Origin: an uncultured delta proteobacterium
Lineage (GTDB): Bacteria; Desulfobacterota; Desulfovibrionia; Desulfovibrionales; Desulfovibrionaceae
Direction of reading: 5' to 3'
DNA: 64,000 nt
Assembly: GCA_903843965.1 (NCBI GenBank)
Contig: CAIMRY010000031.1
Location: forward strand, 1-64,000
In this document: one piece after another, positions 1 to 64,000 of the stretch
Numbering within the stretch: the stretch's first letter is position 1
How the letters are laid out: every line of letters begins with the position of its first letter
Made by a program: the position numbers and the translations under genes
Notes under the pieces: model-generated
Databases searched by the model: none
Told to the model about the DNA's origin: nothing
Seen by the model: the letters and a program-made list of their open reading frames with translations, nothing else

Positions 1-32
1 CCGAGCAGCGACTGGAATTCCGCCTCTGTCAT
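1..32 (-). CDS. 5' end of a gene running off the left edge
   Basis: An ATG at 32 on the minus strand opens a reading frame that leaves the window after ten codons (MTEAEFQSLL). It is preceded by a strong ribosome binding site: GGAGG six bases ahead of the start. The RBS-start pair is the only reason to call a gene. Too little protein is visible to name it. Confidence 0.5.
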   Translation of the reverse strand, partial: MTEAEFQSLL

Positions 33-293
33 GGAACACCTCCGTCAATTTGAGGAGTCCATGTGTATCAGAATCAACGATACGTGTCAAGGCATCAACA
101 CGTTCTTTGAACAGAGCGGTTTGACGATCAGACAGTTGAGGAAATGGAGAATGCCTGGAATGAAAAAGATGTTGAAAACACTTCGGGAAACATAGGGCGC
201 ATGTTTTACGGATGGCGCTTCAAAGGCGGGTATGATTTCCGTGAATGGGATCTGCTTGAATGACACAAAAGCGGAGCATGGAGGCTCCCCGGA

Positions 294-938
294 TTACAGC
301 CCAGCGCTGAACAGCCTCCAGGCCTCGCGCGCGAAGAGCGCCGCGTAGAAAAGCAGCATCAGCCCCAGCCCCTTCATCACCACCTCGTAGCCCCGGCTGC
401 CCAGCACCGGTCCCGTGCGCCAGGTCAACAGCGCCACGCCGACCTTGGCCGAAACAATGGTCAGGGAGAACGATCCCAAAAACGCGGCCAGGGTGAACCA
501 GCCGTACTCCAGGGACTGGAGGGCCAGGGGCGCGCCCACGGTCATCCAGAACAGGTACGGACCGGGGTTGAGGAAATTGGCCAGCACGCCCTTGCGGATG
601 CTGCCCGGGCCCTTGGCCGGGGGCGCGCCTGCCGGGCCTTTTTCGGGCGGCTTCCAACGCAGGCAGTCAAGGGCGCAGTATAGCAGGAAGGCGCAGCCGC
701 ACAGGGTCAGGGTGCCGAGGATCAAACCGTGCCCGGCGGCGCTTTTGGTCAGCAGGATGGCGGCGAGCACGATGGGCGCGTCGGTGAGCAGGGGGGCCAG
801 CGCCACCTTGCAGCCTTCGCGCGGGCCGTGGGACATGGTCTGGGCGATGACCAGGGCCAAAAGCGGGCCGGGGGTGATGCCCGACGAAAGGCCGAAGGCC
901 ATGCCCGAAAGGGCCGCTGTGGTTGTGCTGATGATCAT
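294..938 (-). CDS. LysE-family amino-acid exporter
   Basis: This 214-residue inner-membrane protein looks like a LysE/RhtB-family exporter, which uses the proton gradient to expel amino acids or similar metabolites. An N-terminal hydrophobic segment carries the family signature (SSGITPGPLLALVI), and about five or six hydrophobic segments follow. A proline/glycine-rich cytoplasmic loop lies mid-protein, followed by FLNPGPYLFW, a second family hallmark. The ATG at 938 is preferred over an upstream TTG because it begins just before the first membrane segment, although no good Shine-Dalgarno is visible. It starts 10 bases after the stop of the GGDEF-EAL gene, so the two may be co-transcribed. The substrate cannot be read from sequence. 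Confidence 0.85.
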   Translation of the reverse strand: MIISTTTAALSGMAFGLSSGITPGPLLALVIAQTMSHGPREGCKVALAPLLTDAPIVLAAILLTKSAAGHGLILGTLTLCGCAFLLYCALDCLRWKPPEKGPAGAPPAKGPGSIRKGVLANFLNPGPYLFWMTVGAPLALQSLEYGWFTLAAFLGSFSLTIVSAKVGVALLTWRTGPVLGSRGYEVVMKGLGLMLLFYAALFAREAWRLFSAGL

Positions 939-948
939 GGCCGGGCGC

Positions 949-2718
949 TCAGGAGCTGATGGCTTCCGACATGAAGGTCTGCACAAAGGCCTCGGCCCGG
1001 TCCTCGGACAGGGGCCGGGAGAACAGGTAGCCCTGGAAGTATTCGCAGCCCAGGCCGGTCAGAATGTCGTGCTGGGTGGCGTTCTCCACGCCCTCGGCCA
1101 CCACGTCCATGCGCAGGCTGGTGGCCAGCTGGATGATGGCGCGCACGATCTCCAGGTTGTCCTTGCCGACCTCCAGCATGCGCACGAAGGAGAGGTCGAT
1201 CTTCAGGTGGTCCAGCGGCAGCCGCGTCAGGTAGGCCAGGGAGGAGTAGCCGGTGCCGAAGTCGTCCACCGAGAAGGAGACGCCCATGGCGCGCAGCTCG
1301 TGCAGTTTGGCGATGACCGAAGAGCCGCTCTGCATCAGCGCGGTCTCGGTCACCTCCAGCTTGAGGTTTTGGGCGGGCAGGCGGGTGTCCTTCAAGATCT
1401 CGCGCATGCGCGGCAGGAAGTCCACCTTGGGCACCTGCTGGGGCGAGAGGTTCACGGACATCATGGCGTCTTTCAGGTGCGGATAGCGCTCGCGCCATTT
1501 GGTCAGGATGCGGCTGGCCTCGCGCAGGGCCCAGTAGCCGATCTCCACCACCTTGCCGGAGTCCTCGGCCACGGGGATGAACTCGCCGGGCATGATCAGC
1601 CCGCGCTCCGGGTGCCGCCAGCGGGCCAGGGCCTCGAAGCCGAAGAGCTGGCGGGTCTTGCCCAGCCGCAGGATGGGCTGGAACTCCAGGAAGAACTCGC
1701 CCCGGGCCAGCCCCCGGTCCATGTCGTTCTCCAGGCGCACCACGCTCAGCGTTTGGCGCAGCAGGGACTGGGTGAAGCTCTTGATGCGGTTGCGGCCCAG
1801 GGCCTTGGCGTGGTGCATGGCCAGGTTGGCGTTGCGCAGGGCCTCCTCGGCGCTGCCCGCCAGATCCTGGCCCAGGGCCAGGCCGATGCTCGCGGTGACG
1901 GTGATCTGCTCGCCCTCGACCACGAAAGGCTCGCTCAGGGAGTAGCGGATGCGCTTGATGGCCTGGATGGGGCGTTTGTAGCTGTCGAACTCCTCCATGA
2001 GCACCACGAACTCGTCGCTGCCGATGCGGGCCACGGTGTCCAGTTCGCGCACGCTGGCGCGCAGGCGGCGGGCCACGTCCACCAGCACCGCATCCCCGGC
2101 GGTATGGCCCAGGGTGTCGTTGATGTTCTTGAAGCGGTCCAGGTCGATGTAGATGATGGCGTGGCGGTAGTCGGCGCGCCGTTTGGCGCGTTGCAGGGCG
2201 ATGCCGATGCGCTCCAGGCACATGGTCCGGTTGGCGATGCCCGTGAGCGGGTCCTGCTGGGTCAGATGCCGCAGGCGCGTCTCCATGATCTTGCGCTCGC
2301 TGCGGTCCTGGAACATGCAGGCGCACAGCCCGGGCTCGACCTGGAAGCAGTGCAGTTCAAAGGACCCGGCGATGTCCTGGTCGCGGTACTCAAACTGCTC
2401 GGTGTGCCAGACGGCGTTGTCGGCGCAGACCTTGCGGAAGCGCTCCGGGGCCTCGGTGCTGGTGAGGCCGGGGAAGGCCTGCTCCAGGGGCAACCCGAGC
2501 AGGCGGCTGTTGTCCATGTGCATGAGCTTGTCCGCAGCGGGGTTGGCTCCGGTGAAGACGAGGCGGCCGTCCTCCTCCAGGCGGAAAAGGTGGATGCCCA
2601 TGGGCGAGGAGTGGAGGAGATTCTGGTAGCGCCGCTCTGACCCCTTGGAGTTCCGCAGGGTGTTTTTGCTCTCTGCGGGTTCGGTCTTGGCCGCTTTTGG
2701 GGGAAGCTTGGCTGCCAT
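949..2718 (-). CDS. PAS-GGDEF-EAL protein, probable c-di-GMP phosphodiesterase
   Basis: A 589-residue cytoplasmic signalling protein with a PAS-like domain (about 30-145), GGDEF domain (about 150-310) and EAL domain (about 325-580). No membrane segment is visible. The cyclase signature is degenerate: GSDEF near residue 233 replaces GGDEF, so cyclase activity is doubtful. The EAL half keeps the residues used by active phosphodiesterases: EAL near 362, SVNLS, EVTE, DDFGTGYSS and AEGVE. The likely net role is c-di-GMP breakdown, tuned by the PAS input and perhaps by GTP binding in the GGDEF domain. The ATG at 2718 is the first start. The gene is followed directly by the LysE-type exporter. Confidence 0.92.
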   Translation of the reverse strand: MAAKLPPKAAKTEPAESKNTLRNSKGSERRYQNLLHSSPMGIHLFRLEEDGRLVFTGANPAADKLMHMDNSRLLGLPLEQAFPGLTSTEAPERFRKVCADNAVWHTEQFEYRDQDIAGSFELHCFQVEPGLCACMFQDRSERKIMETRLRHLTQQDPLTGIANRTMCLERIGIALQRAKRRADYRHAIIYIDLDRFKNINDTLGHTAGDAVLVDVARRLRASVRELDTVARIGSDEFVVLMEEFDSYKRPIQAIKRIRYSLSEPFVVEGEQITVTASIGLALGQDLAGSAEEALRNANLAMHHAKALGRNRIKSFTQSLLRQTLSVVRLENDMDRGLARGEFFLEFQPILRLGKTRQLFGFEALARWRHPERGLIMPGEFIPVAEDSGKVVEIGYWALREASRILTKWRERYPHLKDAMMSVNLSPQQVPKVDFLPRMREILKDTRLPAQNLKLEVTETALMQSGSSVIAKLHELRAMGVSFSVDDFGTGYSSLAYLTRLPLDHLKIDLSFVRMLEVGKDNLEIVRAIIQLATSLRMDVVAEGVENATQHDILTGLGCEYFQGYLFSRPLSEDRAEAFVQTFMSEAISS

Positions 2719-2900
2719 GGTGTTCCGTTGGTTCAGAGTCCGTGGAATCTGCGTAGAATTCTAGCATCATCAAAGGTGAATGGGAAGCAGGCAGAGACGG
2801 ATTTGTGTAGCCGCGCTTTACGCCAACCCTGCGCCCGTGCTAGCAGGCCTCTGGGGTTCGAATCTGGGACAAAACCTGGAACGCTACGGGGGCGTTGAGG

Positions 2901-3359
2901 ATGTTCAGGGAATTCAAAGCGTTCATCATGCGCGGAAACGTGGTCGACATGGCTGTCGGCATCGTCATCGGCGCATCCTTTGCCGGCATCGTCAAGTCCC
3001 TGGTGGACGACGTGCTTATGCCGCCCCTCGGCCTGCTGCTGGGCCGGGTCGACTTCTCCAACCTGTACCTGACCCTGCGCGACGGCGTCACGCCCGGCCC
3101 GTACGCCGCCCTGGCCGAGGCCAAGCGGGCCGGCGCCGTGACCCTGAACCTGGGGCTGTTCGCCAACGCCGTGATCAACTTCATCATCGTGGCCCTGGCC
3201 ATTTTTCTGGTGGTGCGGGCCATGAACCGCCTGCAGGCCCTGCGCGAGACCAAGCAGCCCGAGGCCGCGCCCAGCACCAGGGAATGCCCCTTCTGCGCCA
3301 GCACCATCAGCATCAAGGCCGTGCGCTGCCCGCAGTGCACTTCGGAACTGTCCGGGTAG
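2901..3359 (+). CDS. mscL: MscL mechanosensitive channel with C-terminal zinc-ribbon-like tail
   Basis: Large-conductance mechanosensitive channel that opens under membrane tension to vent solutes during osmotic downshock. The N-terminus (MFREFKAFIMRGNVVDMAVG) aligns with the conserved MscL amphipathic helix and first membrane helix; the second helix is near residues 85-105. After the usual helical bundle the 152-residue protein adds a four-cysteine tail, C129-PF-C132 and C143-PQ-C146, typical of a zinc ribbon and absent from E. coli MscL. The start could also be TTG at 2895, two codons earlier; ATG 2901 is preferred because GGGGG lies eight bases upstream and the product then matches the family start. 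It stands alone. Confidence 0.93.
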   Translation: MFREFKAFIMRGNVVDMAVGIVIGASFAGIVKSLVDDVLMPPLGLLLGRVDFSNLYLTLRDGVTPGPYAALAEAKRAGAVTLNLGLFANAVINFIIVALAIFLVVRAMNRLQALRETKQPEAAPSTRECPFCASTISIKAVRCPQCTSELSG

Positions 3360-3725
3360 GGCGCTGTCCACTGTCCACCATTTTGTCCGTTGCAGCGACA
3401 GGGTGGCCGAGCGAACTCTTGAGTTGGAAAGCGGCGTTCAATATGCCTGTATATCACTCAGTGAATATCACTTTGAGCGTAGGTGGTTCGTGTTTGATTC
3501 GTAGTGTCAGGTGGTTGTACTTACAATGTCTGTTGCATTTTGCAATCATGTAAGGATATATTCTCGCGGTTCGCGATGCGGTCGCGGGAATTCTCCCGCC
3601 TTTGTTCGTGTGGCTCTCGCCAACGGTCGGTTTTCCCCCGTTCGCTTGATGCGAGGTGTCGAAACGCGTCTGAGCGGCTTCAGCCCAGACTCAAGTGCTT
3701 GGGGTTTTGAACCGGAGGTTCCTCC
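3360..3725. other. Intergenic region between mscL and the sensor kinase gene
   Basis: A 366-base stretch, richer in A and T than its neighbours. I see no convincing gene. It holds one sigma-70-like promoter (3533-3562) and a short dyad, GCGGGA/TCCCGC, downstream of it. Confidence 0.6.
3533..3562 (+). promoter_or_regulatory. Candidate sigma-70 promoter for the sensor kinase gene
   Basis: TTGCAT at 3533 and TATATT at 3557 are separated by 18 bases. The site lies about 165 bases ahead of the kinase start codon, which implies a long 5' leader. Confidence 0.4.
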
Positions 3726-7064
<3,339 letters not shown>

Positions 7065-7087
7065 ACGCCGGGCAGCCGCCGCTGGGA

Positions 7088-7909
7088 TCAGGCCGGCCTG
7101 GGCTCCCGGAAGGGGTTGCGGTGGGCGGCGGTCATGAACAGGTACGGGTAGTTGGCCTTGAGGTGGCGCATGTAGTCCAGCCACTGCCTGGCCAGCAGGC
7201 GGTAGGCGCGCTCCAGGTCGCCGCAGAGGTGGGCGGTGTCGGTCGCGCTCAAGTCCTTCAGGTCAAAGCGGAACTCCAGCTCCTCCTTGATGTGCAGCAC
7301 GGCCCAGAGCAGGTCCGTGCAGGTCTCGTGCTCCAGCAGGTTCGGGTTCTCCAAAAGCCGGACCAGCAGCGGGCTCTTCTCGGTGAGGAATATCTTGACC
7401 TCTTGCAGGGCGGCCAGGCCCGCCGCGACCGTGTACCCGTGCCGGGAGATGGCGAGGGCGGACGCGCGGAAGTTCTGATCGGACCACCCGTCGTCCTCGG
7501 GAAGGCGCGCGCGCAGGCCCTCCAGGTCCGTGTCCAGCAGGGCCAGCATGCGCAGCAGCTTGGTTCCGGCCTCGCTGAAGAACACGCCGATGACCATGTT
7601 CAGCTTTTCCATGCGCTCCTTCTGCGCGCGCCTGGTCAGCAGGTGGTCCGAGGTGGCGGCCACGGCGTTCATGAACGAGCCCACACCGGTCAGGATCATG
7701 ATGCCCGCCACCACGCGGCCCGCGCCGGTGTGCGGCACCACGTCGCCGTAACCCACGGTGGACATGGTGACCACGCTGAAATAGAGCGCGTCGGCAAAGC
7801 TTAAGCCCTCCACGCGCATCAGCGCCACGGCGCCCGCCAAGAGCACCCCGGCCAGCACGCACAGGGCCGCCAGCACGCGTTTTTGTCCGGCGTCCAGCTG
7901 CATGCTCAT
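7088..7909 (-). CDS. Two-helix potassium channel family protein
   Basis: A 273-residue protein with membrane helices near residues 12-30 and 65-85 flanking a pore loop with the K+ selectivity filter TVGYGD at 51-56, so the fold is that of the Ion_trans_2 (KcsA-like) family. The roughly 180-residue cytoplasmic C-terminus is helical, predicted from composition, and resembles no RCK/TrkA domain that I can recognise. The ATG at 7909 overlaps the buk stop as ATGA and has AGGAGG just upstream, so translation is probably coupled. It is the last gene of the ilvN-like/ptb/buk operon. A possible role is adjusting membrane potential or cytoplasmic ion balance during acid formation; this is inference. 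Confidence 0.85.
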   Translation of the reverse strand: MSMQLDAGQKRVLAALCVLAGVLLAGAVALMRVEGLSFADALYFSVVTMSTVGYGDVVPHTGAGRVVAGIMILTGVGSFMNAVAATSDHLLTRRAQKERMEKLNMVIGVFFSEAGTKLLRMLALLDTDLEGLRARLPEDDGWSDQNFRASALAISRHGYTVAAGLAALQEVKIFLTEKSPLLVRLLENPNLLEHETCTDLLWAVLHIKEELEFRFDLKDLSATDTAHLCGDLERAYRLLARQWLDYMRHLKANYPYLFMTAAHRNPFREPRPA

Positions 7910-9015
7910 TCCTCCTCCTGGCCGTAGCGGCGCACGGGTTCGGTCCCGGCCAGGGCCGCCAGCGCGCCTGCGGCCAGGGCGCGCATCTCCTCCACCTCCG
8001 GCAGCAGGGCCACCGGGGCCAGCCACGAGACCCGCCGCGTGATGGCCGCCGCCAAAAGCGCGCTCTTGATCATGCCGCCGGTGAGCACCACCGCGTCCAG
8101 GGCCGCGCCATCGTCCTCGTGCAGGGCTGCGGCCATGGCGGCCACGTTCTTGGCCACCTGGTAGGCCAGGGCCTGGACCAGGGCCTCGGCCTCCTGGTCG
8201 TCGGCGCAGGCCCGGGCCTCGATGACGCGCAGGTCGTTGGTCCCGGCGTGGGCAAAGAGCCCGCTGGCGGTGAGCAGCTCGCGGCGCAGGGCGGCCGGGT
8301 CCTCCCCCTGCTCGACCAGCGCAAGCAGGCTCAGGCTGGCCAGGGTGCCTGCGCGTTCGGCGCTCATGGGGCCTTCGCCGTCCACGCCGTTGGTCACGTC
8401 CACGATGCGCCCGCGGTCGTGCGCGCCCACGCTGACCCCGCCGCCCAGGTGGGCCACCACGAGCTTGGACTCCTCGTAGCGCAGGCCGAGGTCCGTGGCC
8501 GCGCGCCGGGCTGCGGAGCGTTGGCTCAGGGCGTGGAACACGCTGCGCCGCCGGATGCGCGGCAGGCCCGTGACGCGCGCCACCTCGCGCAGCTCGTCGG
8601 TCACGGGCGGGTCGACCACAAAAGCCGGGCAGCCGGACAGGGCCGCGAACTCGCTGGCCAGGGCCGCGCCCAGGTTGCAGGGGTGCTCCCCGTAGCGGGC
8701 CTGGGCCAGGTCGCCCAGCATGTCCCGGCACACGGCGTAGACCCCGCCGGGCAGCGGGCGCAAAAGCCCGCCGCGCCCGGCCACGGCGTCGAAGCAGGCC
8801 TGGCCCTGGGCCGCGTCCAGGTGCCGGGCCACGGCCTGGGCCACGGCGGCGCGGCGCAGGGCCAGCTGGCCCTGGACGCCCTCGGGTGAGGCCAGCTCGG
8901 CCTTGTCGTGGCTGATGTCCTCGGAAAAAAGCTCTGTCTGGCCCGCAAAGGCGGCCACCTTGGTGGAGGTGGAGCCGGGGTTGATGCACAGGATGCGCGG
9001 GGCCGGGCTGGTCAC
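7906..9015 (-). CDS. buk: Butyrate kinase family acyl kinase
   Basis: An acyl kinase of the acetate/butyrate kinase family (ASKHA fold) that converts acyl phosphate plus ADP to carboxylate plus ATP. The N-terminus has the phosphate-binding motif CINPGSTSTK, and later come HLGGGVSVGAH and VLTGGMIKSA. At 369 residues it fits the butyrate kinase branch better than acetate kinase (about 400). The GTG at 9015 has GGAG seven bases upstream and overlaps the ptb stop as GTGA. With ptb it would conserve energy from acyl-CoA by substrate-level phosphorylation. Branched substrates such as isobutyryl phosphate are plausible, because an acetolactate-synthase-type regulatory subunit heads the operon. Confidence 0.9.
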   Translation of the reverse strand: MTSPAPRILCINPGSTSTKVAAFAGQTELFSEDISHDKAELASPEGVQGQLALRRAAVAQAVARHLDAAQGQACFDAVAGRGGLLRPLPGGVYAVCRDMLGDLAQARYGEHPCNLGAALASEFAALSGCPAFVVDPPVTDELREVARVTGLPRIRRRSVFHALSQRSAARRAATDLGLRYEESKLVVAHLGGGVSVGAHDRGRIVDVTNGVDGEGPMSAERAGTLASLSLLALVEQGEDPAALRRELLTASGLFAHAGTNDLRVIEARACADDQEAEALVQALAYQVAKNVAAMAAALHEDDGAALDAVVLTGGMIKSALLAAAITRRVSWLAPVALLPEVEEMRALAAGALAALAGTEPVRRYGQEEE

Positions 9016-10010
9016 TGCGGGTCTCCATTCTGATCGGCGGAGTTCTGGTTGGCGGCGAGGTAGGCGGCCAGCGCGATGGAGGCGAACTTGGAGTGCTCCG
9101 AGTCCCCGCGCGAGGGCACGACCACCGGTACGCGGCTGCCCACCACCACGCTGGCCAGGGTGATGTTCATGAGCGAATTGAGCGCCTTGTACAAAATATT
9201 GCCGGACTCGATGTCCGGGGTGCACAGGATGTCGGCCTGGCCGGCCACGGGGTTGTCCATGCCCTTCATGGCTGCGGCCGAGGGCGACACGGCCAGGTCC
9301 AGGGCCAGGGGCCCGGCCACCAGGGCGTCGCCGAATTCGCCGGAGCTGGCCATTTTGGCGATGATGTCCGCGTCGAGCGTGGCGGGCATGGCCGGATAGT
9401 TGACCTTTTCCGTGGCCGCCAGCATGGCCGCGCGCGGGCGCGCGATGCCCAGGCTGCGGGCCACGGCCAGGGCGTTTTTGAGTATCTCCACTTTGCGTTG
9501 CAGGGTGGGGCGGATGTTCACCCCGGCGTCGGTGAGCAGCATGAGCCGCTGTGGACGGCCCTGGCCGCCAGGGCCGCCATCTTCCTCTGGGCCGCAGCCC
9601 GGTGCGTCGAACACCGTGACGTGGCTTAAGATGCCGCCTGCGGGCACCAGCCCGGCGTCCTTGACCAGCACGGCCTTGAGCACGGTGCTGGTGCTCACCA
9701 GGCCCTTCATGATCAGCTGGGCCCGGCCCTGACGGAAGTAGTCCACGGCCAGGGTCACGGCCTGGATATCGTCCGGGCAGTCCTGGCGCTCGAAGGCCGA
9801 GAGATCCAGGCCCAGACGCTCGGCCACGGCGTGGGTGCGGGCCATGTCGCCCAGGAACACGGGCTCGGCCAGGCCCGCTGCAGCGGCGTGGAGGGCGGCG
9901 CGCAGCACGAACTCCTCGGCGCAGGGGGCGATGGCCACGCGCAGCGGCCCGCCCCGGGCCGTTACGGCCCGCACCAACGCATCCAGGCTGGCCAGGCGGG
10001 GGGTGTCCAC
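9012..10010 (-). CDS. ptb: Phosphate butyryltransferase family acyltransferase
   Basis: A 332-residue member of the phosphate acetyl/butyryl transferase family, which swaps CoA for phosphate on an acyl group. The family stretches IMKGLVSTSTVLKAVL, EKVNYPAMPATLDADI and the C-terminal half are intact. A short glycine/proline-rich insert (near GPEEDGGPGGQGRPQ) interrupts the middle. GTG at 10010 is chosen as the start because GGAG lies seven bases upstream and it overlaps the stop of the preceding gene by one base. It is followed by buk in a GTGA overlap, the usual ptb-buk pair. Phosphate acetyltransferase is the alternative, but pairing with buk argues for longer or branched acyl-CoA. Confidence 0.9.
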   Translation of the reverse strand: MDTPRLASLDALVRAVTARGGPLRVAIAPCAEEFVLRAALHAAAAGLAEPVFLGDMARTHAVAERLGLDLSAFERQDCPDDIQAVTLAVDYFRQGRAQLIMKGLVSTSTVLKAVLVKDAGLVPAGGILSHVTVFDAPGCGPEEDGGPGGQGRPQRLMLLTDAGVNIRPTLQRKVEILKNALAVARSLGIARPRAAMLAATEKVNYPAMPATLDADIIAKMASSGEFGDALVAGPLALDLAVSPSAAAMKGMDNPVAGQADILCTPDIESGNILYKALNSLMNITLASVVVGSRVPVVVPSRGDSEHSKFASIALAAYLAANQNSADQNGDPQ

Positions 10011-10489
10011 TAGTCGTCTCCGCGCCGCAGGGCGATCTTGCCGGTCCTGGCCATGCTCATGATGCCGAAAGGCGCGAGCATCTTGATCAGGCCCTCCACC
10101 CGCTCGGAGTCGCCGGAGAGCTCCACGGTGAGGCTTTTTTCGCCCATGCCGACCACGCTGGCGCGGAAGACCTCCAGGATCTGCATGAGCTGCGAGAGGT
10201 TGTCCGCGCCGCGCTCGATCTTCATGAGCACCAGCTCGCGGTCCAGAAACTCCTTGCGCGCCAGGTCGTCCACCTTGATGACGAAGTCCATCTGGGCCAC
10301 GGCGTCGGTGATGACGTCGACGTCGCCGTCCGGGGCCTCCAGGCAGATGACCATGCTGGTCACGGCCGGGTTTTCGGTCTCCCCGCAGGCGATGCTCTGG
10401 ATGTTCAGGCTGCGTTTCTTGAACTCGTTGGCCAGGTCGGCCAGAACGCCCGTGCGGTTGGCCACCAGGGCGAAGATGGTGTGTTTCAC
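10010..10489 (-). CDS. ilvN: Acetolactate synthase small-subunit-like ACT protein
   Basis: A 159-residue protein with an N-terminal ACT domain (HTIFALVANRTGVLADLANE) and the C-terminal domain of the acetolactate synthase regulatory subunit. In the family it binds valine and controls the catalytic subunit IlvB in branched-chain amino-acid synthesis. No ilvB is present here; instead it leads ptb, buk and the channel gene. It may be the true IlvN encoded away from its partner, or a paralogue recruited to sense branched-chain amino acids for the acyl-kinase pathway. GTG at 10489 is the start, with AAGGAG nine bases upstream. Confidence 0.85.
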   Translation of the reverse strand: MKHTIFALVANRTGVLADLANEFKKRSLNIQSIACGETENPAVTSMVICLEAPDGDVDVITDAVAQMDFVIKVDDLARKEFLDRELVLMKIERGADNLSQLMQILEVFRASVVGMGEKSLTVELSGDSERVEGLIKMLAPFGIMSMARTGKIALRRGDD

Positions 10490-10533
10490 GGCAGGCTGCT
10501 CCTTGGCTGTGCTGTTGTGCTTGGGCCCGTGCA

Positions 10534-10561
10534 ATACTAACGCAAGTGCCGCAGGAAGCAA
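10534..10561 (-). promoter_or_regulatory. Candidate promoter of the ilvN-like/ptb/buk/channel operon
   Basis: Read on the minus strand, TTGCTT (10561-10556) and TAGTAT (10539-10534) are 16 bases apart, about 45 bases ahead of the ilvN-like start. It diverges from the promoter of the MBL-fold gene. Confidence 0.5.
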
Positions 10562-10598
10562 AGTGCCGCCATGCCTTGTTTTGCCCCTGGCCAGGGTA

Positions 10599-10627
10599 TT
10601 GCCATTGCTGCGCGCTGCGGCTAATAC
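10599..10627 (+). promoter_or_regulatory. Candidate promoter of the MBL-fold/receiver pair
   Basis: TTGCCA (10599) and TAATAC (10622) are separated by exactly 17 bases and lie about 60 bases before the GTG at 10685. This is one of the better sigma-70 matches in the window. Confidence 0.6.
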
Positions 10628-10684
10628 CTTCAAGATGAGTTCTCTGGAAACAGCCGACCTGCATTTGTCCCGGCGGGGTGGCCG

Positions 10685-11524
10685 GTGAAGGTGTGTTGCT
10701 GGGGCGCGCGCGGCTCCGTTCCGGTTTCCGGACCGGAATTCGATTGCTACGGCGGAGACACCACCTGCATTGAGATCCGTTCCCGCAACGATGCGCTGCT
10801 GGTCATCGATGCAGGCACGGGCATCCGCAGGCTGGGCTGCGCGCTGGTGGAGCAGGGCCGCCTGGACCTGACGCTGCTGTTCACCCACACCCACTGGGAC
10901 CATGTGCTGGGGCTGCCGTTCTTCAAGCTGTTGTACAACCCCCGGGTGCGCATCGACCTGTACGGCAGTCCCGGCCTGCAGGGCGACATCGGCAAGCTCT
11001 TGGCGCGGGTCATGGCCCCGCCGCTGTTTCCCGTGCCCTTCGGCTCGCTGCCTGCGCGCATCAAGGGCTGCGTCTGGCAGGGCGAGACCCTGCAGGTGGA
11101 CACCCTGCGGGTCACGCGCATCGCGCTCTCGCACCCGAACCTCGGCGCGGGCTACCGCGTGGAGGAGGACGGCAAAAGCTTCGTCTTCTTGACCGACAAC
11201 GAACTTTCCCAGCACCACCGGGGCGGGCGCAGCTTTGAGGAGTACGCGGCCTTCTGCCGGGGCGCGGACCTGCTGGTGCACGATGCCGAGTACCTGCCCG
11301 AGGAATACCCGAGCCGCCGCGGCTGGGGGCATTCGCACTTCGGCGACGCGGCCCGGCTGGCCAGGGCCGCCGGGGTGCGCACCCTGGGCCTGTTCCATCA
11401 CAACCAGGAGCGCATCGACGCCGACGTGGACGGGCTGGTGCTGCGCTGCCGGGAAATGCTGACCGGCCCCGGCCCCGCGCCGGAGTGCCTGGCCCTGACC
11501 CAGAATTCCAGCTTCGACCTCTAG
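10685..11524 (+). CDS. MBL-fold metallo-hydrolase
   Basis: A 279-residue cytoplasmic metallo-beta-lactamase-fold hydrolase. The metal-binding motif THTHWDH lies near residue 74, with an upstream YGGDTTCIE and DAGTG core, a later TDNE aspartate and a GHSHFGDA motif. This places it with the tRNase Z/PhnP-like phosphodiesterase branch, but the substrate is unknown. The start is a GTG; the upstream RBS is weak (GGGGTGG). It is followed by a lone receiver-domain gene on the same strand, after a gap of about 145 bases, which suggests a nucleotide- or stress-signalling role. That role is inference. Confidence 0.85.
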   Translation: MKVCCWGARGSVPVSGPEFDCYGGDTTCIEIRSRNDALLVIDAGTGIRRLGCALVEQGRLDLTLLFTHTHWDHVLGLPFFKLLYNPRVRIDLYGSPGLQGDIGKLLARVMAPPLFPVPFGSLPARIKGCVWQGETLQVDTLRVTRIALSHPNLGAGYRVEEDGKSFVFLTDNELSQHHRGGRSFEEYAAFCRGADLLVHDAEYLPEEYPSRRGWGHSHFGDAARLARAAGVRTLGLFHHNQERIDADVDGLVLRCREMLTGPGPAPECLALTQNSSFDL

Positions 11525-11668
11525 CCGCTCCAGGCTTCCGGGCCGCCCGGAAGGGTGCGGCCGCCCGCGCGCCGAGACCCGCCCGCACTTGATTTCTGTG
11601 CCAGGACATGCCACACTCGCAAGTGCCGTGCAAAAGGCAGGCAGGGCATGAACAAAGGGGAGTGATTG

Positions 11669-12067
11669 ATGCGTGTGCTTATCGTGGACGACGATTTTTA
11701 CAGCAGGGTCATGCTTCATGACATGTTGCGGCCCGTTGCGGAATGCCACATTGCGGTCAATGGCGAGGAGGCCGTGGAGGCCTTCAAGAAGGCCTTGCAG
11801 GGCGGACACCCCTATGATCTGGTCTGCATGGACCTGGTGATGCCGGAGATGGATGGCCAGCAGGCCCTGTGCGAGATGCGCGGCTTTGAGGACGACCTGG
11901 GCCTCAGCGACGAAAAGCGCTGCAAGGTCGTGGTCATCAGCATGCTTGAGGATTCCCGCGAGACCAACGACGCCTTTTTCCTCGGCGGGGCCGACTGCTT
12001 CCTGGTCAAGCCCATTGAGGAGGAGCGCTTCCTGGCGGAACTCCGCGCCCTGGGGCTCACGGCCTAG
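11669..12067 (+). CDS. Single-domain response regulator (CheY-like receiver)
   Basis: A 132-residue receiver with no output domain. The acidic pocket DDD (residues 7-9), the phosphoacceptor Asp about 55 in VCMDLVMPEMDG, the switch-region serine (VVVISM) and the lysine in FLVKP are all present. It should take phosphate from a histidine kinase and act through protein contacts. The ATG at 11669 is preferred over TTG 11666 because GGGGAG lies six bases upstream. No kinase is adjacent; the multi-PAS kinase at 3.7-7 kb lacks a receiver but sits too far away to assign as partner. Confidence 0.93.
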   Translation: MRVLIVDDDFYSRVMLHDMLRPVAECHIAVNGEEAVEAFKKALQGGHPYDLVCMDLVMPEMDGQQALCEMRGFEDDLGLSDEKRCKVVVISMLEDSRETNDAFFLGGADCFLVKPIEEERFLAELRALGLTA

Positions 12068-12116
12068 CCGGAACCCTCCAGGAACCCGGCTCGGCGTCTG
12101 GGCGGGACGAGCGGAC

Positions 12117-12153
12117 GGCGGCGGCCTGGCCGTGGCCTTCCGCCTTTTTTTTT
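12117..12153 (+). terminator. Intrinsic terminator after the receiver gene
   Basis: A GC-rich stem (GGCGG at 12120 pairing with CCGCC at 12140) is followed at once by nine T residues (12145-12153). It closes the MBL-fold/receiver unit. Confidence 0.75.
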
Positions 12154-12261
12154 GGGGCGCCCCCGCCCCTTGGCTGCATTTGAACTTCGATGAAAAGTCG
12201 GCTACTGAAGCCTACGACGTCGCACGGCCAGAAGGCCTAAAGCGACCCACAGGACAGGTGC

Positions 12262-13836
12262 ATGAGTCAGATTCTCGGGATCAAGTTCAGCGACCACGGG
12301 CCGGTGTGCTATTTCGCCTCCGGAGCCCATGTGGTGCGCGTGGGGCAGTCCGTGCTGGTGGAGACCGACCAGGGCCTGGCCCTGGGCCAGGTGGCCACGG
12401 TGGCTGCCCCGGAAGCCGCACATCAGGACGCGCATGTCGTTATTGTGGCCGTGGCTGAAAGCGTCCCGGCCGACAACGCTCCGGCCGATGCCCTGGCCGA
12501 TGCCCCGGCCTCCTTTGAGGCCGTGTTCATCAGCGCGGACTGGCAGGGCGATGTTGACGACGCTCCCCAGGCCGAAGCTCCCGTGGCCCAGGCCGAAGCG
12601 ATTGCTCCGGAGTCCAAGCAGCCCTCGCAACAGGAGCAGGAGGAGGACACGTCCACCGGCGGGGTCTACTCCCTGGAGCAGGCCGCCCAGTACCAGCCCC
12701 GGCCCAGCACCTCCGCCGGGCTGCAGCACATCCACCGCCTGGCCGGGCCGCAGGACCTGGAGACCGGGGCCGAGAACAAGCGCCTGGCGCGCCGGGCCTT
12801 CAATTTCTGCCGGGGCTGCATCTCCCACCAGAACCTGGACATGAAGCTGGTGGACGTGGAGGTGCTGCACGACCGCAGCAAGATGATCTTCTACTTCACC
12901 GCCCCAAACCGCATCGATTTCCGCGAGCTCATCAAGAGCCTGGTGCGGGAGTTCCATACGCGCATCGAGCTGCGCCAGATCGGCGTGCGCCACGAGACGC
13001 AGATGGTCGGGGCCATCGGCAACTGCGGGCAGGTGGTCTGCTGTCGCCGCTTCCTGCGCAAGTTCGCGCCGGTGACCATCAAGATGGCCAAGGAGCAGAA
13101 CCTGTTCCTGAACCCGGCCAAGATCTCCGGCATCTGCGGGCGGCTCTTGTGCTGCCTGAGCTACGAGCAGAAGGGCTACGAGGAATTCCACAAGCAGTGC
13201 CCCAAGATCGGCAAGCGCATCCAGACGGCCATCGGCAACGCCAAGGTGCTGCGCGCCAACTTCTTCAAGAAATCCATCTCCGTCTGGGTCGAGGATCTGG
13301 GCGAGCGCGAGTTCACGCTTGAGGAATGGAAGGACCTGGTGAGCCGCCAGCTCTCGGCCGAGGGCGCGGCCCAGGCCCCGGAGGGCCTGGCCCCGGAACG
13401 CCAGGGCCGCCAGGGCGGCGGCAGGGCGTCCACGGGCCGCCCGGCCAGGCCGGAGCGTTCAGCGCGGCCCGAGAGGCCCGAAAGGCCCGAAAGGTCCGAC
13501 CGGCCAGAACGGTCTGAAAAATCCGACAGGTCCGACCGGCCTGAGAAGTCTGAACGGCCCGACAGGCCCGAACGGTCTGAGAAGTCCGACCGGCCCGACA
13601 GGGCCGAAAGGCACGGCCGTCCCGACAGGCCGGAGCCCAGGGCCCAGGCTGCGGACGGCCAGGAGGGCGCGCCCAGGGCAACGGCCCCGCAGGCGGCCCA
13701 GCAGATGCCCCAGCAGATGCCCGACGGCGCGCCCACAGAGCCCGGCGCCGAGCGCCCGGCCAGGCCCGAGGGCGAGGCCGGACGCTCCCGGCCCAGGCGC
13801 AAGCGTCGCAAGGGCAGGGGCCCCAAGCCCGTTTAG
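12262..13836 (+). CDS. ricT: PSP1/RicT-family protein with a long Arg/Glu/Pro-rich tail
   Basis: A 524-residue protein. The PSP1 domain (about residues 180-360) is recognised from NLDMKLVDVEVLHDRSKMIF, GNCGQVVCCRRFL and GICGRLLCCLSYEQKGY; the paired cysteines match the RicT (YaaT) family, which in Bacillus binds Fe-S clusters with RicA and RicF and assists RNase Y. The first 20-60 residues also resemble the family N-terminus. A low-complexity Ala/Glu linker separates the two parts. The C-terminal 140 residues are a charged tail of repeated PER/SDR/PDR units. Neither RicA nor RicF is in the window. It lies 63 bases before metG and is probably co-transcribed with it. Confidence 0.87.
   Translation: MSQILGIKFSDHGPVCYFASGAHVVRVGQSVLVETDQGLALGQVATVAAPEAAHQDAHVVIVAVAESVPADNAPADALADAPASFEAVFISADWQGDVDDAPQAEAPVAQAEAIAPESKQPSQQEQEEDTSTGGVYSLEQAAQYQPRPSTSAGLQHIHRLAGPQDLETGAENKRLARRAFNFCRGCISHQNLDMKLVDVEVLHDRSKMIFYFTAPNRIDFRELIKSLVREFHTRIELRQIGVRHETQMVGAIGNCGQVVCCRRFLRKFAPVTIKMAKEQNLFLNPAKISGICGRLLCCLSYEQKGYEEFHKQCPKIGKRIQTAIGNAKVLRANFFKKSISVWVEDLGEREFTLEEWKDLVSRQLSAEGAAQAPEGLAPERQGRQGGGRASTGRPARPERSARPERPERPERSDRPERSEKSDRSDRPEKSERPDRPERSEKSDRPDRAERHGRPDRPEPRAQAADGQEGAPRATAPQAAQQMPQQMPDGAPTEPGAERPARPEGEAGRSRPRRKRRKGRGPKPV
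13440..13640 (+). repeat. Degenerate short repeats encoding the RicT charged tail
   Basis: About 200 bases of imperfect 9-15-base units (variants of CGGCCCGAAAGG and TCTGAAAAATCC) encode alternating Arg/Lys, Glu/Asp, Pro and Ser. Their similarity suggests expansion by slippage, so tail length probably varies among strains. Confidence 0.8.
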
Positions 13837-13899
13837 GTTCGCAGGGCCTTCATAATCCGCCACCACCAAAAGGTCAGGAAACGCTCCAAGGAGTCGAGA

Positions 13900-15882
13900 G
13901 TGAGCCGCTTTTTCGTCACCACGCCCATCTTCTACGTCAACGCGAAGCCGCACCTGGGCCACGCCTACACCACCATCCTGGCCGACGCCATGACCCGCTT
14001 CCACCGGCTCATGGGCGAGGAGTGCTTCTTCCTCACCGGCACGGACGAGCACGGCGACAAGATCGCCAAGGCCTCCGAGGAGGCCGGGCAGTCGCCCAAG
14101 GAATACGCCGACCAGATCAGCGGGCTGTTCCGTGCCCTGGGGCCCCTGCTGGGGGCCAAGCCCGACCACTTCATCCGCACCACCGACCCCGAGCACATCA
14201 AGACCGTGCAGAAGGTGTTGCAGAAGGTGTACGAGGCCGGGGACATCTACTTCGGCGAATACGGCGGGCATTATTGCTTCGGCTGCGAGCGTTTCTATAC
14301 CGAAAAGGAGCTTGTGGACGGCATGTGCCCGGACCACAAGACCAGGCCGGAATACATCGCCGAGAAGAACTACTTCTTCCGCATGTCCAAGTACCAGGCC
14401 TGGCTCATCGACTACATCAACCAGACCCCGGACTTCATCCGCCCGGCGCGCTACCGCAACGAGGTCCTAAGCCTGCTGGAGTCCGGCGCGCTGGAGGATT
14501 TGTGCATCTCCCGACCCAAGAGCCGCCTCACCTGGGGCATTGAGCTGCCCTTTGACCAGGACTTCGTCTGCTACGTCTGGTTCGACGCGCTTTTGAACTA
14601 TGTCAGCGCGCTGAACTACCCGCGCGGCGAAAAGTTCAAGAAGTTCTGGCCCGCCAACCACATCGTGGCCAAGGACATCCTGAAGCCCCACGCCGTGTTC
14701 TGGCCGACCATGCTCAAGTCTGCGGGCATCGCACCCTACCAGTCGCTCAATGTGCACGGCTACTGGCTGGTGCGGGACACCAAGATGTCCAAGTCGCTCG
14801 GCAACGTGGTGGAGCCGAAACAGATGGTCGACGCCTACGGGACCTCGGCCTTCCGCTACTTTCTGCTGCGGGAGATGGCCTTCGGATCGGACGCCTCGTT
14901 CACGGAGGAAGCCCTGGTGGGCCGCCTCAACGCCGACCTGGCCAACGACCTGGGCAACCTGTTCAACCGCGTGCTGTCCATGACGCACAAGTATTTCGAG
15001 GGCAAGGTGCCCAGCCCCGGCGCAGAGGCCGAGGAGGACGCCGAGCTCAAGCGCCTGGGCCGCGACGCCATGCGCAGTTTCCAGGGCCACTTTGCGGAGT
15101 TCCGCACCGCCCGCGCCCTGGAGTCCCTCTGGGAGCTGGTGCGCGCCCTGAACAAGTACATCGACACCGCCGCGCCCTGGACCCTGTTCAAGAACAAGGA
15201 CAAGGCCCGCCTGGGCACGGTGATGTACATGCTGCTGGAGCACATGCGGAAAATCGCCGTGCACCTCTGGCCCGTGATGCCCGAGGCCAGCGTGAAGATG
15301 CACGAGCAGCTGGGCTGCGCCTTTGACCTGGAAAAGGTGCACCTGGCCAAGGAGCCCGAGGTCTGGGGCCTGCTCGACTCCGGCCTGGACGTGCTGCCGA
15401 CCTCGAACCTGTTCCCGCGCGTGGACGTGCCCGAGCCGGTGCCGCCCGCTGCCCCCGCCGTGCCTGTGGACAGCCAGGAGGCCCTCAAGGCTGCGGCTGC
15501 GGAGCCCAAGAAAAAGGCCCCGGCCAAGACAGCCGAGGCCCCTGTCGGCCCGGCGGAGTCCATTGAGTTCGCGGACTTCCAGAAGCTGGACCTGCGCGTG
15601 GGCACTGTGCTCTCCGCCGCCAAGCACCCGGACGCGGACAAGCTGCTGGTGGTGCAGGTGGCCCTGGGCGAGCCCGAGCCCAGGCAGATCGTGGCCGGCC
15701 TGGCCGACCGCTTCAGCCCGGAGGATCTGGTGGGCAGGCAGGTGGTGGTGGTGGCCAACCTGGCCCCGCGCAAGCTGCGCGGCCTCATGAGCCAGGGCAT
15801 GATCCTGGTGGCCAAGGACGCCGAGGTCACGCGCCTGCTGACCTCTGCGGGCATGGTCGACGACGGCGGCAAGGTGGCCTAG
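13900..15882 (+). CDS. metG: Methionyl-tRNA synthetase
   Basis: A 660-residue enzyme that charges tRNA-Met and initiator tRNA with methionine. The class I signatures are present: KPHLGHAYTT (HIGH-type) near residue 17 and DTKMSKSLGN (KMSKS) near 300. A zinc knuckle with CFGC and a later CPDH is present. An Ala/Pro/Lys-rich linker leads to the C-terminal Arc1p-like tRNA-binding domain (about 555-660; LDLRVGTVLSAAKHPDADKL), which usually supports dimerisation and tRNA capture. The GTG start has AAGGAG six bases upstream. ricT precedes it, a pairing also seen near metS in Bacillus. Confidence 0.97.
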   Translation: MSRFFVTTPIFYVNAKPHLGHAYTTILADAMTRFHRLMGEECFFLTGTDEHGDKIAKASEEAGQSPKEYADQISGLFRALGPLLGAKPDHFIRTTDPEHIKTVQKVLQKVYEAGDIYFGEYGGHYCFGCERFYTEKELVDGMCPDHKTRPEYIAEKNYFFRMSKYQAWLIDYINQTPDFIRPARYRNEVLSLLESGALEDLCISRPKSRLTWGIELPFDQDFVCYVWFDALLNYVSALNYPRGEKFKKFWPANHIVAKDILKPHAVFWPTMLKSAGIAPYQSLNVHGYWLVRDTKMSKSLGNVVEPKQMVDAYGTSAFRYFLLREMAFGSDASFTEEALVGRLNADLANDLGNLFNRVLSMTHKYFEGKVPSPGAEAEEDAELKRLGRDAMRSFQGHFAEFRTARALESLWELVRALNKYIDTAAPWTLFKNKDKARLGTVMYMLLEHMRKIAVHLWPVMPEASVKMHEQLGCAFDLEKVHLAKEPEVWGLLDSGLDVLPTSNLFPRVDVPEPVPPAAPAVPVDSQEALKAAAAEPKKKAPAKTAEAPVGPAESIEFADFQKLDLRVGTVLSAAKHPDADKLLVVQVALGEPEPRQIVAGLADRFSPEDLVGRQVVVVANLAPRKLRGLMSQGMILVAKDAEVTRLLTSAGMVDDGGKVA

Positions 15883-16344
15883 AAGGACACGACCGCCAGC
15901 GGACAGGGGCACGCGTTTTCTGCGCGCACTCATGTTCATGCGCAGACGCACGGATATTTGCCCTTCCGCCTGTTGCGCTGGCGTCGGCGGAATGCCGAAG
16001 ACCGCGCGCCCAGGCTCGGACGGCGGCTGTAAGAGGCTCGGACGGCGGCTCGGACGACGAATCGTCCGTCGAATCGAACAACGGCACGCGCCGCAACCGA
16101 GGTGAACCGGGAACATCTCCGGCTGATTTTCCTGGAACGTCCTGCCTGCCCCGCCACAGCCCGGAGCCCCTCCCCTCAACGCTAGGCCGCCAGCGGGTGG
16201 CGTAACGTTGGCAGCGCAGTCAGCGCGGCAACGGCAGCGGAGCATGCGCCGGTTGCGCTGGCCTGTTTGGCCTTGATTCCTGGGGCAGGGTAGCAGAGAC
16301 AAGAGATGGGCCACGCCAGCACTGACGTAACCCACCGGAAATTT
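15883..16344. other. Long intergenic region between metG and tRNA-Arg
   Basis: These 462 bases contain no gene that I can support. They hold a 16-bp direct repeat (16013-16050), a seven-base-pair hairpin (16051-16068), and a second weak dyad near 16190 (CGCCA/TGGCG). No T-run follows either hairpin, so no clear metG terminator is visible. Confidence 0.6.
16013..16068. repeat. 16-bp direct repeat plus adjacent hairpin
   Basis: GGCTCGGACGGCGGCT occurs at 16013-16028 and 16035-16050, six bases apart. It is followed directly by CGGACGA-CGAA-TCGTCCG, a perfect seven-bp stem with a four-base loop at 16051-16068. The function is unknown. Confidence 0.8.
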
Positions 16345-16421
16345 TGGCGTGCCAGGAAGGATTCGAACCCTCGACCGTCAGCTTAGAAGGCTGATGCTCT
16401 ATCCACCTGAGCTACTGGCAC
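16345..16421 (-). tRNA. tRNA-Arg (anticodon TCT)
   Basis: On the minus strand this folds as a full cloverleaf. The acceptor stem GTGCCAG pairs with CTGGCAC, the anticodon stem TCAGC/GCTGA closes the loop CTTCTAA, and the T loop is GGTTCGAATCC. Loop positions 34-36 read TCT, so it decodes AGA/AGG arginine codons. The 3' CCA is encoded (16347-16345). Confidence 0.96.
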
Positions 16422-16435
16422 GCGCGGGGAACCAT

Positions 16436-16464
16436 TCACTAATCAAGCTATGGGGCGCGGTCAA
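16436..16464 (-). promoter_or_regulatory. Promoter of tRNA-Arg
   Basis: On the minus strand TTGACC (16464-16459) and TAGTGA (16441-16436) are 17 bases apart. The -10 ends about 14 bases before the mature tRNA 5' end. Confidence 0.6.
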
Positions 16465-16487
16465 GGCCTGCGTCCAAAAGGTCCTGT

Positions 16488-17819
16488 GTGACGCACGCGC
16501 CAACCTTCCAAGATTTCCTGCACCAGTTGGACAGTCTGGGCCTGTTCCACATGGACCTGAGCCTGGAGCGCATGGCCGAATTCGTGCGGCGCAGCGGGCC
16601 GCCGCGCTTCCCGGTGCTGCACGTGGTGGGCACCAACGGCAAGGGCTCCACCGCCACGATCCTGGCCGAGCTGCTGCGTGCCCACGGCCTGCGCGTGGGG
16701 CTTTTCACCAGCCCGCACTTTGTCAGCGTGCGCGAGCGCATCCTGGTGGACGGGGCCATGCTGCCGGAGGACGCCTGGGCGCGCCTGGGTCATGAAGCCC
16801 TGCGCCGGTCCGAGGGCCTGGACCTGACCTACTTCGAGCTGCTGACCGCCCTGGCCGTGCTGGCCTTTGCCGAGGCCGGGCCGGGGGAAGCGGGCGTCGA
16901 CGTGGCGGTGATGGAGGCGGGCCTGGGCGGGCGCTTTGACGCCACCAACGTGCTTTCGCCCGCGCTCACGGTGTTCACGCCCATCGGCCTGGACCACATG
17001 AACGTGCTGGGCGACACCCTGGCCGAGATCGCAGCCGACAAGGCCGGGGCCATGCGTCGGCCTGTGCGGGGTGGCGGGCTGGCCATCAGCGCGCACCAGG
17101 AGCCCGAGGCCATGGAGGTCCTGCGGCGCGTGGCCGGGGAGGCCGGGGCAGAGCTGGTGGGCGTGGGCGAGGTGCTTTCGTACTCGCGCGCCAAGGGCCG
17201 TGTGACGCCCGCGCCAAAGGCGAGAGTTTTTTCGCCGCACATGACCGGGTTGCGGCTGAGCCTGCCGGGCCTGCACCAGCAGGACAACGCCCGCCTGGCC
17301 CTGGCCGCCTTTGCGCTGTGGGCCGCGCGGCTGCGCCTGCCGGTGATCGAGGAGGCCTGCCAGGAGGCTTTCCGGTGCGCCTTCATCCCTGGCCGCATGC
17401 AGCATGTGCCTGCCGGGGCCGGGTTGCCGGAGCTTATTTTGGACGGCGGGCACAATGCCCACGGGCTGGCGGCGCTGGGGGCCTCGCTGGAGGCCGAGGC
17501 CATCCGCCCGGCTGCAGTGGTCTTCGGCTGCCTGCGCGACAAGCCGCTGGCCACCATGCTGCCGCTGGTGCGCGCCCTCACGGACGGAACCGTGTACGCC
17601 GCTGGCATCCCGTCCTGCCCGCGCGCCTGCGAACCCGAGGAGCTGGCCGCGCTGCTGGGGCCTGGGGCCGTGCCTGCGGCGGATGTCCACGCCGCCCTGG
17701 CGCGCTGCATGGCGGATGGGGACAGCGGCGGTGCCGGGCCGGTGCTTGTCTGCGGTTCCTTGTATTTGCTGGGCGAGTTTTATATGACACATCCTGGCCT
17801 GCTGGAGCGTCCGGAGTGA
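16488..17819 (+). CDS. folC: Folylpolyglutamate synthase / dihydrofolate synthase
   Basis: A 443-residue Mur-ligase-type enzyme that adds glutamate to dihydropteroate and then to folates, using ATP. The P-loop VVGTNGKGSTATILAELL is near residue 45. GLGGRFDATNV and the C-terminal ligase domain, with DGGHNAHG, are present. The start is a GTG at 16488 with AAGG a few bases upstream; it diverges from tRNA-Arg. A 75-base gap containing two 13-base direct repeats separates it from selA. Confidence 0.95.
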   Translation: MTHAPTFQDFLHQLDSLGLFHMDLSLERMAEFVRRSGPPRFPVLHVVGTNGKGSTATILAELLRAHGLRVGLFTSPHFVSVRERILVDGAMLPEDAWARLGHEALRRSEGLDLTYFELLTALAVLAFAEAGPGEAGVDVAVMEAGLGGRFDATNVLSPALTVFTPIGLDHMNVLGDTLAEIAADKAGAMRRPVRGGGLAISAHQEPEAMEVLRRVAGEAGAELVGVGEVLSYSRAKGRVTPAPKARVFSPHMTGLRLSLPGLHQQDNARLALAAFALWAARLRLPVIEEACQEAFRCAFIPGRMQHVPAGAGLPELILDGGHNAHGLAALGASLEAEAIRPAAVVFGCLRDKPLATMLPLVRALTDGTVYAAGIPSCPRACEPEELAALLGPGAVPAADVHAALARCMADGDSGGAGPVLVCGSLYLLGEFYMTHPGLLERPE

Positions 17820-17836
17820 TTCGGCCAGCAAACTGG

Positions 17837-17873
17837 TTGCCAAGCTGGCCGCCAAGCCAATTGCCAAGCTGGC
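17837..17873. repeat. 13-bp direct repeats between folC and selA
   Basis: TTGCCAAGCTGGC occurs at 17837-17849 and again at 17861-17873, in a short stretch rich in GCCAAGC variants. They end just before the selA ribosome binding site (GGAGG at 17883). The role is unknown. Confidence 0.75.
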
Positions 17874-17894
17874 AGTCCCATTGGAGGTTCTGAC

Positions 17895-19391
17895 GTGAGC
17901 ACGCTTTTCCGCCACCTGCCCGCCGTGGACCAGTGCCTTGCCGCCCTGGCTGCAGACGAGGGCGGCCTGGACAAATCCCAGAACCCCGGCCAGAGTCCCG
18001 GCCAGAGTCTGGGCCTGCACGCTCTGCCGCGCCCGCTCCTCAAGGACCTGGTGAACGCCTTTCTGGACCTGGTGCGCGAGGAGATCCGCGCCGGGGCCTT
18101 TGCCGACCAGGCCCAGCTCAGCCTGGGCGCGCTCTATCCGCGCATGCTGGCCTACGTGCGCCAGGGGGCCAGGCCGCGCTTCCGCCGCGTGCTGAACGCC
18201 ACGGGCGTGGTGGTGCACACCAACATGGGCCGCTCGCTTTTGGCCCCGGAGGCCGTGGCCGCCGTGGCCCAGGCCGCCGCGCACTACTCCAACCTGGAGT
18301 TCGACCTGGCCACGGGCGAGCGCGGCAGCCGCTATGCCCACGTTGAATCCTTGCTCTGCCGCCTGACCGGGGCCGAGGCCGCCCTGGTGGTGAACAACAA
18401 CGCCGCCGCCGTGCTCATCGTGCTGGACACCCTGTGCATGGGCCGCGAGGTCATCGTCTCGCGCGGGCAACTGGTGGAGATCGGCGGGAGCTTCCGCATC
18501 CCCGAGGTCATGGCCAAGAGCGGGGCCGTGCTGCGCGAGGTCGGGGCCACCAACCGCACGCACCTGCGCGACTACGAGGCCGCCGTCGGGCCGGAGACTG
18601 CGGCCTTCATGAAGGTCCACACCTCCAACTTCCGGCAGGTGGGCTTTGTCAAGGAGGTGCCGCTGCGCGAGCTCAAGACACTGGCTGTCGCCTGCGGCCT
18701 GCCGGTCATCGAGGACCTGGGCAGCGGCAGCCTGCTGCGCCTGGACGCCGACGGCCTGCCGGGCGAGCCCACGGCTGCCGAGGCCATAGCCGACGGCGCG
18801 GACGTGGTCTCCTTTTCCGGCGACAAGGTCCTGGGCGGTCCCCAGGCGGGCATCATCGTGGGCCGCCGGGAGATCATCGAGCGCATCAAGAAGAACCCGC
18901 TGAACCGCGCCCTGCGCATCGACAAGATGACCCTGGCCGCGCTGGAGGCCACCCTGCGCCTGTACCTGGACCCGGACCTGGCCCGTGGCCGCGTACCCAC
19001 GCTGGCCATGATGACCCGCCCGCTCAAGTCCCTGCGCTCCCAGGCCGCGTGCCTGGCCGGGCTGCTCAAAAGGGGTCTCGGCGGGGGGATTGAGGTGAGC
19101 GTGCGTCCGGGCGTGTCGCGCGTGGGCGGCGGGGCCTTTCCCGAGGCCGACCTGCCCACGGCCCTGGTGGCCCTGACGCCGGTTCAAAGGCCGGGCGCGG
19201 ACGCCGGGCTGAACCCCGGCACGCACCACGGCCTCTCGGTGGACGGCTTGCGCCAGGCCCTGCTGGCCACGGACCCGCCCCTGGTGGCCCGGGTGGAGGA
19301 CGGCGCGTTGTGTCTGGACCCGCGCACCCTGGCCCCTGCGGAGCATCCGCTGGTCCTCTCGGCCCTGCGCCAGGCCCTGGGTGGCACATAA
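17895..19391 (+). CDS. selA: L-seryl-tRNA(Sec) selenium transferase
   Basis: A PLP enzyme that converts Ser-tRNA(Sec) to Sec-tRNA(Sec) using selenophosphate. The conserved central region (ATGVVVHTNMGRSLLAPEA) and the Schiff-base lysine in FSGDKVLGGPQAG are present. At 498 residues it is slightly longer than E. coli SelA (463), partly from an N-terminal run with repeated GQSPGQSLG. The GTG start has GGAGG seven bases upstream. With selB 1.7 kb downstream it shows that the organism makes selenoproteins; selD and the Sec tRNA are not in this window. Confidence 0.96.
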   Translation: MSTLFRHLPAVDQCLAALAADEGGLDKSQNPGQSPGQSLGLHALPRPLLKDLVNAFLDLVREEIRAGAFADQAQLSLGALYPRMLAYVRQGARPRFRRVLNATGVVVHTNMGRSLLAPEAVAAVAQAAAHYSNLEFDLATGERGSRYAHVESLLCRLTGAEAALVVNNNAAAVLIVLDTLCMGREVIVSRGQLVEIGGSFRIPEVMAKSGAVLREVGATNRTHLRDYEAAVGPETAAFMKVHTSNFRQVGFVKEVPLRELKTLAVACGLPVIEDLGSGSLLRLDADGLPGEPTAAEAIADGADVVSFSGDKVLGGPQAGIIVGRREIIERIKKNPLNRALRIDKMTLAALEATLRLYLDPDLARGRVPTLAMMTRPLKSLRSQAACLAGLLKRGLGGGIEVSVRPGVSRVGGGAFPEADLPTALVALTPVQRPGADAGLNPGTHHGLSVDGLRQALLATDPPLVARVEDGALCLDPRTLAPAEHPLVLSALRQALGGT

Positions 19392-19501
19392 TATTTTGGA
19401 GCGACTACAAGAAGGCCGATGCGATCGCCAGAAAAATCCGCTGAAAGATCCGCGATCTGGAAAAATTCTGGAATAATTTTGAACAGGTTTGGAGCACACC
19501 C

Positions 19502-20896
19502 GTGAGCAAATTGAAGCCCGAACTGGAACATACCTCCCGCAACTGCTGGGATGTCTACGCCTCCGCCGTTGACCGCAAGGCGCTCGCCGCCTGCGCCGAC
19601 AGCTACATGCGCTTTCTCTCCACCTGCAAGACCGAGCGCGAGACCATTGATTATGTGCTGGACGCCGTGAAAAAGGCCGGGTTCAGCGAGACCCTGGCGG
19701 CCAGCACCAAGGCTTACGCCCGGGTGCTGCGCGGCAAGTCCATCCTGCTGGTGCGGCGCGGACGTAAGCCCCTGTCCCAGGGCTTCCGCCTGCTCGGGGC
19801 CCACGCCGACACCCCGCGCATCGACCTGAAGCAGCACCCGCTGTACGAGGACACGGACCTGGGGCTCATGAAGACCCACTACTACGGCGGCATCCGCAAG
19901 TACCAGTGGCTGGCGCGCGAGCTGGCCCTGCACGGCGTGGTGGTCAAGAAGGACGGCGGCATCGTCAAGGTCTGCGTGGGCGAGGACCCGAACGACCCTG
20001 TCCTGACCATCACCGACCTCTTGCCGCACCTGGCTTACAAGCAGGTGGAGCAGAAGGTCTCCGAGGCCTTTGAGGCCGAGAAACTCAATGCCGTCGTCGC
20101 CCACGAGCCCGCCAACGCGGGCGACGAGAAGCGCGCCAAGGACAAGGACCGCGTGCGCCAGCGCGTGCTGGAGCTTTTGCACAAGCGCTACGGCGTCACC
20201 GAGAGCGACCTGTTCAGCGCCGAGCTGCAGCTGGTGCCTGCCGGCCCGGCGCGCAACGTCGGGCTCGACGGCTCCATGATCGGCGGCTATGGCCACGACG
20301 ACCGCTCCTGCGTCTTTGCCGCGCTCCAGGCCCTTTTGTCCGAGAAGACCCCGGAGCACACCCAGCTGGTGCTGTTCTGGGACAAGGAGGAGATCGGCAG
20401 CGAGGGCGGCACCGGGGCCCAGTCCCTGTTCTTCGAGTACGCCGTGGCCGACCTGCTGGCCGCCTGGGAGCCCAAGGCCCGGCTGTCCGAGGTCTTTCTG
20501 CGCGGCATGGCCATCAGCGCAGACGTGAACGCCGCCGTGGACCCTGACCACCTGGACGTTTATGAGAAGCGCAACGCCGCGTACATGGGCTATGGCCCGT
20601 GCTTCAACAAGTTCACCGGGCACCGGGGCAAGGTCGGGGCCAACGACGCGCACCCGGAATACGTGGCCTATTTGCGGAACATCCTGGACAAGGCCGGGGT
20701 GCCCTGGCAGATGGCCGAGCTGGGCAAGGTCGACCTGGGCGGCGGCGGCACCGTTGCCAAATTTCTGGCCGTGTACGGCATGGACGTCATCGACATGGGG
20801 CCTGCGGTTTTGTCCATGCACAGCCCGTTCGAGGTGCTGGGCAAGGCCGACCTCTACGCCACGGTCCTGGCCTTCCGCGCCTTTCTCAAGAGCTAG
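19502..20896 (+). CDS. M18-family aspartyl-type aminopeptidase
   Basis: A 464-residue cytosolic zinc metallopeptidase of family M18. It removes N-terminal residues from peptides, typically acidic ones in characterised members. Metal ligands are seen in LLGAHADTPR, GGYGHDDRS, WDKEEIGSEG, SADVNAAVDPDH and the C-terminal SMHSPFEV. Its length matches the bacterial M18 enzymes rather than the yeast vacuolar form. The GTG start has GGAG seven bases upstream. It lies between selA and selB with no sign that it belongs to the selenium pathway. Confidence 0.93.
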   Translation: MSKLKPELEHTSRNCWDVYASAVDRKALAACADSYMRFLSTCKTERETIDYVLDAVKKAGFSETLAASTKAYARVLRGKSILLVRRGRKPLSQGFRLLGAHADTPRIDLKQHPLYEDTDLGLMKTHYYGGIRKYQWLARELALHGVVVKKDGGIVKVCVGEDPNDPVLTITDLLPHLAYKQVEQKVSEAFEAEKLNAVVAHEPANAGDEKRAKDKDRVRQRVLELLHKRYGVTESDLFSAELQLVPAGPARNVGLDGSMIGGYGHDDRSCVFAALQALLSEKTPEHTQLVLFWDKEEIGSEGGTGAQSLFFEYAVADLLAAWEPKARLSEVFLRGMAISADVNAAVDPDHLDVYEKRNAAYMGYGPCFNKFTGHRGKVGANDAHPEYVAYLRNILDKAGVPWQMAELGKVDLGGGGTVAKFLAVYGMDVIDMGPAVLSMHSPFEVLGKADLYATVLAFRAFLKS

Positions 20897-21091
20897 GGGC
20901 CGCGTCCGCGAGGACACCCGCCAGATGTTCTTGAGTCAGTGCGCGCGGCGCGTGAACCCGGACGCAGGCCCGGCTTTGCCGCCGCAGGCCGGGCGTGCGG
21001 GACTGGGCCACTCCTCTTGGCGCAGCGGTTTTCCGCAAAAGACAGCGTTGCGTCTCAGGCAGACGCCAGCAATATAATTGAGGAGTCATAC

Positions 21092-23008
21092 ATGCCGGTC
21101 ATCATGGGCACAGCCGGGCACATCGACCACGGCAAGACGACGCTGGTCAAGGCGCTTACGGGCATCGACTGCGACCGTCTGGCCGAGGAGAAGAAGCGCG
21201 GCATCACCATCGAGCTGGGCTTCGCCTTCATGGACCTGCCCCCCACCAAGACCGGACCCAAAAAACTCGGCGTGGTCGACGTGCCCGGCCACGAACGCTT
21301 CGTGAAAAACATGGTGGCGGGCGCGGCGGGCATCGACTTCGTGGTGCTGGTCATCGCCGCGGACGAGGGCATCATGCCCCAGACCCGCGAGCACCTGGAG
21401 ATCTGCTCCCTGCTCGGCATCAGCACCGGCATCGTGGCCCTGACCAAGGTCGACATGGTGGAGCCGGACTGGCTGATGATGGTTGAGGAGGAGGTGGCCA
21501 GCTACCTCAAGGGCAGCTTCCTCGAAGGCGCGCCCATCCTGCCCGTCTCCGCCCACACCGGGCAGGGGCTAGACGCGCTCAAGGCCGAGCTGGCCAAACT
21601 GGCCGACGCCTACGAGCCGCACCGCCGCTCGGACCTGTTGCGCCTGCCCGTGGACCGCGTGTTCACCATGAAGGGCTACGGCACCGTGGTCACCGGCACC
21701 CTGGTGTCCGGCAAGGTCAAGGTGGGCGAGGACGTGACCGTGTATCCCGGCGGCCTGGCGTCCAAGGTGCGCACCCTGCAGTCCCACGGCGCACAGGTGG
21801 AGGAGGTCTTTGCGGGCAGCCGCACGGCGGTGAACCTGGCCGGCCTGGAGGTGGAGGAAATCTCGCGCGGCGACGTGCTGGCCCGGCCCGGATCGCTGTT
21901 TCCCAGCCTGTCCTGGGACGTGGAGCTGACCTGCCTGAAGTCCTCGCCCCGGTCCATCAAGCACCGCAAGGAGGTGCACTTCCACCACGGCGCGCGCGAG
22001 GTCATGGCCCGGGTCTACATGCTCGAGGGCGAGGCCCTGGAGCCCGGCCAGACCGCCGTCTGCCGCATCCGCTTCACCGAGCCCCTGGCCGGGGTCTACG
22101 GCGACCGCGTGGTGGCGCGCTCCTTTTCGCCGCTGCGCACCATTGCGGGCGGGCGGCTGCTTTCGCCCCTGCCGCACCGGGTCAAGCGCTTTTCCCCGGC
22201 GGTGGAGGTCCTGCGCGGCCTGGGCACAGGCACGCCGGAGGAGATCGTGCTGGCGCAACTTGAGCTGGCGGCCAACGCCGGGCTCTCCTTCGCCCAGCTG
22301 CTTGTGGCCAGCAGCATGGAGTCCAAAGCTCTGGAAAAGGCCTTGCAGCTCATGGGCGGCCGCCAGGAGGCCCTGCTCATTGACCGCGAGGCCCGCACCT
22401 ACGTCTCCGGCAAGGTGGTCCAGGACCTGTCCGACGGCCTGCTGGCGTTTTTGGCCGACTTCCACGCCCGCGAGCCCATGAAGCCCGGCGTGGCGCGCGG
22501 CGGGCTGGCCTCCACCTGGGGTCGGCGGCTGGCGCCCAAGCTGTTCCACCTGGTGCTGGAGGGCCTGCTGCGCCGTGGCTCCATCGCGGCGGAACAGGAG
22601 ATCCTGCGCCTGCCGGGGCACAAGGTCTCGCTCGCGTCCGACGCCTCGGCCCTGCGCCAGAAGCTCGTCGAGGCCTACACAGCCGGGGGCCTGACCCCGC
22701 CGAACATGAAGGACGTGCTGGACCCGCTGAACCTGACCTTCAAGGAGGCGGCCGCAGTGTTCAAGCTGCTCCAGGACGAGGGGCTGCTGGTGAAGATCAA
22801 GGAGGAGATGTACTTTGACGCGGCTGCCGTGGCGGGGCTCATCGAAAAGGTCGTGGCCTTTTTCGCCACGCACGAGGACATGCACCCGCAGGACTTCCGC
22901 GAGGTCTCGGGGCTGTCGCGCAAGTACGCCATCCCGCTATTGGAGTATTTCGACAAGGAGAAGCTCACCGTGCGCGTGGGCGACAACCGCAAGCTGCGCA
23001 AGCGCTGA
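21092..23008 (+). CDS. selB: Selenocysteine-specific elongation factor SelB
   Basis: A 638-residue GTPase that delivers Sec-tRNA(Sec) to UGA codons marked by a SECIS hairpin. G1 ([14 protein letters not shown]), the switch region ([13 protein letters not shown]), [10 protein letters not shown] and the TKVD motif are intact. Beta-barrel domains follow, then a C-terminal half of winged-helix repeats that binds SECIS RNA. ATG 21092 is chosen because it starts the G domain and has GAGGAG six bases upstream; an in-frame extension to 20939 is not family-like. Confidence 0.96.
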
Positions 23009-23130
23009 TGCGGATTGTCGTGCTCGTCGGCATGCGGATCGCCGTGCGCGTCGGGCCTGCGTTGCGGGGCCGGGCATTCCGCTTGATTTCTTGGCCGGGC
23101 TCAAGCACAGTCCGCTCGCTGCCGGGGGCG

Positions 23131-23161
23131 AAAGAAAAGGCCCCGTGCGAGACGGGGCCTT
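23131..23161 (-). terminator. Intrinsic terminator of tRNA-His
   Basis: A perfect ten-bp stem (AAGGCCCCGT/ACGGGGCCTT, 23137-23161) with a five-base loop is followed on the minus strand by TTTTCTTT. It lies 13 bases past the tRNA-His CCA end. Confidence 0.9.
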
Positions 23162-23173
23162 GAACTTCTCAAG

Positions 23174-23250
23174 TGGGGTGAATGAAGGGGCTTGAACCCT
23201 CGGCCCCCAGGGCCACAACCTGGTGCTCTGCCAACTGAGCTACATTCACC
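23174..23250 (-). tRNA. tRNA-His (anticodon GTG)
   Basis: The cloverleaf on the minus strand has acceptor GTGAATG/CATTCAC, anticodon stem CCAGG/CCTGG around loop TTGTGGC (anticodon GTG), and T arm GGTTCAAGCC. Two histidine identity features are present: an extra G at position -1 (23250) facing C73. The CCA end is encoded (23176-23174). Confidence 0.96.
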
Positions 23251-23264
23251 GCAAGAGGAAGAGT

Positions 23265-23293
23265 TCTTTATCTGAAGGCCACCTGGCGGTCAA
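23265..23293 (-). promoter_or_regulatory. Promoter of tRNA-His
   Basis: On the minus strand TTGACC (23293-23288) and TAAAGA (23270-23265) are 17 bases apart, placing the start about 10 bases ahead of the mature tRNA. The -35 matches that of the tRNA-Arg promoter. Confidence 0.65.
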
Positions 23294-23356
23294 GGACAAA
23301 TCCCCGGATACTTCTTCCGGCCACGCGAAGCGGGCCGGGAAACACAAGGACGGATC

Positions 23357-24610
23357 ATGGACAAGCTCATCATCAATGGCGGGGCCAGGCTCAAGGGGAC
23401 CATCCAGGTCAGCGGCTCAAAGAACGCGGCCCTGCCCATCCTCATCGCCTGCCTGCTGGCCAAGGACACCGTGCGCCTGACCAACGTGCCGCGCCTGCGC
23501 GACATCTTCACCACCCTGAAGCTGCTGAACATCCTGGGCTGCGAGACGACCTTCGAGGGCAACACGGTCACGGCCAGGGTGATCAAGCTGAAGCACGAGG
23601 CCCCGTACGAGCTGGTCAAGACCATGCGCGCCTCGGTGCTGTGCCTGGGGCCGCTCCTGGGCTTTCTGGGCGAGGCCAAGGTGGCCCTGCCCGGCGGCTG
23701 CGCCATCGGCGCGCGGCCCGTGGACCTGCACCTGAAGGCGCTGGAGCGCATGGGCGCGCGGTTCATGCTCGATTCCGGCTACATCCACGGCGTGTGCGGC
23801 GGGCTCATCGGCGCGCGCATCGTGTTCGACTTTCCCACCGTGGGCGGCACCGAGAACCTGCTCATGGCCGCCAGCGTGGCCAAGGGCTGCACCATCCTGG
23901 AGAACTGCGCCCGCGAGCCCGAGGTGGTCGACCTGGCCAACTTCCTCATCGCCTGCGGGGCGCGCATCCGGGGCCACGGCACGGCGATCATCGAGATCGA
24001 GGGCGTGCGCGAGCTTACCGGCTGCGACTACCGCGTCATGCCCGACCGCATCGAGGCCGGGACCTACCTGGTGGCCGGGGCCATCACCGACGGCGAACTC
24101 AGGCTCATCGACTGCCCCCTGGACGAGCTGGACGCTCTGGTCTCCAAGTTGCGCGAGATGAACGTCCTGGTGGAGCGCCAGGAGGACGGCACCGTGCTGG
24201 TGCGCCGCAATGGCGAGCTGACCGGCGTGGACGTGACCACCCAGCCGCATCCCGGCTTTCCCACGGACATGCAGGCCCAGCTCATGGCGCTGATGTGCGT
24301 GGCCTCGGGCTCGGGCTCCATCCAGGAGAAGATCTTCGAGAACCGCTTCATGCACGTGTCCGAGCTGGGCCGCATGGGCGCGCGCATCAACCTGAAGGAC
24401 CGCACGGCCATGGTGCGCGGGGTGCCGCAGCTCGTTGGCGCGCCGGTCATGGCCTCGGACCTGCGGGCCAGCGCCTCCCTGGTGCTGGCCGGGCTGGTGG
24501 CCCAGGGCGAAACCGAGGTCCAGCGCATCTACCACCTGGATCGCGGCTACGAGCGCATGGAGGAGAAGCTGGCCGCCGTGGGCGCAAGCATCCGCCGCGA
24601 GCAGGAATAG
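23357..24610 (+). CDS. murA: UDP-N-acetylglucosamine 1-carboxyvinyltransferase
   Basis: First committed step of peptidoglycan synthesis: transfers enolpyruvate from PEP to UDP-GlcNAc in the cytoplasm. The 417-residue protein has the N-terminal [11 protein letters not shown] and the catalytic loop [15 protein letters not shown] with Cys115, the residue alkylated by fosfomycin (same number as in E. coli). The enzyme is therefore expected to be fosfomycin-sensitive. AAGGA precedes the ATG. comEC starts 52 bases downstream. Confidence 0.98.
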
Positions 24611-24662
24611 CCGGGCGCGCAAGCGAACACCCCGTGAACAGCTAGCCCAAGCCGGGGAGAGC

Positions 24663-27266
24663 ATGCCAGCCAGCCAGCACCAGGACCCGTTCGCGGCTGC
24701 GGGCCAGCCGCCTGGCCTGCTGGCCTGGCAGGTCTATTTCCTGGCCTATTGCGCGGGCATCTGGAGCCTGCGGCACCCGGAAGCGGCCCTGGCCGTGGCC
24801 GGGCTGCTCTGGGCCGGGCTGGCCGCCTTCCGCGTGCGCGACTGGAGGCGCTGCCTCCCGACCCTTGCCCTGACCCTGGTCCTGGTGGCCGGAAGCCTCG
24901 GCCTTGGCGTGCTGCACGCGCGCTTGGTCCTGCCGGACGTGCCTCCGGTCTCCCCCGCCGCCACCGATGGCCGCAGCAAGGCGCTGCTGCGCGGCCGCGT
25001 GGCCGAGGTCACGGACAAGCCCTTTGGCCGCCTGGAGATTTTGCTGGAGGACGTGCGGGCCGAAAAGGCCGCCAGCCCCGGCGCCTCTGGCACCCCCGCC
25101 AGCCCTGACAACTCCGACAATCCCGCCAACTCCGGCACCGTAGCCAGCGCTGAAAGCGCCGGGAGCGCCAGTCCCGCAGGCAACGCGGACAACGCCACCG
25201 TTGCCGTGCCCGGACGCGTCGCCTTTGACTGGGACGAGCCGGACTGCCGGCCAGCTCCGGGCCAGAATGTCGAGGCGCTGCTGCGGCTGTGGCCCGTGCG
25301 CGGATTCCAGAACCCGGGCGGCGCGGACTTTGACTGGCAACAGCGCCTGCGCGGGGTCTTCCACCGGGCCTATGCGCGCGGCCCCCTGCCGGACGCGCGC
25401 TGGGGCGAGCGGCCCGCCGATGCCTGGTGGGACCTGCGCGAGGGGCTGCGCGCCAGCCTCTTGCAGCGCCTGCCGCCCAGCCAGGGCGGGGCCATTGTGC
25501 TGGGGCTGCTCATGGGCGACCGTTCGCGCATCGGCCTGGCCGTCACCGATGAGCTGCGCGCGGCCGGGCTGGCGCACACCCTGGCCCTGTCCGGGCTGAA
25601 CGTGGTCTACGTGGCGCTTTTGGGCTGGGGCCTGGCCTGGCTCATCGGGCTGGCCTGGCCCGGATTGTTTCTGCGCCTGCCCCGGCAGAAGCTGGCCATC
25701 CTCATCTCGTTTCCGCTCATCGCGGCGTACGTCTGGGTGGGCCAGGCCAGCCCGTCCCTGGTGCGCTCGGCCTGCATGTTCGGGTTCTGGGGCCTGCTGC
25801 TGCTGCTCGACCGCAGCCGCGCGCTCATCGACGGCCTGTTCCTGGCCCTGGCGCTGATGATTCTGGCCCAGCCGCTGGCGGTGTTTGACGTGGGGCTGCA
25901 GATGTCGGCGCTTTCCGTGGCTGGGCTGGCCATCCTGCTGCCGTGGCTGCGGGGCTTCTGGCCGCACAGGCCAGGCTGGCTGAATCGTGCTTTGGCCCTG
26001 GGCTGGGACGCCCTGGCCATGAGCCTGGCCGCCAACCTGGCGCTCTTGCCCGTGGTGGTCTCCTACTTCGGCGTGTTCCAGCCCAATTTCCTGCTCAACC
26101 TGCCCTGGGTGCCGGTGCAGGGGCTGGTGGTGCAGGTGCTCGGCATGGTCGGCATGGCGCTGGCCCCTGTGCCGGGGCTTGGCAACGTGGCGGGCTGGCT
26201 GCTCCAGGCCGCGTCGACCGTGCAGGACGCCATGCTTGTGGCCCTGCACCACGCCTCCCAGGCGGGCTGGCTGCCGGTGTGGGCGCTTTTGCGGCCCCTG
26301 TGGCCGGAGCTTCTGGGTGCGGGCCTGGTCACGGCGCTTGCGCCGTACTGCCTGCGCAGGCGCAACGCCGCGCCCGTGCTGCTGGTTCTGGCCGGGCTGC
26401 TGCTCATGGCCGTGCCCCAGGGCCGCGTGCTCCTGGACGAGTCCCGGCCCGAGTCTTGGCCCGAGGTTCGGCTGACCCTGCTGGACGTGGGCCAGTCCCA
26501 GGCCCTGCTGGTGACAGTTCCGGGCGGGCGGCGGGTGCTGGTGGACGGCGGCGGCACGGCCAGCCAGACCTTCGACATGGGCCGTTCCGTGGTCGGCCCG
26601 AGCCTGGCCTGGGGCCGCGCGCCCAGGCTCGACGCCGTGGTCATGAGCCACCCGGACCTGGACCATGCCCAGGGCCTGGCGTTCATCCTGCGGCGCTTCC
26701 GGGTCGGGCGGTTCATCACCAACGGACAGTGGCCGACAGGTCCCTTGGGCCAGACCTTTGACGCCGCGCTGGCAGCGGGCGCGCCGAGGCCGGAGACCTT
26801 CGCCCCCGGCGACCGCCTGGACCTGGGCTCCGGGGTCTGGCTGGAGGCCCTGCACCCGGCGGCGGATTTCGACAAGACCACGACCAACGAGCGTTCGCTG
26901 GTGCTGCGGCTGGTGTGGAACGGCGTGCCCCTGGCGCTCTTGCCGGGGGATGTGCAGCGCGCGGGCATCGAGGACATGATCGACCGGGGCCGGGACCTGC
27001 GGGCAATGGTGCTGGTGCTGCCGCACCACGGGTCCAAGTCGAGCCTCTCGGGCATGCTTTACGAGGCCGTGGACCCGGTCCAGGCCGTGGTCAGCTGCGG
27101 GTATTTGAACCACTTCCGTTTTCCCAACCAGGCCGTGGTCGACGAGCTTGCCCGGCGCGGCATTCCGCTGGCGAGCACGGCGGACAGGGGCGCGCTGGAG
27201 CTGGTCTGGAGCGCGCCGGGCCAGGGCGTTCCCCTGACTTTCCACTTGTCCGGCCAGCGGTTCTAG
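24663..27266 (+). CDS. comEC: ComEC/Rec2-family DNA uptake channel with C-terminal MBL domain
   Basis: An 867-residue polytopic membrane protein. An N-terminal membrane segment and an OB-like DUF4131 region precede the Competence domain of about ten helices (core GDRSRIGLAVTDELRAAGLAHT split by the family AHTLALSGLN). A C-terminal MBL domain carries DVGQSQALLV and SHPDLDHAQGL. In competent bacteria ComEC carries single-stranded DNA across the inner membrane and the MBL domain may degrade the other strand. A low-complexity Ala/Ser/Asn/Pro insert (about residues 138-180) interrupts the OB-like region. The ATG at 24663 has GGGGAG upstream. It converges with the next gene, the stops overlapping in CTAG. 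Confidence 0.93.
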   Translation: MPASQHQDPFAAAGQPPGLLAWQVYFLAYCAGIWSLRHPEAALAVAGLLWAGLAAFRVRDWRRCLPTLALTLVLVAGSLGLGVLHARLVLPDVPPVSPAATDGRSKALLRGRVAEVTDKPFGRLEILLEDVRAEKAASPGASGTPASPDNSDNPANSGTVASAESAGSASPAGNADNATVAVPGRVAFDWDEPDCRPAPGQNVEALLRLWPVRGFQNPGGADFDWQQRLRGVFHRAYARGPLPDARWGERPADAWWDLREGLRASLLQRLPPSQGGAIVLGLLMGDRSRIGLAVTDELRAAGLAHTLALSGLNVVYVALLGWGLAWLIGLAWPGLFLRLPRQKLAILISFPLIAAYVWVGQASPSLVRSACMFGFWGLLLLLDRSRALIDGLFLALALMILAQPLAVFDVGLQMSALSVAGLAILLPWLRGFWPHRPGWLNRALALGWDALAMSLAANLALLPVVVSYFGVFQPNFLLNLPWVPVQGLVVQVLGMVGMALAPVPGLGNVAGWLLQAASTVQDAMLVALHHASQAGWLPVWALLRPLWPELLGAGLVTALAPYCLRRRNAAPVLLVLAGLLLMAVPQGRVLLDESRPESWPEVRLTLLDVGQSQALLVTVPGGRRVLVDGGGTASQTFDMGRSVVGPSLAWGRAPRLDAVVMSHPDLDHAQGLAFILRRFRVGRFITNGQWPTGPLGQTFDAALAAGAPRPETFAPGDRLDLGSGVWLEALHPAADFDKTTTNERSLVLRLVWNGVPLALLPGDVQRAGIEDMIDRGRDLRAMVLVLPHHGSKSSLSGMLYEAVDPVQAVVSCGYLNHFRFPNQAVVDELARRGIPLASTADRGALELVWSAPGQGVPLTFHLSGQRF

Positions 27267-29833
27267 GTCGCCAGCTCGCAGCCGCCTTCGCAGGCCTGGA
27301 TGTACTCCCAGGCCTGTTGCGCGGGCAGGGGCTTGGCGTAGAGGTAGCCCTGAGCGTACTCGCACTGGAGCACGGTGAGGATCATCTGCTGCTCGGGGCG
27401 CTCCACGCCCTCGGCCACCACCTGGAGCTGCAGGGAGTGGGCCAGGCTGATGATGGCCTTGACGATCTCCAGGCCCTCCTGGCTCGTGTCCAGCCGCCGC
27501 ACAAAGCTGATGTCGATCTTCAGGTTGTTCAAGGGGAACTGCTGCAGGCTGCTCATGGACGAGTAGCCGGTGCCGAAGTCGTCGATGGACAGGGTGCAGC
27601 CCAGGGCCCTGAGCTTCTTCAGCTTGTCCACGGCGCTGCCCGCGTTCTCCATGATCGCCGACTCGGTTATTTCGAGCTTGAGTGCGCCGGGCGGCAGGCC
27701 GGTTTCCTCCAGCACCGTGCGGATGTCCTCCACCAGCAGGGTTTCGGAAAACTGCCGGGGCGAGAGGTTCACGGACATGATCAGGCTCCGGGCCAGTTCA
27801 GAGATTTCGCGCCAGGTCATGAGGGTCTGGCAGGCCTCGCGCAGGACCATGAGCCCCAGGTCCACGATGAGCCCGCTGTCCTCGGCCACGGGGATGAAAT
27901 CGCCCGGCGAGACGAGGCCGCGTTCCGGGTGGTTCCAGCGCACCAGCGCCTCGAAGCCTTGCAGAGTGGCCTGGCCGTCCAGGCGCACGATGGGCTGGTA
28001 GCACAGGAAGAACTCCTGCCGGGCGATGGCCCGCCGGAGGTCCGTCTCCATGGACAACAGATTGCTGGCCCGGGCGAGCATGGCCTTGGTGAAGACCTTG
28101 AAGCGGTTGCGCCCGGCCTTCTTGGCCTGGTGCATGGCCAGGTTGGCGTTGCGCAGCAGGTCTTCCGGGGTGTCGGTCTCGTGCGCGTCCAGGGTGATGC
28201 CCAGGCTGGCGGTAAGCTGGATGTCGTGGCCGTCCACGGCGAGCGGCACGGCCAGGGCCTTGCGGATGCGCTGGATGGCCTGGATGCTCTCGCGCGGGGA
28301 GACCAGCTCCTCCAGCAGGATGACGAACTCGTCGCCGCCGAAGCGCGACACCGTGTCCAGGCCGCGCACGCATTCGCGCAGCACGTCGGCCACGGCCATG
28401 AGCACCTTGTCGCCAAAGGCGTGGCCCAGGCTGTCGTTCAAGACCTTGAAGCGGTCCAGGTCCAGAAAGATCAGGGAGAAGTGGTAGGGCTGGCGGCGGC
28501 GGGCGCGCTCCATGGCCTGGCGCACGCGGTCCAGGCACAGGGTGCGGTTGGCCAGGGCGGTCAGCGGGTCGTGCAGGGCCAGGTGCCGCAGCTGCAGCTC
28601 CATTTCCTTGCGGCTGGTGATGTCGCGCAGGGAGATGCGTGAGCCCAGCGACCCGCCGTTGCCGCTCATGACCTCGCGCTTGGCCTCGCTGACCCAGCGC
28701 AGGTCGCTGTTCTTGTGCCGGATGCGGAAGTCCAGGCTGTCGTCCACGCCCTGGAACTGGCCGGAGTTGAAGCGTCTCCAGGCGTCCAGGTCCTCGGGGT
28801 GGACAAGTTGCTCCAGCCCATTATGATTGCTTAGGAAATAATCGCGCGGGTAGCCGGTGATGCGCTCGCACGAGGGGCTGACGTAGAGCATCTCCCCGGT
28901 TGGGCTGATCCAGCACTCCATGGCGTGGGTGTAGTCGGCCACGATGCGGTAGCGGTCCTCGCTCTTCTGCAGGGCCTGCTCGGACTTGATCTGGGCCGTG
29001 ATGTCCACGGCGATGCCCGCCACGGCGAAGGTGACGCCGTTTTGCACCAGGGGGAACTTCGACACCTGGTGGAAGCGGGGCGGCCCGCCGGAGAGCCTGC
29101 GCACCTCTTCCAGGATGAGCAGGGGCTTGCCTTCCTCAAGGACGAAACGGTCGTTCTCGCGCAGCATGTCGGCCACGTCCTGGGGCATGAGCTCCAGGTC
29201 CGTGCGGCCGATGACCTCCTCCTGCTTCAGGTCCAGCCAGGCGCTGTGGGCCGGGTTGCTGAAGATGTAGTGGCCCGAGGTGTCCTTGATGAAGGCCATG
29301 GCCGGCGAGTTCTCCATGAACGAGGCGAAGAGCTGGCGGCTCTTGTCCAGCTCGGCCTCCATCTGCTGGCGCATGGTTACGTCACGCGCCACCACCACTG
29401 CGTAGCCCGCGTCCGCAAAGGCGTGCAGGGTCACGGTGATCTCCACCGGAGTGCGCTGGCCCCCGTGGCCGGAAAGCGAGGTCACCAGGTGCCCGTTGCG
29501 GAACTGGGCCTGGGCGCTGTTGCCCTGGGCCGCCGCCACCCCGGCGTAGCGCGCGGCGATCTCCGGCGGGAAGAAGGCGGAGATGGGCGCCGCGAGCACC
29601 GCGCCGCGCTCCAGGCCGAGGATGCTCAGGGCCGTCTCGTTGACGTCGGCCACGGTCCAGCCCCTGGTCTCGAAGACGAAGATGGCGTCGTTGGCGTGGT
29701 CGACCACGGCCCGGAAGCGTTCCAGGTCCTCAAGCCGACGCTTGAGCTCCGGGTAGTAGCTTTTGGCGATGCTGCGCTCGCCCAGGCCGATGAGCCGGTC
29801 GCGCAGGTCGCCGGTGTTCTCGTCAGAGGGCAT
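27263..29833 (-). CDS. Triple-PAS GGDEF-EAL c-di-GMP protein
   Basis: An 856-residue soluble protein with three PAS/PAC units (about 35-150, 165-285, 290-410), a GGDEF domain and an EAL domain. The cyclase motif is intact (FGGDEFVIL), and so are the EAL residues (FEALVRW, SVNLS, EITES, DDFGTGYSS, AEGVE). The protein could both make and break c-di-GMP, with PAS signals choosing the direction. ATG 29833 is used; an in-frame TTG at 29839 is possible and neither has a strong RBS. Its start overlaps the end of the alcohol dehydrogenase gene, so translation is probably coupled. Confidence 0.92.
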   Translation of the reverse strand: MPSDENTGDLRDRLIGLGERSIAKSYYPELKRRLEDLERFRAVVDHANDAIFVFETRGWTVADVNETALSILGLERGAVLAAPISAFFPPEIAARYAGVAAAQGNSAQAQFRNGHLVTSLSGHGGQRTPVEITVTLHAFADAGYAVVVARDVTMRQQMEAELDKSRQLFASFMENSPAMAFIKDTSGHYIFSNPAHSAWLDLKQEEVIGRTDLELMPQDVADMLRENDRFVLEEGKPLLILEEVRRLSGGPPRFHQVSKFPLVQNGVTFAVAGIAVDITAQIKSEQALQKSEDRYRIVADYTHAMECWISPTGEMLYVSPSCERITGYPRDYFLSNHNGLEQLVHPEDLDAWRRFNSGQFQGVDDSLDFRIRHKNSDLRWVSEAKREVMSGNGGSLGSRISLRDITSRKEMELQLRHLALHDPLTALANRTLCLDRVRQAMERARRRQPYHFSLIFLDLDRFKVLNDSLGHAFGDKVLMAVADVLRECVRGLDTVSRFGGDEFVILLEELVSPRESIQAIQRIRKALAVPLAVDGHDIQLTASLGITLDAHETDTPEDLLRNANLAMHQAKKAGRNRFKVFTKAMLARASNLLSMETDLRRAIARQEFFLCYQPIVRLDGQATLQGFEALVRWNHPERGLVSPGDFIPVAEDSGLIVDLGLMVLREACQTLMTWREISELARSLIMSVNLSPRQFSETLLVEDIRTVLEETGLPPGALKLEITESAIMENAGSAVDKLKKLRALGCTLSIDDFGTGYSSMSSLQQFPLNNLKIDISFVRRLDTSQEGLEIVKAIISLAHSLQLQVVAEGVERPEQQMILTVLQCEYAQGYLYAKPLPAQQAWEYIQACEGGCELAT

Positions 29834-30995
29834 GCTCAAACACCGTGCGGATGTCCAGGGCCGTGGGGGTCTTGGGGTTGGTGACCATGCAGGGGTCGTT
29901 CATGGCGAATTCGGACAGGCGGTCCATGTCCGCCGACGTTACGCCCAGAGAGGACAGGGTGGCCGTGGCGCCCACGCTGGCCTTGAACGCGCGCACCTGG
30001 GCCAGCACCAGCGCGCGCTTCTCGTCCAGGCCTGCGCCGGGCGGAATGCTGGCGCCCAGGGCCAGGCCGATGTCCGCGTAGCGCTCCTGCGCGGCGGAGA
30101 AGTTGTAGTCGATGACGTGGTCGAGCAGCATGGCGTTGCACTGGCCGTGGGGCAGGTCCAGCAGGCCGCCCAGACTGTGGGCCATGGCGTGCACCGCGCC
30201 CAGGATGGCGTTGGAGAAGGCCAGCCCGGCGTACATGCTGCCGAGCATCATGCCGCCGCGCGCGTTCAGGTCCTCCGGGTCGTTGATGGCTGCGGGCAAA
30301 TGGCGGCTGATGCGCCGCACGGCCTCCAGGGCGAAGAGGTCGGTGATGGGCCCGTGGGCGTTGGAGACGTAGGCCTCGACGGCGTGGGTCAGGGCGTCGA
30401 CCCCGGTGTTGGCCGTCAGCTCGCGGTCCATGGTCACGGTGAGCTGCGGGTCGATGAGGGCTGCATCAGGCACCACGGCCTTGCTGACGATGGCGATTTT
30501 GACCTTGCGCGTGCTGTCGGTGATGATGGCGAACTGCGACACGTCGGCTGAGCTGCCCGCCGTGGTGGGCACGCAGATGAGCGGCGGGCCGGGGTCGGGC
30601 ACGTTGTCCGCGCCCTCGAACTCCAGCACGTGGCGGCCATTGGCGCAGACGATGCCGATGCCCTTGGCGCAGTCCATGGGGCTGCCGCCGCCCACGGCCA
30701 CGATGCAGTCGCAGCCCTCGGCCCGGTAGACCTCGGCCCCATTCATGACCTCGAAATCGCGCGGGTTGGCGGAAACGTCTGCAAACAGCACGTGCTCCAC
30801 CCCGGCCTCGGCCAGGCAGGCCTTGACGCCCGGGAACCACGGCTGGCTGGCCACGCCAGGGTCCGTGACCAGGAGCACCCTGCGCGCGCCGAGGTTCTTT
30901 GCGTAGCGCCCGGCAAGCCTGCCCGCGCCGACGCCGAACACCGCTTCCGGGGCCAGGAATTTGCGCAGATCGAGCAGAACGTCGTCGGCCATCAT
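29823..30995 (-). CDS. Iron-containing alcohol dehydrogenase
   Basis: A 390-residue group III (Fe-dependent) dehydrogenase that interconverts alcohols and aldehydes with NAD(H). The nucleotide-binding GGGSPMDCAKG, PTTAGSSADVS, and metal ligands in GVDALTHAVEAYVS and MAHSLGG...LPHGQCNAMLL are intact. Sulfate reducers often carry several such enzymes for ethanol or other alcohols; the substrate here is not defined by sequence. AGGAGG lies five bases before ATG 30995. It has its own candidate promoter and is followed by the c-di-GMP gene in an overlap of 11 bases. Confidence 0.94.
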   Translation of the reverse strand: MMADDVLLDLRKFLAPEAVFGVGAGRLAGRYAKNLGARRVLLVTDPGVASQPWFPGVKACLAEAGVEHVLFADVSANPRDFEVMNGAEVYRAEGCDCIVAVGGGSPMDCAKGIGIVCANGRHVLEFEGADNVPDPGPPLICVPTTAGSSADVSQFAIITDSTRKVKIAIVSKAVVPDAALIDPQLTVTMDRELTANTGVDALTHAVEAYVSNAHGPITDLFALEAVRRISRHLPAAINDPEDLNARGGMMLGSMYAGLAFSNAILGAVHAMAHSLGGLLDLPHGQCNAMLLDHVIDYNFSAAQERYADIGLALGASIPPGAGLDEKRALVLAQVRAFKASVGATATLSSLGVTSADMDRLSEFAMNDPCMVTNPKTPTALDIRTVFEHAL

Positions 30996-31037
30996 GCCTT
31001 CCTCCTGATGGTTGGACTCAAACGGGGTCCAATCAGA

Positions 31038-31066
31038 AGGGTACATGCGTTTTGCGAGGATTGCAA
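31038..31066 (-). promoter_or_regulatory. Candidate promoter of the alcohol dehydrogenase gene
   Basis: On the minus strand TTGCAA (31066-31061) and TACCCT (31043-31038) are 17 bases apart, about 45 bases before the start codon. Confidence 0.45.
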
Positions 31067-31097
31067 AGGGCCGGAGCGGAATCTTCGTCACCTGGGC

Positions 31098-31839
31098 TCA
31101 GAAAAGCCAGGTCTGCCCGGCGGCCAGGGGCAGCACCTCGCGCCCCGGCAGGCGTCGGCGCAACAGCTTCAGGCGGTCCGCGCCGGTGCAGTGCCCGGCG
31201 ATGAGGCGTCGCACGCCGAACTCCTCCACGGCCTGGGCCGTCTCCTCCAGGGCCTCCGGCCCGGCCTTGAACAGGTGCAGGCCGCCCAGCACGGCGTACA
31301 CCGATTCGAGGCCCAGGCGCTCGCGCAGGCTGGCCAGGGAATTGGCCAGGCCGCTGTGGCAGCAGCCTAGGATGACCACCGCGCCGTGTGCGCTGTCCAG
31401 GACCAGGAAGGCGTCGTCGGGCACGGGGTCGGGCTCGATTCCGGCGGGGTCGAAGGAGAAGCCCTGCACGGCCTGGAAGCGGCCTGGCGCAGGCCGGATG
31501 GGCGTGGATGGATCCGCAGAAGGCCGTGGTTGCGCACAGGGCGGCCAGTCCGCCGGTGTGGTCGTAGTGGCCGTGGCTCAGGGCCAGGCCGCGCGCCTGG
31601 CCCACGTCCACGCCGAGGGCAGCGGCGTTGTTCAAAAACAGGCCGGTCTTGCCCGTGTCCCAGAGCCAGAGGCTGTTGTCTTCGGTTGTGGGGTCTTTTG
31701 CGGGGCCAAGGTCCACAGCCAGGGCCAGACCCCATTCGCAGCCGCAGCGCGGGTCAGCGGTCTCGTTGTCGCACAGGACAGTCACCCGGCGAGGGGCGCG
31801 GCCAGAGTCGTGACCCTGGTCTGCAACAGGTTGCGACAT
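31098..31839 (-). pseudogene. Frameshifted MBL-fold hydrolase
   Basis: The two halves of one metallo-beta-lactamase-fold protein lie in different frames. The first (from ATG 31839) has VTVLCDNETAD, WDTGKTG and the metal motif SHGHYDHTGGL. The second, from about 31485, has VILGCCHSGLANSLASL and GGLHLF. These are consecutive landmarks of the COG1237-type family (dihydropterin-phosphate-synthase-like). Skipping one base near 31485 restores a single protein of about 246 residues. No stop interrupts either frame near the junction. It sits four bases after cimA as the last gene of that operon. A sequencing error would look the same, so decay is not certain. Confidence 0.75.
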
Positions 31840-31843
31840 GGGG

Positions 31844-33466
31844 CTACTTGGTCTTGTCGTGCTTGCCGCCGGGCTTGGGCCACTTCTGCGGGTCGTCCTT
31901 GAAGAGCTTGTAGTTGATGGAGTCGACCAGCGCCTGCCAGCTGGCCTCGATGATGTTGTGCGACACGCCCACCGTGGTCCAGCGGTCGCGGCGGTCGCCG
32001 GACTCGATGAGCACGCGCACGAAGGACGCCGTGCCGCCGCCGTCCTTGTTGGCGATGGACATGACGCGCACCTTGAAGTCGAGCAGGCGCATCTGGGCTA
32101 AGCCGGGGTAGGAGGGCTCCAGCGCCCGGCGCAGGGCCACGTCCAGGGCGTTCACCGGCCCTCTTCCCGTTGCTGCCGTATGCGCCACCTCGCCGCGCAC
32201 CTGGAGCATCACCGTGGCCTCGGAGAAGGGCTCCTTGTCCTCGTTCACGGCGTCGAGCACGCGGTAGTTCACCAGCTGGAAGTAGCGCTTGCTCCAGCCC
32301 ATCATGCGGAAGAACAGGATCTCGTAGCTGGCCTCGGCCACGGAGTACTCGTAGCCCAGGGTCTCGCGGCGCTTCAGCTCGGCCAAGAGGTCCATGACCG
32401 CCGGATCGTCCTTGTCCAGGTCGTAGCCGTACTGCCTGGCCTTGAACAGGATGTTGCTGCGCCCGGCCAGGTCCGAGAGCAGCACGCGGTTGACGTTGCC
32501 CACGAGCTCGGGCCGGATGTGCTCGTAGGTCTCCGGGTTTTTCACCACCGCGCTCACGTGCACCCCGGCCTTGTGCGCAAAGGCCGAGCCGCCCACAAAG
32601 GGCTGGTGGGGGAAGGGCCGCAGGTTCACGGTCTCGGCCACGTAGTAGGACACCCGGGTGAGCTTTTCAAGGTTCTCCGCGCCGATGCAGGCCACGCCCA
32701 TCTTGAGCTCCAGGCTGGGGATGACGGAGCAGAGGTTGGCGTTGCCGCAGCGCTCGCCGTAGCCGTTCACCGTGCCCTGGACCTGGGCCGCGCCCAGGCG
32801 CACGGCCTCCAGCGAGTTGGCCACGGCCAGCTCAGAGTCGTTGTGGGTGTGGATGCCAAGGACCGCGCCCGGCAGGGCGGTCTGGACCTGGGCGAAGATC
32901 AGGGCCAGCTCGCTGGTCAGGGTGCCGCCGTTGGTGTCGCACAAGACGAGCACGTCGGTTCCGGCCTCGCGCGCGGCCTTCAGGCAGGACAGGGCGTACT
33001 CCGGGTTGGCCTTGAAGCCGTCGAAGAAGTGCTCGGCATCGAAGAACAGCTCGCGCACGCCGGGCCGCAGGGCGGCCAGGCTGCCGCTGATGAGCTCCAG
33101 GTTGCGCGGGAGCGTCACGCGCAGGGCGTGGGTGGCGTGGAAGTCCCAGGTCTTGCCGAAGATGGTCGCCACCTCCACCCCGGAATCCAGGATGGCCTTG
33201 AGATTCGGGTCGCCGTCGGGCGTGGTCTTGGTGTTGTGGGTGCTGCCAAAGGCCGCGACATGGGCGTTCTTCAGGCTGTAGCTCTTGATCTCCTTGAAGA
33301 ACTGCTTGTCCGTGGGGTTCGAGCCAGGCCAGCCGCCCTCGATGTAGTGGATCCCCAGTTCGTCCAGCTTGCAGGCGATGCGGATCTTGTCCTCGGTGGT
33401 GAGGTTCAGTTCTTCCGCCTGCGTGCCGTCCCTGAGGGTCGTATCGTAGATGCTGACCTGGCGCAT
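31844..33466 (-). CDS. cimA: (R)-citramalate synthase
   Basis: A 540-residue DRE-TIM metallolyase that condenses pyruvate and acetyl-CoA to citramalate, giving 2-oxobutyrate for isoleucine without threonine deaminase. The N-terminus has IYDTTLRDGTQAEELNLT, HTHNDSELAVANSL and NGYGERCGNANL are conserved, and a C-terminal LeuA-like regulatory domain (about 400-520) likely binds isoleucine. Its length and its EGGWPGSNP motif separate it from leuA in the same window. AGGA lies seven bases before the ATG; the gene starts four bases after lysC. Confidence 0.95.
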   Translation of the reverse strand: MRQVSIYDTTLRDGTQAEELNLTTEDKIRIACKLDELGIHYIEGGWPGSNPTDKQFFKEIKSYSLKNAHVAAFGSTHNTKTTPDGDPNLKAILDSGVEVATIFGKTWDFHATHALRVTLPRNLELISGSLAALRPGVRELFFDAEHFFDGFKANPEYALSCLKAAREAGTDVLVLCDTNGGTLTSELALIFAQVQTALPGAVLGIHTHNDSELAVANSLEAVRLGAAQVQGTVNGYGERCGNANLCSVIPSLELKMGVACIGAENLEKLTRVSYYVAETVNLRPFPHQPFVGGSAFAHKAGVHVSAVVKNPETYEHIRPELVGNVNRVLLSDLAGRSNILFKARQYGYDLDKDDPAVMDLLAELKRRETLGYEYSVAEASYEILFFRMMGWSKRYFQLVNYRVLDAVNEDKEPFSEATVMLQVRGEVAHTAATGRGPVNALDVALRRALEPSYPGLAQMRLLDFKVRVMSIANKDGGGTASFVRVLIESGDRRDRWTTVGVSHNIIEASWQALVDSINYKLFKDDPQKWPKPGGKHDKTK

Positions 33467-33470
33467 GATT

Positions 33471-34697
33471 CTATCCTACCTTGTATTGTCCGAGAAATGA
33501 CTGATGCAGGGTGCGCACCGCAAGCTCCGTGTACTTGTCCTCGATGAGGCAGGTCAGCTTGATCTCCGAGGTGCTGATCATGAGGATGTTGATGTTCTCG
33601 TCGCGCATGGCGCGGAAGGCCTGGGCCGCCACGCCGGAATGGTTGCGCATGCCCACGCCGATGACCGAGACCTTGGCCACGCTGTTGTCCGAGAGCAGGG
33701 CCTTGAAGCCGATCTCGGGCTTGAGGCCCTCCATGAGCTTCAGCGTGGCGTCCAGGTCGGCCCGGGGCACGGTGAAGGTGATGTCGGTGCGGCCTTCCTT
33801 GCTCGGGTTCTGCACGATCATGTCCACCAGGATCTTGCGTTCCGCGATGGGCGTGAAGATGGAGGCGCAGACGCCGGGCTCGTCGATGACGCCCACCAGG
33901 GTGACCTGGGCCTGATCCTTGTCGTAGGCGACTCCGGAGACCTGGACAGATTCCATGATTGCTTCCTCCTGGGTGACTATGGTGCCGGGCTCGTCGCTGA
34001 ACGTTGAGCGCACATGCACGACAACCGTGTATTTCTTGGCGAACTCCACCGAGCGGATCTGGAGCACCTTGGCGCCCATGCTGGCCATCTCCAGCATCTC
34101 GTCGTAGGAGATGCGGTCCAGCTTGCGCGCCTCGGCGCACATGTTCGGGTCGGTGGTGAACACGCCGGGCACGTCGGTGTAGATCTCGCACACCTCGGCC
34201 TGCAGGGCTGCGGCCACGGCCACCGCGGAGGTGTCCGAGCCGCCCCGGCCGAGGGTGGTGATGCGCCCGTGGCTGTCCACGCCCTGGAAGCCCGCCATGA
34301 CCAGCACGTCGTGCTCGTCCAGCAAGGCCACCAGTTTTTCGCTGTCGATGCTTTCGATGCGGGCCTTGCCGTAGGAGTCGTTGCTGAGGATGGGCACCTG
34401 GAAGCCGAGCACGGAGCGGCAGTTGATGCCCTCGTCCTTGGCCATCATGGCGAACAGCGCCACGGAGATATGCTCCCCGGTGGACACCAGGCTGTCGAGC
34501 TCGGCCAGGTCCGGGGTGGTGGACCACTGCCTGGCCAGGGCCAGCAGGCGGTTGGTCTCTCCGGCCATGGCCGAGAGCACCACGATGACCTTGTTGCCCG
34601 CCGCCAGGGGACGGCGGACATTGTTCAGCACCTGCCGCATGCATTCCAGGTTGCGCACGGAAGTGCCGCCAAATTTCTGGACCACGATGTTCTTCAT
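33471..34697 (-). CDS. lysC: Aspartate kinase
   Basis: First step of the aspartate pathway to lysine, methionine and threonine: phosphorylates aspartate. The 408-residue monofunctional enzyme has VVQKFGGTSV at the N-terminus, GRGGSDTSAVAVAAAL and two C-terminal ACT domains for feedback control. ATG 34697 begins the family sequence and overlaps the tsaE stop as ATGA; a longer in-frame extension upstream is the tsaE gene in another frame. Grouping with cimA links it to branched-chain and aspartate-family amino-acid supply. Confidence 0.96.
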   Translation of the reverse strand: MKNIVVQKFGGTSVRNLECMRQVLNNVRRPLAAGNKVIVVLSAMAGETNRLLALARQWSTTPDLAELDSLVSTGEHISVALFAMMAKDEGINCRSVLGFQVPILSNDSYGKARIESIDSEKLVALLDEHDVLVMAGFQGVDSHGRITTLGRGGSDTSAVAVAAALQAEVCEIYTDVPGVFTTDPNMCAEARKLDRISYDEMLEMASMGAKVLQIRSVEFAKKYTVVVHVRSTFSDEPGTIVTQEEAIMESVQVSGVAYDKDQAQVTLVGVIDEPGVCASIFTPIAERKILVDMIVQNPSKEGRTDITFTVPRADLDATLKLMEGLKPEIGFKALLSDNSVAKVSVIGVGMRNHSGVAAQAFRAMRDENINILMISTSEIKLTCLIEDKYTELAVRTLHQSFLGQYKVG

Positions 34698-35191
34698 ACT
34701 GTGGAACCCTTCTGCCAATGGTTGAGCGCCGGTGCCAGGGACAAAAGCAGGCCGCTGGCCGCCTTTCCCCATGCCCTGATTTCGAGCGCCCGTCCAGAGG
34801 GAACAGCGAGCCATTTAATGTGCAGGGCCTCGTCGGGCCAGAGCTTTTCCGCCATCCTGTCGATCCACTCGGCCACGATCAGGGTGCCGGGCTGGGCCAA
34901 AAGCTCCTCGAACTCCTCCAGCGGGTGGCTGGCCTCCATGCGGTAGAGGTCGAAGTGGGCCACCTGGGGCCTGGTGGGGTAGAGGTTCACCAGGTTGAAG
35001 CTGGGGCTCGCGACCTCGGCCTCCCCGGCCCCGGGCAGCGCGGACACCAGCCCGCGCACCAGGGTTGTCTTGCCGGAGCCCAGCGGCCCCTGGAGCAGCA
35101 GGGCCACGGGTTTGGGGGCCTGGGCCAGGCCGCATCCCAGCACCGCGCCCAGGGCCAGCGTGTCTTCGGAAGCAGGCAGGAGAAGCAGCAT
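34694..35191 (-). CDS. tsaE: tRNA t6A biosynthesis ATPase TsaE
   Basis: A small ATPase needed with TsaB, TsaC and TsaD for the t6A37 modification of ANN-decoding tRNAs. The 165-residue protein has the P-loop LLQGPLGSGKTTLV, SPSFNLVNLY and HFDLYRM motifs, then IVAEWIDRM. ATG 35191 is the only good start but lacks a clear Shine-Dalgarno, so it probably relies on reinitiation after the CBS gene, whose stop lies about 17 bases upstream. It overlaps lysC. Confidence 0.93.
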   Translation of the reverse strand: MLLLLPASEDTLALGAVLGCGLAQAPKPVALLLQGPLGSGKTTLVRGLVSALPGAGEAEVASPSFNLVNLYPTRPQVAHFDLYRMEASHPLEEFEELLAQPGTLIVAEWIDRMAEKLWPDEALHIKWLAVPSGRALEIRAWGKAASGLLLSLAPALNHWQKGSTV

Positions 35192-35208
35192 GCGCGCCGT
35201 GGTGCAGC

Positions 35209-35667
35209 CTAGCTCTGTTGTCCCAGCAGGGTGCGCAGGATGTCCTCCTTGCCCACCACGCCGACGAGCCTGCCGGCGTCCACCACGGGCAGGGTGTAGA
35301 GCTTCTCGTTGACCATCACGGTGGCGATCTCCTCCAGCCCGGTTTGCGGGCTCACGGTCTTGGGGTCCTTGGTCATGGCCTGGGACACGTTGGTGGCGGC
35401 GATCTTCTGGAGTTCGTGCTCGAAGTCTTCGCGGCTGGACAGGGCGATGAAGCCGTCGAGCATGGCGAAGATCGAGGGCATGGTGACCTGCTTCTGCTGC
35501 GCCACCAGATCGCTCTGGCAGAGCACGCCGATGAGCCTGCCCTTGGCGTCGACCACGGGCGCGCCGTTGATCTTCTTGTCCAGCAGCAGGGTTGCGGCGG
35601 TGCGGATGTCGGTGTCCGGGGACAGGGTCACCGGGTCCGGGGTCATGATGTCGATGGCCTTCAGCAT
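35209..35667 (-). CDS. Two-CBS-domain protein
   Basis: A 152-residue stand-alone pair of CBS domains. The repeats are IDIMTPDPVTLSPDTDIRTA with KINGAPVVDAKGRLIGVL, and AMTKDPKTVSPQTGLEEIA with LYTLPVVDAGRLVGVV. Such proteins usually bind adenine nucleotides and regulate a partner; none is evident. AAGGAG lies eight bases before ATG 35667, and the first seven bases overlap the end of nnr. Confidence 0.93.
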   Translation of the reverse strand: MLKAIDIMTPDPVTLSPDTDIRTAATLLLDKKINGAPVVDAKGRLIGVLCQSDLVAQQKQVTMPSIFAMLDGFIALSSREDFEHELQKIAATNVSQAMTKDPKTVSPQTGLEEIATVMVNEKLYTLPVVDAGRLVGVVGKEDILRTLLGQQS

Positions 35668-37292
35668 GGCGTGTGCTCCTTGAGGATGTGTGGAAGTGTA
35701 TGGGCGATCTCGGTGGCGAGGTTGCCCCGGGCCGGAAAATCCTTTGCCAAGGCCAGGCCGCACAGGCCGTGCCAGTAGACCCCGAGGCAGGCCGCAGGCA
35801 GGGGGCCCAGGCCGCGCGCCAAAAGCGCCGCGATGACCCCGGCCAGCACGTCGCCGGAGCCGCCCACGGCCAGGTTTGGCGCGGCGATGGGCGAGAGGTG
35901 CAGCAGCTCGCCCTGGCCCACCAAGGTGCCCGCGCCCTTGAGCGTGAGCACCTGGGGGTGCGTGGCCAGGAAGCGGTGTGCGGCCCCGACGCGGTCGGCC
36001 TGGACCTCGCCCATGCCCATGCCGAGCAGCCGGGCCATCTCGCCCGGGTGCGGGGTGAGCACGGCGTCTGCCGGCAGTTCGGCCATGATCTCCGGGTGCT
36101 GGGCCAGCAGGTAGAGGGCGTCGGCGTCGTAGACGCAGGGGCTGGCCCAGCCTGCTTCAAAGGCCTTGGCAAAGGCTCTGGGGAACAGGGCCAGGAATTC
36201 TGCGGCCTCGCTGTTGCGGCCCAGGCCCGGTCCGATGACCACGCAGTCGTACCGGCCAAGCGAGGGCAAGAGCGAGTCCATGCAGTCCGGGGTCCACGCG
36301 GCGCCGTGGCCCAGCCCCAGGGCCATGATGTCCGGCATGCCGGCCTTGACCTCGGCCAATACGCCGCGCGGGCAGCCCACGGTGACCAGCCCGGCCCCGG
36401 CGCGCAAAGCGGCCAGTGCGCACAGCTGCGCCGCGCCGGTCAGGCCTTCGCTGCCGCCCAGCACGAGCACGTGCCCGGCCCGGCCCTTGTGCAGCTCCGC
36501 CGCCGGGACGGGCATGAGTCCGAACAGACGCTCGGTCAGCAGCACCTGGCGCGGGGGCGTCTTGTCCACCACCGCGCGTGGGATGCCGATGGCGCGCGCC
36601 TCCAGGCGGCCCACAAAGGGCGCAGCCAGGGGCAGGGCGCAGCCCAGCTTGGGCGCGTGGAAGGCCACGGTGACGTCCGCGCGCACGGCCTCGGGCCGGG
36701 GCTGGCCCGTGACCCCGTCCAGGCCCGAGGGCGTGTCCAGGGCCAGGACAAGGCAGTGCTCGCCCAGGGCGTTCATGGCCTGGACGAGGCTGAGGGCCTC
36801 GGCTGAAAGCTCGCCGCTCATGCCCGTGCCCAGGAGCCCATCGACAAGAATATCGGGCAGGCTGTCCGGGGCCGCGCAGGCGCAGAGGGTTGACCTGGCG
36901 CGCCCCGGGGCCAGGTGGCGGCAGGCCGCGCCCGCGCGCCGGGCCAGGTCCAGGTGGTAGCGCGCCGCCCCGTGATAGCCGGAGATGGGCCGGGTGTGCA
37001 GCACCAGCGGTTCGGCCCCCTCGTCCAGCAGCCTGCGGGCCAGAACGAAGGCGTCGCCGCCGTTGTTGCCGCCGCCGGCCACCAGCAGCACCCGCGCGCC
37101 GCAGAGCGGGCCGTAAGCCTCACGCAGGACGCCGAGCGCCTCGGTCCCGGCGTTCTCCATGAGCAGCTCGGCCTTGAGGCCGTAGTCGCGGATGGCGCAC
37201 CTGTCCCAGGCGGCCATTTCCGCCGGGGTGGGCAGCGGGTCGTACGGATTCATGGGGGGCGCGGTCGGCGTGGGCCGTGCGGACTGGGGCAT
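35661..37292 (-). CDS. nnr: Bifunctional NAD(P)H-hydrate epimerase / dehydratase
   Basis: Repairs damaged NAD(P)H. The N-terminal YjeF domain (about 15-225; VAGGGNNGGDAFVLARRL) epimerises NAD(P)HX and the C-terminal kinase-like domain (about 240-540; VIGPGLGRN, LTPHPGEMARLLG, VGGSGDVLAGVIAALLA) dehydrates it using ADP or ATP. The 543-residue length fits the fused bacterial form. ATG 37292 has AAGGAGG six bases upstream; a second Met 13 codons in lacks as good a site. Confidence 0.95.
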   Translation of the reverse strand: MPQSARPTPTAPPMNPYDPLPTPAEMAAWDRCAIRDYGLKAELLMENAGTEALGVLREAYGPLCGARVLLVAGGGNNGGDAFVLARRLLDEGAEPLVLHTRPISGYHGAARYHLDLARRAGAACRHLAPGRARSTLCACAAPDSLPDILVDGLLGTGMSGELSAEALSLVQAMNALGEHCLVLALDTPSGLDGVTGQPRPEAVRADVTVAFHAPKLGCALPLAAPFVGRLEARAIGIPRAVVDKTPPRQVLLTERLFGLMPVPAAELHKGRAGHVLVLGGSEGLTGAAQLCALAALRAGAGLVTVGCPRGVLAEVKAGMPDIMALGLGHGAAWTPDCMDSLLPSLGRYDCVVIGPGLGRNSEAAEFLALFPRAFAKAFEAGWASPCVYDADALYLLAQHPEIMAELPADAVLTPHPGEMARLLGMGMGEVQADRVGAAHRFLATHPQVLTLKGAGTLVGQGELLHLSPIAAPNLAVGGSGDVLAGVIAALLARGLGPLPAACLGVYWHGLCGLALAKDFPARGNLATEIAHTLPHILKEHTPC

Positions 37293-37363
37293 TGTGGCCT
37301 CCTTGCAACATCGCGACAGGCCCGCGACAGGCCTTGGCCGGGTAGGGCACGTTCGGGCGGGAG

Positions 37364-37744
37364 CTAGGGCGCGCCCTCAAGGATCACGGTTGCGGCGGCG
37401 ATGTCGCGGCCATGGGTCAGGGAGACGTGTATCTTCTGTACGCCCATTGCGCCCGCGATTTCAAGGGCTTTGCCGTGCAGCGTGAGCATCGGCGCGCCAG
37501 AGGGCAGGCTCAGGACCTCGATGCTCGGCTGGGTCACGCCCTGGGCGAAGCCGGTGCCCAGGGCCTTGGCTGCGGCCTCCTTGGCGGCGAAGCGGGCGGC
37601 GACGTACGGCGCGGCGTCGCCCTTGGGCATCCCGGCGGCCTCGGCCCTGGTCAGTATGCGCTGGGTGAAGCGCTCGCCGAAGCGGGCCAGCAGGTCGCGG
37701 ATGCGGGAAACCTCGGTCACGTCCAGCCCCAGGCCCAGGATCAC
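37364..37744 (-). CDS. acpS: Holo-[acyl-carrier-protein] synthase
   Basis: Transfers 4'-phosphopantetheine from CoA to acyl carrier protein for fatty acid synthesis. The 126-residue protein has [12 protein letters not shown] with the metal-binding Asp, [15 protein letters not shown] and [12 protein letters not shown], all diagnostic. The start is a GTG with a GGGGG run five bases upstream, directly after pdxJ; pdxJ-acpS is a common bacterial pairing. Confidence 0.95.
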
Positions 37745-37753
37745 GAGCGCCCC

Positions 37754-38479
37754 CTAGTCCACGAAGCCGCGCAGGATGTCGGCCATGTCGCGGGTGGCCT
37801 GGCGCAGGCCGATGTAGGCGGCGCGGGAGACGATGCTGTGGCCGATGGAGTACTCGACGATGCCCGGCACCCGCGCAAAGGCCAGGACATTGACGTAGTT
37901 CAGGCCGTGGCCCAGGTTGACCTTGAGGCCCAGGCCCTGGGCGTGGCTGATGCCCGCCAGGATCTTCGTCAGCTCGGCCTGGCGCGCGGCCGGGCCCACG
38001 GCGTCGGCGTAGTGCCCGGTGTGGATCTCGATGAACTGCGCGCCGGTCTTGCTGGCCGCCTCGATCTGGGCCGGGTCGGCGTCGATGAACAGGCTGGCCT
38101 CGATGTCCAGGGCCAGCAGCGGGGCCAGGTAGGCCGAGAGCTCGCCCTCGCGCCCGACGCAGTTGAGCCCGCCCTCGGTGGTCAGCTCCTGGCGCTTTTC
38201 GGGCACCAGGCACACCGTGTCCGGGCGGACGCGCAGGGCGATGCCCTGCATCTCCGCCGTGGCGGCCATTTCCAGGTTCAGCTTGGTGTTCACGGTGCGG
38301 CGCAGCAGCTCCACGTCGCGGTCCTGGATGTGGCGACGGTCCTCGCGCAGGTGCACGATGATGCCCGTGGCCCCGCCCAACTCGGCCTCGTGGGCGCCCT
38401 GGACCGGGTCCGGCTCTTGGCCCAGGCGGGCCTGGCGCAGGGTGGCGATGTGGTCGACGTTGACGCAGAGAACGGGCAT
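37754..38479 (-). CDS. pdxJ: Pyridoxine 5'-phosphate synthase
   Basis: Last ring-closing step of the DXP-dependent vitamin B6 pathway: joins 1-deoxy-xylulose 5-phosphate and aminoacetone phosphate. The 241-residue TIM barrel carries [26 protein letters not shown] and [13 protein letters not shown] 38479 has GGAGG five bases upstream. It heads the long minus-strand operon, 33 bases downstream of a strong promoter. Confidence 0.97.
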
Positions 38480-38511
38480 GCATACCTCCAGAAAGTGCTT
38501 GAACAGGCGGA

Positions 38512-38540
38512 ATATTACGCCTTCCGCAGGGCAAAGGCAA
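38512..38540 (-). promoter_or_regulatory. Promoter of the pdxJ-acpS-nnr-CBS-tsaE-lysC-cimA operon
   Basis: On the minus strand TTGCCT (38540-38535) and TAATAT (38517-38512) are separated by exactly 17 bases. The transcript would start about 25 bases before pdxJ. Confidence 0.65.
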
Positions 38541-38567
38541 CAGGCCACGCTGATCGCCAAAATGTCC

Positions 38568-38620
38568 CGCCCGAATGGCCGCCCGAATGGCCGACCCGAA
38601 CGGCCCGCCCGAATGGCCCC
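38568..38620. repeat. Four tandem 12-bp units upstream of ugd
   Basis: Variants of GCCCGAATGGCC recur about every 12 bases from 38568 to 38620; the third copy reads GACCCGAACGGC and there is a small offset before the fourth. They lie between the divergent pdxJ and ugd promoters. The function is unknown; slippage or a repeated binding site are both possible. Confidence 0.8.
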
Positions 38621-38623
38621 TCG

Positions 38624-38652
38624 TTGACATCGGGCCGGGCTGAAGGTACCCC
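38624..38652 (+). promoter_or_regulatory. Possible promoter of ugd
   Basis: A perfect -35 (TTGACA, 38624-38629) directly follows the 12-bp repeats. The base pattern 17 bases on (TACCCC) is a poor -10, so the site may be weak or depend on an activator. Confidence 0.35.
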
Positions 38653-38695
38653 AAGGCGGTCAATACGCACGGCTTGCGCCTCGTGAGGAGAATCT

Positions 38696-40033
38696 ATGAA
38701 CGTCTGCATCATCGGCACCGGCTACGTGGGCCTGGTCACCGCCGCCTGCCTGTCGGAAATGGGCAACCACGTGCGTTGCGTGGACAAGAGCCCGCAGGTT
38801 GTGGAGACCTTGCGCGCTGGGAGCATCCACATCTTCGAGCCCGGGTTGGAGGAGCTGGTGCGCCGCAATTGCGCCGAGGGCCGTCTGATCTTCACCACCA
38901 GCCTGGCCGAGGGCCTGTGCACAGGCGGGGCCGCCGCCGAGTTCGCCTTTGTCTGCGTGGGCACGCCCTCGGGCGACGACGGGGTCTGCGACCTCTGCTA
39001 TGTCGACGCCGTGGCCGAGGAGATCGGCCGCACCGTGAGCGTCCCGCTCATCGTCATCAACAAGTCCACCGTGCCCGTGGGCACTGCCGACCGCGTGCGC
39101 GCCATCATCGGGCGCGAGCTTGAGGCGCGCGGGGCAGCAGTCGAGTTCGACGTGGTCTCCAACCCCGAATTTTTGAAGGAAGGCGACGCGGTGCAGGACT
39201 TCATGAAGCCCGACCGCGTCATCGTGGGCACCGAGAACCCGAAGAGCGCGGAGATGCTCAAAGCCCTGTACGCGCCCTTTGCCCGCAGCCGCGAAAAGCT
39301 CATCATCATGGGCGTGCGCAGCGCGGAGATGACCAAGTACGCGGCCAACTGCATGCTGGCCACCAAGATCAGCTTCATCAACGAGGTGGCCAACATCTGC
39401 GAGCGCGTGGGCGCTGATGTCTCCGAGGTGCGCCTGGGCATCGGCAGCGATCACCGCATCGGCTACGATTTCATCTACCCCGGCGTGGGCTACGGCGGCT
39501 CCTGCTTCCCCAAGGACGTGAAGGCCTTTCTGGCCACCGCGCGCGACGCCGGGTACGAGGCCGCGCTCATCCAGTCCGTGGACGCGGTGAACACCAGGCA
39601 GAAGACCGTGCTGGCCGAGAAGGTCCTGGCCCACTTCGGCCCGCTGGGCGGCGTGGCCGGGCGCACCCTGGCCCTGTGGGGCCTGGCCTTCAAGGCCAAC
39701 ACCGACGACATCCGCGAGGCCCCGGCCTTTGACATCATCCGCGAACTGACGGCTCACGGCATGCGCGTCAAGGCCTTTGACCCCGTGGCGGCCCGGCGCG
39801 CCCAGGCCGAGCTGGCGGGCAACCCTCTGGTGGAGCTGGCGGCCGACCAGTACGACGCTTTGCAGGACGCCGACGCCCTGGCCGTGGTCACGGATTGGAA
39901 CCAGTTCCGCAACCCGGACTTTGCGGGCATCGCCCGGCAGCTCCGCGATCCGGTGATCTTCGACGGGCGCAACCTGTACTCGCGCTCGCTTTTGGCCCGC
40001 TTCGGCCTCAAGCACTACGGCATCGGACGCTAG
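38696..40033 (+). CDS. ugd: UDP-glucose 6-dehydrogenase
   Basis: Oxidises UDP-glucose to UDP-glucuronate with two NAD+, supplying precursors for capsule or LPS. The 445-residue protein has the Rossmann motif IGTGYVGLV, FVCVGTPSG, NKSTVPVGT and the catalytic cysteine in GYGGSCFPKD. The C-terminal UDP-binding domain (LWGLAFKANTDDIREAP) is complete. GDP-mannose dehydrogenase is the alternative; the motif set favours UDP-glucose. GAGGAG precedes the ATG. Confidence 0.93.
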   Translation: MNVCIIGTGYVGLVTAACLSEMGNHVRCVDKSPQVVETLRAGSIHIFEPGLEELVRRNCAEGRLIFTTSLAEGLCTGGAAAEFAFVCVGTPSGDDGVCDLCYVDAVAEEIGRTVSVPLIVINKSTVPVGTADRVRAIIGRELEARGAAVEFDVVSNPEFLKEGDAVQDFMKPDRVIVGTENPKSAEMLKALYAPFARSREKLIIMGVRSAEMTKYAANCMLATKISFINEVANICERVGADVSEVRLGIGSDHRIGYDFIYPGVGYGGSCFPKDVKAFLATARDAGYEAALIQSVDAVNTRQKTVLAEKVLAHFGPLGGVAGRTLALWGLAFKANTDDIREAPAFDIIRELTAHGMRVKAFDPVAARRAQAELAGNPLVELAADQYDALQDADALAVVTDWNQFRNPDFAGIARQLRDPVIFDGRNLYSRSLLARFGLKHYGIGR

Positions 40034-40067
40034 GGCCGACCGCCGGGCGCACTCCGGCGCATGGATG

Positions 40068-40096
40068 TTGACCTTGCGCGCAATGGCGGGTATTTG
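40068..40096 (+). promoter_or_regulatory. Promoter of psd-pssA
   Basis: TTGACC (40068) and TATTTG (40091) are 17 bases apart, about 45 bases before the psd start. The -35 is the same as at the two tRNA promoters. Confidence 0.55.
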
Positions 40097-40140
40097 GTCA
40101 CTGTCGGAGTAAGATCACGACCCAAGGAGACCACAAGCGC

Positions 40141-40779
40141 ATGCGCAAACCGACCATCGGACTGAGCCTGGAGGGGCTGCCCTCCATCGGCCTTTCGGCC
40201 TTCGCCACCCTTGTCTTCGCCGCCATGGGCTGGTGGCTGTTGGCCCTGATCCTGCTGGTGGTCACCGGCTTTGTGGTGCACTTTTTCCGCGATCCCGAGC
40301 GCGTGACGCCAGAGGACCTGGACGCCGTAGTCTCCCCGGCGGACGGGCGGGTGTGCAAGGTGGACTTCGCGCCGGACCCCGTCAGCGGCCAGATACGCCA
40401 AGTGGTCTGCGTGTTCATGAACGTGGCCGACGTGCACGTGAACCGCGCGCCGGTTGAGGGCAGCGTGGAGCTCATCCGCTACATCCCCGGCAAGTATTTC
40501 AACGCCAGCCTGGACAAGGCAAGCACGGACAACGAGCGCAACATCATTGTGCTGGGCCGCGGGGCGGAGCGCTTCACCGTGGTGCAGATCGCGGGCCTCA
40601 TCGCCCGGCGCATCGTCTGCTGGGCCGAGGCCGGGGACATCCTGCGCCGGGGCGAGCGCTTCGGCCTGATCAAGTTCGGGTCCAGAGTTGACCTCTACCT
40701 GCCGGATGGCTATGCTGTGAAGGTCTACGTGGGAGAAAGCGTGCGCGCGGGCGAGACGGCCATCGCCGTCCGCAAGTAG
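40141..40779 (+). CDS. psd: Phosphatidylserine decarboxylase, short form
   Basis: Makes phosphatidylethanolamine from phosphatidylserine at the inner membrane. The 212-residue precursor has two N-terminal hydrophobic segments, HFFRDPERV, VVSPADGRV, VFMNVADVHVNRAP, and near the C-terminus FGSRVDLYLP. The Gly-Ser there is the site of self-cleavage that creates the pyruvoyl cofactor. The short, archaeal-like class fits. AAGGAG is 11 bases upstream of the ATG. pssA follows after 27 bases. Confidence 0.94.
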   Translation: MRKPTIGLSLEGLPSIGLSAFATLVFAAMGWWLLALILLVVTGFVVHFFRDPERVTPEDLDAVVSPADGRVCKVDFAPDPVSGQIRQVVCVFMNVADVHVNRAPVEGSVELIRYIPGKYFNASLDKASTDNERNIIVLGRGAERFTVVQIAGLIARRIVCWAEAGDILRRGERFGLIKFGSRVDLYLPDGYAVKVYVGESVRAGETAIAVRK

Positions 40780-40806
40780 AAGAAGCCGGAGCATTCTGGG
40801 AGTCGT

Positions 40807-41574
40807 ATGGTCAAGGAAAAGGCATTGCCGCGCCACAAGGGCGTGTACATCCTGCCGAACCTGTTCACCACCGCGAGCCTGTTTTTGGGCTTCATGGGGA
40901 TGATCTGGGCCATCGAGGGGCTTTTCGAGTACACCGCCCTGTGCATCCTGGGGTCCTGCCTGTTCGATGGGCTGGACGGCAAGGTGGCCCGGCTGACCAA
41001 CACCACCAGCGAATTCGGTGTGCAGTTCGACTCGCTCGCCGACCTCGTGGCCTTTGGCGTCACCCCGGCGCTGACGGTCTACCTCTGGCAGCTGCACACC
41101 TACGGCACCCTGGGGCTCATGGCCTCGTTCCTGCTCATCGCCTGCGGGGCGCTTAGGCTTGCGCGGTTCAACGTGCAGGCTGCGGTGACGAGCAAGAAGT
41201 TTTTCGTGGGCCTGCCCATTCCGGCCCAGGCCAGCACGCTTGCCACGCTCATCCTCTTCGCCCCGTATCTGCCGGAGACCTGGATCGCCGATGTGCTGCC
41301 CATGGCCTGCCTGATCCTCGTGTACGTTTTGTCCTTCCTCATGGTCAGCACCATGCGCTACGCCTCGTTCAAGGAGTATGGGTTCTTCAAGGCCCATCCC
41401 TTCAGCTCCATGGTCACGGTCATTCTGCTCTTCGTCCTCGTGGCCTCGCGCCCCAAGATGCTGGGCTTCCTCTTCTTCATGGGCTACCTCATTTCCGGCC
41501 CCATCTACACCATGTTCATCCTGTCCCCGCGCGGGGCCAAGCTGGTCTCGCCCAAGGAATCCCAGCAAGGCTGA
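40807..41574 (+). CDS. pssA: CDP-diacylglycerol-serine O-phosphatidyltransferase
   Basis: Makes phosphatidylserine from CDP-diacylglycerol and serine, the step before psd. The 255-residue integral membrane protein has the CDP-alcohol phosphotransferase signature spread over LFDGLDGKVARL and FGVQFDSLADLVAFG, which together give DGxxGxxAR...G...D...D. About seven hydrophobic segments follow. It forms a two-gene unit with psd, and the leu genes lie 359 bases downstream. Confidence 0.95.
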   Translation: MVKEKALPRHKGVYILPNLFTTASLFLGFMGMIWAIEGLFEYTALCILGSCLFDGLDGKVARLTNTTSEFGVQFDSLADLVAFGVTPALTVYLWQLHTYGTLGLMASFLLIACGALRLARFNVQAAVTSKKFFVGLPIPAQASTLATLILFAPYLPETWIADVLPMACLILVYVLSFLMVSTMRYASFKEYGFFKAHPFSSMVTVILLFVLVASRPKMLGFLFFMGYLISGPIYTMFILSPRGAKLVSPKESQQG

Positions 41575-41691
41575 GACTTTGTCCGTGAATTTTCGCCTGC
41601 CGCCTGTTTTGGCGCTGGACATGGCGCGCCTGAGTATGGCATGGAATTACTGCGCGGAGCGCTTTGATCGGCCTGCGCAAAAGAGCATGTG

Positions 41692-41781
41692 ATGACCAGA
41701 CGAATCGCCCGCACCGCAATCCGCACCGCGCTGACCAGCGCCGCCCTGATTCTACGCGAGTCCCAGAGGGACTCCTTGTAG
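41692..41781 (+). CDS. Possible leuA leader peptide, 29 residues
   Basis: ATG 41692 opens a frame that ends at TAG 41779-41781. The peptide ends ALILRESQRDSL and contains Leu at 14, 19, 21 and 29, with a CTA codon (expected to be uncommon in such GC-rich DNA) at 41752-41754 inside the terminator stem. The RBS is weak (AAGAG). The start overlaps the stop of an upstream frame as TGATG. It is called only for its position relative to the terminator. Confidence 0.35.
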   Translation: MTRRIARTAIRTALTSAALILRESQRDSL

Positions 41782-41798
41782 GCCGGGCTTTTTCTTTT
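41743..41798 (+). terminator. Intrinsic terminator ahead of leuA, possible attenuator
   Basis: Three stacked stems (GCCC/GGGC, CTAC/GTAG and GAGTCCC-AGA-GGGACTC) are followed directly by TTTTTCTTTT at 41789-41798. The 5' arm overlaps the last leucine codons of the candidate leader peptide. The segment GTCCCAGAGG (41760-41769) is perfectly complementary to CCTCTGGGAC at 41840-41849, an alternative pairing that would break the terminator. Confidence 0.65.
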
Positions 41799-41932
41799 CC
41801 CCCTTTCTCCTCTTCAAAAGTCCTCGCCTCCTCGGAGCACCTCTGGGACGTCCCCGTGCGCGGGTACGCACCCGCGTTGTTGCCAGCCAATTGTGAAACA
41901 GATATGCTCACCCTTCGACGTTTGGAGGACCT

Positions 41933-43486
41933 ATGTCAGATCGCGTCTATATCTTCGACACCACGTTGCGTGACGGCGAGCAGTCGCCTGGCGCCACCAT
42001 GAACCAGGAAGAAAAGGTCAGCCTCGCGCGGCAGCTTGAAGTCCTGGGCGTGGACATCATCGAGGCGGGCTTTCCCGCCGCCAGCCAGGGCGATTTCGAG
42101 GCCGTCCAGGCCATCGCCCGCAGCGTCACGCAGGTCCAGGTGGCGGCCCTGTGCCGGGCCCTGACTCGCGACATCGACCGCGGCTGGGAGGCCATAAAGG
42201 ACGCCGTGAACCCGCGCATCCACACCTTCCTGGCCACCAGCGAAATCCACATGACCCACAAGCTGCGCAAAACGCGCGAGCAGGTGCTGGTCATGGCCGA
42301 GGAATCTGTGCGGCACGCCGCAAGCCTGTGCCCCAACGTGGAGTTCTCGGCCGAGGACGCCTCGCGCTCGGACTGGGAGTTTTTGGCCCAGGTCTGCGAG
42401 GTGGTCATCCGCGCCGGGGCCACCACCGTGAACATCCCGGACACCGTGGGCTATGCCCAGCCCTTTGAGTACGGCGAGCTCATCGCCTATCTCATCAAGA
42501 ACGTGCCCAACAGCAAGGACGCCATCTTCAGCGTGCACTGCCACAACGACCTGGGCCTGGCCGTGGCCAACAGCCTCTCGGCCATCCGGGCCGGGGCGAG
42601 GCAGGCCGAGGTGACCCTCTGCGGCATTGGCGAGCGCGCGGGCAACGCCTCCCTTGAGGAGCTGGTCATGGCCCTGCACACCCGCCACGAGCTCTACAAG
42701 CTCGACTGCGGGGTCAAGACCCGGCAGCTGTACCCCTCGTGCCGCCGCCTCTCGCAGATCATCGGCCAGCCCATTCCGCCCTACAAGGCCATTGTCGGAC
42801 CCAACGCCTTTGCGCACGAGTCCGGCATCCACCAGGACGGCATGCTCAAAAATCCGCTGACCTACGAGATCATGACGCCGGAATCCGTGGGCCGCAAGGG
42901 CACGGACATGGTCATCGGCAAGCATTCCGGCAGCCACGCCATCAAGGCCAAGCTCGTGGAGCTGGGCTACGCCCTGGACGACGCCCAGCTGGCCGTGGTC
43001 TTCGCCGCCGTGAAGGAATTGGCGGACAAGAAGGAGCGCGTGTTCGACGAGGACGTGGAGGCCCTTGTCCTGGAGATGGTCTACCGCCGCCGCGACAAGT
43101 ACCGGATGAAGGACATGAGCGTGTTCTCCGGCACGGGCGGGGTGCCGCCCCATGCGGCCATGGTCCTTGAGGTGCTGGACGGGGAAACGGTGGCCGAGGT
43201 GCGCCGCCACTCGTCCTTTGGCGAGGGGCCGGTGGACGCCCTGTTCAAGTGCATCGGGGCCATGGTGGGCTACGCGCCTGCCCTGGACCGTTTCCAGATC
43301 AACGCCGTCACCGGCGGCACGGACGCGCAGGCCACGGTGACCGTGCGCATCGAACACGAAGGCAAGAAGTCCGTTGGCCGCGGCACCAACGAGGATATCC
43401 TCGTGGCCAGCGCCATGGCCTTCATCAACGCACTCAATCGGTTGGAGAAAATCAGGGAGGAGAAGAGCGAATGTCCCACAATTTAG
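41933..43486 (+). CDS. leuA: 2-Isopropylmalate synthase
   Basis: First committed step of leucine synthesis: condenses acetyl-CoA with 2-oxoisovalerate. The 517-residue protein has IFDTTLRDGEQSPGATM, HCHNDLGLAVANSL, CGIGERAGNASLEE, and a C-terminal regulatory domain (about 390-510) for leucine feedback. GGAGG lies before ATG 41933. It overlaps leuC by 16 bases. Together with cimA, this window encodes both members of this family. Confidence 0.97.
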   Translation: MSDRVYIFDTTLRDGEQSPGATMNQEEKVSLARQLEVLGVDIIEAGFPAASQGDFEAVQAIARSVTQVQVAALCRALTRDIDRGWEAIKDAVNPRIHTFLATSEIHMTHKLRKTREQVLVMAEESVRHAASLCPNVEFSAEDASRSDWEFLAQVCEVVIRAGATTVNIPDTVGYAQPFEYGELIAYLIKNVPNSKDAIFSVHCHNDLGLAVANSLSAIRAGARQAEVTLCGIGERAGNASLEELVMALHTRHELYKLDCGVKTRQLYPSCRRLSQIIGQPIPPYKAIVGPNAFAHESGIHQDGMLKNPLTYEIMTPESVGRKGTDMVIGKHSGSHAIKAKLVELGYALDDAQLAVVFAAVKELADKKERVFDEDVEALVLEMVYRRRDKYRMKDMSVFSGTGGVPPHAAMVLEVLDGETVAEVRRHSSFGEGPVDALFKCIGAMVGYAPALDRFQINAVTGGTDAQATVTVRIEHEGKKSVGRGTNEDILVASAMAFINALNRLEKIREEKSECPTI

Positions 43487-44730
43487 CCGAAAAAATCCTG
43501 CAGGCGCACACGGATGAGGAAGTCACCCGCGCCGGGCAGATCGTCACCTGCCGCGTGTCCCTGGTCCTGGCCAACGACATCACCGCGCCGCTGGCCATCA
43601 AGTCCTTCAAGGGCATGGGCGCGACCAAGGTCTTTGACAAGGACAAGGTGGCTCTGGTCTGCGACCACTTCACGCCGAACAAGGACATCGACTCCGCCGA
43701 GCAGGTCAAGGTGGTGCGCGAGTTCGCCCATGAAATGGGCGTGACGCACTACTACGAGGGCGGCGACTGCGGCGTGGAGCACGCGCTGCTGCCCGAGCTC
43801 GGCCTGGTCGGCCCCAAGGACATCGTGGTCGGCGCGGACAGCCACACCTGCACGTACGGCGGCCTGGGGGCCTTTGCCACGGGCATGGGCTCCACCGACA
43901 TCGCCGGGGCCCTGGCCCTGGGCGAGACCTGGTTCAAGGTGCCGCCCACCATCCGCGTGGAGTACGACGGCAAGCTGGAGCCCTTTGTCGGGGCCAAGGA
44001 CCTGATCCTGCACTTGATCGGCCGCATCGGCGTGTCCGGCGGGCTGTACCGGGCGCTGGAGTTCGGCGGGCCGGTCATCGACAACCTCTCCATCGAGGGC
44101 CGCATGACCATGGCCAACATGGCCATCGAGGCCGGGGCCAAGGTCGGCCTGTTCCCGGCCGACGCCAAGACCCTGGCCTATTGCCAGGCCCACGGCAGGC
44201 ACGGCGACAAGGCGCTCAAGGCCGATCCCGGCGCGGTGTACGAGCAGGAGCTGTCCCTGTCCGTCACCGGCATGAGCCCGCAGGTGGCCTGCCCGCACCT
44301 GCCGGACAACGTCCGCAGCGTGGACACGCTGAAGGGCCTGCGCGTGGACCAGGCCGTCATCGGCTCCTGCACCAACGGCCGCATCGAGGACCTGCGCGAG
44401 GCCGCAGCAGTGCTCAAGGGCCGCAGGGCGCACAAGGGCGTGCGGCTGATCATCCTGCCCGCCACGCCCAAGATCTGGCGCCAGGCCATGGACGAGGGGC
44501 TGTTCAGCATCTTCCTCGACGCCGGGGCCGTGGTCGGCCCGCCCACCTGCGGACCGTGCCTGGGCGGCCACATGGGCATCCTGGCCGGGGGCGAGCGCTG
44601 CATCAGCACCACCAACCGCAACTTCCGGGGCCGCATGGGCAGCCTGGAGAGCGAGGTCTACCTGGCCAGCCCGGCTGTGGCCGCCGCCAGCGCCGTGGCC
44701 GGGGAGATCTTCAACCCCGCCAAGCTGTAG
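43471..44730 (+). CDS. leuC: 3-Isopropylmalate dehydratase large subunit
   Basis: Catalytic aconitase-family subunit that isomerises 2- to 3-isopropylmalate with LeuD, via a [4Fe-4S] cluster. The 419-residue protein is of the shorter, archaeal/HacA-like LeuC class. Cluster ligands are in IGSCTNGR and GPPTCGPCLGGH; ADSHTCTYGGLGAF is conserved. ATG 43471 has GGAGG upstream and sits within the end of leuA, so it is translationally coupled. Confidence 0.96.
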   Translation: MSHNLAEKILQAHTDEEVTRAGQIVTCRVSLVLANDITAPLAIKSFKGMGATKVFDKDKVALVCDHFTPNKDIDSAEQVKVVREFAHEMGVTHYYEGGDCGVEHALLPELGLVGPKDIVVGADSHTCTYGGLGAFATGMGSTDIAGALALGETWFKVPPTIRVEYDGKLEPFVGAKDLILHLIGRIGVSGGLYRALEFGGPVIDNLSIEGRMTMANMAIEAGAKVGLFPADAKTLAYCQAHGRHGDKALKADPGAVYEQELSLSVTGMSPQVACPHLPDNVRSVDTLKGLRVDQAVIGSCTNGRIEDLREAAAVLKGRRAHKGVRLIILPATPKIWRQAMDEGLFSIFLDAGAVVGPPTCGPCLGGHMGILAGGERCISTTNRNFRGRMGSLESEVYLASPAVAAASAVAGEIFNPAKL

Positions 44731-44825
44731 GCTGGCCAGGCTGTAGTCTCAAGGCACAGGAACGACGCACACGCTGAAAATCCCCGCCCGAGAACGCGTT
44801 CCGGGCGGCGCACAAGGAGAGAGAT

Positions 44826-45326
44826 ATGCTCGTCACAGGCAAGGCGCACAAGGTCGGCGCCCACATCGACACCGACGCCATCATTCCGGCCCGGTTCCTG
44901 GTGACCACGGATTCCGGGGTTCTGGGGGCCAACTGCATGGAGGGCCTGGAGCCCGGCTGGATCAAACGCGTGCAGAAAAACGACATCATCGTGGCCGACG
45001 AGAACTTCGGCTGCGGCTCCTCGCGGGAGCATGCCCCCATCGCCCTCCTCGGCGCGGGCATCCCCGTGGTGGTGGCCAAGAGCTTCGCCCGCATCTTCTA
45101 CCGCAACGCCTACAACATGGGCCTGGTGCTGCTTGAGGTGGGCGCGGACGCGGACAAGCTCCATGACGGAGACACGCTTGAGGTGGACCTCGACGCCGGG
45201 CGGATCAAGAACCTGACCACCGGCGAGAGCATTGTCTGCGCCCCGGTGCCCCAGTCCATGCAGGACCTTCTCGACGCCGGGGGGCTCGTCCCCTACGTCA
45301 AGAAGCGCCTGGCCGCGAAGCAGTAG
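44826..45326 (+). CDS. leuD: 3-Isopropylmalate dehydratase small subunit
   Basis: Swivelling subunit partner of LeuC. The 166-residue protein, short like those that pair with HacA-type LeuC, has [13 protein letters not shown] and the substrate-binding [23 protein letters not shown] is upstream of the ATG. It lies 95 bases after leuC, with no gene between. Confidence 0.96.
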
Positions 45327-45336
45327 GGGGCGGGCG

Positions 45337-46419
45337 ATGAAAATCTGCGTCATGCCCGGAGACGGCATCGGCCGCGAGATCGTGGTCCAGGCCCTGCGGG
45401 TGCTGGACAAGGTCGCGGCCACCTACGGCAAGAAGTTTGAAACGGAGGAAGCCCTTATCGGCGGCTGCGCCATCGACGCCACAGGCTCCCCCCTGCCCGA
45501 GGCGACCGTGCGCCTGTGCAAGGCCGCCGATGCCGTGCTGCTGGGCGCGGTGGGCGGGCCCAAGTGGGACGCCATCGATCCGGCCATTCGTCCAGAAAGG
45601 GGATTGCTCGGCATCCGCAAGGAGCTGGGGCTGTTCGCCAACCTGCGGCCCGCCAGCCTGTTCCCGGAGCTTAAGCACGCCTGCTTCCTCCGGCCCGACA
45701 TCGTGGAGCGGGGCATCGACCTCTTGGTGGTGCGCGAGCTCACCGGCGGCGCGTACTTCGGCACGCCGAAAGGTGTGGAGGTGCGCGACGGCGAGCGCGT
45801 GGGCTTCAACAACATGATCTATTCCGAGCACGAGATCAGCCGGATCGCCAAGGTCGGCTTCGAGGCCGCGCGCAAGCGCCGCAAGCAGCTGTGCTCCGTG
45901 GACAAGGCCAACGTGCTCGATGTCTCCCGCCTGTGGCGCGAGGTCGTCATCGAGGTGTCGCAAGACTACCCGGATGTGGAGCTCAGCCACATGTACGTGG
46001 ACAACGCGGCCATGCAGCTGGTGCGCGACCCGTCGCAGTTCGACGTCATCGTCACCGAGAACCTCTTCGGCGACATCCTCTCCGACGAGGCCTCGGTCAT
46101 CACCGGGTCCATCGGCATGCTGCCCTCGGCGAGCCTCGGCGCGGGCAACCCCGGCCTGTTCGAGCCCATCCACGGCTCGGCCCCGGACATCGCGGGCCAG
46201 AACAAGGCCAACCCTCTGGCCACCATCCTCTCCGTGGCCATGCTGCTGCGCTACAGTTCGACCGAGAAGACGGGGGACATGACCGCCGTGGCCGCCGCCA
46301 TCGAGGGCGCGGTGCAGAAGACCCTGTCCCAGGGCTATCGCACCGGCGACATCCGCGAGCCGGGCTGCAAGCTGGTGGGCTGCGTGGAAATGGCCGACGC
46401 CGTGCTGGCCAACCTGTAG
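45337..46419 (+). CDS. leuB: 3-Isopropylmalate dehydrogenase
   Basis: Oxidative decarboxylation of 3-isopropylmalate with NAD+, the last specific step to leucine. The 360-residue protein has [11 protein letters not shown] at the start, [21 protein letters not shown], and the metal-binding DNAAMQLV and [15 protein letters not shown] 45337 has GGGGG six bases upstream and begins 11 bases after leuD. It closes the leu operon. Confidence 0.97.
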
Positions 46420-46449
46420 CCGCAGGCCATCCGCCAAGACATTGCATAA

Positions 46450-46478
46450 GGGGGCCGGGCGACCGGTCCCCTTTTTTT
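46450..46478 (+). terminator. Intrinsic terminator of the leu operon
   Basis: A nine-bp stem (GGGG-G-CCGG with CCGG-T-CCCC, one G-U pair) capped by a GCGA tetraloop is followed by seven T residues. It ends at the convergent TIGR03943-like gene. Confidence 0.92.
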
Positions 46479-47311
46479 CACCAGGCAAAGGGCTCCTTTT
46501 CTCGGAACTCGAAGAGGAAGGGTATGTCGTTCAGGGTGATGGGCTCGGCCTTGTCCACCACCACGCGGAAGCCCGGATTGACCAGGAAGATGGAGGGGCC
46601 CTTGCCTTTGGGCACGGCGGCCAGCAGGGGCTTGTCCGCGCCCTTGGCCTTGAGCGGCGCAAGCTGGCCAAAGACTTCAACCCAGTCCCCGGCCTGGACT
46701 TCCCCGGATTGGACTTCGGGCATGCCGGAGGCCAGGAAGGCCAGCTCCAGGCTGTCCGCCAGGCAGCAGGTGACCGCGATGCGTTTGAGCAGCACATATC
46801 CGCGCCGGTCCAGCTCCGGGGTGCGGCCCACCTGCACGCGCATGGCGAAATGCCGCGGGTAGTCCGTGCGGCGCTTGTCGACCATGATGTAAAGCTCGGC
46901 CAAGTTGAGGCGCACGTATTCCACGTTGTCCACGGTCACGCGCAGGGGCGGCGGCACGTCAGGCTCGTCCGGGATCGGAGCGCTGAGCGTGAGCGCGCCG
47001 GGCGGCGGCGGGGCGGCGGCCTGTCGCCAGGCAAAGGCGGCCAGGCAGAGAAAGGCCAGAATCAGGGCCTGCCGGGTCAGCCGCGCGGCAGTGGCGCGGC
47101 CTGGCTCGGGCCGGAGCAGCAGGGCCAGACCGCAGACGGCCAGCAGCACGCCCGTGCCCAGGGTCAGGGGGCTGAACTTGGGGTTCAGAAAGCTCCAGTA
47201 GTGCCGGGAAAGGGCCAGGGCCGCCAGGAATCCGCCCAGGCAGAGCAGGCACAGGCCCTCAAGCCGGTCCTGAAGGGTCGCGCGGAAGGCGGCGCAGAAG
47301 GCGGCGCTCAT
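46478..47311 (-). CDS. TIGR03943/YcgQ-like permease partner protein
   Basis: A 277-residue protein with two or three N-terminal hydrophobic segments and a conserved soluble C-terminal part, with ITCCLADS-type cysteines (AVTCCLADSLELAF) and FGQLAPL. This fits the TIGR03943/DUF1980 family, whose members sit beside COG0701-type permeases. The role is unknown; a metal-handling accessory is likely from context. Its ATG overlaps the stop of the permease gene as ATGA, so the two are made together. Confidence 0.82.
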   Translation of the reverse strand: MSAAFCAAFRATLQDRLEGLCLLCLGGFLAALALSRHYWSFLNPKFSPLTLGTGVLLAVCGLALLLRPEPGRATAARLTRQALILAFLCLAAFAWRQAAAPPPPGALTLSAPIPDEPDVPPPLRVTVDNVEYVRLNLAELYIMVDKRRTDYPRHFAMRVQVGRTPELDRRGYVLLKRIAVTCCLADSLELAFLASGMPEVQSGEVQAGDWVEVFGQLAPLKAKGADKPLLAAVPKGKGPSIFLVNPGFRVVVDKAEPITLNDIPFLFEFREKEPFAW

Positions 47312-48285
47312 CGCACACCCCCGAAAAGCCCCAGGCTCATGGTCAGCACGTAGATGATGACCGCCGGGACCAGGGCCACGGCCAGGGCCACCCGGCGCTT
47401 GAACACCGTGAAGTAGGCGGGCAAAAGCTTCAGGTCCAGCATGGGGCCCAGGGCCAGGAAGGCCAACAGGGCCGGGCGCGGGAACATGCTCAGGGAGGCG
47501 GCCACAAAGGCGTCGGCCTCGGAGCAGATGCTGATGAGCACGGCCAGCAGCATCATCGAGGGCACGGCCAAATACAGGTTGCCGGACACAAGGCCCAGCA
47601 GCTCCTGCGGGAGAAAGGCCTTGAACACCCCGGCGGCGCAGGCCCCGACCAGGAGAAAGCGGCCCATGTCCAGGAACTCCCGGGCGGTGAGGCGCAGCAC
47701 GTCGAGCAGGCGTGCGCCTGGGGACGAACCCTGGCCGTGGTGGTCGTGGTGATTATGCCCGCAGCCGCAGCTGTCGCCGCAACTGTCGCCAGACGCTGCG
47801 AGGCTGCCGCAGCTCTGGGCAAAGGAGGGCGCAAGGTCCAGGGAGGGCCGCAGGAGGTCCGTCCCCTGGTTCTTGGCCAGGCTCCAGCCCATCAGCGCCG
47901 CCGGGACCATGACCAGGGCCGCGCGCCAGAGGACCATCCGCGCATCGCCCTGGAAGGCCACCCAGGTGGCCGCCAGGGACACGGGATTCACCACCGGGGC
48001 GGCCAGCATGAACGGAATGGCTGCCCCGGTGGGCACGCCCTTGCGCAACAGCCGCCGCGTCACGGGCACGATGCCGCACTCGCAGGTGGGCAGCAAAAGC
48101 CCGGCCGCGAGCCCGATGCAGATCTGCACGCCAAGCGGCCGCCGGCCGATGCGCGTCAGGACCTCGTCGCCCACGAACACGGCGAGGATGGACGAGAGCA
48201 GCGAGCCCAGGAACAGGAACGGCGCGGCCTCCACCACGATGGAGGTGACGATGGTGGCGAAGATTTGGAAGGTGCTTTGGTCCAT
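47308..48285 (-). CDS. COG0701/DUF318-type permease with His/Cys-rich loop
   Basis: A 325-residue membrane protein of the ArsP_1/DUF318 permease family with about eight helices. The family motif LLPTCECGIVPVTRRL is in the first half and ISICSEADAFVAASL in the second. The central cytoplasmic loop contains CGDSCGCGHNHHDHHG, a probable metal-binding stretch. The gene starts 39 bases from the nearest zinc-type operator and diverges from znuA, so it is probably repressed when zinc is plentiful and may move zinc or a zinc chelate. GAGGT precedes the ATG by ten bases. Direction and substrate are inference. Confidence 0.85.
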   Translation of the reverse strand: MDQSTFQIFATIVTSIVVEAAPFLFLGSLLSSILAVFVGDEVLTRIGRRPLGVQICIGLAAGLLLPTCECGIVPVTRRLLRKGVPTGAAIPFMLAAPVVNPVSLAATWVAFQGDARMVLWRAALVMVPAALMGWSLAKNQGTDLLRPSLDLAPSFAQSCGSLAASGDSCGDSCGCGHNHHDHHGQGSSPGARLLDVLRLTAREFLDMGRFLLVGACAAGVFKAFLPQELLGLVSGNLYLAVPSMMLLAVLISICSEADAFVAASLSMFPRPALLAFLALGPMLDLKLLPAYFTVFKRRVALAVALVPAVIIYVLTMSLGLFGGVR

Positions 48286-48323
48286 GTTTTTGTGTACCTC
48301 AAAGACGTGCCGTCTTGACAGGG

Positions 48324-48340
48324 GTGCAATTCAGTTGCAC
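48324..48340. promoter_or_regulatory. Zur-type operator 1
   Basis: The perfect dyad GTGCAA-TTCAG-TTGCAC lies between the divergent permease and znuA genes. Sequence and setting suggest a Fur-family zinc repressor site. Confidence 0.8.
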
Positions 48341-48345
48341 AGTGC

Positions 48346-48362
48346 GTGCAACTTGATTGCAC
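48346..48362. promoter_or_regulatory. Zur-type operator 2
   Basis: A second dyad with the same arms, GTGCAA-CTTGA-TTGCAC, has its centre 22 bases (about two helical turns) from that of operator 1. Both would face the same side of the DNA. It ends 34 bases before znuA. Confidence 0.8.
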
Positions 48363-48396
48363 ACGGCTGACTTAGCCGAAACATGGGGAGACCGCA

Positions 48397-49302
48397 ATGC
48401 GTAAACTGCTGCTGCTGGCGGTGTTCGTCATGATGCCCTGCTGGATGACCTGCTGGACAACGCTGGCCACCACAGCCCTGGCCGGACCGCTCCAGGTGGC
48501 CGTGGGCGTGGCCCCGGTGGAGTATTTCGCCAAGAGGATCGGCGGACAGCTCATCCAGACAACGGTGCTGGTGCCTGCCGGGGCCGACGCCCACACCTAC
48601 GAGCCCAAGCCTTCACAGATGCGCGCCCTGTCCGGGTCGACGATGTACCTGTCCGTAGGCCTGGAGTTTGAGCAGGCCTGGGAGCCGCGCCTGAAGGCCG
48701 CCAACCGGGCGCTCTTTTTTGTGCGCCTGGAGCAGGGCCTTGCGCTCATGCCCATGCCTGAGGGCCATGACGACCACCACCGGGGCGGCGCAAAGGTCGG
48801 CCACGAGGTCGAGATGGACCCGCACATCTGGGTCTCTCCCTCGAATGTGCGGCATATGGCCGCGCACATCGCCGAGGTCCTGGCCAAGGCCGACCCGGCC
48901 CACGCCAAGGCCTACGCCGCCAACCTGGAGACGTTCGTGAAGGACATCGACGCCGTGGACGCCGACCTGCGCGCCGCCTTTGCCGGAATCCCGGCGGACA
49001 GACGCGTGTTCCTGGTGTTCCACCCGGCCTGGGGTTACCTGGCCCGGGACTACGGCTTGACCCAGACGGCCATCGAGTTCGAGGGCAAGGAGCCTTCGCC
49101 CAGGCGGCTGGGGGCCGTGATCGCCCAGGCCAAGGCCAGGGGCGTCAAGGTCATCTTCGTGCAGCCGCAGATGTCCAGGCGTACGGCGGAGAGCATCGCC
49201 CAGGCCCTGGGGGCGAAGGTGCTGGTGGTCGACCCGCTGGCGGGCGACTGGGCCGCAAATCTGCGCGCGGTGGCTGGAGCCTTCCGCGCTGCGCTGCGCT
49301 AG
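48397..49302 (+). CDS. znuA: Zinc ABC transporter substrate-binding protein
   Basis: A 301-residue periplasmic zinc-binding protein of the ZnuA (TroA) family. It has a signal peptide (residues 1-29), then VAVGVAPVEYFAKRIGG, the metal ligand region DAHTYEPKPSQ, a His-rich loop EGHDDHHRG, MDPHIWVSPSN and FVFHPAWGY-like VFHPAWGYLARDYG with the last ligands. GGGGAG lies six bases before ATG. No znuB or znuC is in the window, so it either serves a remote ABC transporter or hands zinc to the divergent permease. Confidence 0.93.
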   Translation: MRKLLLLAVFVMMPCWMTCWTTLATTALAGPLQVAVGVAPVEYFAKRIGGQLIQTTVLVPAGADAHTYEPKPSQMRALSGSTMYLSVGLEFEQAWEPRLKAANRALFFVRLEQGLALMPMPEGHDDHHRGGAKVGHEVEMDPHIWVSPSNVRHMAAHIAEVLAKADPAHAKAYAANLETFVKDIDAVDADLRAAFAGIPADRRVFLVFHPAWGYLARDYGLTQTAIEFEGKEPSPRRLGAVIAQAKARGVKVIFVQPQMSRRTAESIAQALGAKVLVVDPLAGDWAANLRAVAGAFRAALR

Positions 49303-49309
49303 GAGCAAT

Positions 49310-49726
49310 GTGGACCCGCAGGAACGTCTCAAGCAGTGCGGCCTGGCCGCCACGCCGAACCGGCTGTGCGTGCTGCGGGCCCTGGACGGCGCGAGCCGTC
49401 CGCAGACCCCGCAGGAGCTGCTGGCCGTGCTGGCCGGGCTGGGCGCACGCATGAACCGCGTGACCCTGTACCGCATCCTGGAGCTCTTGGTGGAGCGCGG
49501 GGTTGCGGCCCGGCACAACGCGGGCGAGCGCGCCTTCCGCTACTGCCTTGGCCGGGGCGCGCACGGGCACTCGCACTTCCACTGCACCCGCTGCGGGGCG
49601 ACCCAGTGCCTGGAGCCCAGGCTGCTGGAGCCGGGCCTCTCGCGCCTGCTCTCCGGCCTGCCCATGCAGGTGGAGCTGGCCGGGATCACGCTCGGCGGAA
49701 TCTGTGAGGGCTGTCAGCATAGCTAA
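49310..49726 (+). CDS. zur: Fur-family zinc uptake regulator
   Basis: A 138-residue Fur-family repressor with a winged helix (QTPQELLAVLAGLG...NRVTLYRILELL) and a dimerisation domain with HFHCTRCGATQCLE and CEGC, which form the structural zinc site. HGHSHFH supplies further ligands. Location beside znuA and two zinc-type dyads makes Zur the best call rather than Fur or PerR. The GTG start at 49310 has AGGAG upstream, eight bases after znuA, so it is probably autoregulated. Confidence 0.9.
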   Translation: MDPQERLKQCGLAATPNRLCVLRALDGASRPQTPQELLAVLAGLGARMNRVTLYRILELLVERGVAARHNAGERAFRYCLGRGAHGHSHFHCTRCGATQCLEPRLLEPGLSRLLSGLPMQVELAGITLGGICEGCQHS

Positions 49727-49752
49727 CCGATTGATCTTGAATAGAAACGGCA

Positions 49753-49784
49753 CGGCGGGGAGATGTCTCCAGGCCGGGCCTTTT
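49753..49784 (+). terminator. Probable terminator after zur
   Basis: The stem CGGC-GG-GGAGA-TG-TCTCC-AG-GCCG (49753-49776) is followed four bases later by TTTT. It is weaker than the leuB and dnaK terminators. Confidence 0.5.
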
Positions 49785-49813
49785 CGTGTTTCTGTCATTG
49801 TCTGTGCAGGCGG

Positions 49814-50935
49814 CTAGTTGCCCATGGCCTCCTGCGGCGTTTGGACCGAAGCGACCAGGGAGCTGAATGCCGGACGTGATTCCTTGAACTCTTTTTGGGT
49901 TTTGCAGGTCAGCACCAGCAGCAGGACTGTCTGGTCGGATGCATCCAAAAAGGCGAGCATTTCGTGACGTGTATTGCTGGAGACTATGGCAAACGGTGAG
50001 TCTGTCTGCATCAGCGTCGTATACTTGATGGTTTTTGCCAGGACTGCATGCGCGCTGTTCGTCAGACCCTTCTTGACCCGCTGTTCCTTGTAGTCCGCGA
50101 CATTCTGCTCGAAGCTCTCGGATTCGCTTGCGACAACCGTCTTGAAATCCCTGCCGTCCTTGAACAACGCCCGGACATAGATGTTTGGCGTTGGCCCGCG
50201 CCAGGCCCCGCCCTGCGGGTACAGCGCGAGCTGCACCCCATCCTCCAGTCCGGCCGTGACATCGGCCTGCCAGCCTTCAGGAACCTGGAACAGGTAGCTC
50301 TCCGTGGCGATCTTCAAGACCGCCTTGCCATGCGGCTCCAGCGACGCACTGGGAATGGGACGGCTGTAGCCCTTGGGCGCAAGCTCCTCGGCGATGATCT
50401 GGCAGGGGCGGTCAGGCAGGGCGAACAGGCCTTTCGCGAAATCGCAGGTCGCCTTCACCTGGCCTTTTGTGTCCCAATAGGACCATTTGCCGATCTTCTT
50501 TCCGCGCAAGGTCAGGCCCGTGGCTTTCCTGGACCCCGAGGGGTAGTAGAGGACGTAGATGTTTCCTGTCGGCTTGTACGCCACTTCGGTCGTGAGCGAG
50601 CCCGACTCGTCCCAATACTTCCATAATCCGAGCTTCTTGCCGGATTTGAAGCTGCCACGCGAGTACGGTTTCCCGTTTTCATGCCAGGCGGACCACTCGC
50701 CCTCAGCCGCGCCGTTGTTGTAGAATTCCTTGGCCCCAAGACTCCCGCTTTCGTACCAGCGCCACACTGAGCCGTGGTAGAGGTCGTTTTTCGGGTTCAC
50801 GCAGGCGCGAATGAAAGCGTTGTTCTGCCTGGGGCCGGGGTTGGTCGCCCCTTCCAGGCAGCGGAAATCGTCGGCATGAACAGCGGCGGGCAGGGCAAGA
50901 AGCAGAATCAGGATCAGGAGGATATGCCTCTTCAT
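49814..50935 (-). CDS. Secreted MORN/YwqK-type repeat protein
   Basis: A 373-residue protein with a clean signal peptide (MKRHILLILILLLALPAAVHA). Residues about 50-175 are four to five MORN-like repeats (GSVWRWYESGSLGAKEFYNN, GEWSAWHENGKPYSRGSFKS, GLWKYWDESGSL, GKWSYWDTKGQV), as in the YwqK family. Residues 210-360 form a separate mixed domain without a recognisable signature. It is probably periplasmic or outer-membrane associated. GAGGG precedes the ATG closely. The tautomerase gene ends 38 bases upstream on the same strand. Confidence 0.75.
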   Translation of the reverse strand: MKRHILLILILLLALPAAVHADDFRCLEGATNPGPRQNNAFIRACVNPKNDLYHGSVWRWYESGSLGAKEFYNNGAAEGEWSAWHENGKPYSRGSFKSGKKLGLWKYWDESGSLTTEVAYKPTGNIYVLYYPSGSRKATGLTLRGKKIGKWSYWDTKGQVKATCDFAKGLFALPDRPCQIIAEELAPKGYSRPIPSASLEPHGKAVLKIATESYLFQVPEGWQADVTAGLEDGVQLALYPQGGAWRGPTPNIYVRALFKDGRDFKTVVASESESFEQNVADYKEQRVKKGLTNSAHAVLAKTIKYTTLMQTDSPFAIVSSNTRHEMLAFLDASDQTVLLLVLTCKTQKEFKESRPAFSSLVASVQTPQEAMGN

Positions 50936-50973
50936 GTGACCCTCGCATCATAAAGGATGATGATTGGCGGCGT

Positions 50974-51363
50974 CTACACCTTCACCTGATACCCCAGCTC
51001 CACCAGATCGGCCCGCACCCCGCCCCGGATGCCGACGTTCTCGCGCGGCTGCTCGTCCAGGATCAGGAACACCTCGCCGCGTGGGATGCCCAGGCCCTCC
51101 AGGGCCTCCACGATGGCCGTGAAGAGCGCGCCCTTGGTCTCCGGCGTGCGGCCGACAAAAAGCATGATCTCCACCAGCACGTACTTGTCGCTCTTGCCCT
51201 CGGGCAGCAGCCATTCGTCCGGGCCGTGCACGGCCAGGCGCAGGTTGCGGTCGTGCGCGGGCAGCTTCAGCGTGGCGCTGATGGCTCCCTGCACGGCCTG
51301 CATGAGCGCGCGTTTCTCGTCCGCGTTGCGGCCTTCAAGGATGCTGACCAGGGTCACGGGCAT
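50974..51363 (-). CDS. Tautomerase-superfamily protein
   Basis: A 129-residue protein whose sequence begins MPVTLVSILEGR; removal of Met would expose the Pro-1 general base of the 4-oxalocrotonate tautomerase/MIF superfamily. Its length suggests a fused pair of beta-alpha-beta units. The second, from about residue 60 (KYVLVEIMLFVGRTPETKGA), resembles the first. The substrate is unknown. ATG 51363 has AGGA five bases upstream. Confidence 0.82.
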   Translation of the reverse strand: MPVTLVSILEGRNADEKRALMQAVQGAISATLKLPAHDRNLRLAVHGPDEWLLPEGKSDKYVLVEIMLFVGRTPETKGALFTAIVEALEGLGIPRGEVFLILDEQPRENVGIRGGVRADLVELGYQVKV

Positions 51364-51386
51364 GGAAGTCCTACAGGATGTGGTGT

Positions 51387-52067
51387 TTAACTCGCAACTG
51401 AGCGGCTTGGTTCGTTCTTGGCTTTGCGTGTCCGCTTGAAGCGTATGACGCCAAGCAGGCCGCTGCCTAGAAGCCATACCGCGCCTGGAATGGGCGTCGG
51501 AGCCGTCCGTGAGATAGCCACGATATAGTCGTCAAAGTTTTCGCCTATCCCGTCTGCTTTCATCATGACAATGGCGGTGCCCGCGCTCAAGGTCAGCCCG
51601 TTGTCGAGATGATAGGCCTTGGTCAACTCAAGGATTTGATACTTAGGGCTGATCACAAACTGGTGTTGCGTGGAGTCATAATCGATAACCGGCACCCAAT
51701 TGTATTTTCCCAAGTAGAACCCACCCATTACGCCAGGCTTAAACATCACTCTGCCGTACTCTTGTGATAATCTTTGGTTTGTAAAGGTGTTGTTTGGAGA
51801 ATATACATTATTCCATTCAAATTTAAAAGTAACAGTGCGGTCGGAGTTGAATCCAAGGGGAGTGATATACGTTTCGTGCACCCCATTGGTTGGATTGTCA
51901 TTAGCTGGATCGCCAGAAAAGGCCTTGTACGACATGCTGCTCAGAAAGCTTTCGTATGTCGTGTAGCCATTAGGGAAGAAACTTGCCGCTTGGGAGTCTT
52001 GCGTGGAGGCCGTCGCGAACAGACAGGTCAGGACCAGGGAAATGAGTAATGTCTTGATTGTGCTCAC
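51387..52067 (-). CDS. Exported protein with PEP-CTERM/VPLPA-like sorting signal
   Basis: A 226-residue protein with an N-terminal signal peptide (ISLVLTCLFATAS) and a C-terminal tail of the exosortase type: TPIPGAVWLLGSGLLGVIRF, then a basic cluster RTRKAK. The middle has no family that I recognise. It should be exported and processed by an exosortase, but none is in the window. Its DNA is clearly richer in A and T than its neighbours, which suggests transfer. The GTG start has AAGGAG six bases upstream. Confidence 0.85.
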   Translation of the reverse strand: MSTIKTLLISLVLTCLFATASTQDSQAASFFPNGYTTYESFLSSMSYKAFSGDPANDNPTNGVHETYITPLGFNSDRTVTFKFEWNNVYSPNNTFTNQRLSQEYGRVMFKPGVMGGFYLGKYNWVPVIDYDSTQHQFVISPKYQILELTKAYHLDNGLTLSAGTAIVMMKADGIGENFDDYIVAISRTAPTPIPGAVWLLGSGLLGVIRFKRTRKAKNEPSRSVAS

Positions 52068-52101
52068 ATATTGCTCCTTATCTGCTCAAATGATGGAGTA
52101 T

Positions 52102-52130
52102 GCATTATGCGATACACAAGTTGTCGTCAA
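52102..52130 (-). promoter_or_regulatory. Promoter of the PEP-CTERM-like gene
   Basis: On the minus strand TTGACG (52130-52125) and TAATGC (52107-52102) are 17 bases apart, about 35 bases ahead of the GTG start. Confidence 0.55.
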
Positions 52131-52280
52131 TATAAAAATCGACAAAACTAATGCAAAAGGCACTGCGTCCTGTCATCACGCAAGGGTATGCGCGAGTGGC
52201 AGATGATCAGCGGTTGGCTGGAACCCTGGTTCAGCTAATGGTCCAGGAGTCCTTTGCCGGATGTCGGTGGATCATTCTGC

Positions 52281-53744
<1,464 letters not shown>

Positions 53745-53812
53745 GGTTTCGTTTCCGTGTGTTGCTTGGGTGCTTCGGGAAATGGGCGCTGGCTGGAGCC
53801 GGTCGACAGGCT

Positions 53813-53867
53813 GACTCGACAACAGGCTGACTCGACAATTACCGACTCGACGACTGGCCGACTCGAC
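53813..53867. repeat. Four GACTCGAC repeats between gatC and gatA
   Basis: GACTCGAC occurs at 53813, 53829, 53844 and 53860, spaced 15-16 bases apart; the first two sit in identical CAGGCTGACTCGACAA units. They lie in the transcribed gap between gatC and gatA. Confidence 0.85.
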
Positions 53868-53885
53868 GACAAGTCGGCTGGCCGC

Positions 53886-54170
53886 CTAGACGATGCGCGG
53901 CACGATGAAGAAGCTGCCGTCGGTCTCGGGCGCGTTCCTCAGAATGTCCTCGCGGCTGTAGTCCTTGCGCGCCACGTCGTCGCGCATGACGCTCACGTGG
54001 TCCACGGGCGTGTACATGGGCTCCACCGCGCTGGTGTCCAGCTCGGAGAGCTTGTCCATGTAGCCCAGGATGCCGTCCAGCTGCCCGGCGTACTGGTCGA
54101 TCTTCTCTGGCGTCAGGTCCAGGCGGGCGAGCCTGGCCACCTTGGCCACTTCTTCCGGACTGATCCTCAT
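53886..54170 (-). CDS. gatC: Asp/Glu-tRNA amidotransferase subunit C
   Basis: Small subunit (94 residues) that stabilises GatA and GatB. It has the family start ISPEEVAKVARLARLDLT and the end SREDILRNAPET with SFFIVPRIV. AAGGAG lies eight bases upstream of the ATG. It begins 12 bases after the LpoA-like gene, so the three genes form one transcript. Confidence 0.96.
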   Translation of the reverse strand: MRISPEEVAKVARLARLDLTPEKIDQYAGQLDGILGYMDKLSELDTSAVEPMYTPVDHVSVMRDDVARKDYSREDILRNAPETDGSFFIVPRIV

Positions 54171-54182
54171 CTCGTGTGCTCC

Positions 54183-56213
54183 TTATTCCGCAGGCTCTTT
54201 GGTCAGGCTCCCGGATGGGCCGGAGAGCTTCTTGTCCCTTTGTAGCTGGCGTGAATAGCTTAGACGCCGCTCACGACGGTTTTTGGCCTTGGCGGCGGCG
54301 GCGCGCAGCTCCTCCGGGTCCACCAGGACCTTGCCGCCCTTGCGCGGGCTGAACAGGTAGAGGTTCTGCCGGGCGCGGCCCTCGGCGTCCCAGGAGATGG
54401 GCGCCATGCTGAACTCCAGGCCGCGCACGGATTGCAGGCGCGTATTGACCTGCGCCGGGGTCCAGTCCGCAGGCAGGTTCAGCAGCGCGGCGAAGTTGAT
54501 GAAGTCATGCCCCAGAGCCAGCCAGAAGTCGGCGGTGTCCTTGGAATTCTCGGCCAGGGCGGCTTGGAGCGCCTTGGCCGCAGGGGCCTCGGACCACCAG
54601 GCGCCGGGGCAGGCGGCCAGCTGGAAGTAAGAGTCGTCGATGTCCTTGGCGTTGTCCAGGGCCACGCTCCACAGCTCCGTTCCCAGGAAGACCAGGTGCT
54701 GGCCCTCGAAAAAGTGGAAGTTGGACACCAGCAGTTCGGACTGGGTCCAGTCCTCGGGCACGAACACGGCCTCGAAGTCCGGCATGGGCAGGGGCATGTT
54801 CTTGTTGCGGTGGAAGGCCTCCGGGATCTTGAGCAGCCGCTCCACGTTGTGCAGCCAGTGCGGGTGGTCCTTCGGCGGGTAGTACTCGTTGGCGGCCAGG
54901 CGCAGGCCCTTGGCCTTGGCCTCGGCCTGGAAGACCTCGGCCATGCGCTGGCCGTAGCGGGTTTTGGGGGCCAGCACGGCCACGGAACGTATGCCCAGCT
55001 GGTCGTACGTGAGGTCGACCAGGGCCCGCATCTGGTCTGTGGGGCTGGTGAAGAAGCGCCAGGCCTGCGCTCCCTCCTGAGCCTCGCCGAGGTCGGGCAG
55101 GAAGGCGAAGACCGCGCGCGAGGCCAGAACCCCGCCTTTGAGCATGTCGCGGAAGCCCTCCACCAGCATGGGGCCGCCGACAACGGAAAAGGTCGGGGGC
55201 AGGGCGGCCAGTTTTTCGCGCCAGTCCGGGGCATCGGCGTTGATGGCCCTGATCTCGACAGTGCGGCCCTGGGCGGCCAGGCGCGCCTGGGCCACCTCGG
55301 CCCCGCGCAGGACCTTGGCCGCAGTGGGGGCGTAGCGGCCTGTGAGCGGCAGCAACAGGGCCACGCGCACCGTGCCCAGACCGGCTGGGACGAGGCTTCC
55401 AGGCCGGTCGGAAAGGGTTTGGCTGGACTGGGCCAACAGCGGGCTTGCGGCGTCGGCGTGGGGGGTCAGGGTGCGGCGCTGCGCCTCGCGCTGGATCAGG
55501 GCGTGGGGGAAGCTTGCCTGGCCGCTGGCGCCGACCAGCTGCACCAGGGCCTGGATCTGCGCCTCGGGCAGGTCGCGCAGCTGTTCGGCGTACTCGGCCT
55601 CCATGGCGGCCTTGGCCTTGTTGTCCGGGGCCTGGCTGTGGGTGCGCGCCAGCAGTTCAATGGCCCGGGCGATGTCTCCGTTCCGGACGTAGATTCCGGC
55701 AAAGGCCATAACCGCGCGGGAGCGCACGTCAAAGGGCAGCTCCGTGTGCGCCGCCAGCCAGGCGCGGTGGTTCTCCAAAAGGTCTGGCCGGTTCAGCGCG
55801 CCCAGGGTGCGGATGTACTGTTCGTGCCAGGGCCAGGAGGCCAGCACGGTTCCGTCGGCCACAACCATGCGGTCCAGGGCCGACTTGGACTGGTAGAAAT
55901 GCCGGGAGTTGTAGGCGCTTTGAGCCAGGCGGCTCATGGCCTGGAGGCGTTCGTCGGGGCCGAGGTCACGCTCCAGCAGGCGGTTGTACAACAGCTCGCT
56001 CTGGGGGTAGTTGCCGGAGGACCAGAAGCCCTCGGCATCCTTGGCCAGGTCCTCTGTGCTCTGCTCCTGCGGGGCCTCAAGCTGCGTCTGGCTGGGGGAG
56101 GGCAGGCTCAGCTCCACGCAGCCGGCGGCCAAAAGCGGCGCAAGCAGGGCCAGCGCGGCCAGGATGCTGGAGGCCTTGGCGTGGATGCCGGACCGGCGCG
56201 GTGTGTGTCTCAT
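54183..56213 (-). CDS. LpoA-like lipoprotein, probable penicillin-binding protein activator
   Basis: A 676-residue outer-membrane lipoprotein candidate: basic N-terminus, hydrophobic segment and lipobox LLAAGC with lipidated Cys32. Residues about 70-260 look like helical TPR-type repeats; about 295-600 form a periplasmic binding-protein type I domain (VRVALLLPLTGRYAPTAAKV). This two-part plan is that of LpoA, which activates class A penicillin-binding proteins. The C-terminus is long and basic (AKAKNRRERRLSY). ATG 56213 has GGGAGG seven bases upstream. A strong dnaK terminator sits just before it, so the promoter is unclear. Confidence 0.82.
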   Translation of the reverse strand: MRHTPRRSGIHAKASSILAALALLAPLLAAGCVELSLPSPSQTQLEAPQEQSTEDLAKDAEGFWSSGNYPQSELLYNRLLERDLGPDERLQAMSRLAQSAYNSRHFYQSKSALDRMVVADGTVLASWPWHEQYIRTLGALNRPDLLENHRAWLAAHTELPFDVRSRAVMAFAGIYVRNGDIARAIELLARTHSQAPDNKAKAAMEAEYAEQLRDLPEAQIQALVQLVGASGQASFPHALIQREAQRRTLTPHADAASPLLAQSSQTLSDRPGSLVPAGLGTVRVALLLPLTGRYAPTAAKVLRGAEVAQARLAAQGRTVEIRAINADAPDWREKLAALPPTFSVVGGPMLVEGFRDMLKGGVLASRAVFAFLPDLGEAQEGAQAWRFFTSPTDQMRALVDLTYDQLGIRSVAVLAPKTRYGQRMAEVFQAEAKAKGLRLAANEYYPPKDHPHWLHNVERLLKIPEAFHRNKNMPLPMPDFEAVFVPEDWTQSELLVSNFHFFEGQHLVFLGTELWSVALDNAKDIDDSYFQLAACPGAWWSEAPAAKALQAALAENSKDTADFWLALGHDFINFAALLNLPADWTPAQVNTRLQSVRGLEFSMAPISWDAEGRARQNLYLFSPRKGGKVLVDPEELRAAAAKAKNRRERRLSYSRQLQRDKKLSGPSGSLTKEPAE

Positions 56214-56240
56214 CTGGGGGCCTCCCTGGCCTGGACGGCT

Positions 56241-56278
56241 AAAAAAATCCCGGCCCACGGAAGTCCGCAGGCCGGGAT
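56241..56278 (-). terminator. Intrinsic terminator after dnaK
   Basis: On the minus strand the nine-bp stem ATCCCGGCC/GGCCGGGAT encloses a 14-base loop and is followed by a seven-base T-run. It lies between dnaK and the LpoA-like gene. Confidence 0.92.
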
Positions 56279-56325
56279 ACAATTACTCACTCTTGTCCTG
56301 CAAGGCAAGCGGGCGTGCGCGTGCG

Positions 56326-58257
<1,932 letters not shown>

Positions 58258-58342
58258 GATATGAACCTCCAGGGGTGGGGGATGTTGTTATTCGTTGAGG
58301 CTTTTAGTAAGTCCGCTTTCGTCGATGTAAAGACCGCAAGCC

Positions 58343-58894
58343 TTATGCTTCCGGCTTCTTGTTCACCAGCACCTTGGCCGGGCGGATGACGCGTCCTTTG
58401 AGCACATAGCCGCTCTGGGTCACCTTGGCCACGCAGTCCTCGTCGCGTCCTTCCTCGCACACGGCGCCGATGGCCTCGTGCTTGGCCGGGTCAAAGGGCT
58501 CGCCGCAGGCGCCCACGCACTCCAGGCCGTGGCGCTTGAGCGTGTCCAGAAAGATTTTGCGGGTCATGTCCACGCCCATGACGAGGTTCTTGCAGGCCGG
58601 GTTGTCGCCCGCGTGCTCAATGGCCAGGGAGAGGTTGTCCAGCACGGGCACAAGGTCCGCCAGCACGGACTCCGTGGCGTAGCGGCGCAGCTCCTCGGCC
58701 TCGCGGTTGATGCGGCGCTTGAAGTTCTCGTTGTCGGCCAGGGCGCGCAGTTTGATGTCCTCGGCCTCGGCCATGACCGCGCACTTGGGGCAGACATGGG
58801 CCTTGCACAGGGCCTGGAGTTCTTCCTCGCTCAGGTCGATCTTGGCAGCCTCGGCCTCGCTGGCCTTGGCCTCGCTTTCTTCGATTTTCGACAT
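58343..58894 (-). CDS. grpE: GrpE nucleotide exchange factor with N-terminal Cys motif
   Basis: A 183-residue GrpE that releases ADP from DnaK. The long coiled coil (residues about 40-100; DNENFKRRINREAEELRRY) and the beta domain (FDPAKHEAIGAV ... VTQSGYVLKGRVIRPAKVLV) are standard. Unusually, residues 30-38 read C-KAHV-CPKC, and five more cysteines occur later. ATG 58894 has GGAG five bases upstream; an ATG 11 codons earlier has none. No hrcA or CIRCE element is visible upstream. Confidence 0.95.
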   Translation of the reverse strand: MSKIEESEAKASEAEAAKIDLSEEELQALCKAHVCPKCAVMAEAEDIKLRALADNENFKRRINREAEELRRYATESVLADLVPVLDNLSLAIEHAGDNPACKNLVMGVDMTRKIFLDTLKRHGLECVGACGEPFDPAKHEAIGAVCEEGRDEDCVAKVTQSGYVLKGRVIRPAKVLVNKKPEA

Positions 58895-59199
58895 CACTGC
58901 TCCGTCTTCTCGTGTTGCACTAAACATGCGAGGACGCCGTGCGGCTTCAACACAAGCTGCTCCGGCGTCGCGTCATTCAAACAAGTAAACACGGGGGTTG
59001 GGATGTCAACAGGGCAGGGTGCGGATTTGACGGCCCAGGCGGCGAAAAAGTGCGCTGGCCCAAGCCAGGAACTGGCCGTCGTTGTCGTCAGACCAGGAGC
59101 TGGCCGTTCTTGTCAACGGACCCGGGAGCTGGCCGTCAATATGGGCAGACCAGGAACTGGCCGTCATTGTCGTCAGGCCGGGAACTGGCGTTCTCGCCG
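58895..59199 (-). other. Intergenic region upstream of grpE
   Basis: A 305-base stretch with no gene. It contains most of the six-copy 28-bp repeat array and a possible grpE promoter: on the minus strand TTGACA (59009-59004), then TACTTG 16 bases on (58987-58982). Confidence 0.6.
58982..59009 (-). promoter_or_regulatory. Candidate grpE-dnaK promoter
   Basis: A consensus TTGACA -35 (59009-59004) is followed after 16 bases by TACTTG. There is no CIRCE dyad and no convincing sigma-32 pattern. Confidence 0.4.
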
Positions 59200-59230
59200 T
59201 CAGACCAGGAACTGGCCGTTCTCGTAGATG
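59065..59230. repeat. Six imperfect 28-bp direct repeats at the 3' end of the M29 aminopeptidase gene
   Basis: The core CC(A/G)GGA(A/G)CTGGC starts at 59065, 59093, 59122, 59150, 59178 and 59205, a period of 27-29 bases. Between cores, variants of GTT(C/G)TTGTCGTCAGA recur. The last copy is the end of the aminopeptidase coding sequence (codons for GQFLV and the stop), so the array extends a coding end into the intergenic space. There are no unique spacers. Confidence 0.9.
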
Positions 59231-60414
59231 GTGCGGCGGCCTTCTGCGGCCCTGTCGCCGGGAATGATCGCCGTGACGCGTTTGGCCTCGGTGTTCACCA
59301 GATCCCAGTGCATGGCCGAGGCGTTGAAGCCCAGCTCGGCCTCGCGTTCCGGGGTCAGCTCGTCTGCCGGGCCGCTGAAGCTGGCGGCGCTGGCCCCGCC
59401 CAGCGCGATGTGGCAGTTGCCGAACTCGCCGCCGTAGTTCTCGTCGAGCAGGGTGTGGGCCATGAAGCGCTCGACCTTGGAGATGCGCTTGTCCGTGAGC
59501 GAGAACTCGCCCACCCGGCGCGCCCCGCCGTCGCTTGAAAGCCGCCCGGCCAGGAACTGCCCGCCGTGCGCGGCCCTGGTGTTCACCGCCACCCCGCCGT
59601 GGAACTCCAGCCGCACCTCGGACAATACCCGACCCCAGCGCAGGCTCGGCTGGTCGGCGAAGTACACGCCCTCAACCGTTCGCCAATCCGGCGCGAGGTA
59701 CAGTTCGAAGCCCGGAATGTTGCGGCCCGTGACGCCCACGAATTTGCGCTTTGCGCCGGGCGAGAGCGTCAGGTCGCAGCGCTCGCTCTCCAGGTGCAGG
59801 CGCGAGATGTCCAGCCCGTCCAGCCAGTTGCCGATCTCGGCCAGGTCCCTCTTCGTGCGCTTCCACTCGGCCACGGGGTCGGGCGTGAAGAGCAGGCAGG
59901 CCCGCGCCAGGCGCTCGGCGTATTCGCCTATATCCATGCCGCTGGCCTCGGCGAGCGCTTCCGTGGGGTACAGGCAGACCGTGGAGCCGAGCAGGCCTGC
60001 GCGGCGGCGGCGGTCGAGCACGCCTGCGGCCCGCATCTCGGTCTGCTCCCCGGCGGCGATCGTTCGCGGGTCGATGTGCGCGAGGTTGGTCAGGTCGTCG
60101 GGCGCTAAAATGGTGATGACGCCCGCTGTGGCCTTGTAGAGTTCGTCGAGCCCGGGCTGGGCGAAGGTGAGCTGGCCGAAGCTGGAGTTGCCGAAGTGCT
60201 CGGCCTGCATGAAGGCCGTGGGCAGGGCGAGGGGCAGGGGGTGCAGGTGCGCGTCCATGAGCTCGGCGTACACGGCCTCGGCAAGGGGCAGGGCGTCGTG
60301 GTCGTAGCGCAGGAGCACCAGCTCGCCGTTCTTGAAGGGCACGGCGCGGGAGGTGCGCATGGCCCAGATGAGGACCTCGGCGTAGGAGGCGAGGTGGGTG
60401 GGGGAGAGGAGCAA
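59200..60414 (-). CDS. M29-family aminopeptidase
   Basis: A 404-residue metalloaminopeptidase of family M29 (AmpS/aminopeptidase T). The N-terminal LRYDHDALPLAEAVYAELM region and the C-terminal motifs GGEFGNCHIALGGASA and ASAMHWDLVN contain the likely metal ligands. The start is a TTG at 60414 with AAGG nine bases upstream; the next ATG would remove conserved sequence. Its last codons are copied five more times downstream. Substrate specificity is probably broad. Confidence 0.87.
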   Translation of the reverse strand: MLLSPTHLASYAEVLIWAMRTSRAVPFKNGELVLLRYDHDALPLAEAVYAELMDAHLHPLPLALPTAFMQAEHFGNSSFGQLTFAQPGLDELYKATAGVITILAPDDLTNLAHIDPRTIAAGEQTEMRAAGVLDRRRRAGLLGSTVCLYPTEALAEASGMDIGEYAERLARACLLFTPDPVAEWKRTKRDLAEIGNWLDGLDISRLHLESERCDLTLSPGAKRKFVGVTGRNIPGFELYLAPDWRTVEGVYFADQPSLRWGRVLSEVRLEFHGGVAVNTRAAHGGQFLAGRLSSDGGARRVGEFSLTDKRISKVERFMAHTLLDENYGGEFGNCHIALGGASAASFSGPADELTPEREAELGFNASAMHWDLVNTEAKRVTAIIPGDRAAEGRRTIYENGQFLV

Positions 60415-60463
60415 AGTTTACAGCCTTCTAAAGGGATTCTGAGTCGTTTAGCGTTTGGTTTCT

Positions 60464-61126
60464 TTACCGGTCTTTCTTCCCTTGGTTACATTTGCGGCAA
60501 AGCGTCTGGAGATTTTCCAGTCCATTTCCACCACCCTTGGCAACGGGATGTATATGGTCAACCTCAAGCTCAACTTGATGGTCATTCGAAGGACTTGCAC
60601 CGCATTTTGAACAGCGATAGTTGTCACGTTTCAGTATGGCCCATCTCTCTTTTAATGAGATAGTTCTGCGCGTGGGCGCTATCATGTTCCCTGTAAGCAG
60701 TACTTCGCGAGAAATGCTCCCGTTGTGAAACGCGGCGAGTGCTTCACATGCTGATCGGACGCTGCCCCAATGCTGTTTGTATGGCGACTCAGAGATCTTT
60801 TCGCCGAAATTTGCAATCTGTCTCTTGCCCGGAGGAAATCCCAACTCCTTCCAAATGACCTCAAGATTCTGGACTAACTCTTCTGCCGAATGCCGTCTTT
60901 TTCTGCCCCCAGAAATACCGATGAGCAGCAAAGCCTTTTTCCATGAGCCGAACCTGTCGATTATCGTTGCCGAGTGAGGCCGCTTTCCAGGAAGACCATC
61001 ATATTGAGGCGAAGTGAAATAGCTTGCGCCAAACGCTTCGGCAGCAGCTTGTAGCGCATTCACAAGCTCTGCATCGCTCAGACGTGTCCGTTTGGCAGTC
61101 AGATCAAACTTGAAGTCGTCAGGCAC
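60464..61126 (-). CDS. HNH endonuclease with homing-endonuclease-associated repeats
   Basis: A 220-residue protein with a C-terminal HNH nuclease domain: CSKCG, VDHIHPVAKGGG and LCRKCNQGK supply the catalytic His and a Cys4 zinc site. The N-terminal part holds two helix-turn-helix-like units of the kind found in homing-endonuclease-associated repeat proteins (SATIIDRFGSWKKALLLIGI; and about 85-130). The DNA is much richer in A and T than its surroundings, indicating recent acquisition. No methylase, intron or intein is visible beside it, so it may be a free-standing nuclease. Confidence 0.88.
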   Translation of the reverse strand: MPDDFKFDLTAKRTRLSDAELVNALQAAAEAFGASYFTSPQYDGLPGKRPHSATIIDRFGSWKKALLLIGISGGRKRRHSAEELVQNLEVIWKELGFPPGKRQIANFGEKISESPYKQHWGSVRSACEALAAFHNGSISREVLLTGNMIAPTRRTISLKERWAILKRDNYRCSKCGASPSNDHQVELEVDHIHPVAKGGGNGLENLQTLCRKCNQGKKDR

Positions 61127-61172
61127 ATCCGTTCCTTCTTAAAACCAGGGCGGTGGTTATTATTTATATTCT

Positions 61173-61196
61173 GGGGCGCGCCATCCGGCGCGCCCC
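61173..61196 (-). terminator. Strong hairpin after clpB, possible terminator
   Basis: A perfect ten-bp stem GGGGCGCGCC-ATCC-GGCGCGCCCC lies 17 bases past the clpB stop. The flanks are AT-rich, but no uninterrupted T-run follows on the minus strand, so termination efficiency is uncertain. Confidence 0.45.
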
Positions 61197-61212
61197 CACC
61201 CAAGTTCCTAAC

Positions 61213-63900
<2,688 letters not shown>

Positions 63901-63966
63901 GGCGTGTCCTCCCGGTATGGCCGCCGGGGGAAAAGCCCTGGCGGACTATGTTGGTTTGCTTGACGG

Positions 63967-64000
63967 CTACAACAAGCTGCGCAGCTCGCGGAGCTCCTGC
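63967..64000 (-). CDS. 3' end of a gene upstream of clpB
   Basis: On the minus strand the last visible codons read QELRELRSLL and end in TAG at 63969-63967. The Leu/Glu/Arg pattern suits the coiled-coil end of a MerR-like chaperone modulator (CbpM), which often precedes clpB in Desulfovibrio. That name is a guess from ten residues and context. Confidence 0.4.
   Translation of the reverse strand, partial: QELRELRSLL

Follow-up and report, generated by a model that had tools for sequence, protein, structure and literature searches.

The znuA locus of the window (the whole 64,000-nucleotide stretch of DNA analysed here) is very probably a compact Zur divergon, in which ZnuA feeds a ZnuCB pair encoded in trans and a two-gene permease module is an independent, parallel member of the same regulon (Table 1). 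The initial annotation had reported two perfect GTGCAA-N5-TTGCAC dyads, 22 bp from centre to centre, between a permease with a TIGR03943-like partner on one side and znuA-zur on the other. Both dyads were found as described, and gene calls and profile matches confirmed the genes that flank them. The permease and znuA start divergently with a 111-bp gap between them that contains both dyads, the first 4 bp of the partner gene overlap the end of the permease gene, and znuA and zur are spaced by 7 bp. The genome assembly consists of 46 contigs (3.56 Mb); no plasmid copy was found.

Table 1. Features of the znuA-zur divergon in window coordinates.
Feature	Coordinates	Strand	Remark
Partner subunit, TIGR03943/DUF1980-like	46478-47311	-	below both model cut-offs
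Permease, COG0701/ArsP_1	47308-48285	-	ArsP_1 163.9 bits (cut-off 32.3)
TTGACA, -35-like hexamer for znuA	48315-48320	+	kept in 9/9 compared operators
Zur-type operator dyad 1, GTGCAATTCAGTTGCAC	48324-48340	no strand	perfect GTGCAA-N5-TTGCAC
Zur-type operator dyad 2, GTGCAACTTGATTGCAC	48346-48362	no strand	perfect GTGCAA-N5-TTGCAC
znuA, zinc substrate-binding protein	48397-49302	+	PF01297 243.5 bits
zur, Fur-family regulator	49310-49726	+	PF01475 43.4 bits (cut-off 23.1)

From base composition, chance alone would give ∼0.002 perfect sites of this kind in 64 kb and ∼0.1 in the whole genome. In a genome-wide search for further copies with up to one mismatch allowed, these two were the only ones found. 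Extra regulon members were looked for among 32 one-mismatch sites other than the two operator dyads; of the 13 inspected, none lies at an obvious zinc gene, and the most promising, near secD, seems accidental. Alignment of 35 sites with TGCAA-N5-TTGCA gave the consensus RTGCAACNNNGTTGCAY. Across 52 genomes the exact box TGCAACN3GTTGCA was counted 47 times, vs. 4 times for a reversed control. Of the 47 copies, 41 precede one of three genes by no more than 400 bp: 24 lie upstream of znuA, 13 of znuA with the divergent permease, 3 of the permease alone and 1 of znuC alone. Judged by its sequence, the dyad is a Zur-type box, and a well-supported one for the Desulfovibrionaceae. We found no paper describing this Desulfovibrionaceae box in the open-access literature, and priority is not claimed.

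The operator has the same layout whether the permease pair is present or absent. In 9/9 compared operators two dyads lie 22–24 bp apart and a TTGAC hexamer stands 10–11 nt before dyad 1; the operator thus belongs in the first place to znuA. Dyad 1 would fill the presumed -35/-10 spacer of znuA, a geometry suggestive of repression; a generic sigma-70 scan detected no full promoter. An arrangement of one dyad per gene, the second being gained with the pair, was rejected because genus mates without the pair also have two dyads. A TAGCyGAAAC block was observed between dyad 2 and znuA (∼48370-48383) and at the same place in four other loci (L034, L031, L105, and L106). This block is conserved in the genus operators with the permease pair and absent from the pair-less genus mates, and may belong either to the promoter of the permease or to the leader of znuA.

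The initial annotation had also noted the lack of an ABC partner for ZnuA. This holds for the window, where no ABC permease or ATPase was found near znuA-zur, but not for the genome. A PF00950 search of the genome identified exactly one ABC-3 permease over the cut-off, on contig 23 (G000:C23:33270-34037), with an ATPase directly upstream whose Walker and signature motifs are intact. Both frames, znuC and znuB, are intact, which rules out a genome without ZnuBC and corrects the idea that ZnuA is without an ABC partner here. The only PF01297 protein of the genome is the window ZnuA, no binding protein was apparent in the list of open reading frames around the contig 23 znuCB, and no ZIP protein scored over the cut-off in the genome. 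Because one PF01297 protein and one ABC-3 permease are present, the window ZnuA would, by elimination, serve ZnuCB in trans.

The genome resembles ZnuABC/AztABC systems in having all three components (binding protein, ABC-3 permease and ATPase), each as one intact gene. It differs from them in that znuA lies on contig 31 and znuCB on contig 23, and in that the high NCBIfam matches of ZnuA, ZnuC and ZnuB to the zinc AztC, AztA and AztB models are all below the equivalog cut-offs. The best solved relative of ZnuA is 1pq4, the zinc-uptake binding protein of the cyanobacterium Synechocystis, with matching His motifs. Since the ABC partners of ZnuA are intact elsewhere in the genome, the locus represents a variation on known zinc regulons and not a new importer.

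No Zur box, even a weak one, was recognisable before znuC in this genome, so that its znuCB is not visibly co-regulated. An intact znuBC elsewhere with its own copy of the dyad had been named at the outset as a case against the proposed layout; the intact genes are there, whereas the dyad is missing from them in this genome. The orphan znuC does carry the box in two relatives (G061 and G016). In two other genomes (G060 and G028; loci L086 and L087), whose genus has the divergon as well, a further, distant PF01297 binding protein is encoded before the orthologous znuCB, and the partner of ZnuA is for this reason less clear there.

We compared a model of the permease with solved structures. The AF2 model (pLDDT 87.6) matched 9a59 (Z 12.4) and the arsenite carrier ArsB (10tp, Z 11.9) over 269–285 residues with rmsd of 4.5–5.3, and matched TRAP membrane subunits at lower Z. 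Foldseek E-values were not significant, and for a helical protein the near full-length resemblance to IT-superfamily elevator carriers, ArsB included, is suggestive only. Neither the permease profile nor that of the partner matched any PDB sequence. Among 51 permease sequences from several phyla, the CxC (TCECG) and CSxAD motifs are invariant; the His/Cys-rich loop is variable in sequence and disordered in the model.

The partner has three predicted TM helices and a C-terminal OB-like beta domain, in which an invariant CCxAD motif lies. It scored 51.8 bits against TIGR03943 (cut-off 88.8) and 24.7 bits against DUF1980_C (cut-off 25.9). Similarity over most of the model together with the CCxAD motif points to a divergent TIGR03943 relative. 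The same permease-then-partner domains are found in the TIGR03943/DUF1980 two-gene modules of Bacilli and other phyla, from which the window partner differs by its divergence, its scores below the cut-offs and its position next to znuA-zur. A partner-like ORF was detected in 88 of 95 loci; of the seven that have none, five have no permease either (88/90 for permease-bearing loci). The G061 partner (L031:8029-9105) matches in two pieces ∼360 bases apart in one open frame, as if an insertion separated its TM part from the beta domain. The pair is probably a secondary, elevator-type, two-subunit metal carrier with a cysteine-bearing OB-like domain.

Two roles had been suggested for this pair in the initial annotation, either an alternative importer to which ZnuA delivers zinc or a transporter acting in parallel in the same regulon. 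The former would be a TRAP-like, non-ABC system with ZnuA as the receptor, the permease as the large subunit and the partner as the small subunit. The tight divergent linkage and the operator common to both arms are consistent with it, as are the likeness of the permease model to elevator carriers that include the lower-Z TRAP subunits and the three TM helices and sub-threshold TctB match of the partner. We consider it very unlikely, however, in view of the intact ZnuCB and of the independent occurrence of the pair and znuA across genomes. znuA and znuCB are in different places in all six genus members examined (our genome and five mates), and three of the six (ours, G061, and G110) contain the pair. 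The other three (G029, G083, and G098) are without it, yet keep ZnuCB and znuA-zur, and in their tandem operator the 22-bp spacing of the dyads and the position of TTGAC are unchanged. Judged by the identity of ZnuA and ZnuB, these three are closer to our genome than the pair-bearing mates are. In them leuC-leuD-leuB is followed by a hairpin resembling a terminator, the two dyads, znuA, zur and gatA, and the pair is thus cleanly absent between leuB and znuA.

The converse arrangement was also observed. In genus g38 the pair is remote from znuA, and the permease has a box of its own in 5/5 genomes inspected (L222, L223, L224, L228, and L229). In several genera the pair stands beside a complete znuABC, and a complete znuABC-zur is found opposite it in the divergon of G032, G037, G043, and G090. 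The initial annotation had proposed a survey of such pairs in genomes lacking znuBC; an ABC-3 permease was present in 42 of the 44 pair-bearing family genomes, and the two without it (G027 and G082) are 84 and 87 percent complete. Pair and ABC-3 presence were not significantly associated (Fisher test, p 0.21), and we therefore claim no dependence between them. Across phyla, znuB was found within 6 kb of the permease in 14 of 80 pair loci at loose thresholds. Since nearly all pair-bearing genomes have an ABC-3 permease and complete znuABC sets occur beside the pair, the pair accompanies ZnuABC and is not its replacement. Feeding of the pair by ZnuA is thus left unsupported, whereas a role in parallel is borne out by the separate dyad of the unlinked pair and by its frequent coexistence with complete znuABC. 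Less probable still is a binding-protein-dependent secondary zinc importer in which one ZnuA would serve both ATP-driven and ion-gradient-driven partners.

Another explanation is that the pair, encoded beside the importer, exports zinc or copper, and that it may serve as a safety valve which zinc-loaded Zur switches on. The nearest NCBIfam model of the window permease is the SO_0444 Cu/Zn efflux model (NF033936), of the same COG0701/ArsP_1 superfamily. The SO_0444 gene is needed under Zn and Cu stress, and Cu/Zn efflux was assigned to it from Shewanella fitness data (PMC3219624). Positive control of the B. anthracis ArsP_1 operon was inferred by its authors from the position of the box (PMC6336718). 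The window permease reached only 81 bits, however, far below the family cut-off of 300, whereas a COG0701 paralogue on contig 15 (G000:C15:80650-81477; L085:5160-6053) passes it with 354.8 bits as a member. The efflux role therefore seems to be taken by the paralogue. The operator layout at znuA also looks like repression, and we regard export by the pair as unlikely. Gene linkage cannot decide between import and export. Because the paralogue and not the window permease passes the efflux model, import or scavenging during starvation is favoured over export, with moderate confidence.

Somewhat more doubtful than export is the proposal that the pair handles another substrate, its place in the regulon reflecting the upkeep of membrane or cofactors during zinc starvation and not the transport of zinc. 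Exporters, of organoarsenicals among others, belong to COG0701, and the Pfam family bears the name ArsP_1. Against another substrate, a znu, Fur-family or COG0523 gene adjoins the pair in 33 of the 80 loci across phyla (at loose thresholds, with some weak Fur-family matches), and both subunits have invariant Cys and acidic motifs. The S. mutans homologue, described through its part in low-pH survival and biofilm, would fit such a role (PMC6336718).

The regulator matches Fur/Zur/Nur structures. It has two CxxC structural zinc pairs (HCTRC and CEGC) and a Cys at the YC/FC position, typical of the Zur sensing site, that is conserved in 18/18 relatives; by analogy with known Zur structures, these cysteines would act as metal ligands. 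The protein scored 31.7 bits against the NCBIfam Zur equivalog PRK11639 (cut-off 167), and its box and its neighbours are what point to a Zur function. For a Zur divergon with the pair as a parallel member, we propose that zinc-loaded Zur binds the two tandem 17-bp dyads over the znuA core promoter and would shut off znuA-zur and probably also the divergent permease pair. At low zinc, both arms would be expressed. ZnuA would then hand zinc to the AztAB-like ZnuCB encoded in trans on contig 23, and the permease with its TIGR03943-like partner would form a separate metal transport module of the same regulon, not the membrane partner of ZnuA. The distribution of the box fits a very small zinc regulon, to which znuA(BC), zur and the pair belong independently of one another.

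The locus resembles the Zur regulon of B. anthracis. There, znuA and znuBC are separated, Zur regulates its own gene, and an operon with an ArsP_1 (COG0701) permease has two Zur boxes and is bound by Zur in EMSA; split znu genes were noted by the same authors in several other bacteria (PMC6336718). Our layout is a new instance, both the split of znuA from znuBC and a Zur-bound ArsP_1 permease having been published for B. anthracis. The gene zur lies with znuBC in B. anthracis and with znuA here, and the box sequences differ. The B. anthracis permease gene BAS1632, next in number to yciC (BAS1633), has its own boxes, unlike the pair described here, for which one divergent operator is common with znuA-zur. 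Literature searches linking Zur regulons with COG0701, COG3689 or TIGR03943, or Zur with Desulfovibrio, found nothing direct. The COG0701-TIGR03943 module recurs in this minimal zinc regulon, also as a free-standing target, and is therefore directly testable as a zinc-starvation transporter.

Two genes beyond zur were also observed. Directly 3′ of zur and convergent with it, a secreted-looking protein with MORN_2 repeats is encoded at 49814-50935 (-). Near the end of the ORF at 51387-52067 (-), a PTPIPGAVWLLGSGLLGVIRFKRTRK stretch resembles a PEP/VPxP-CTERM sorting signal.
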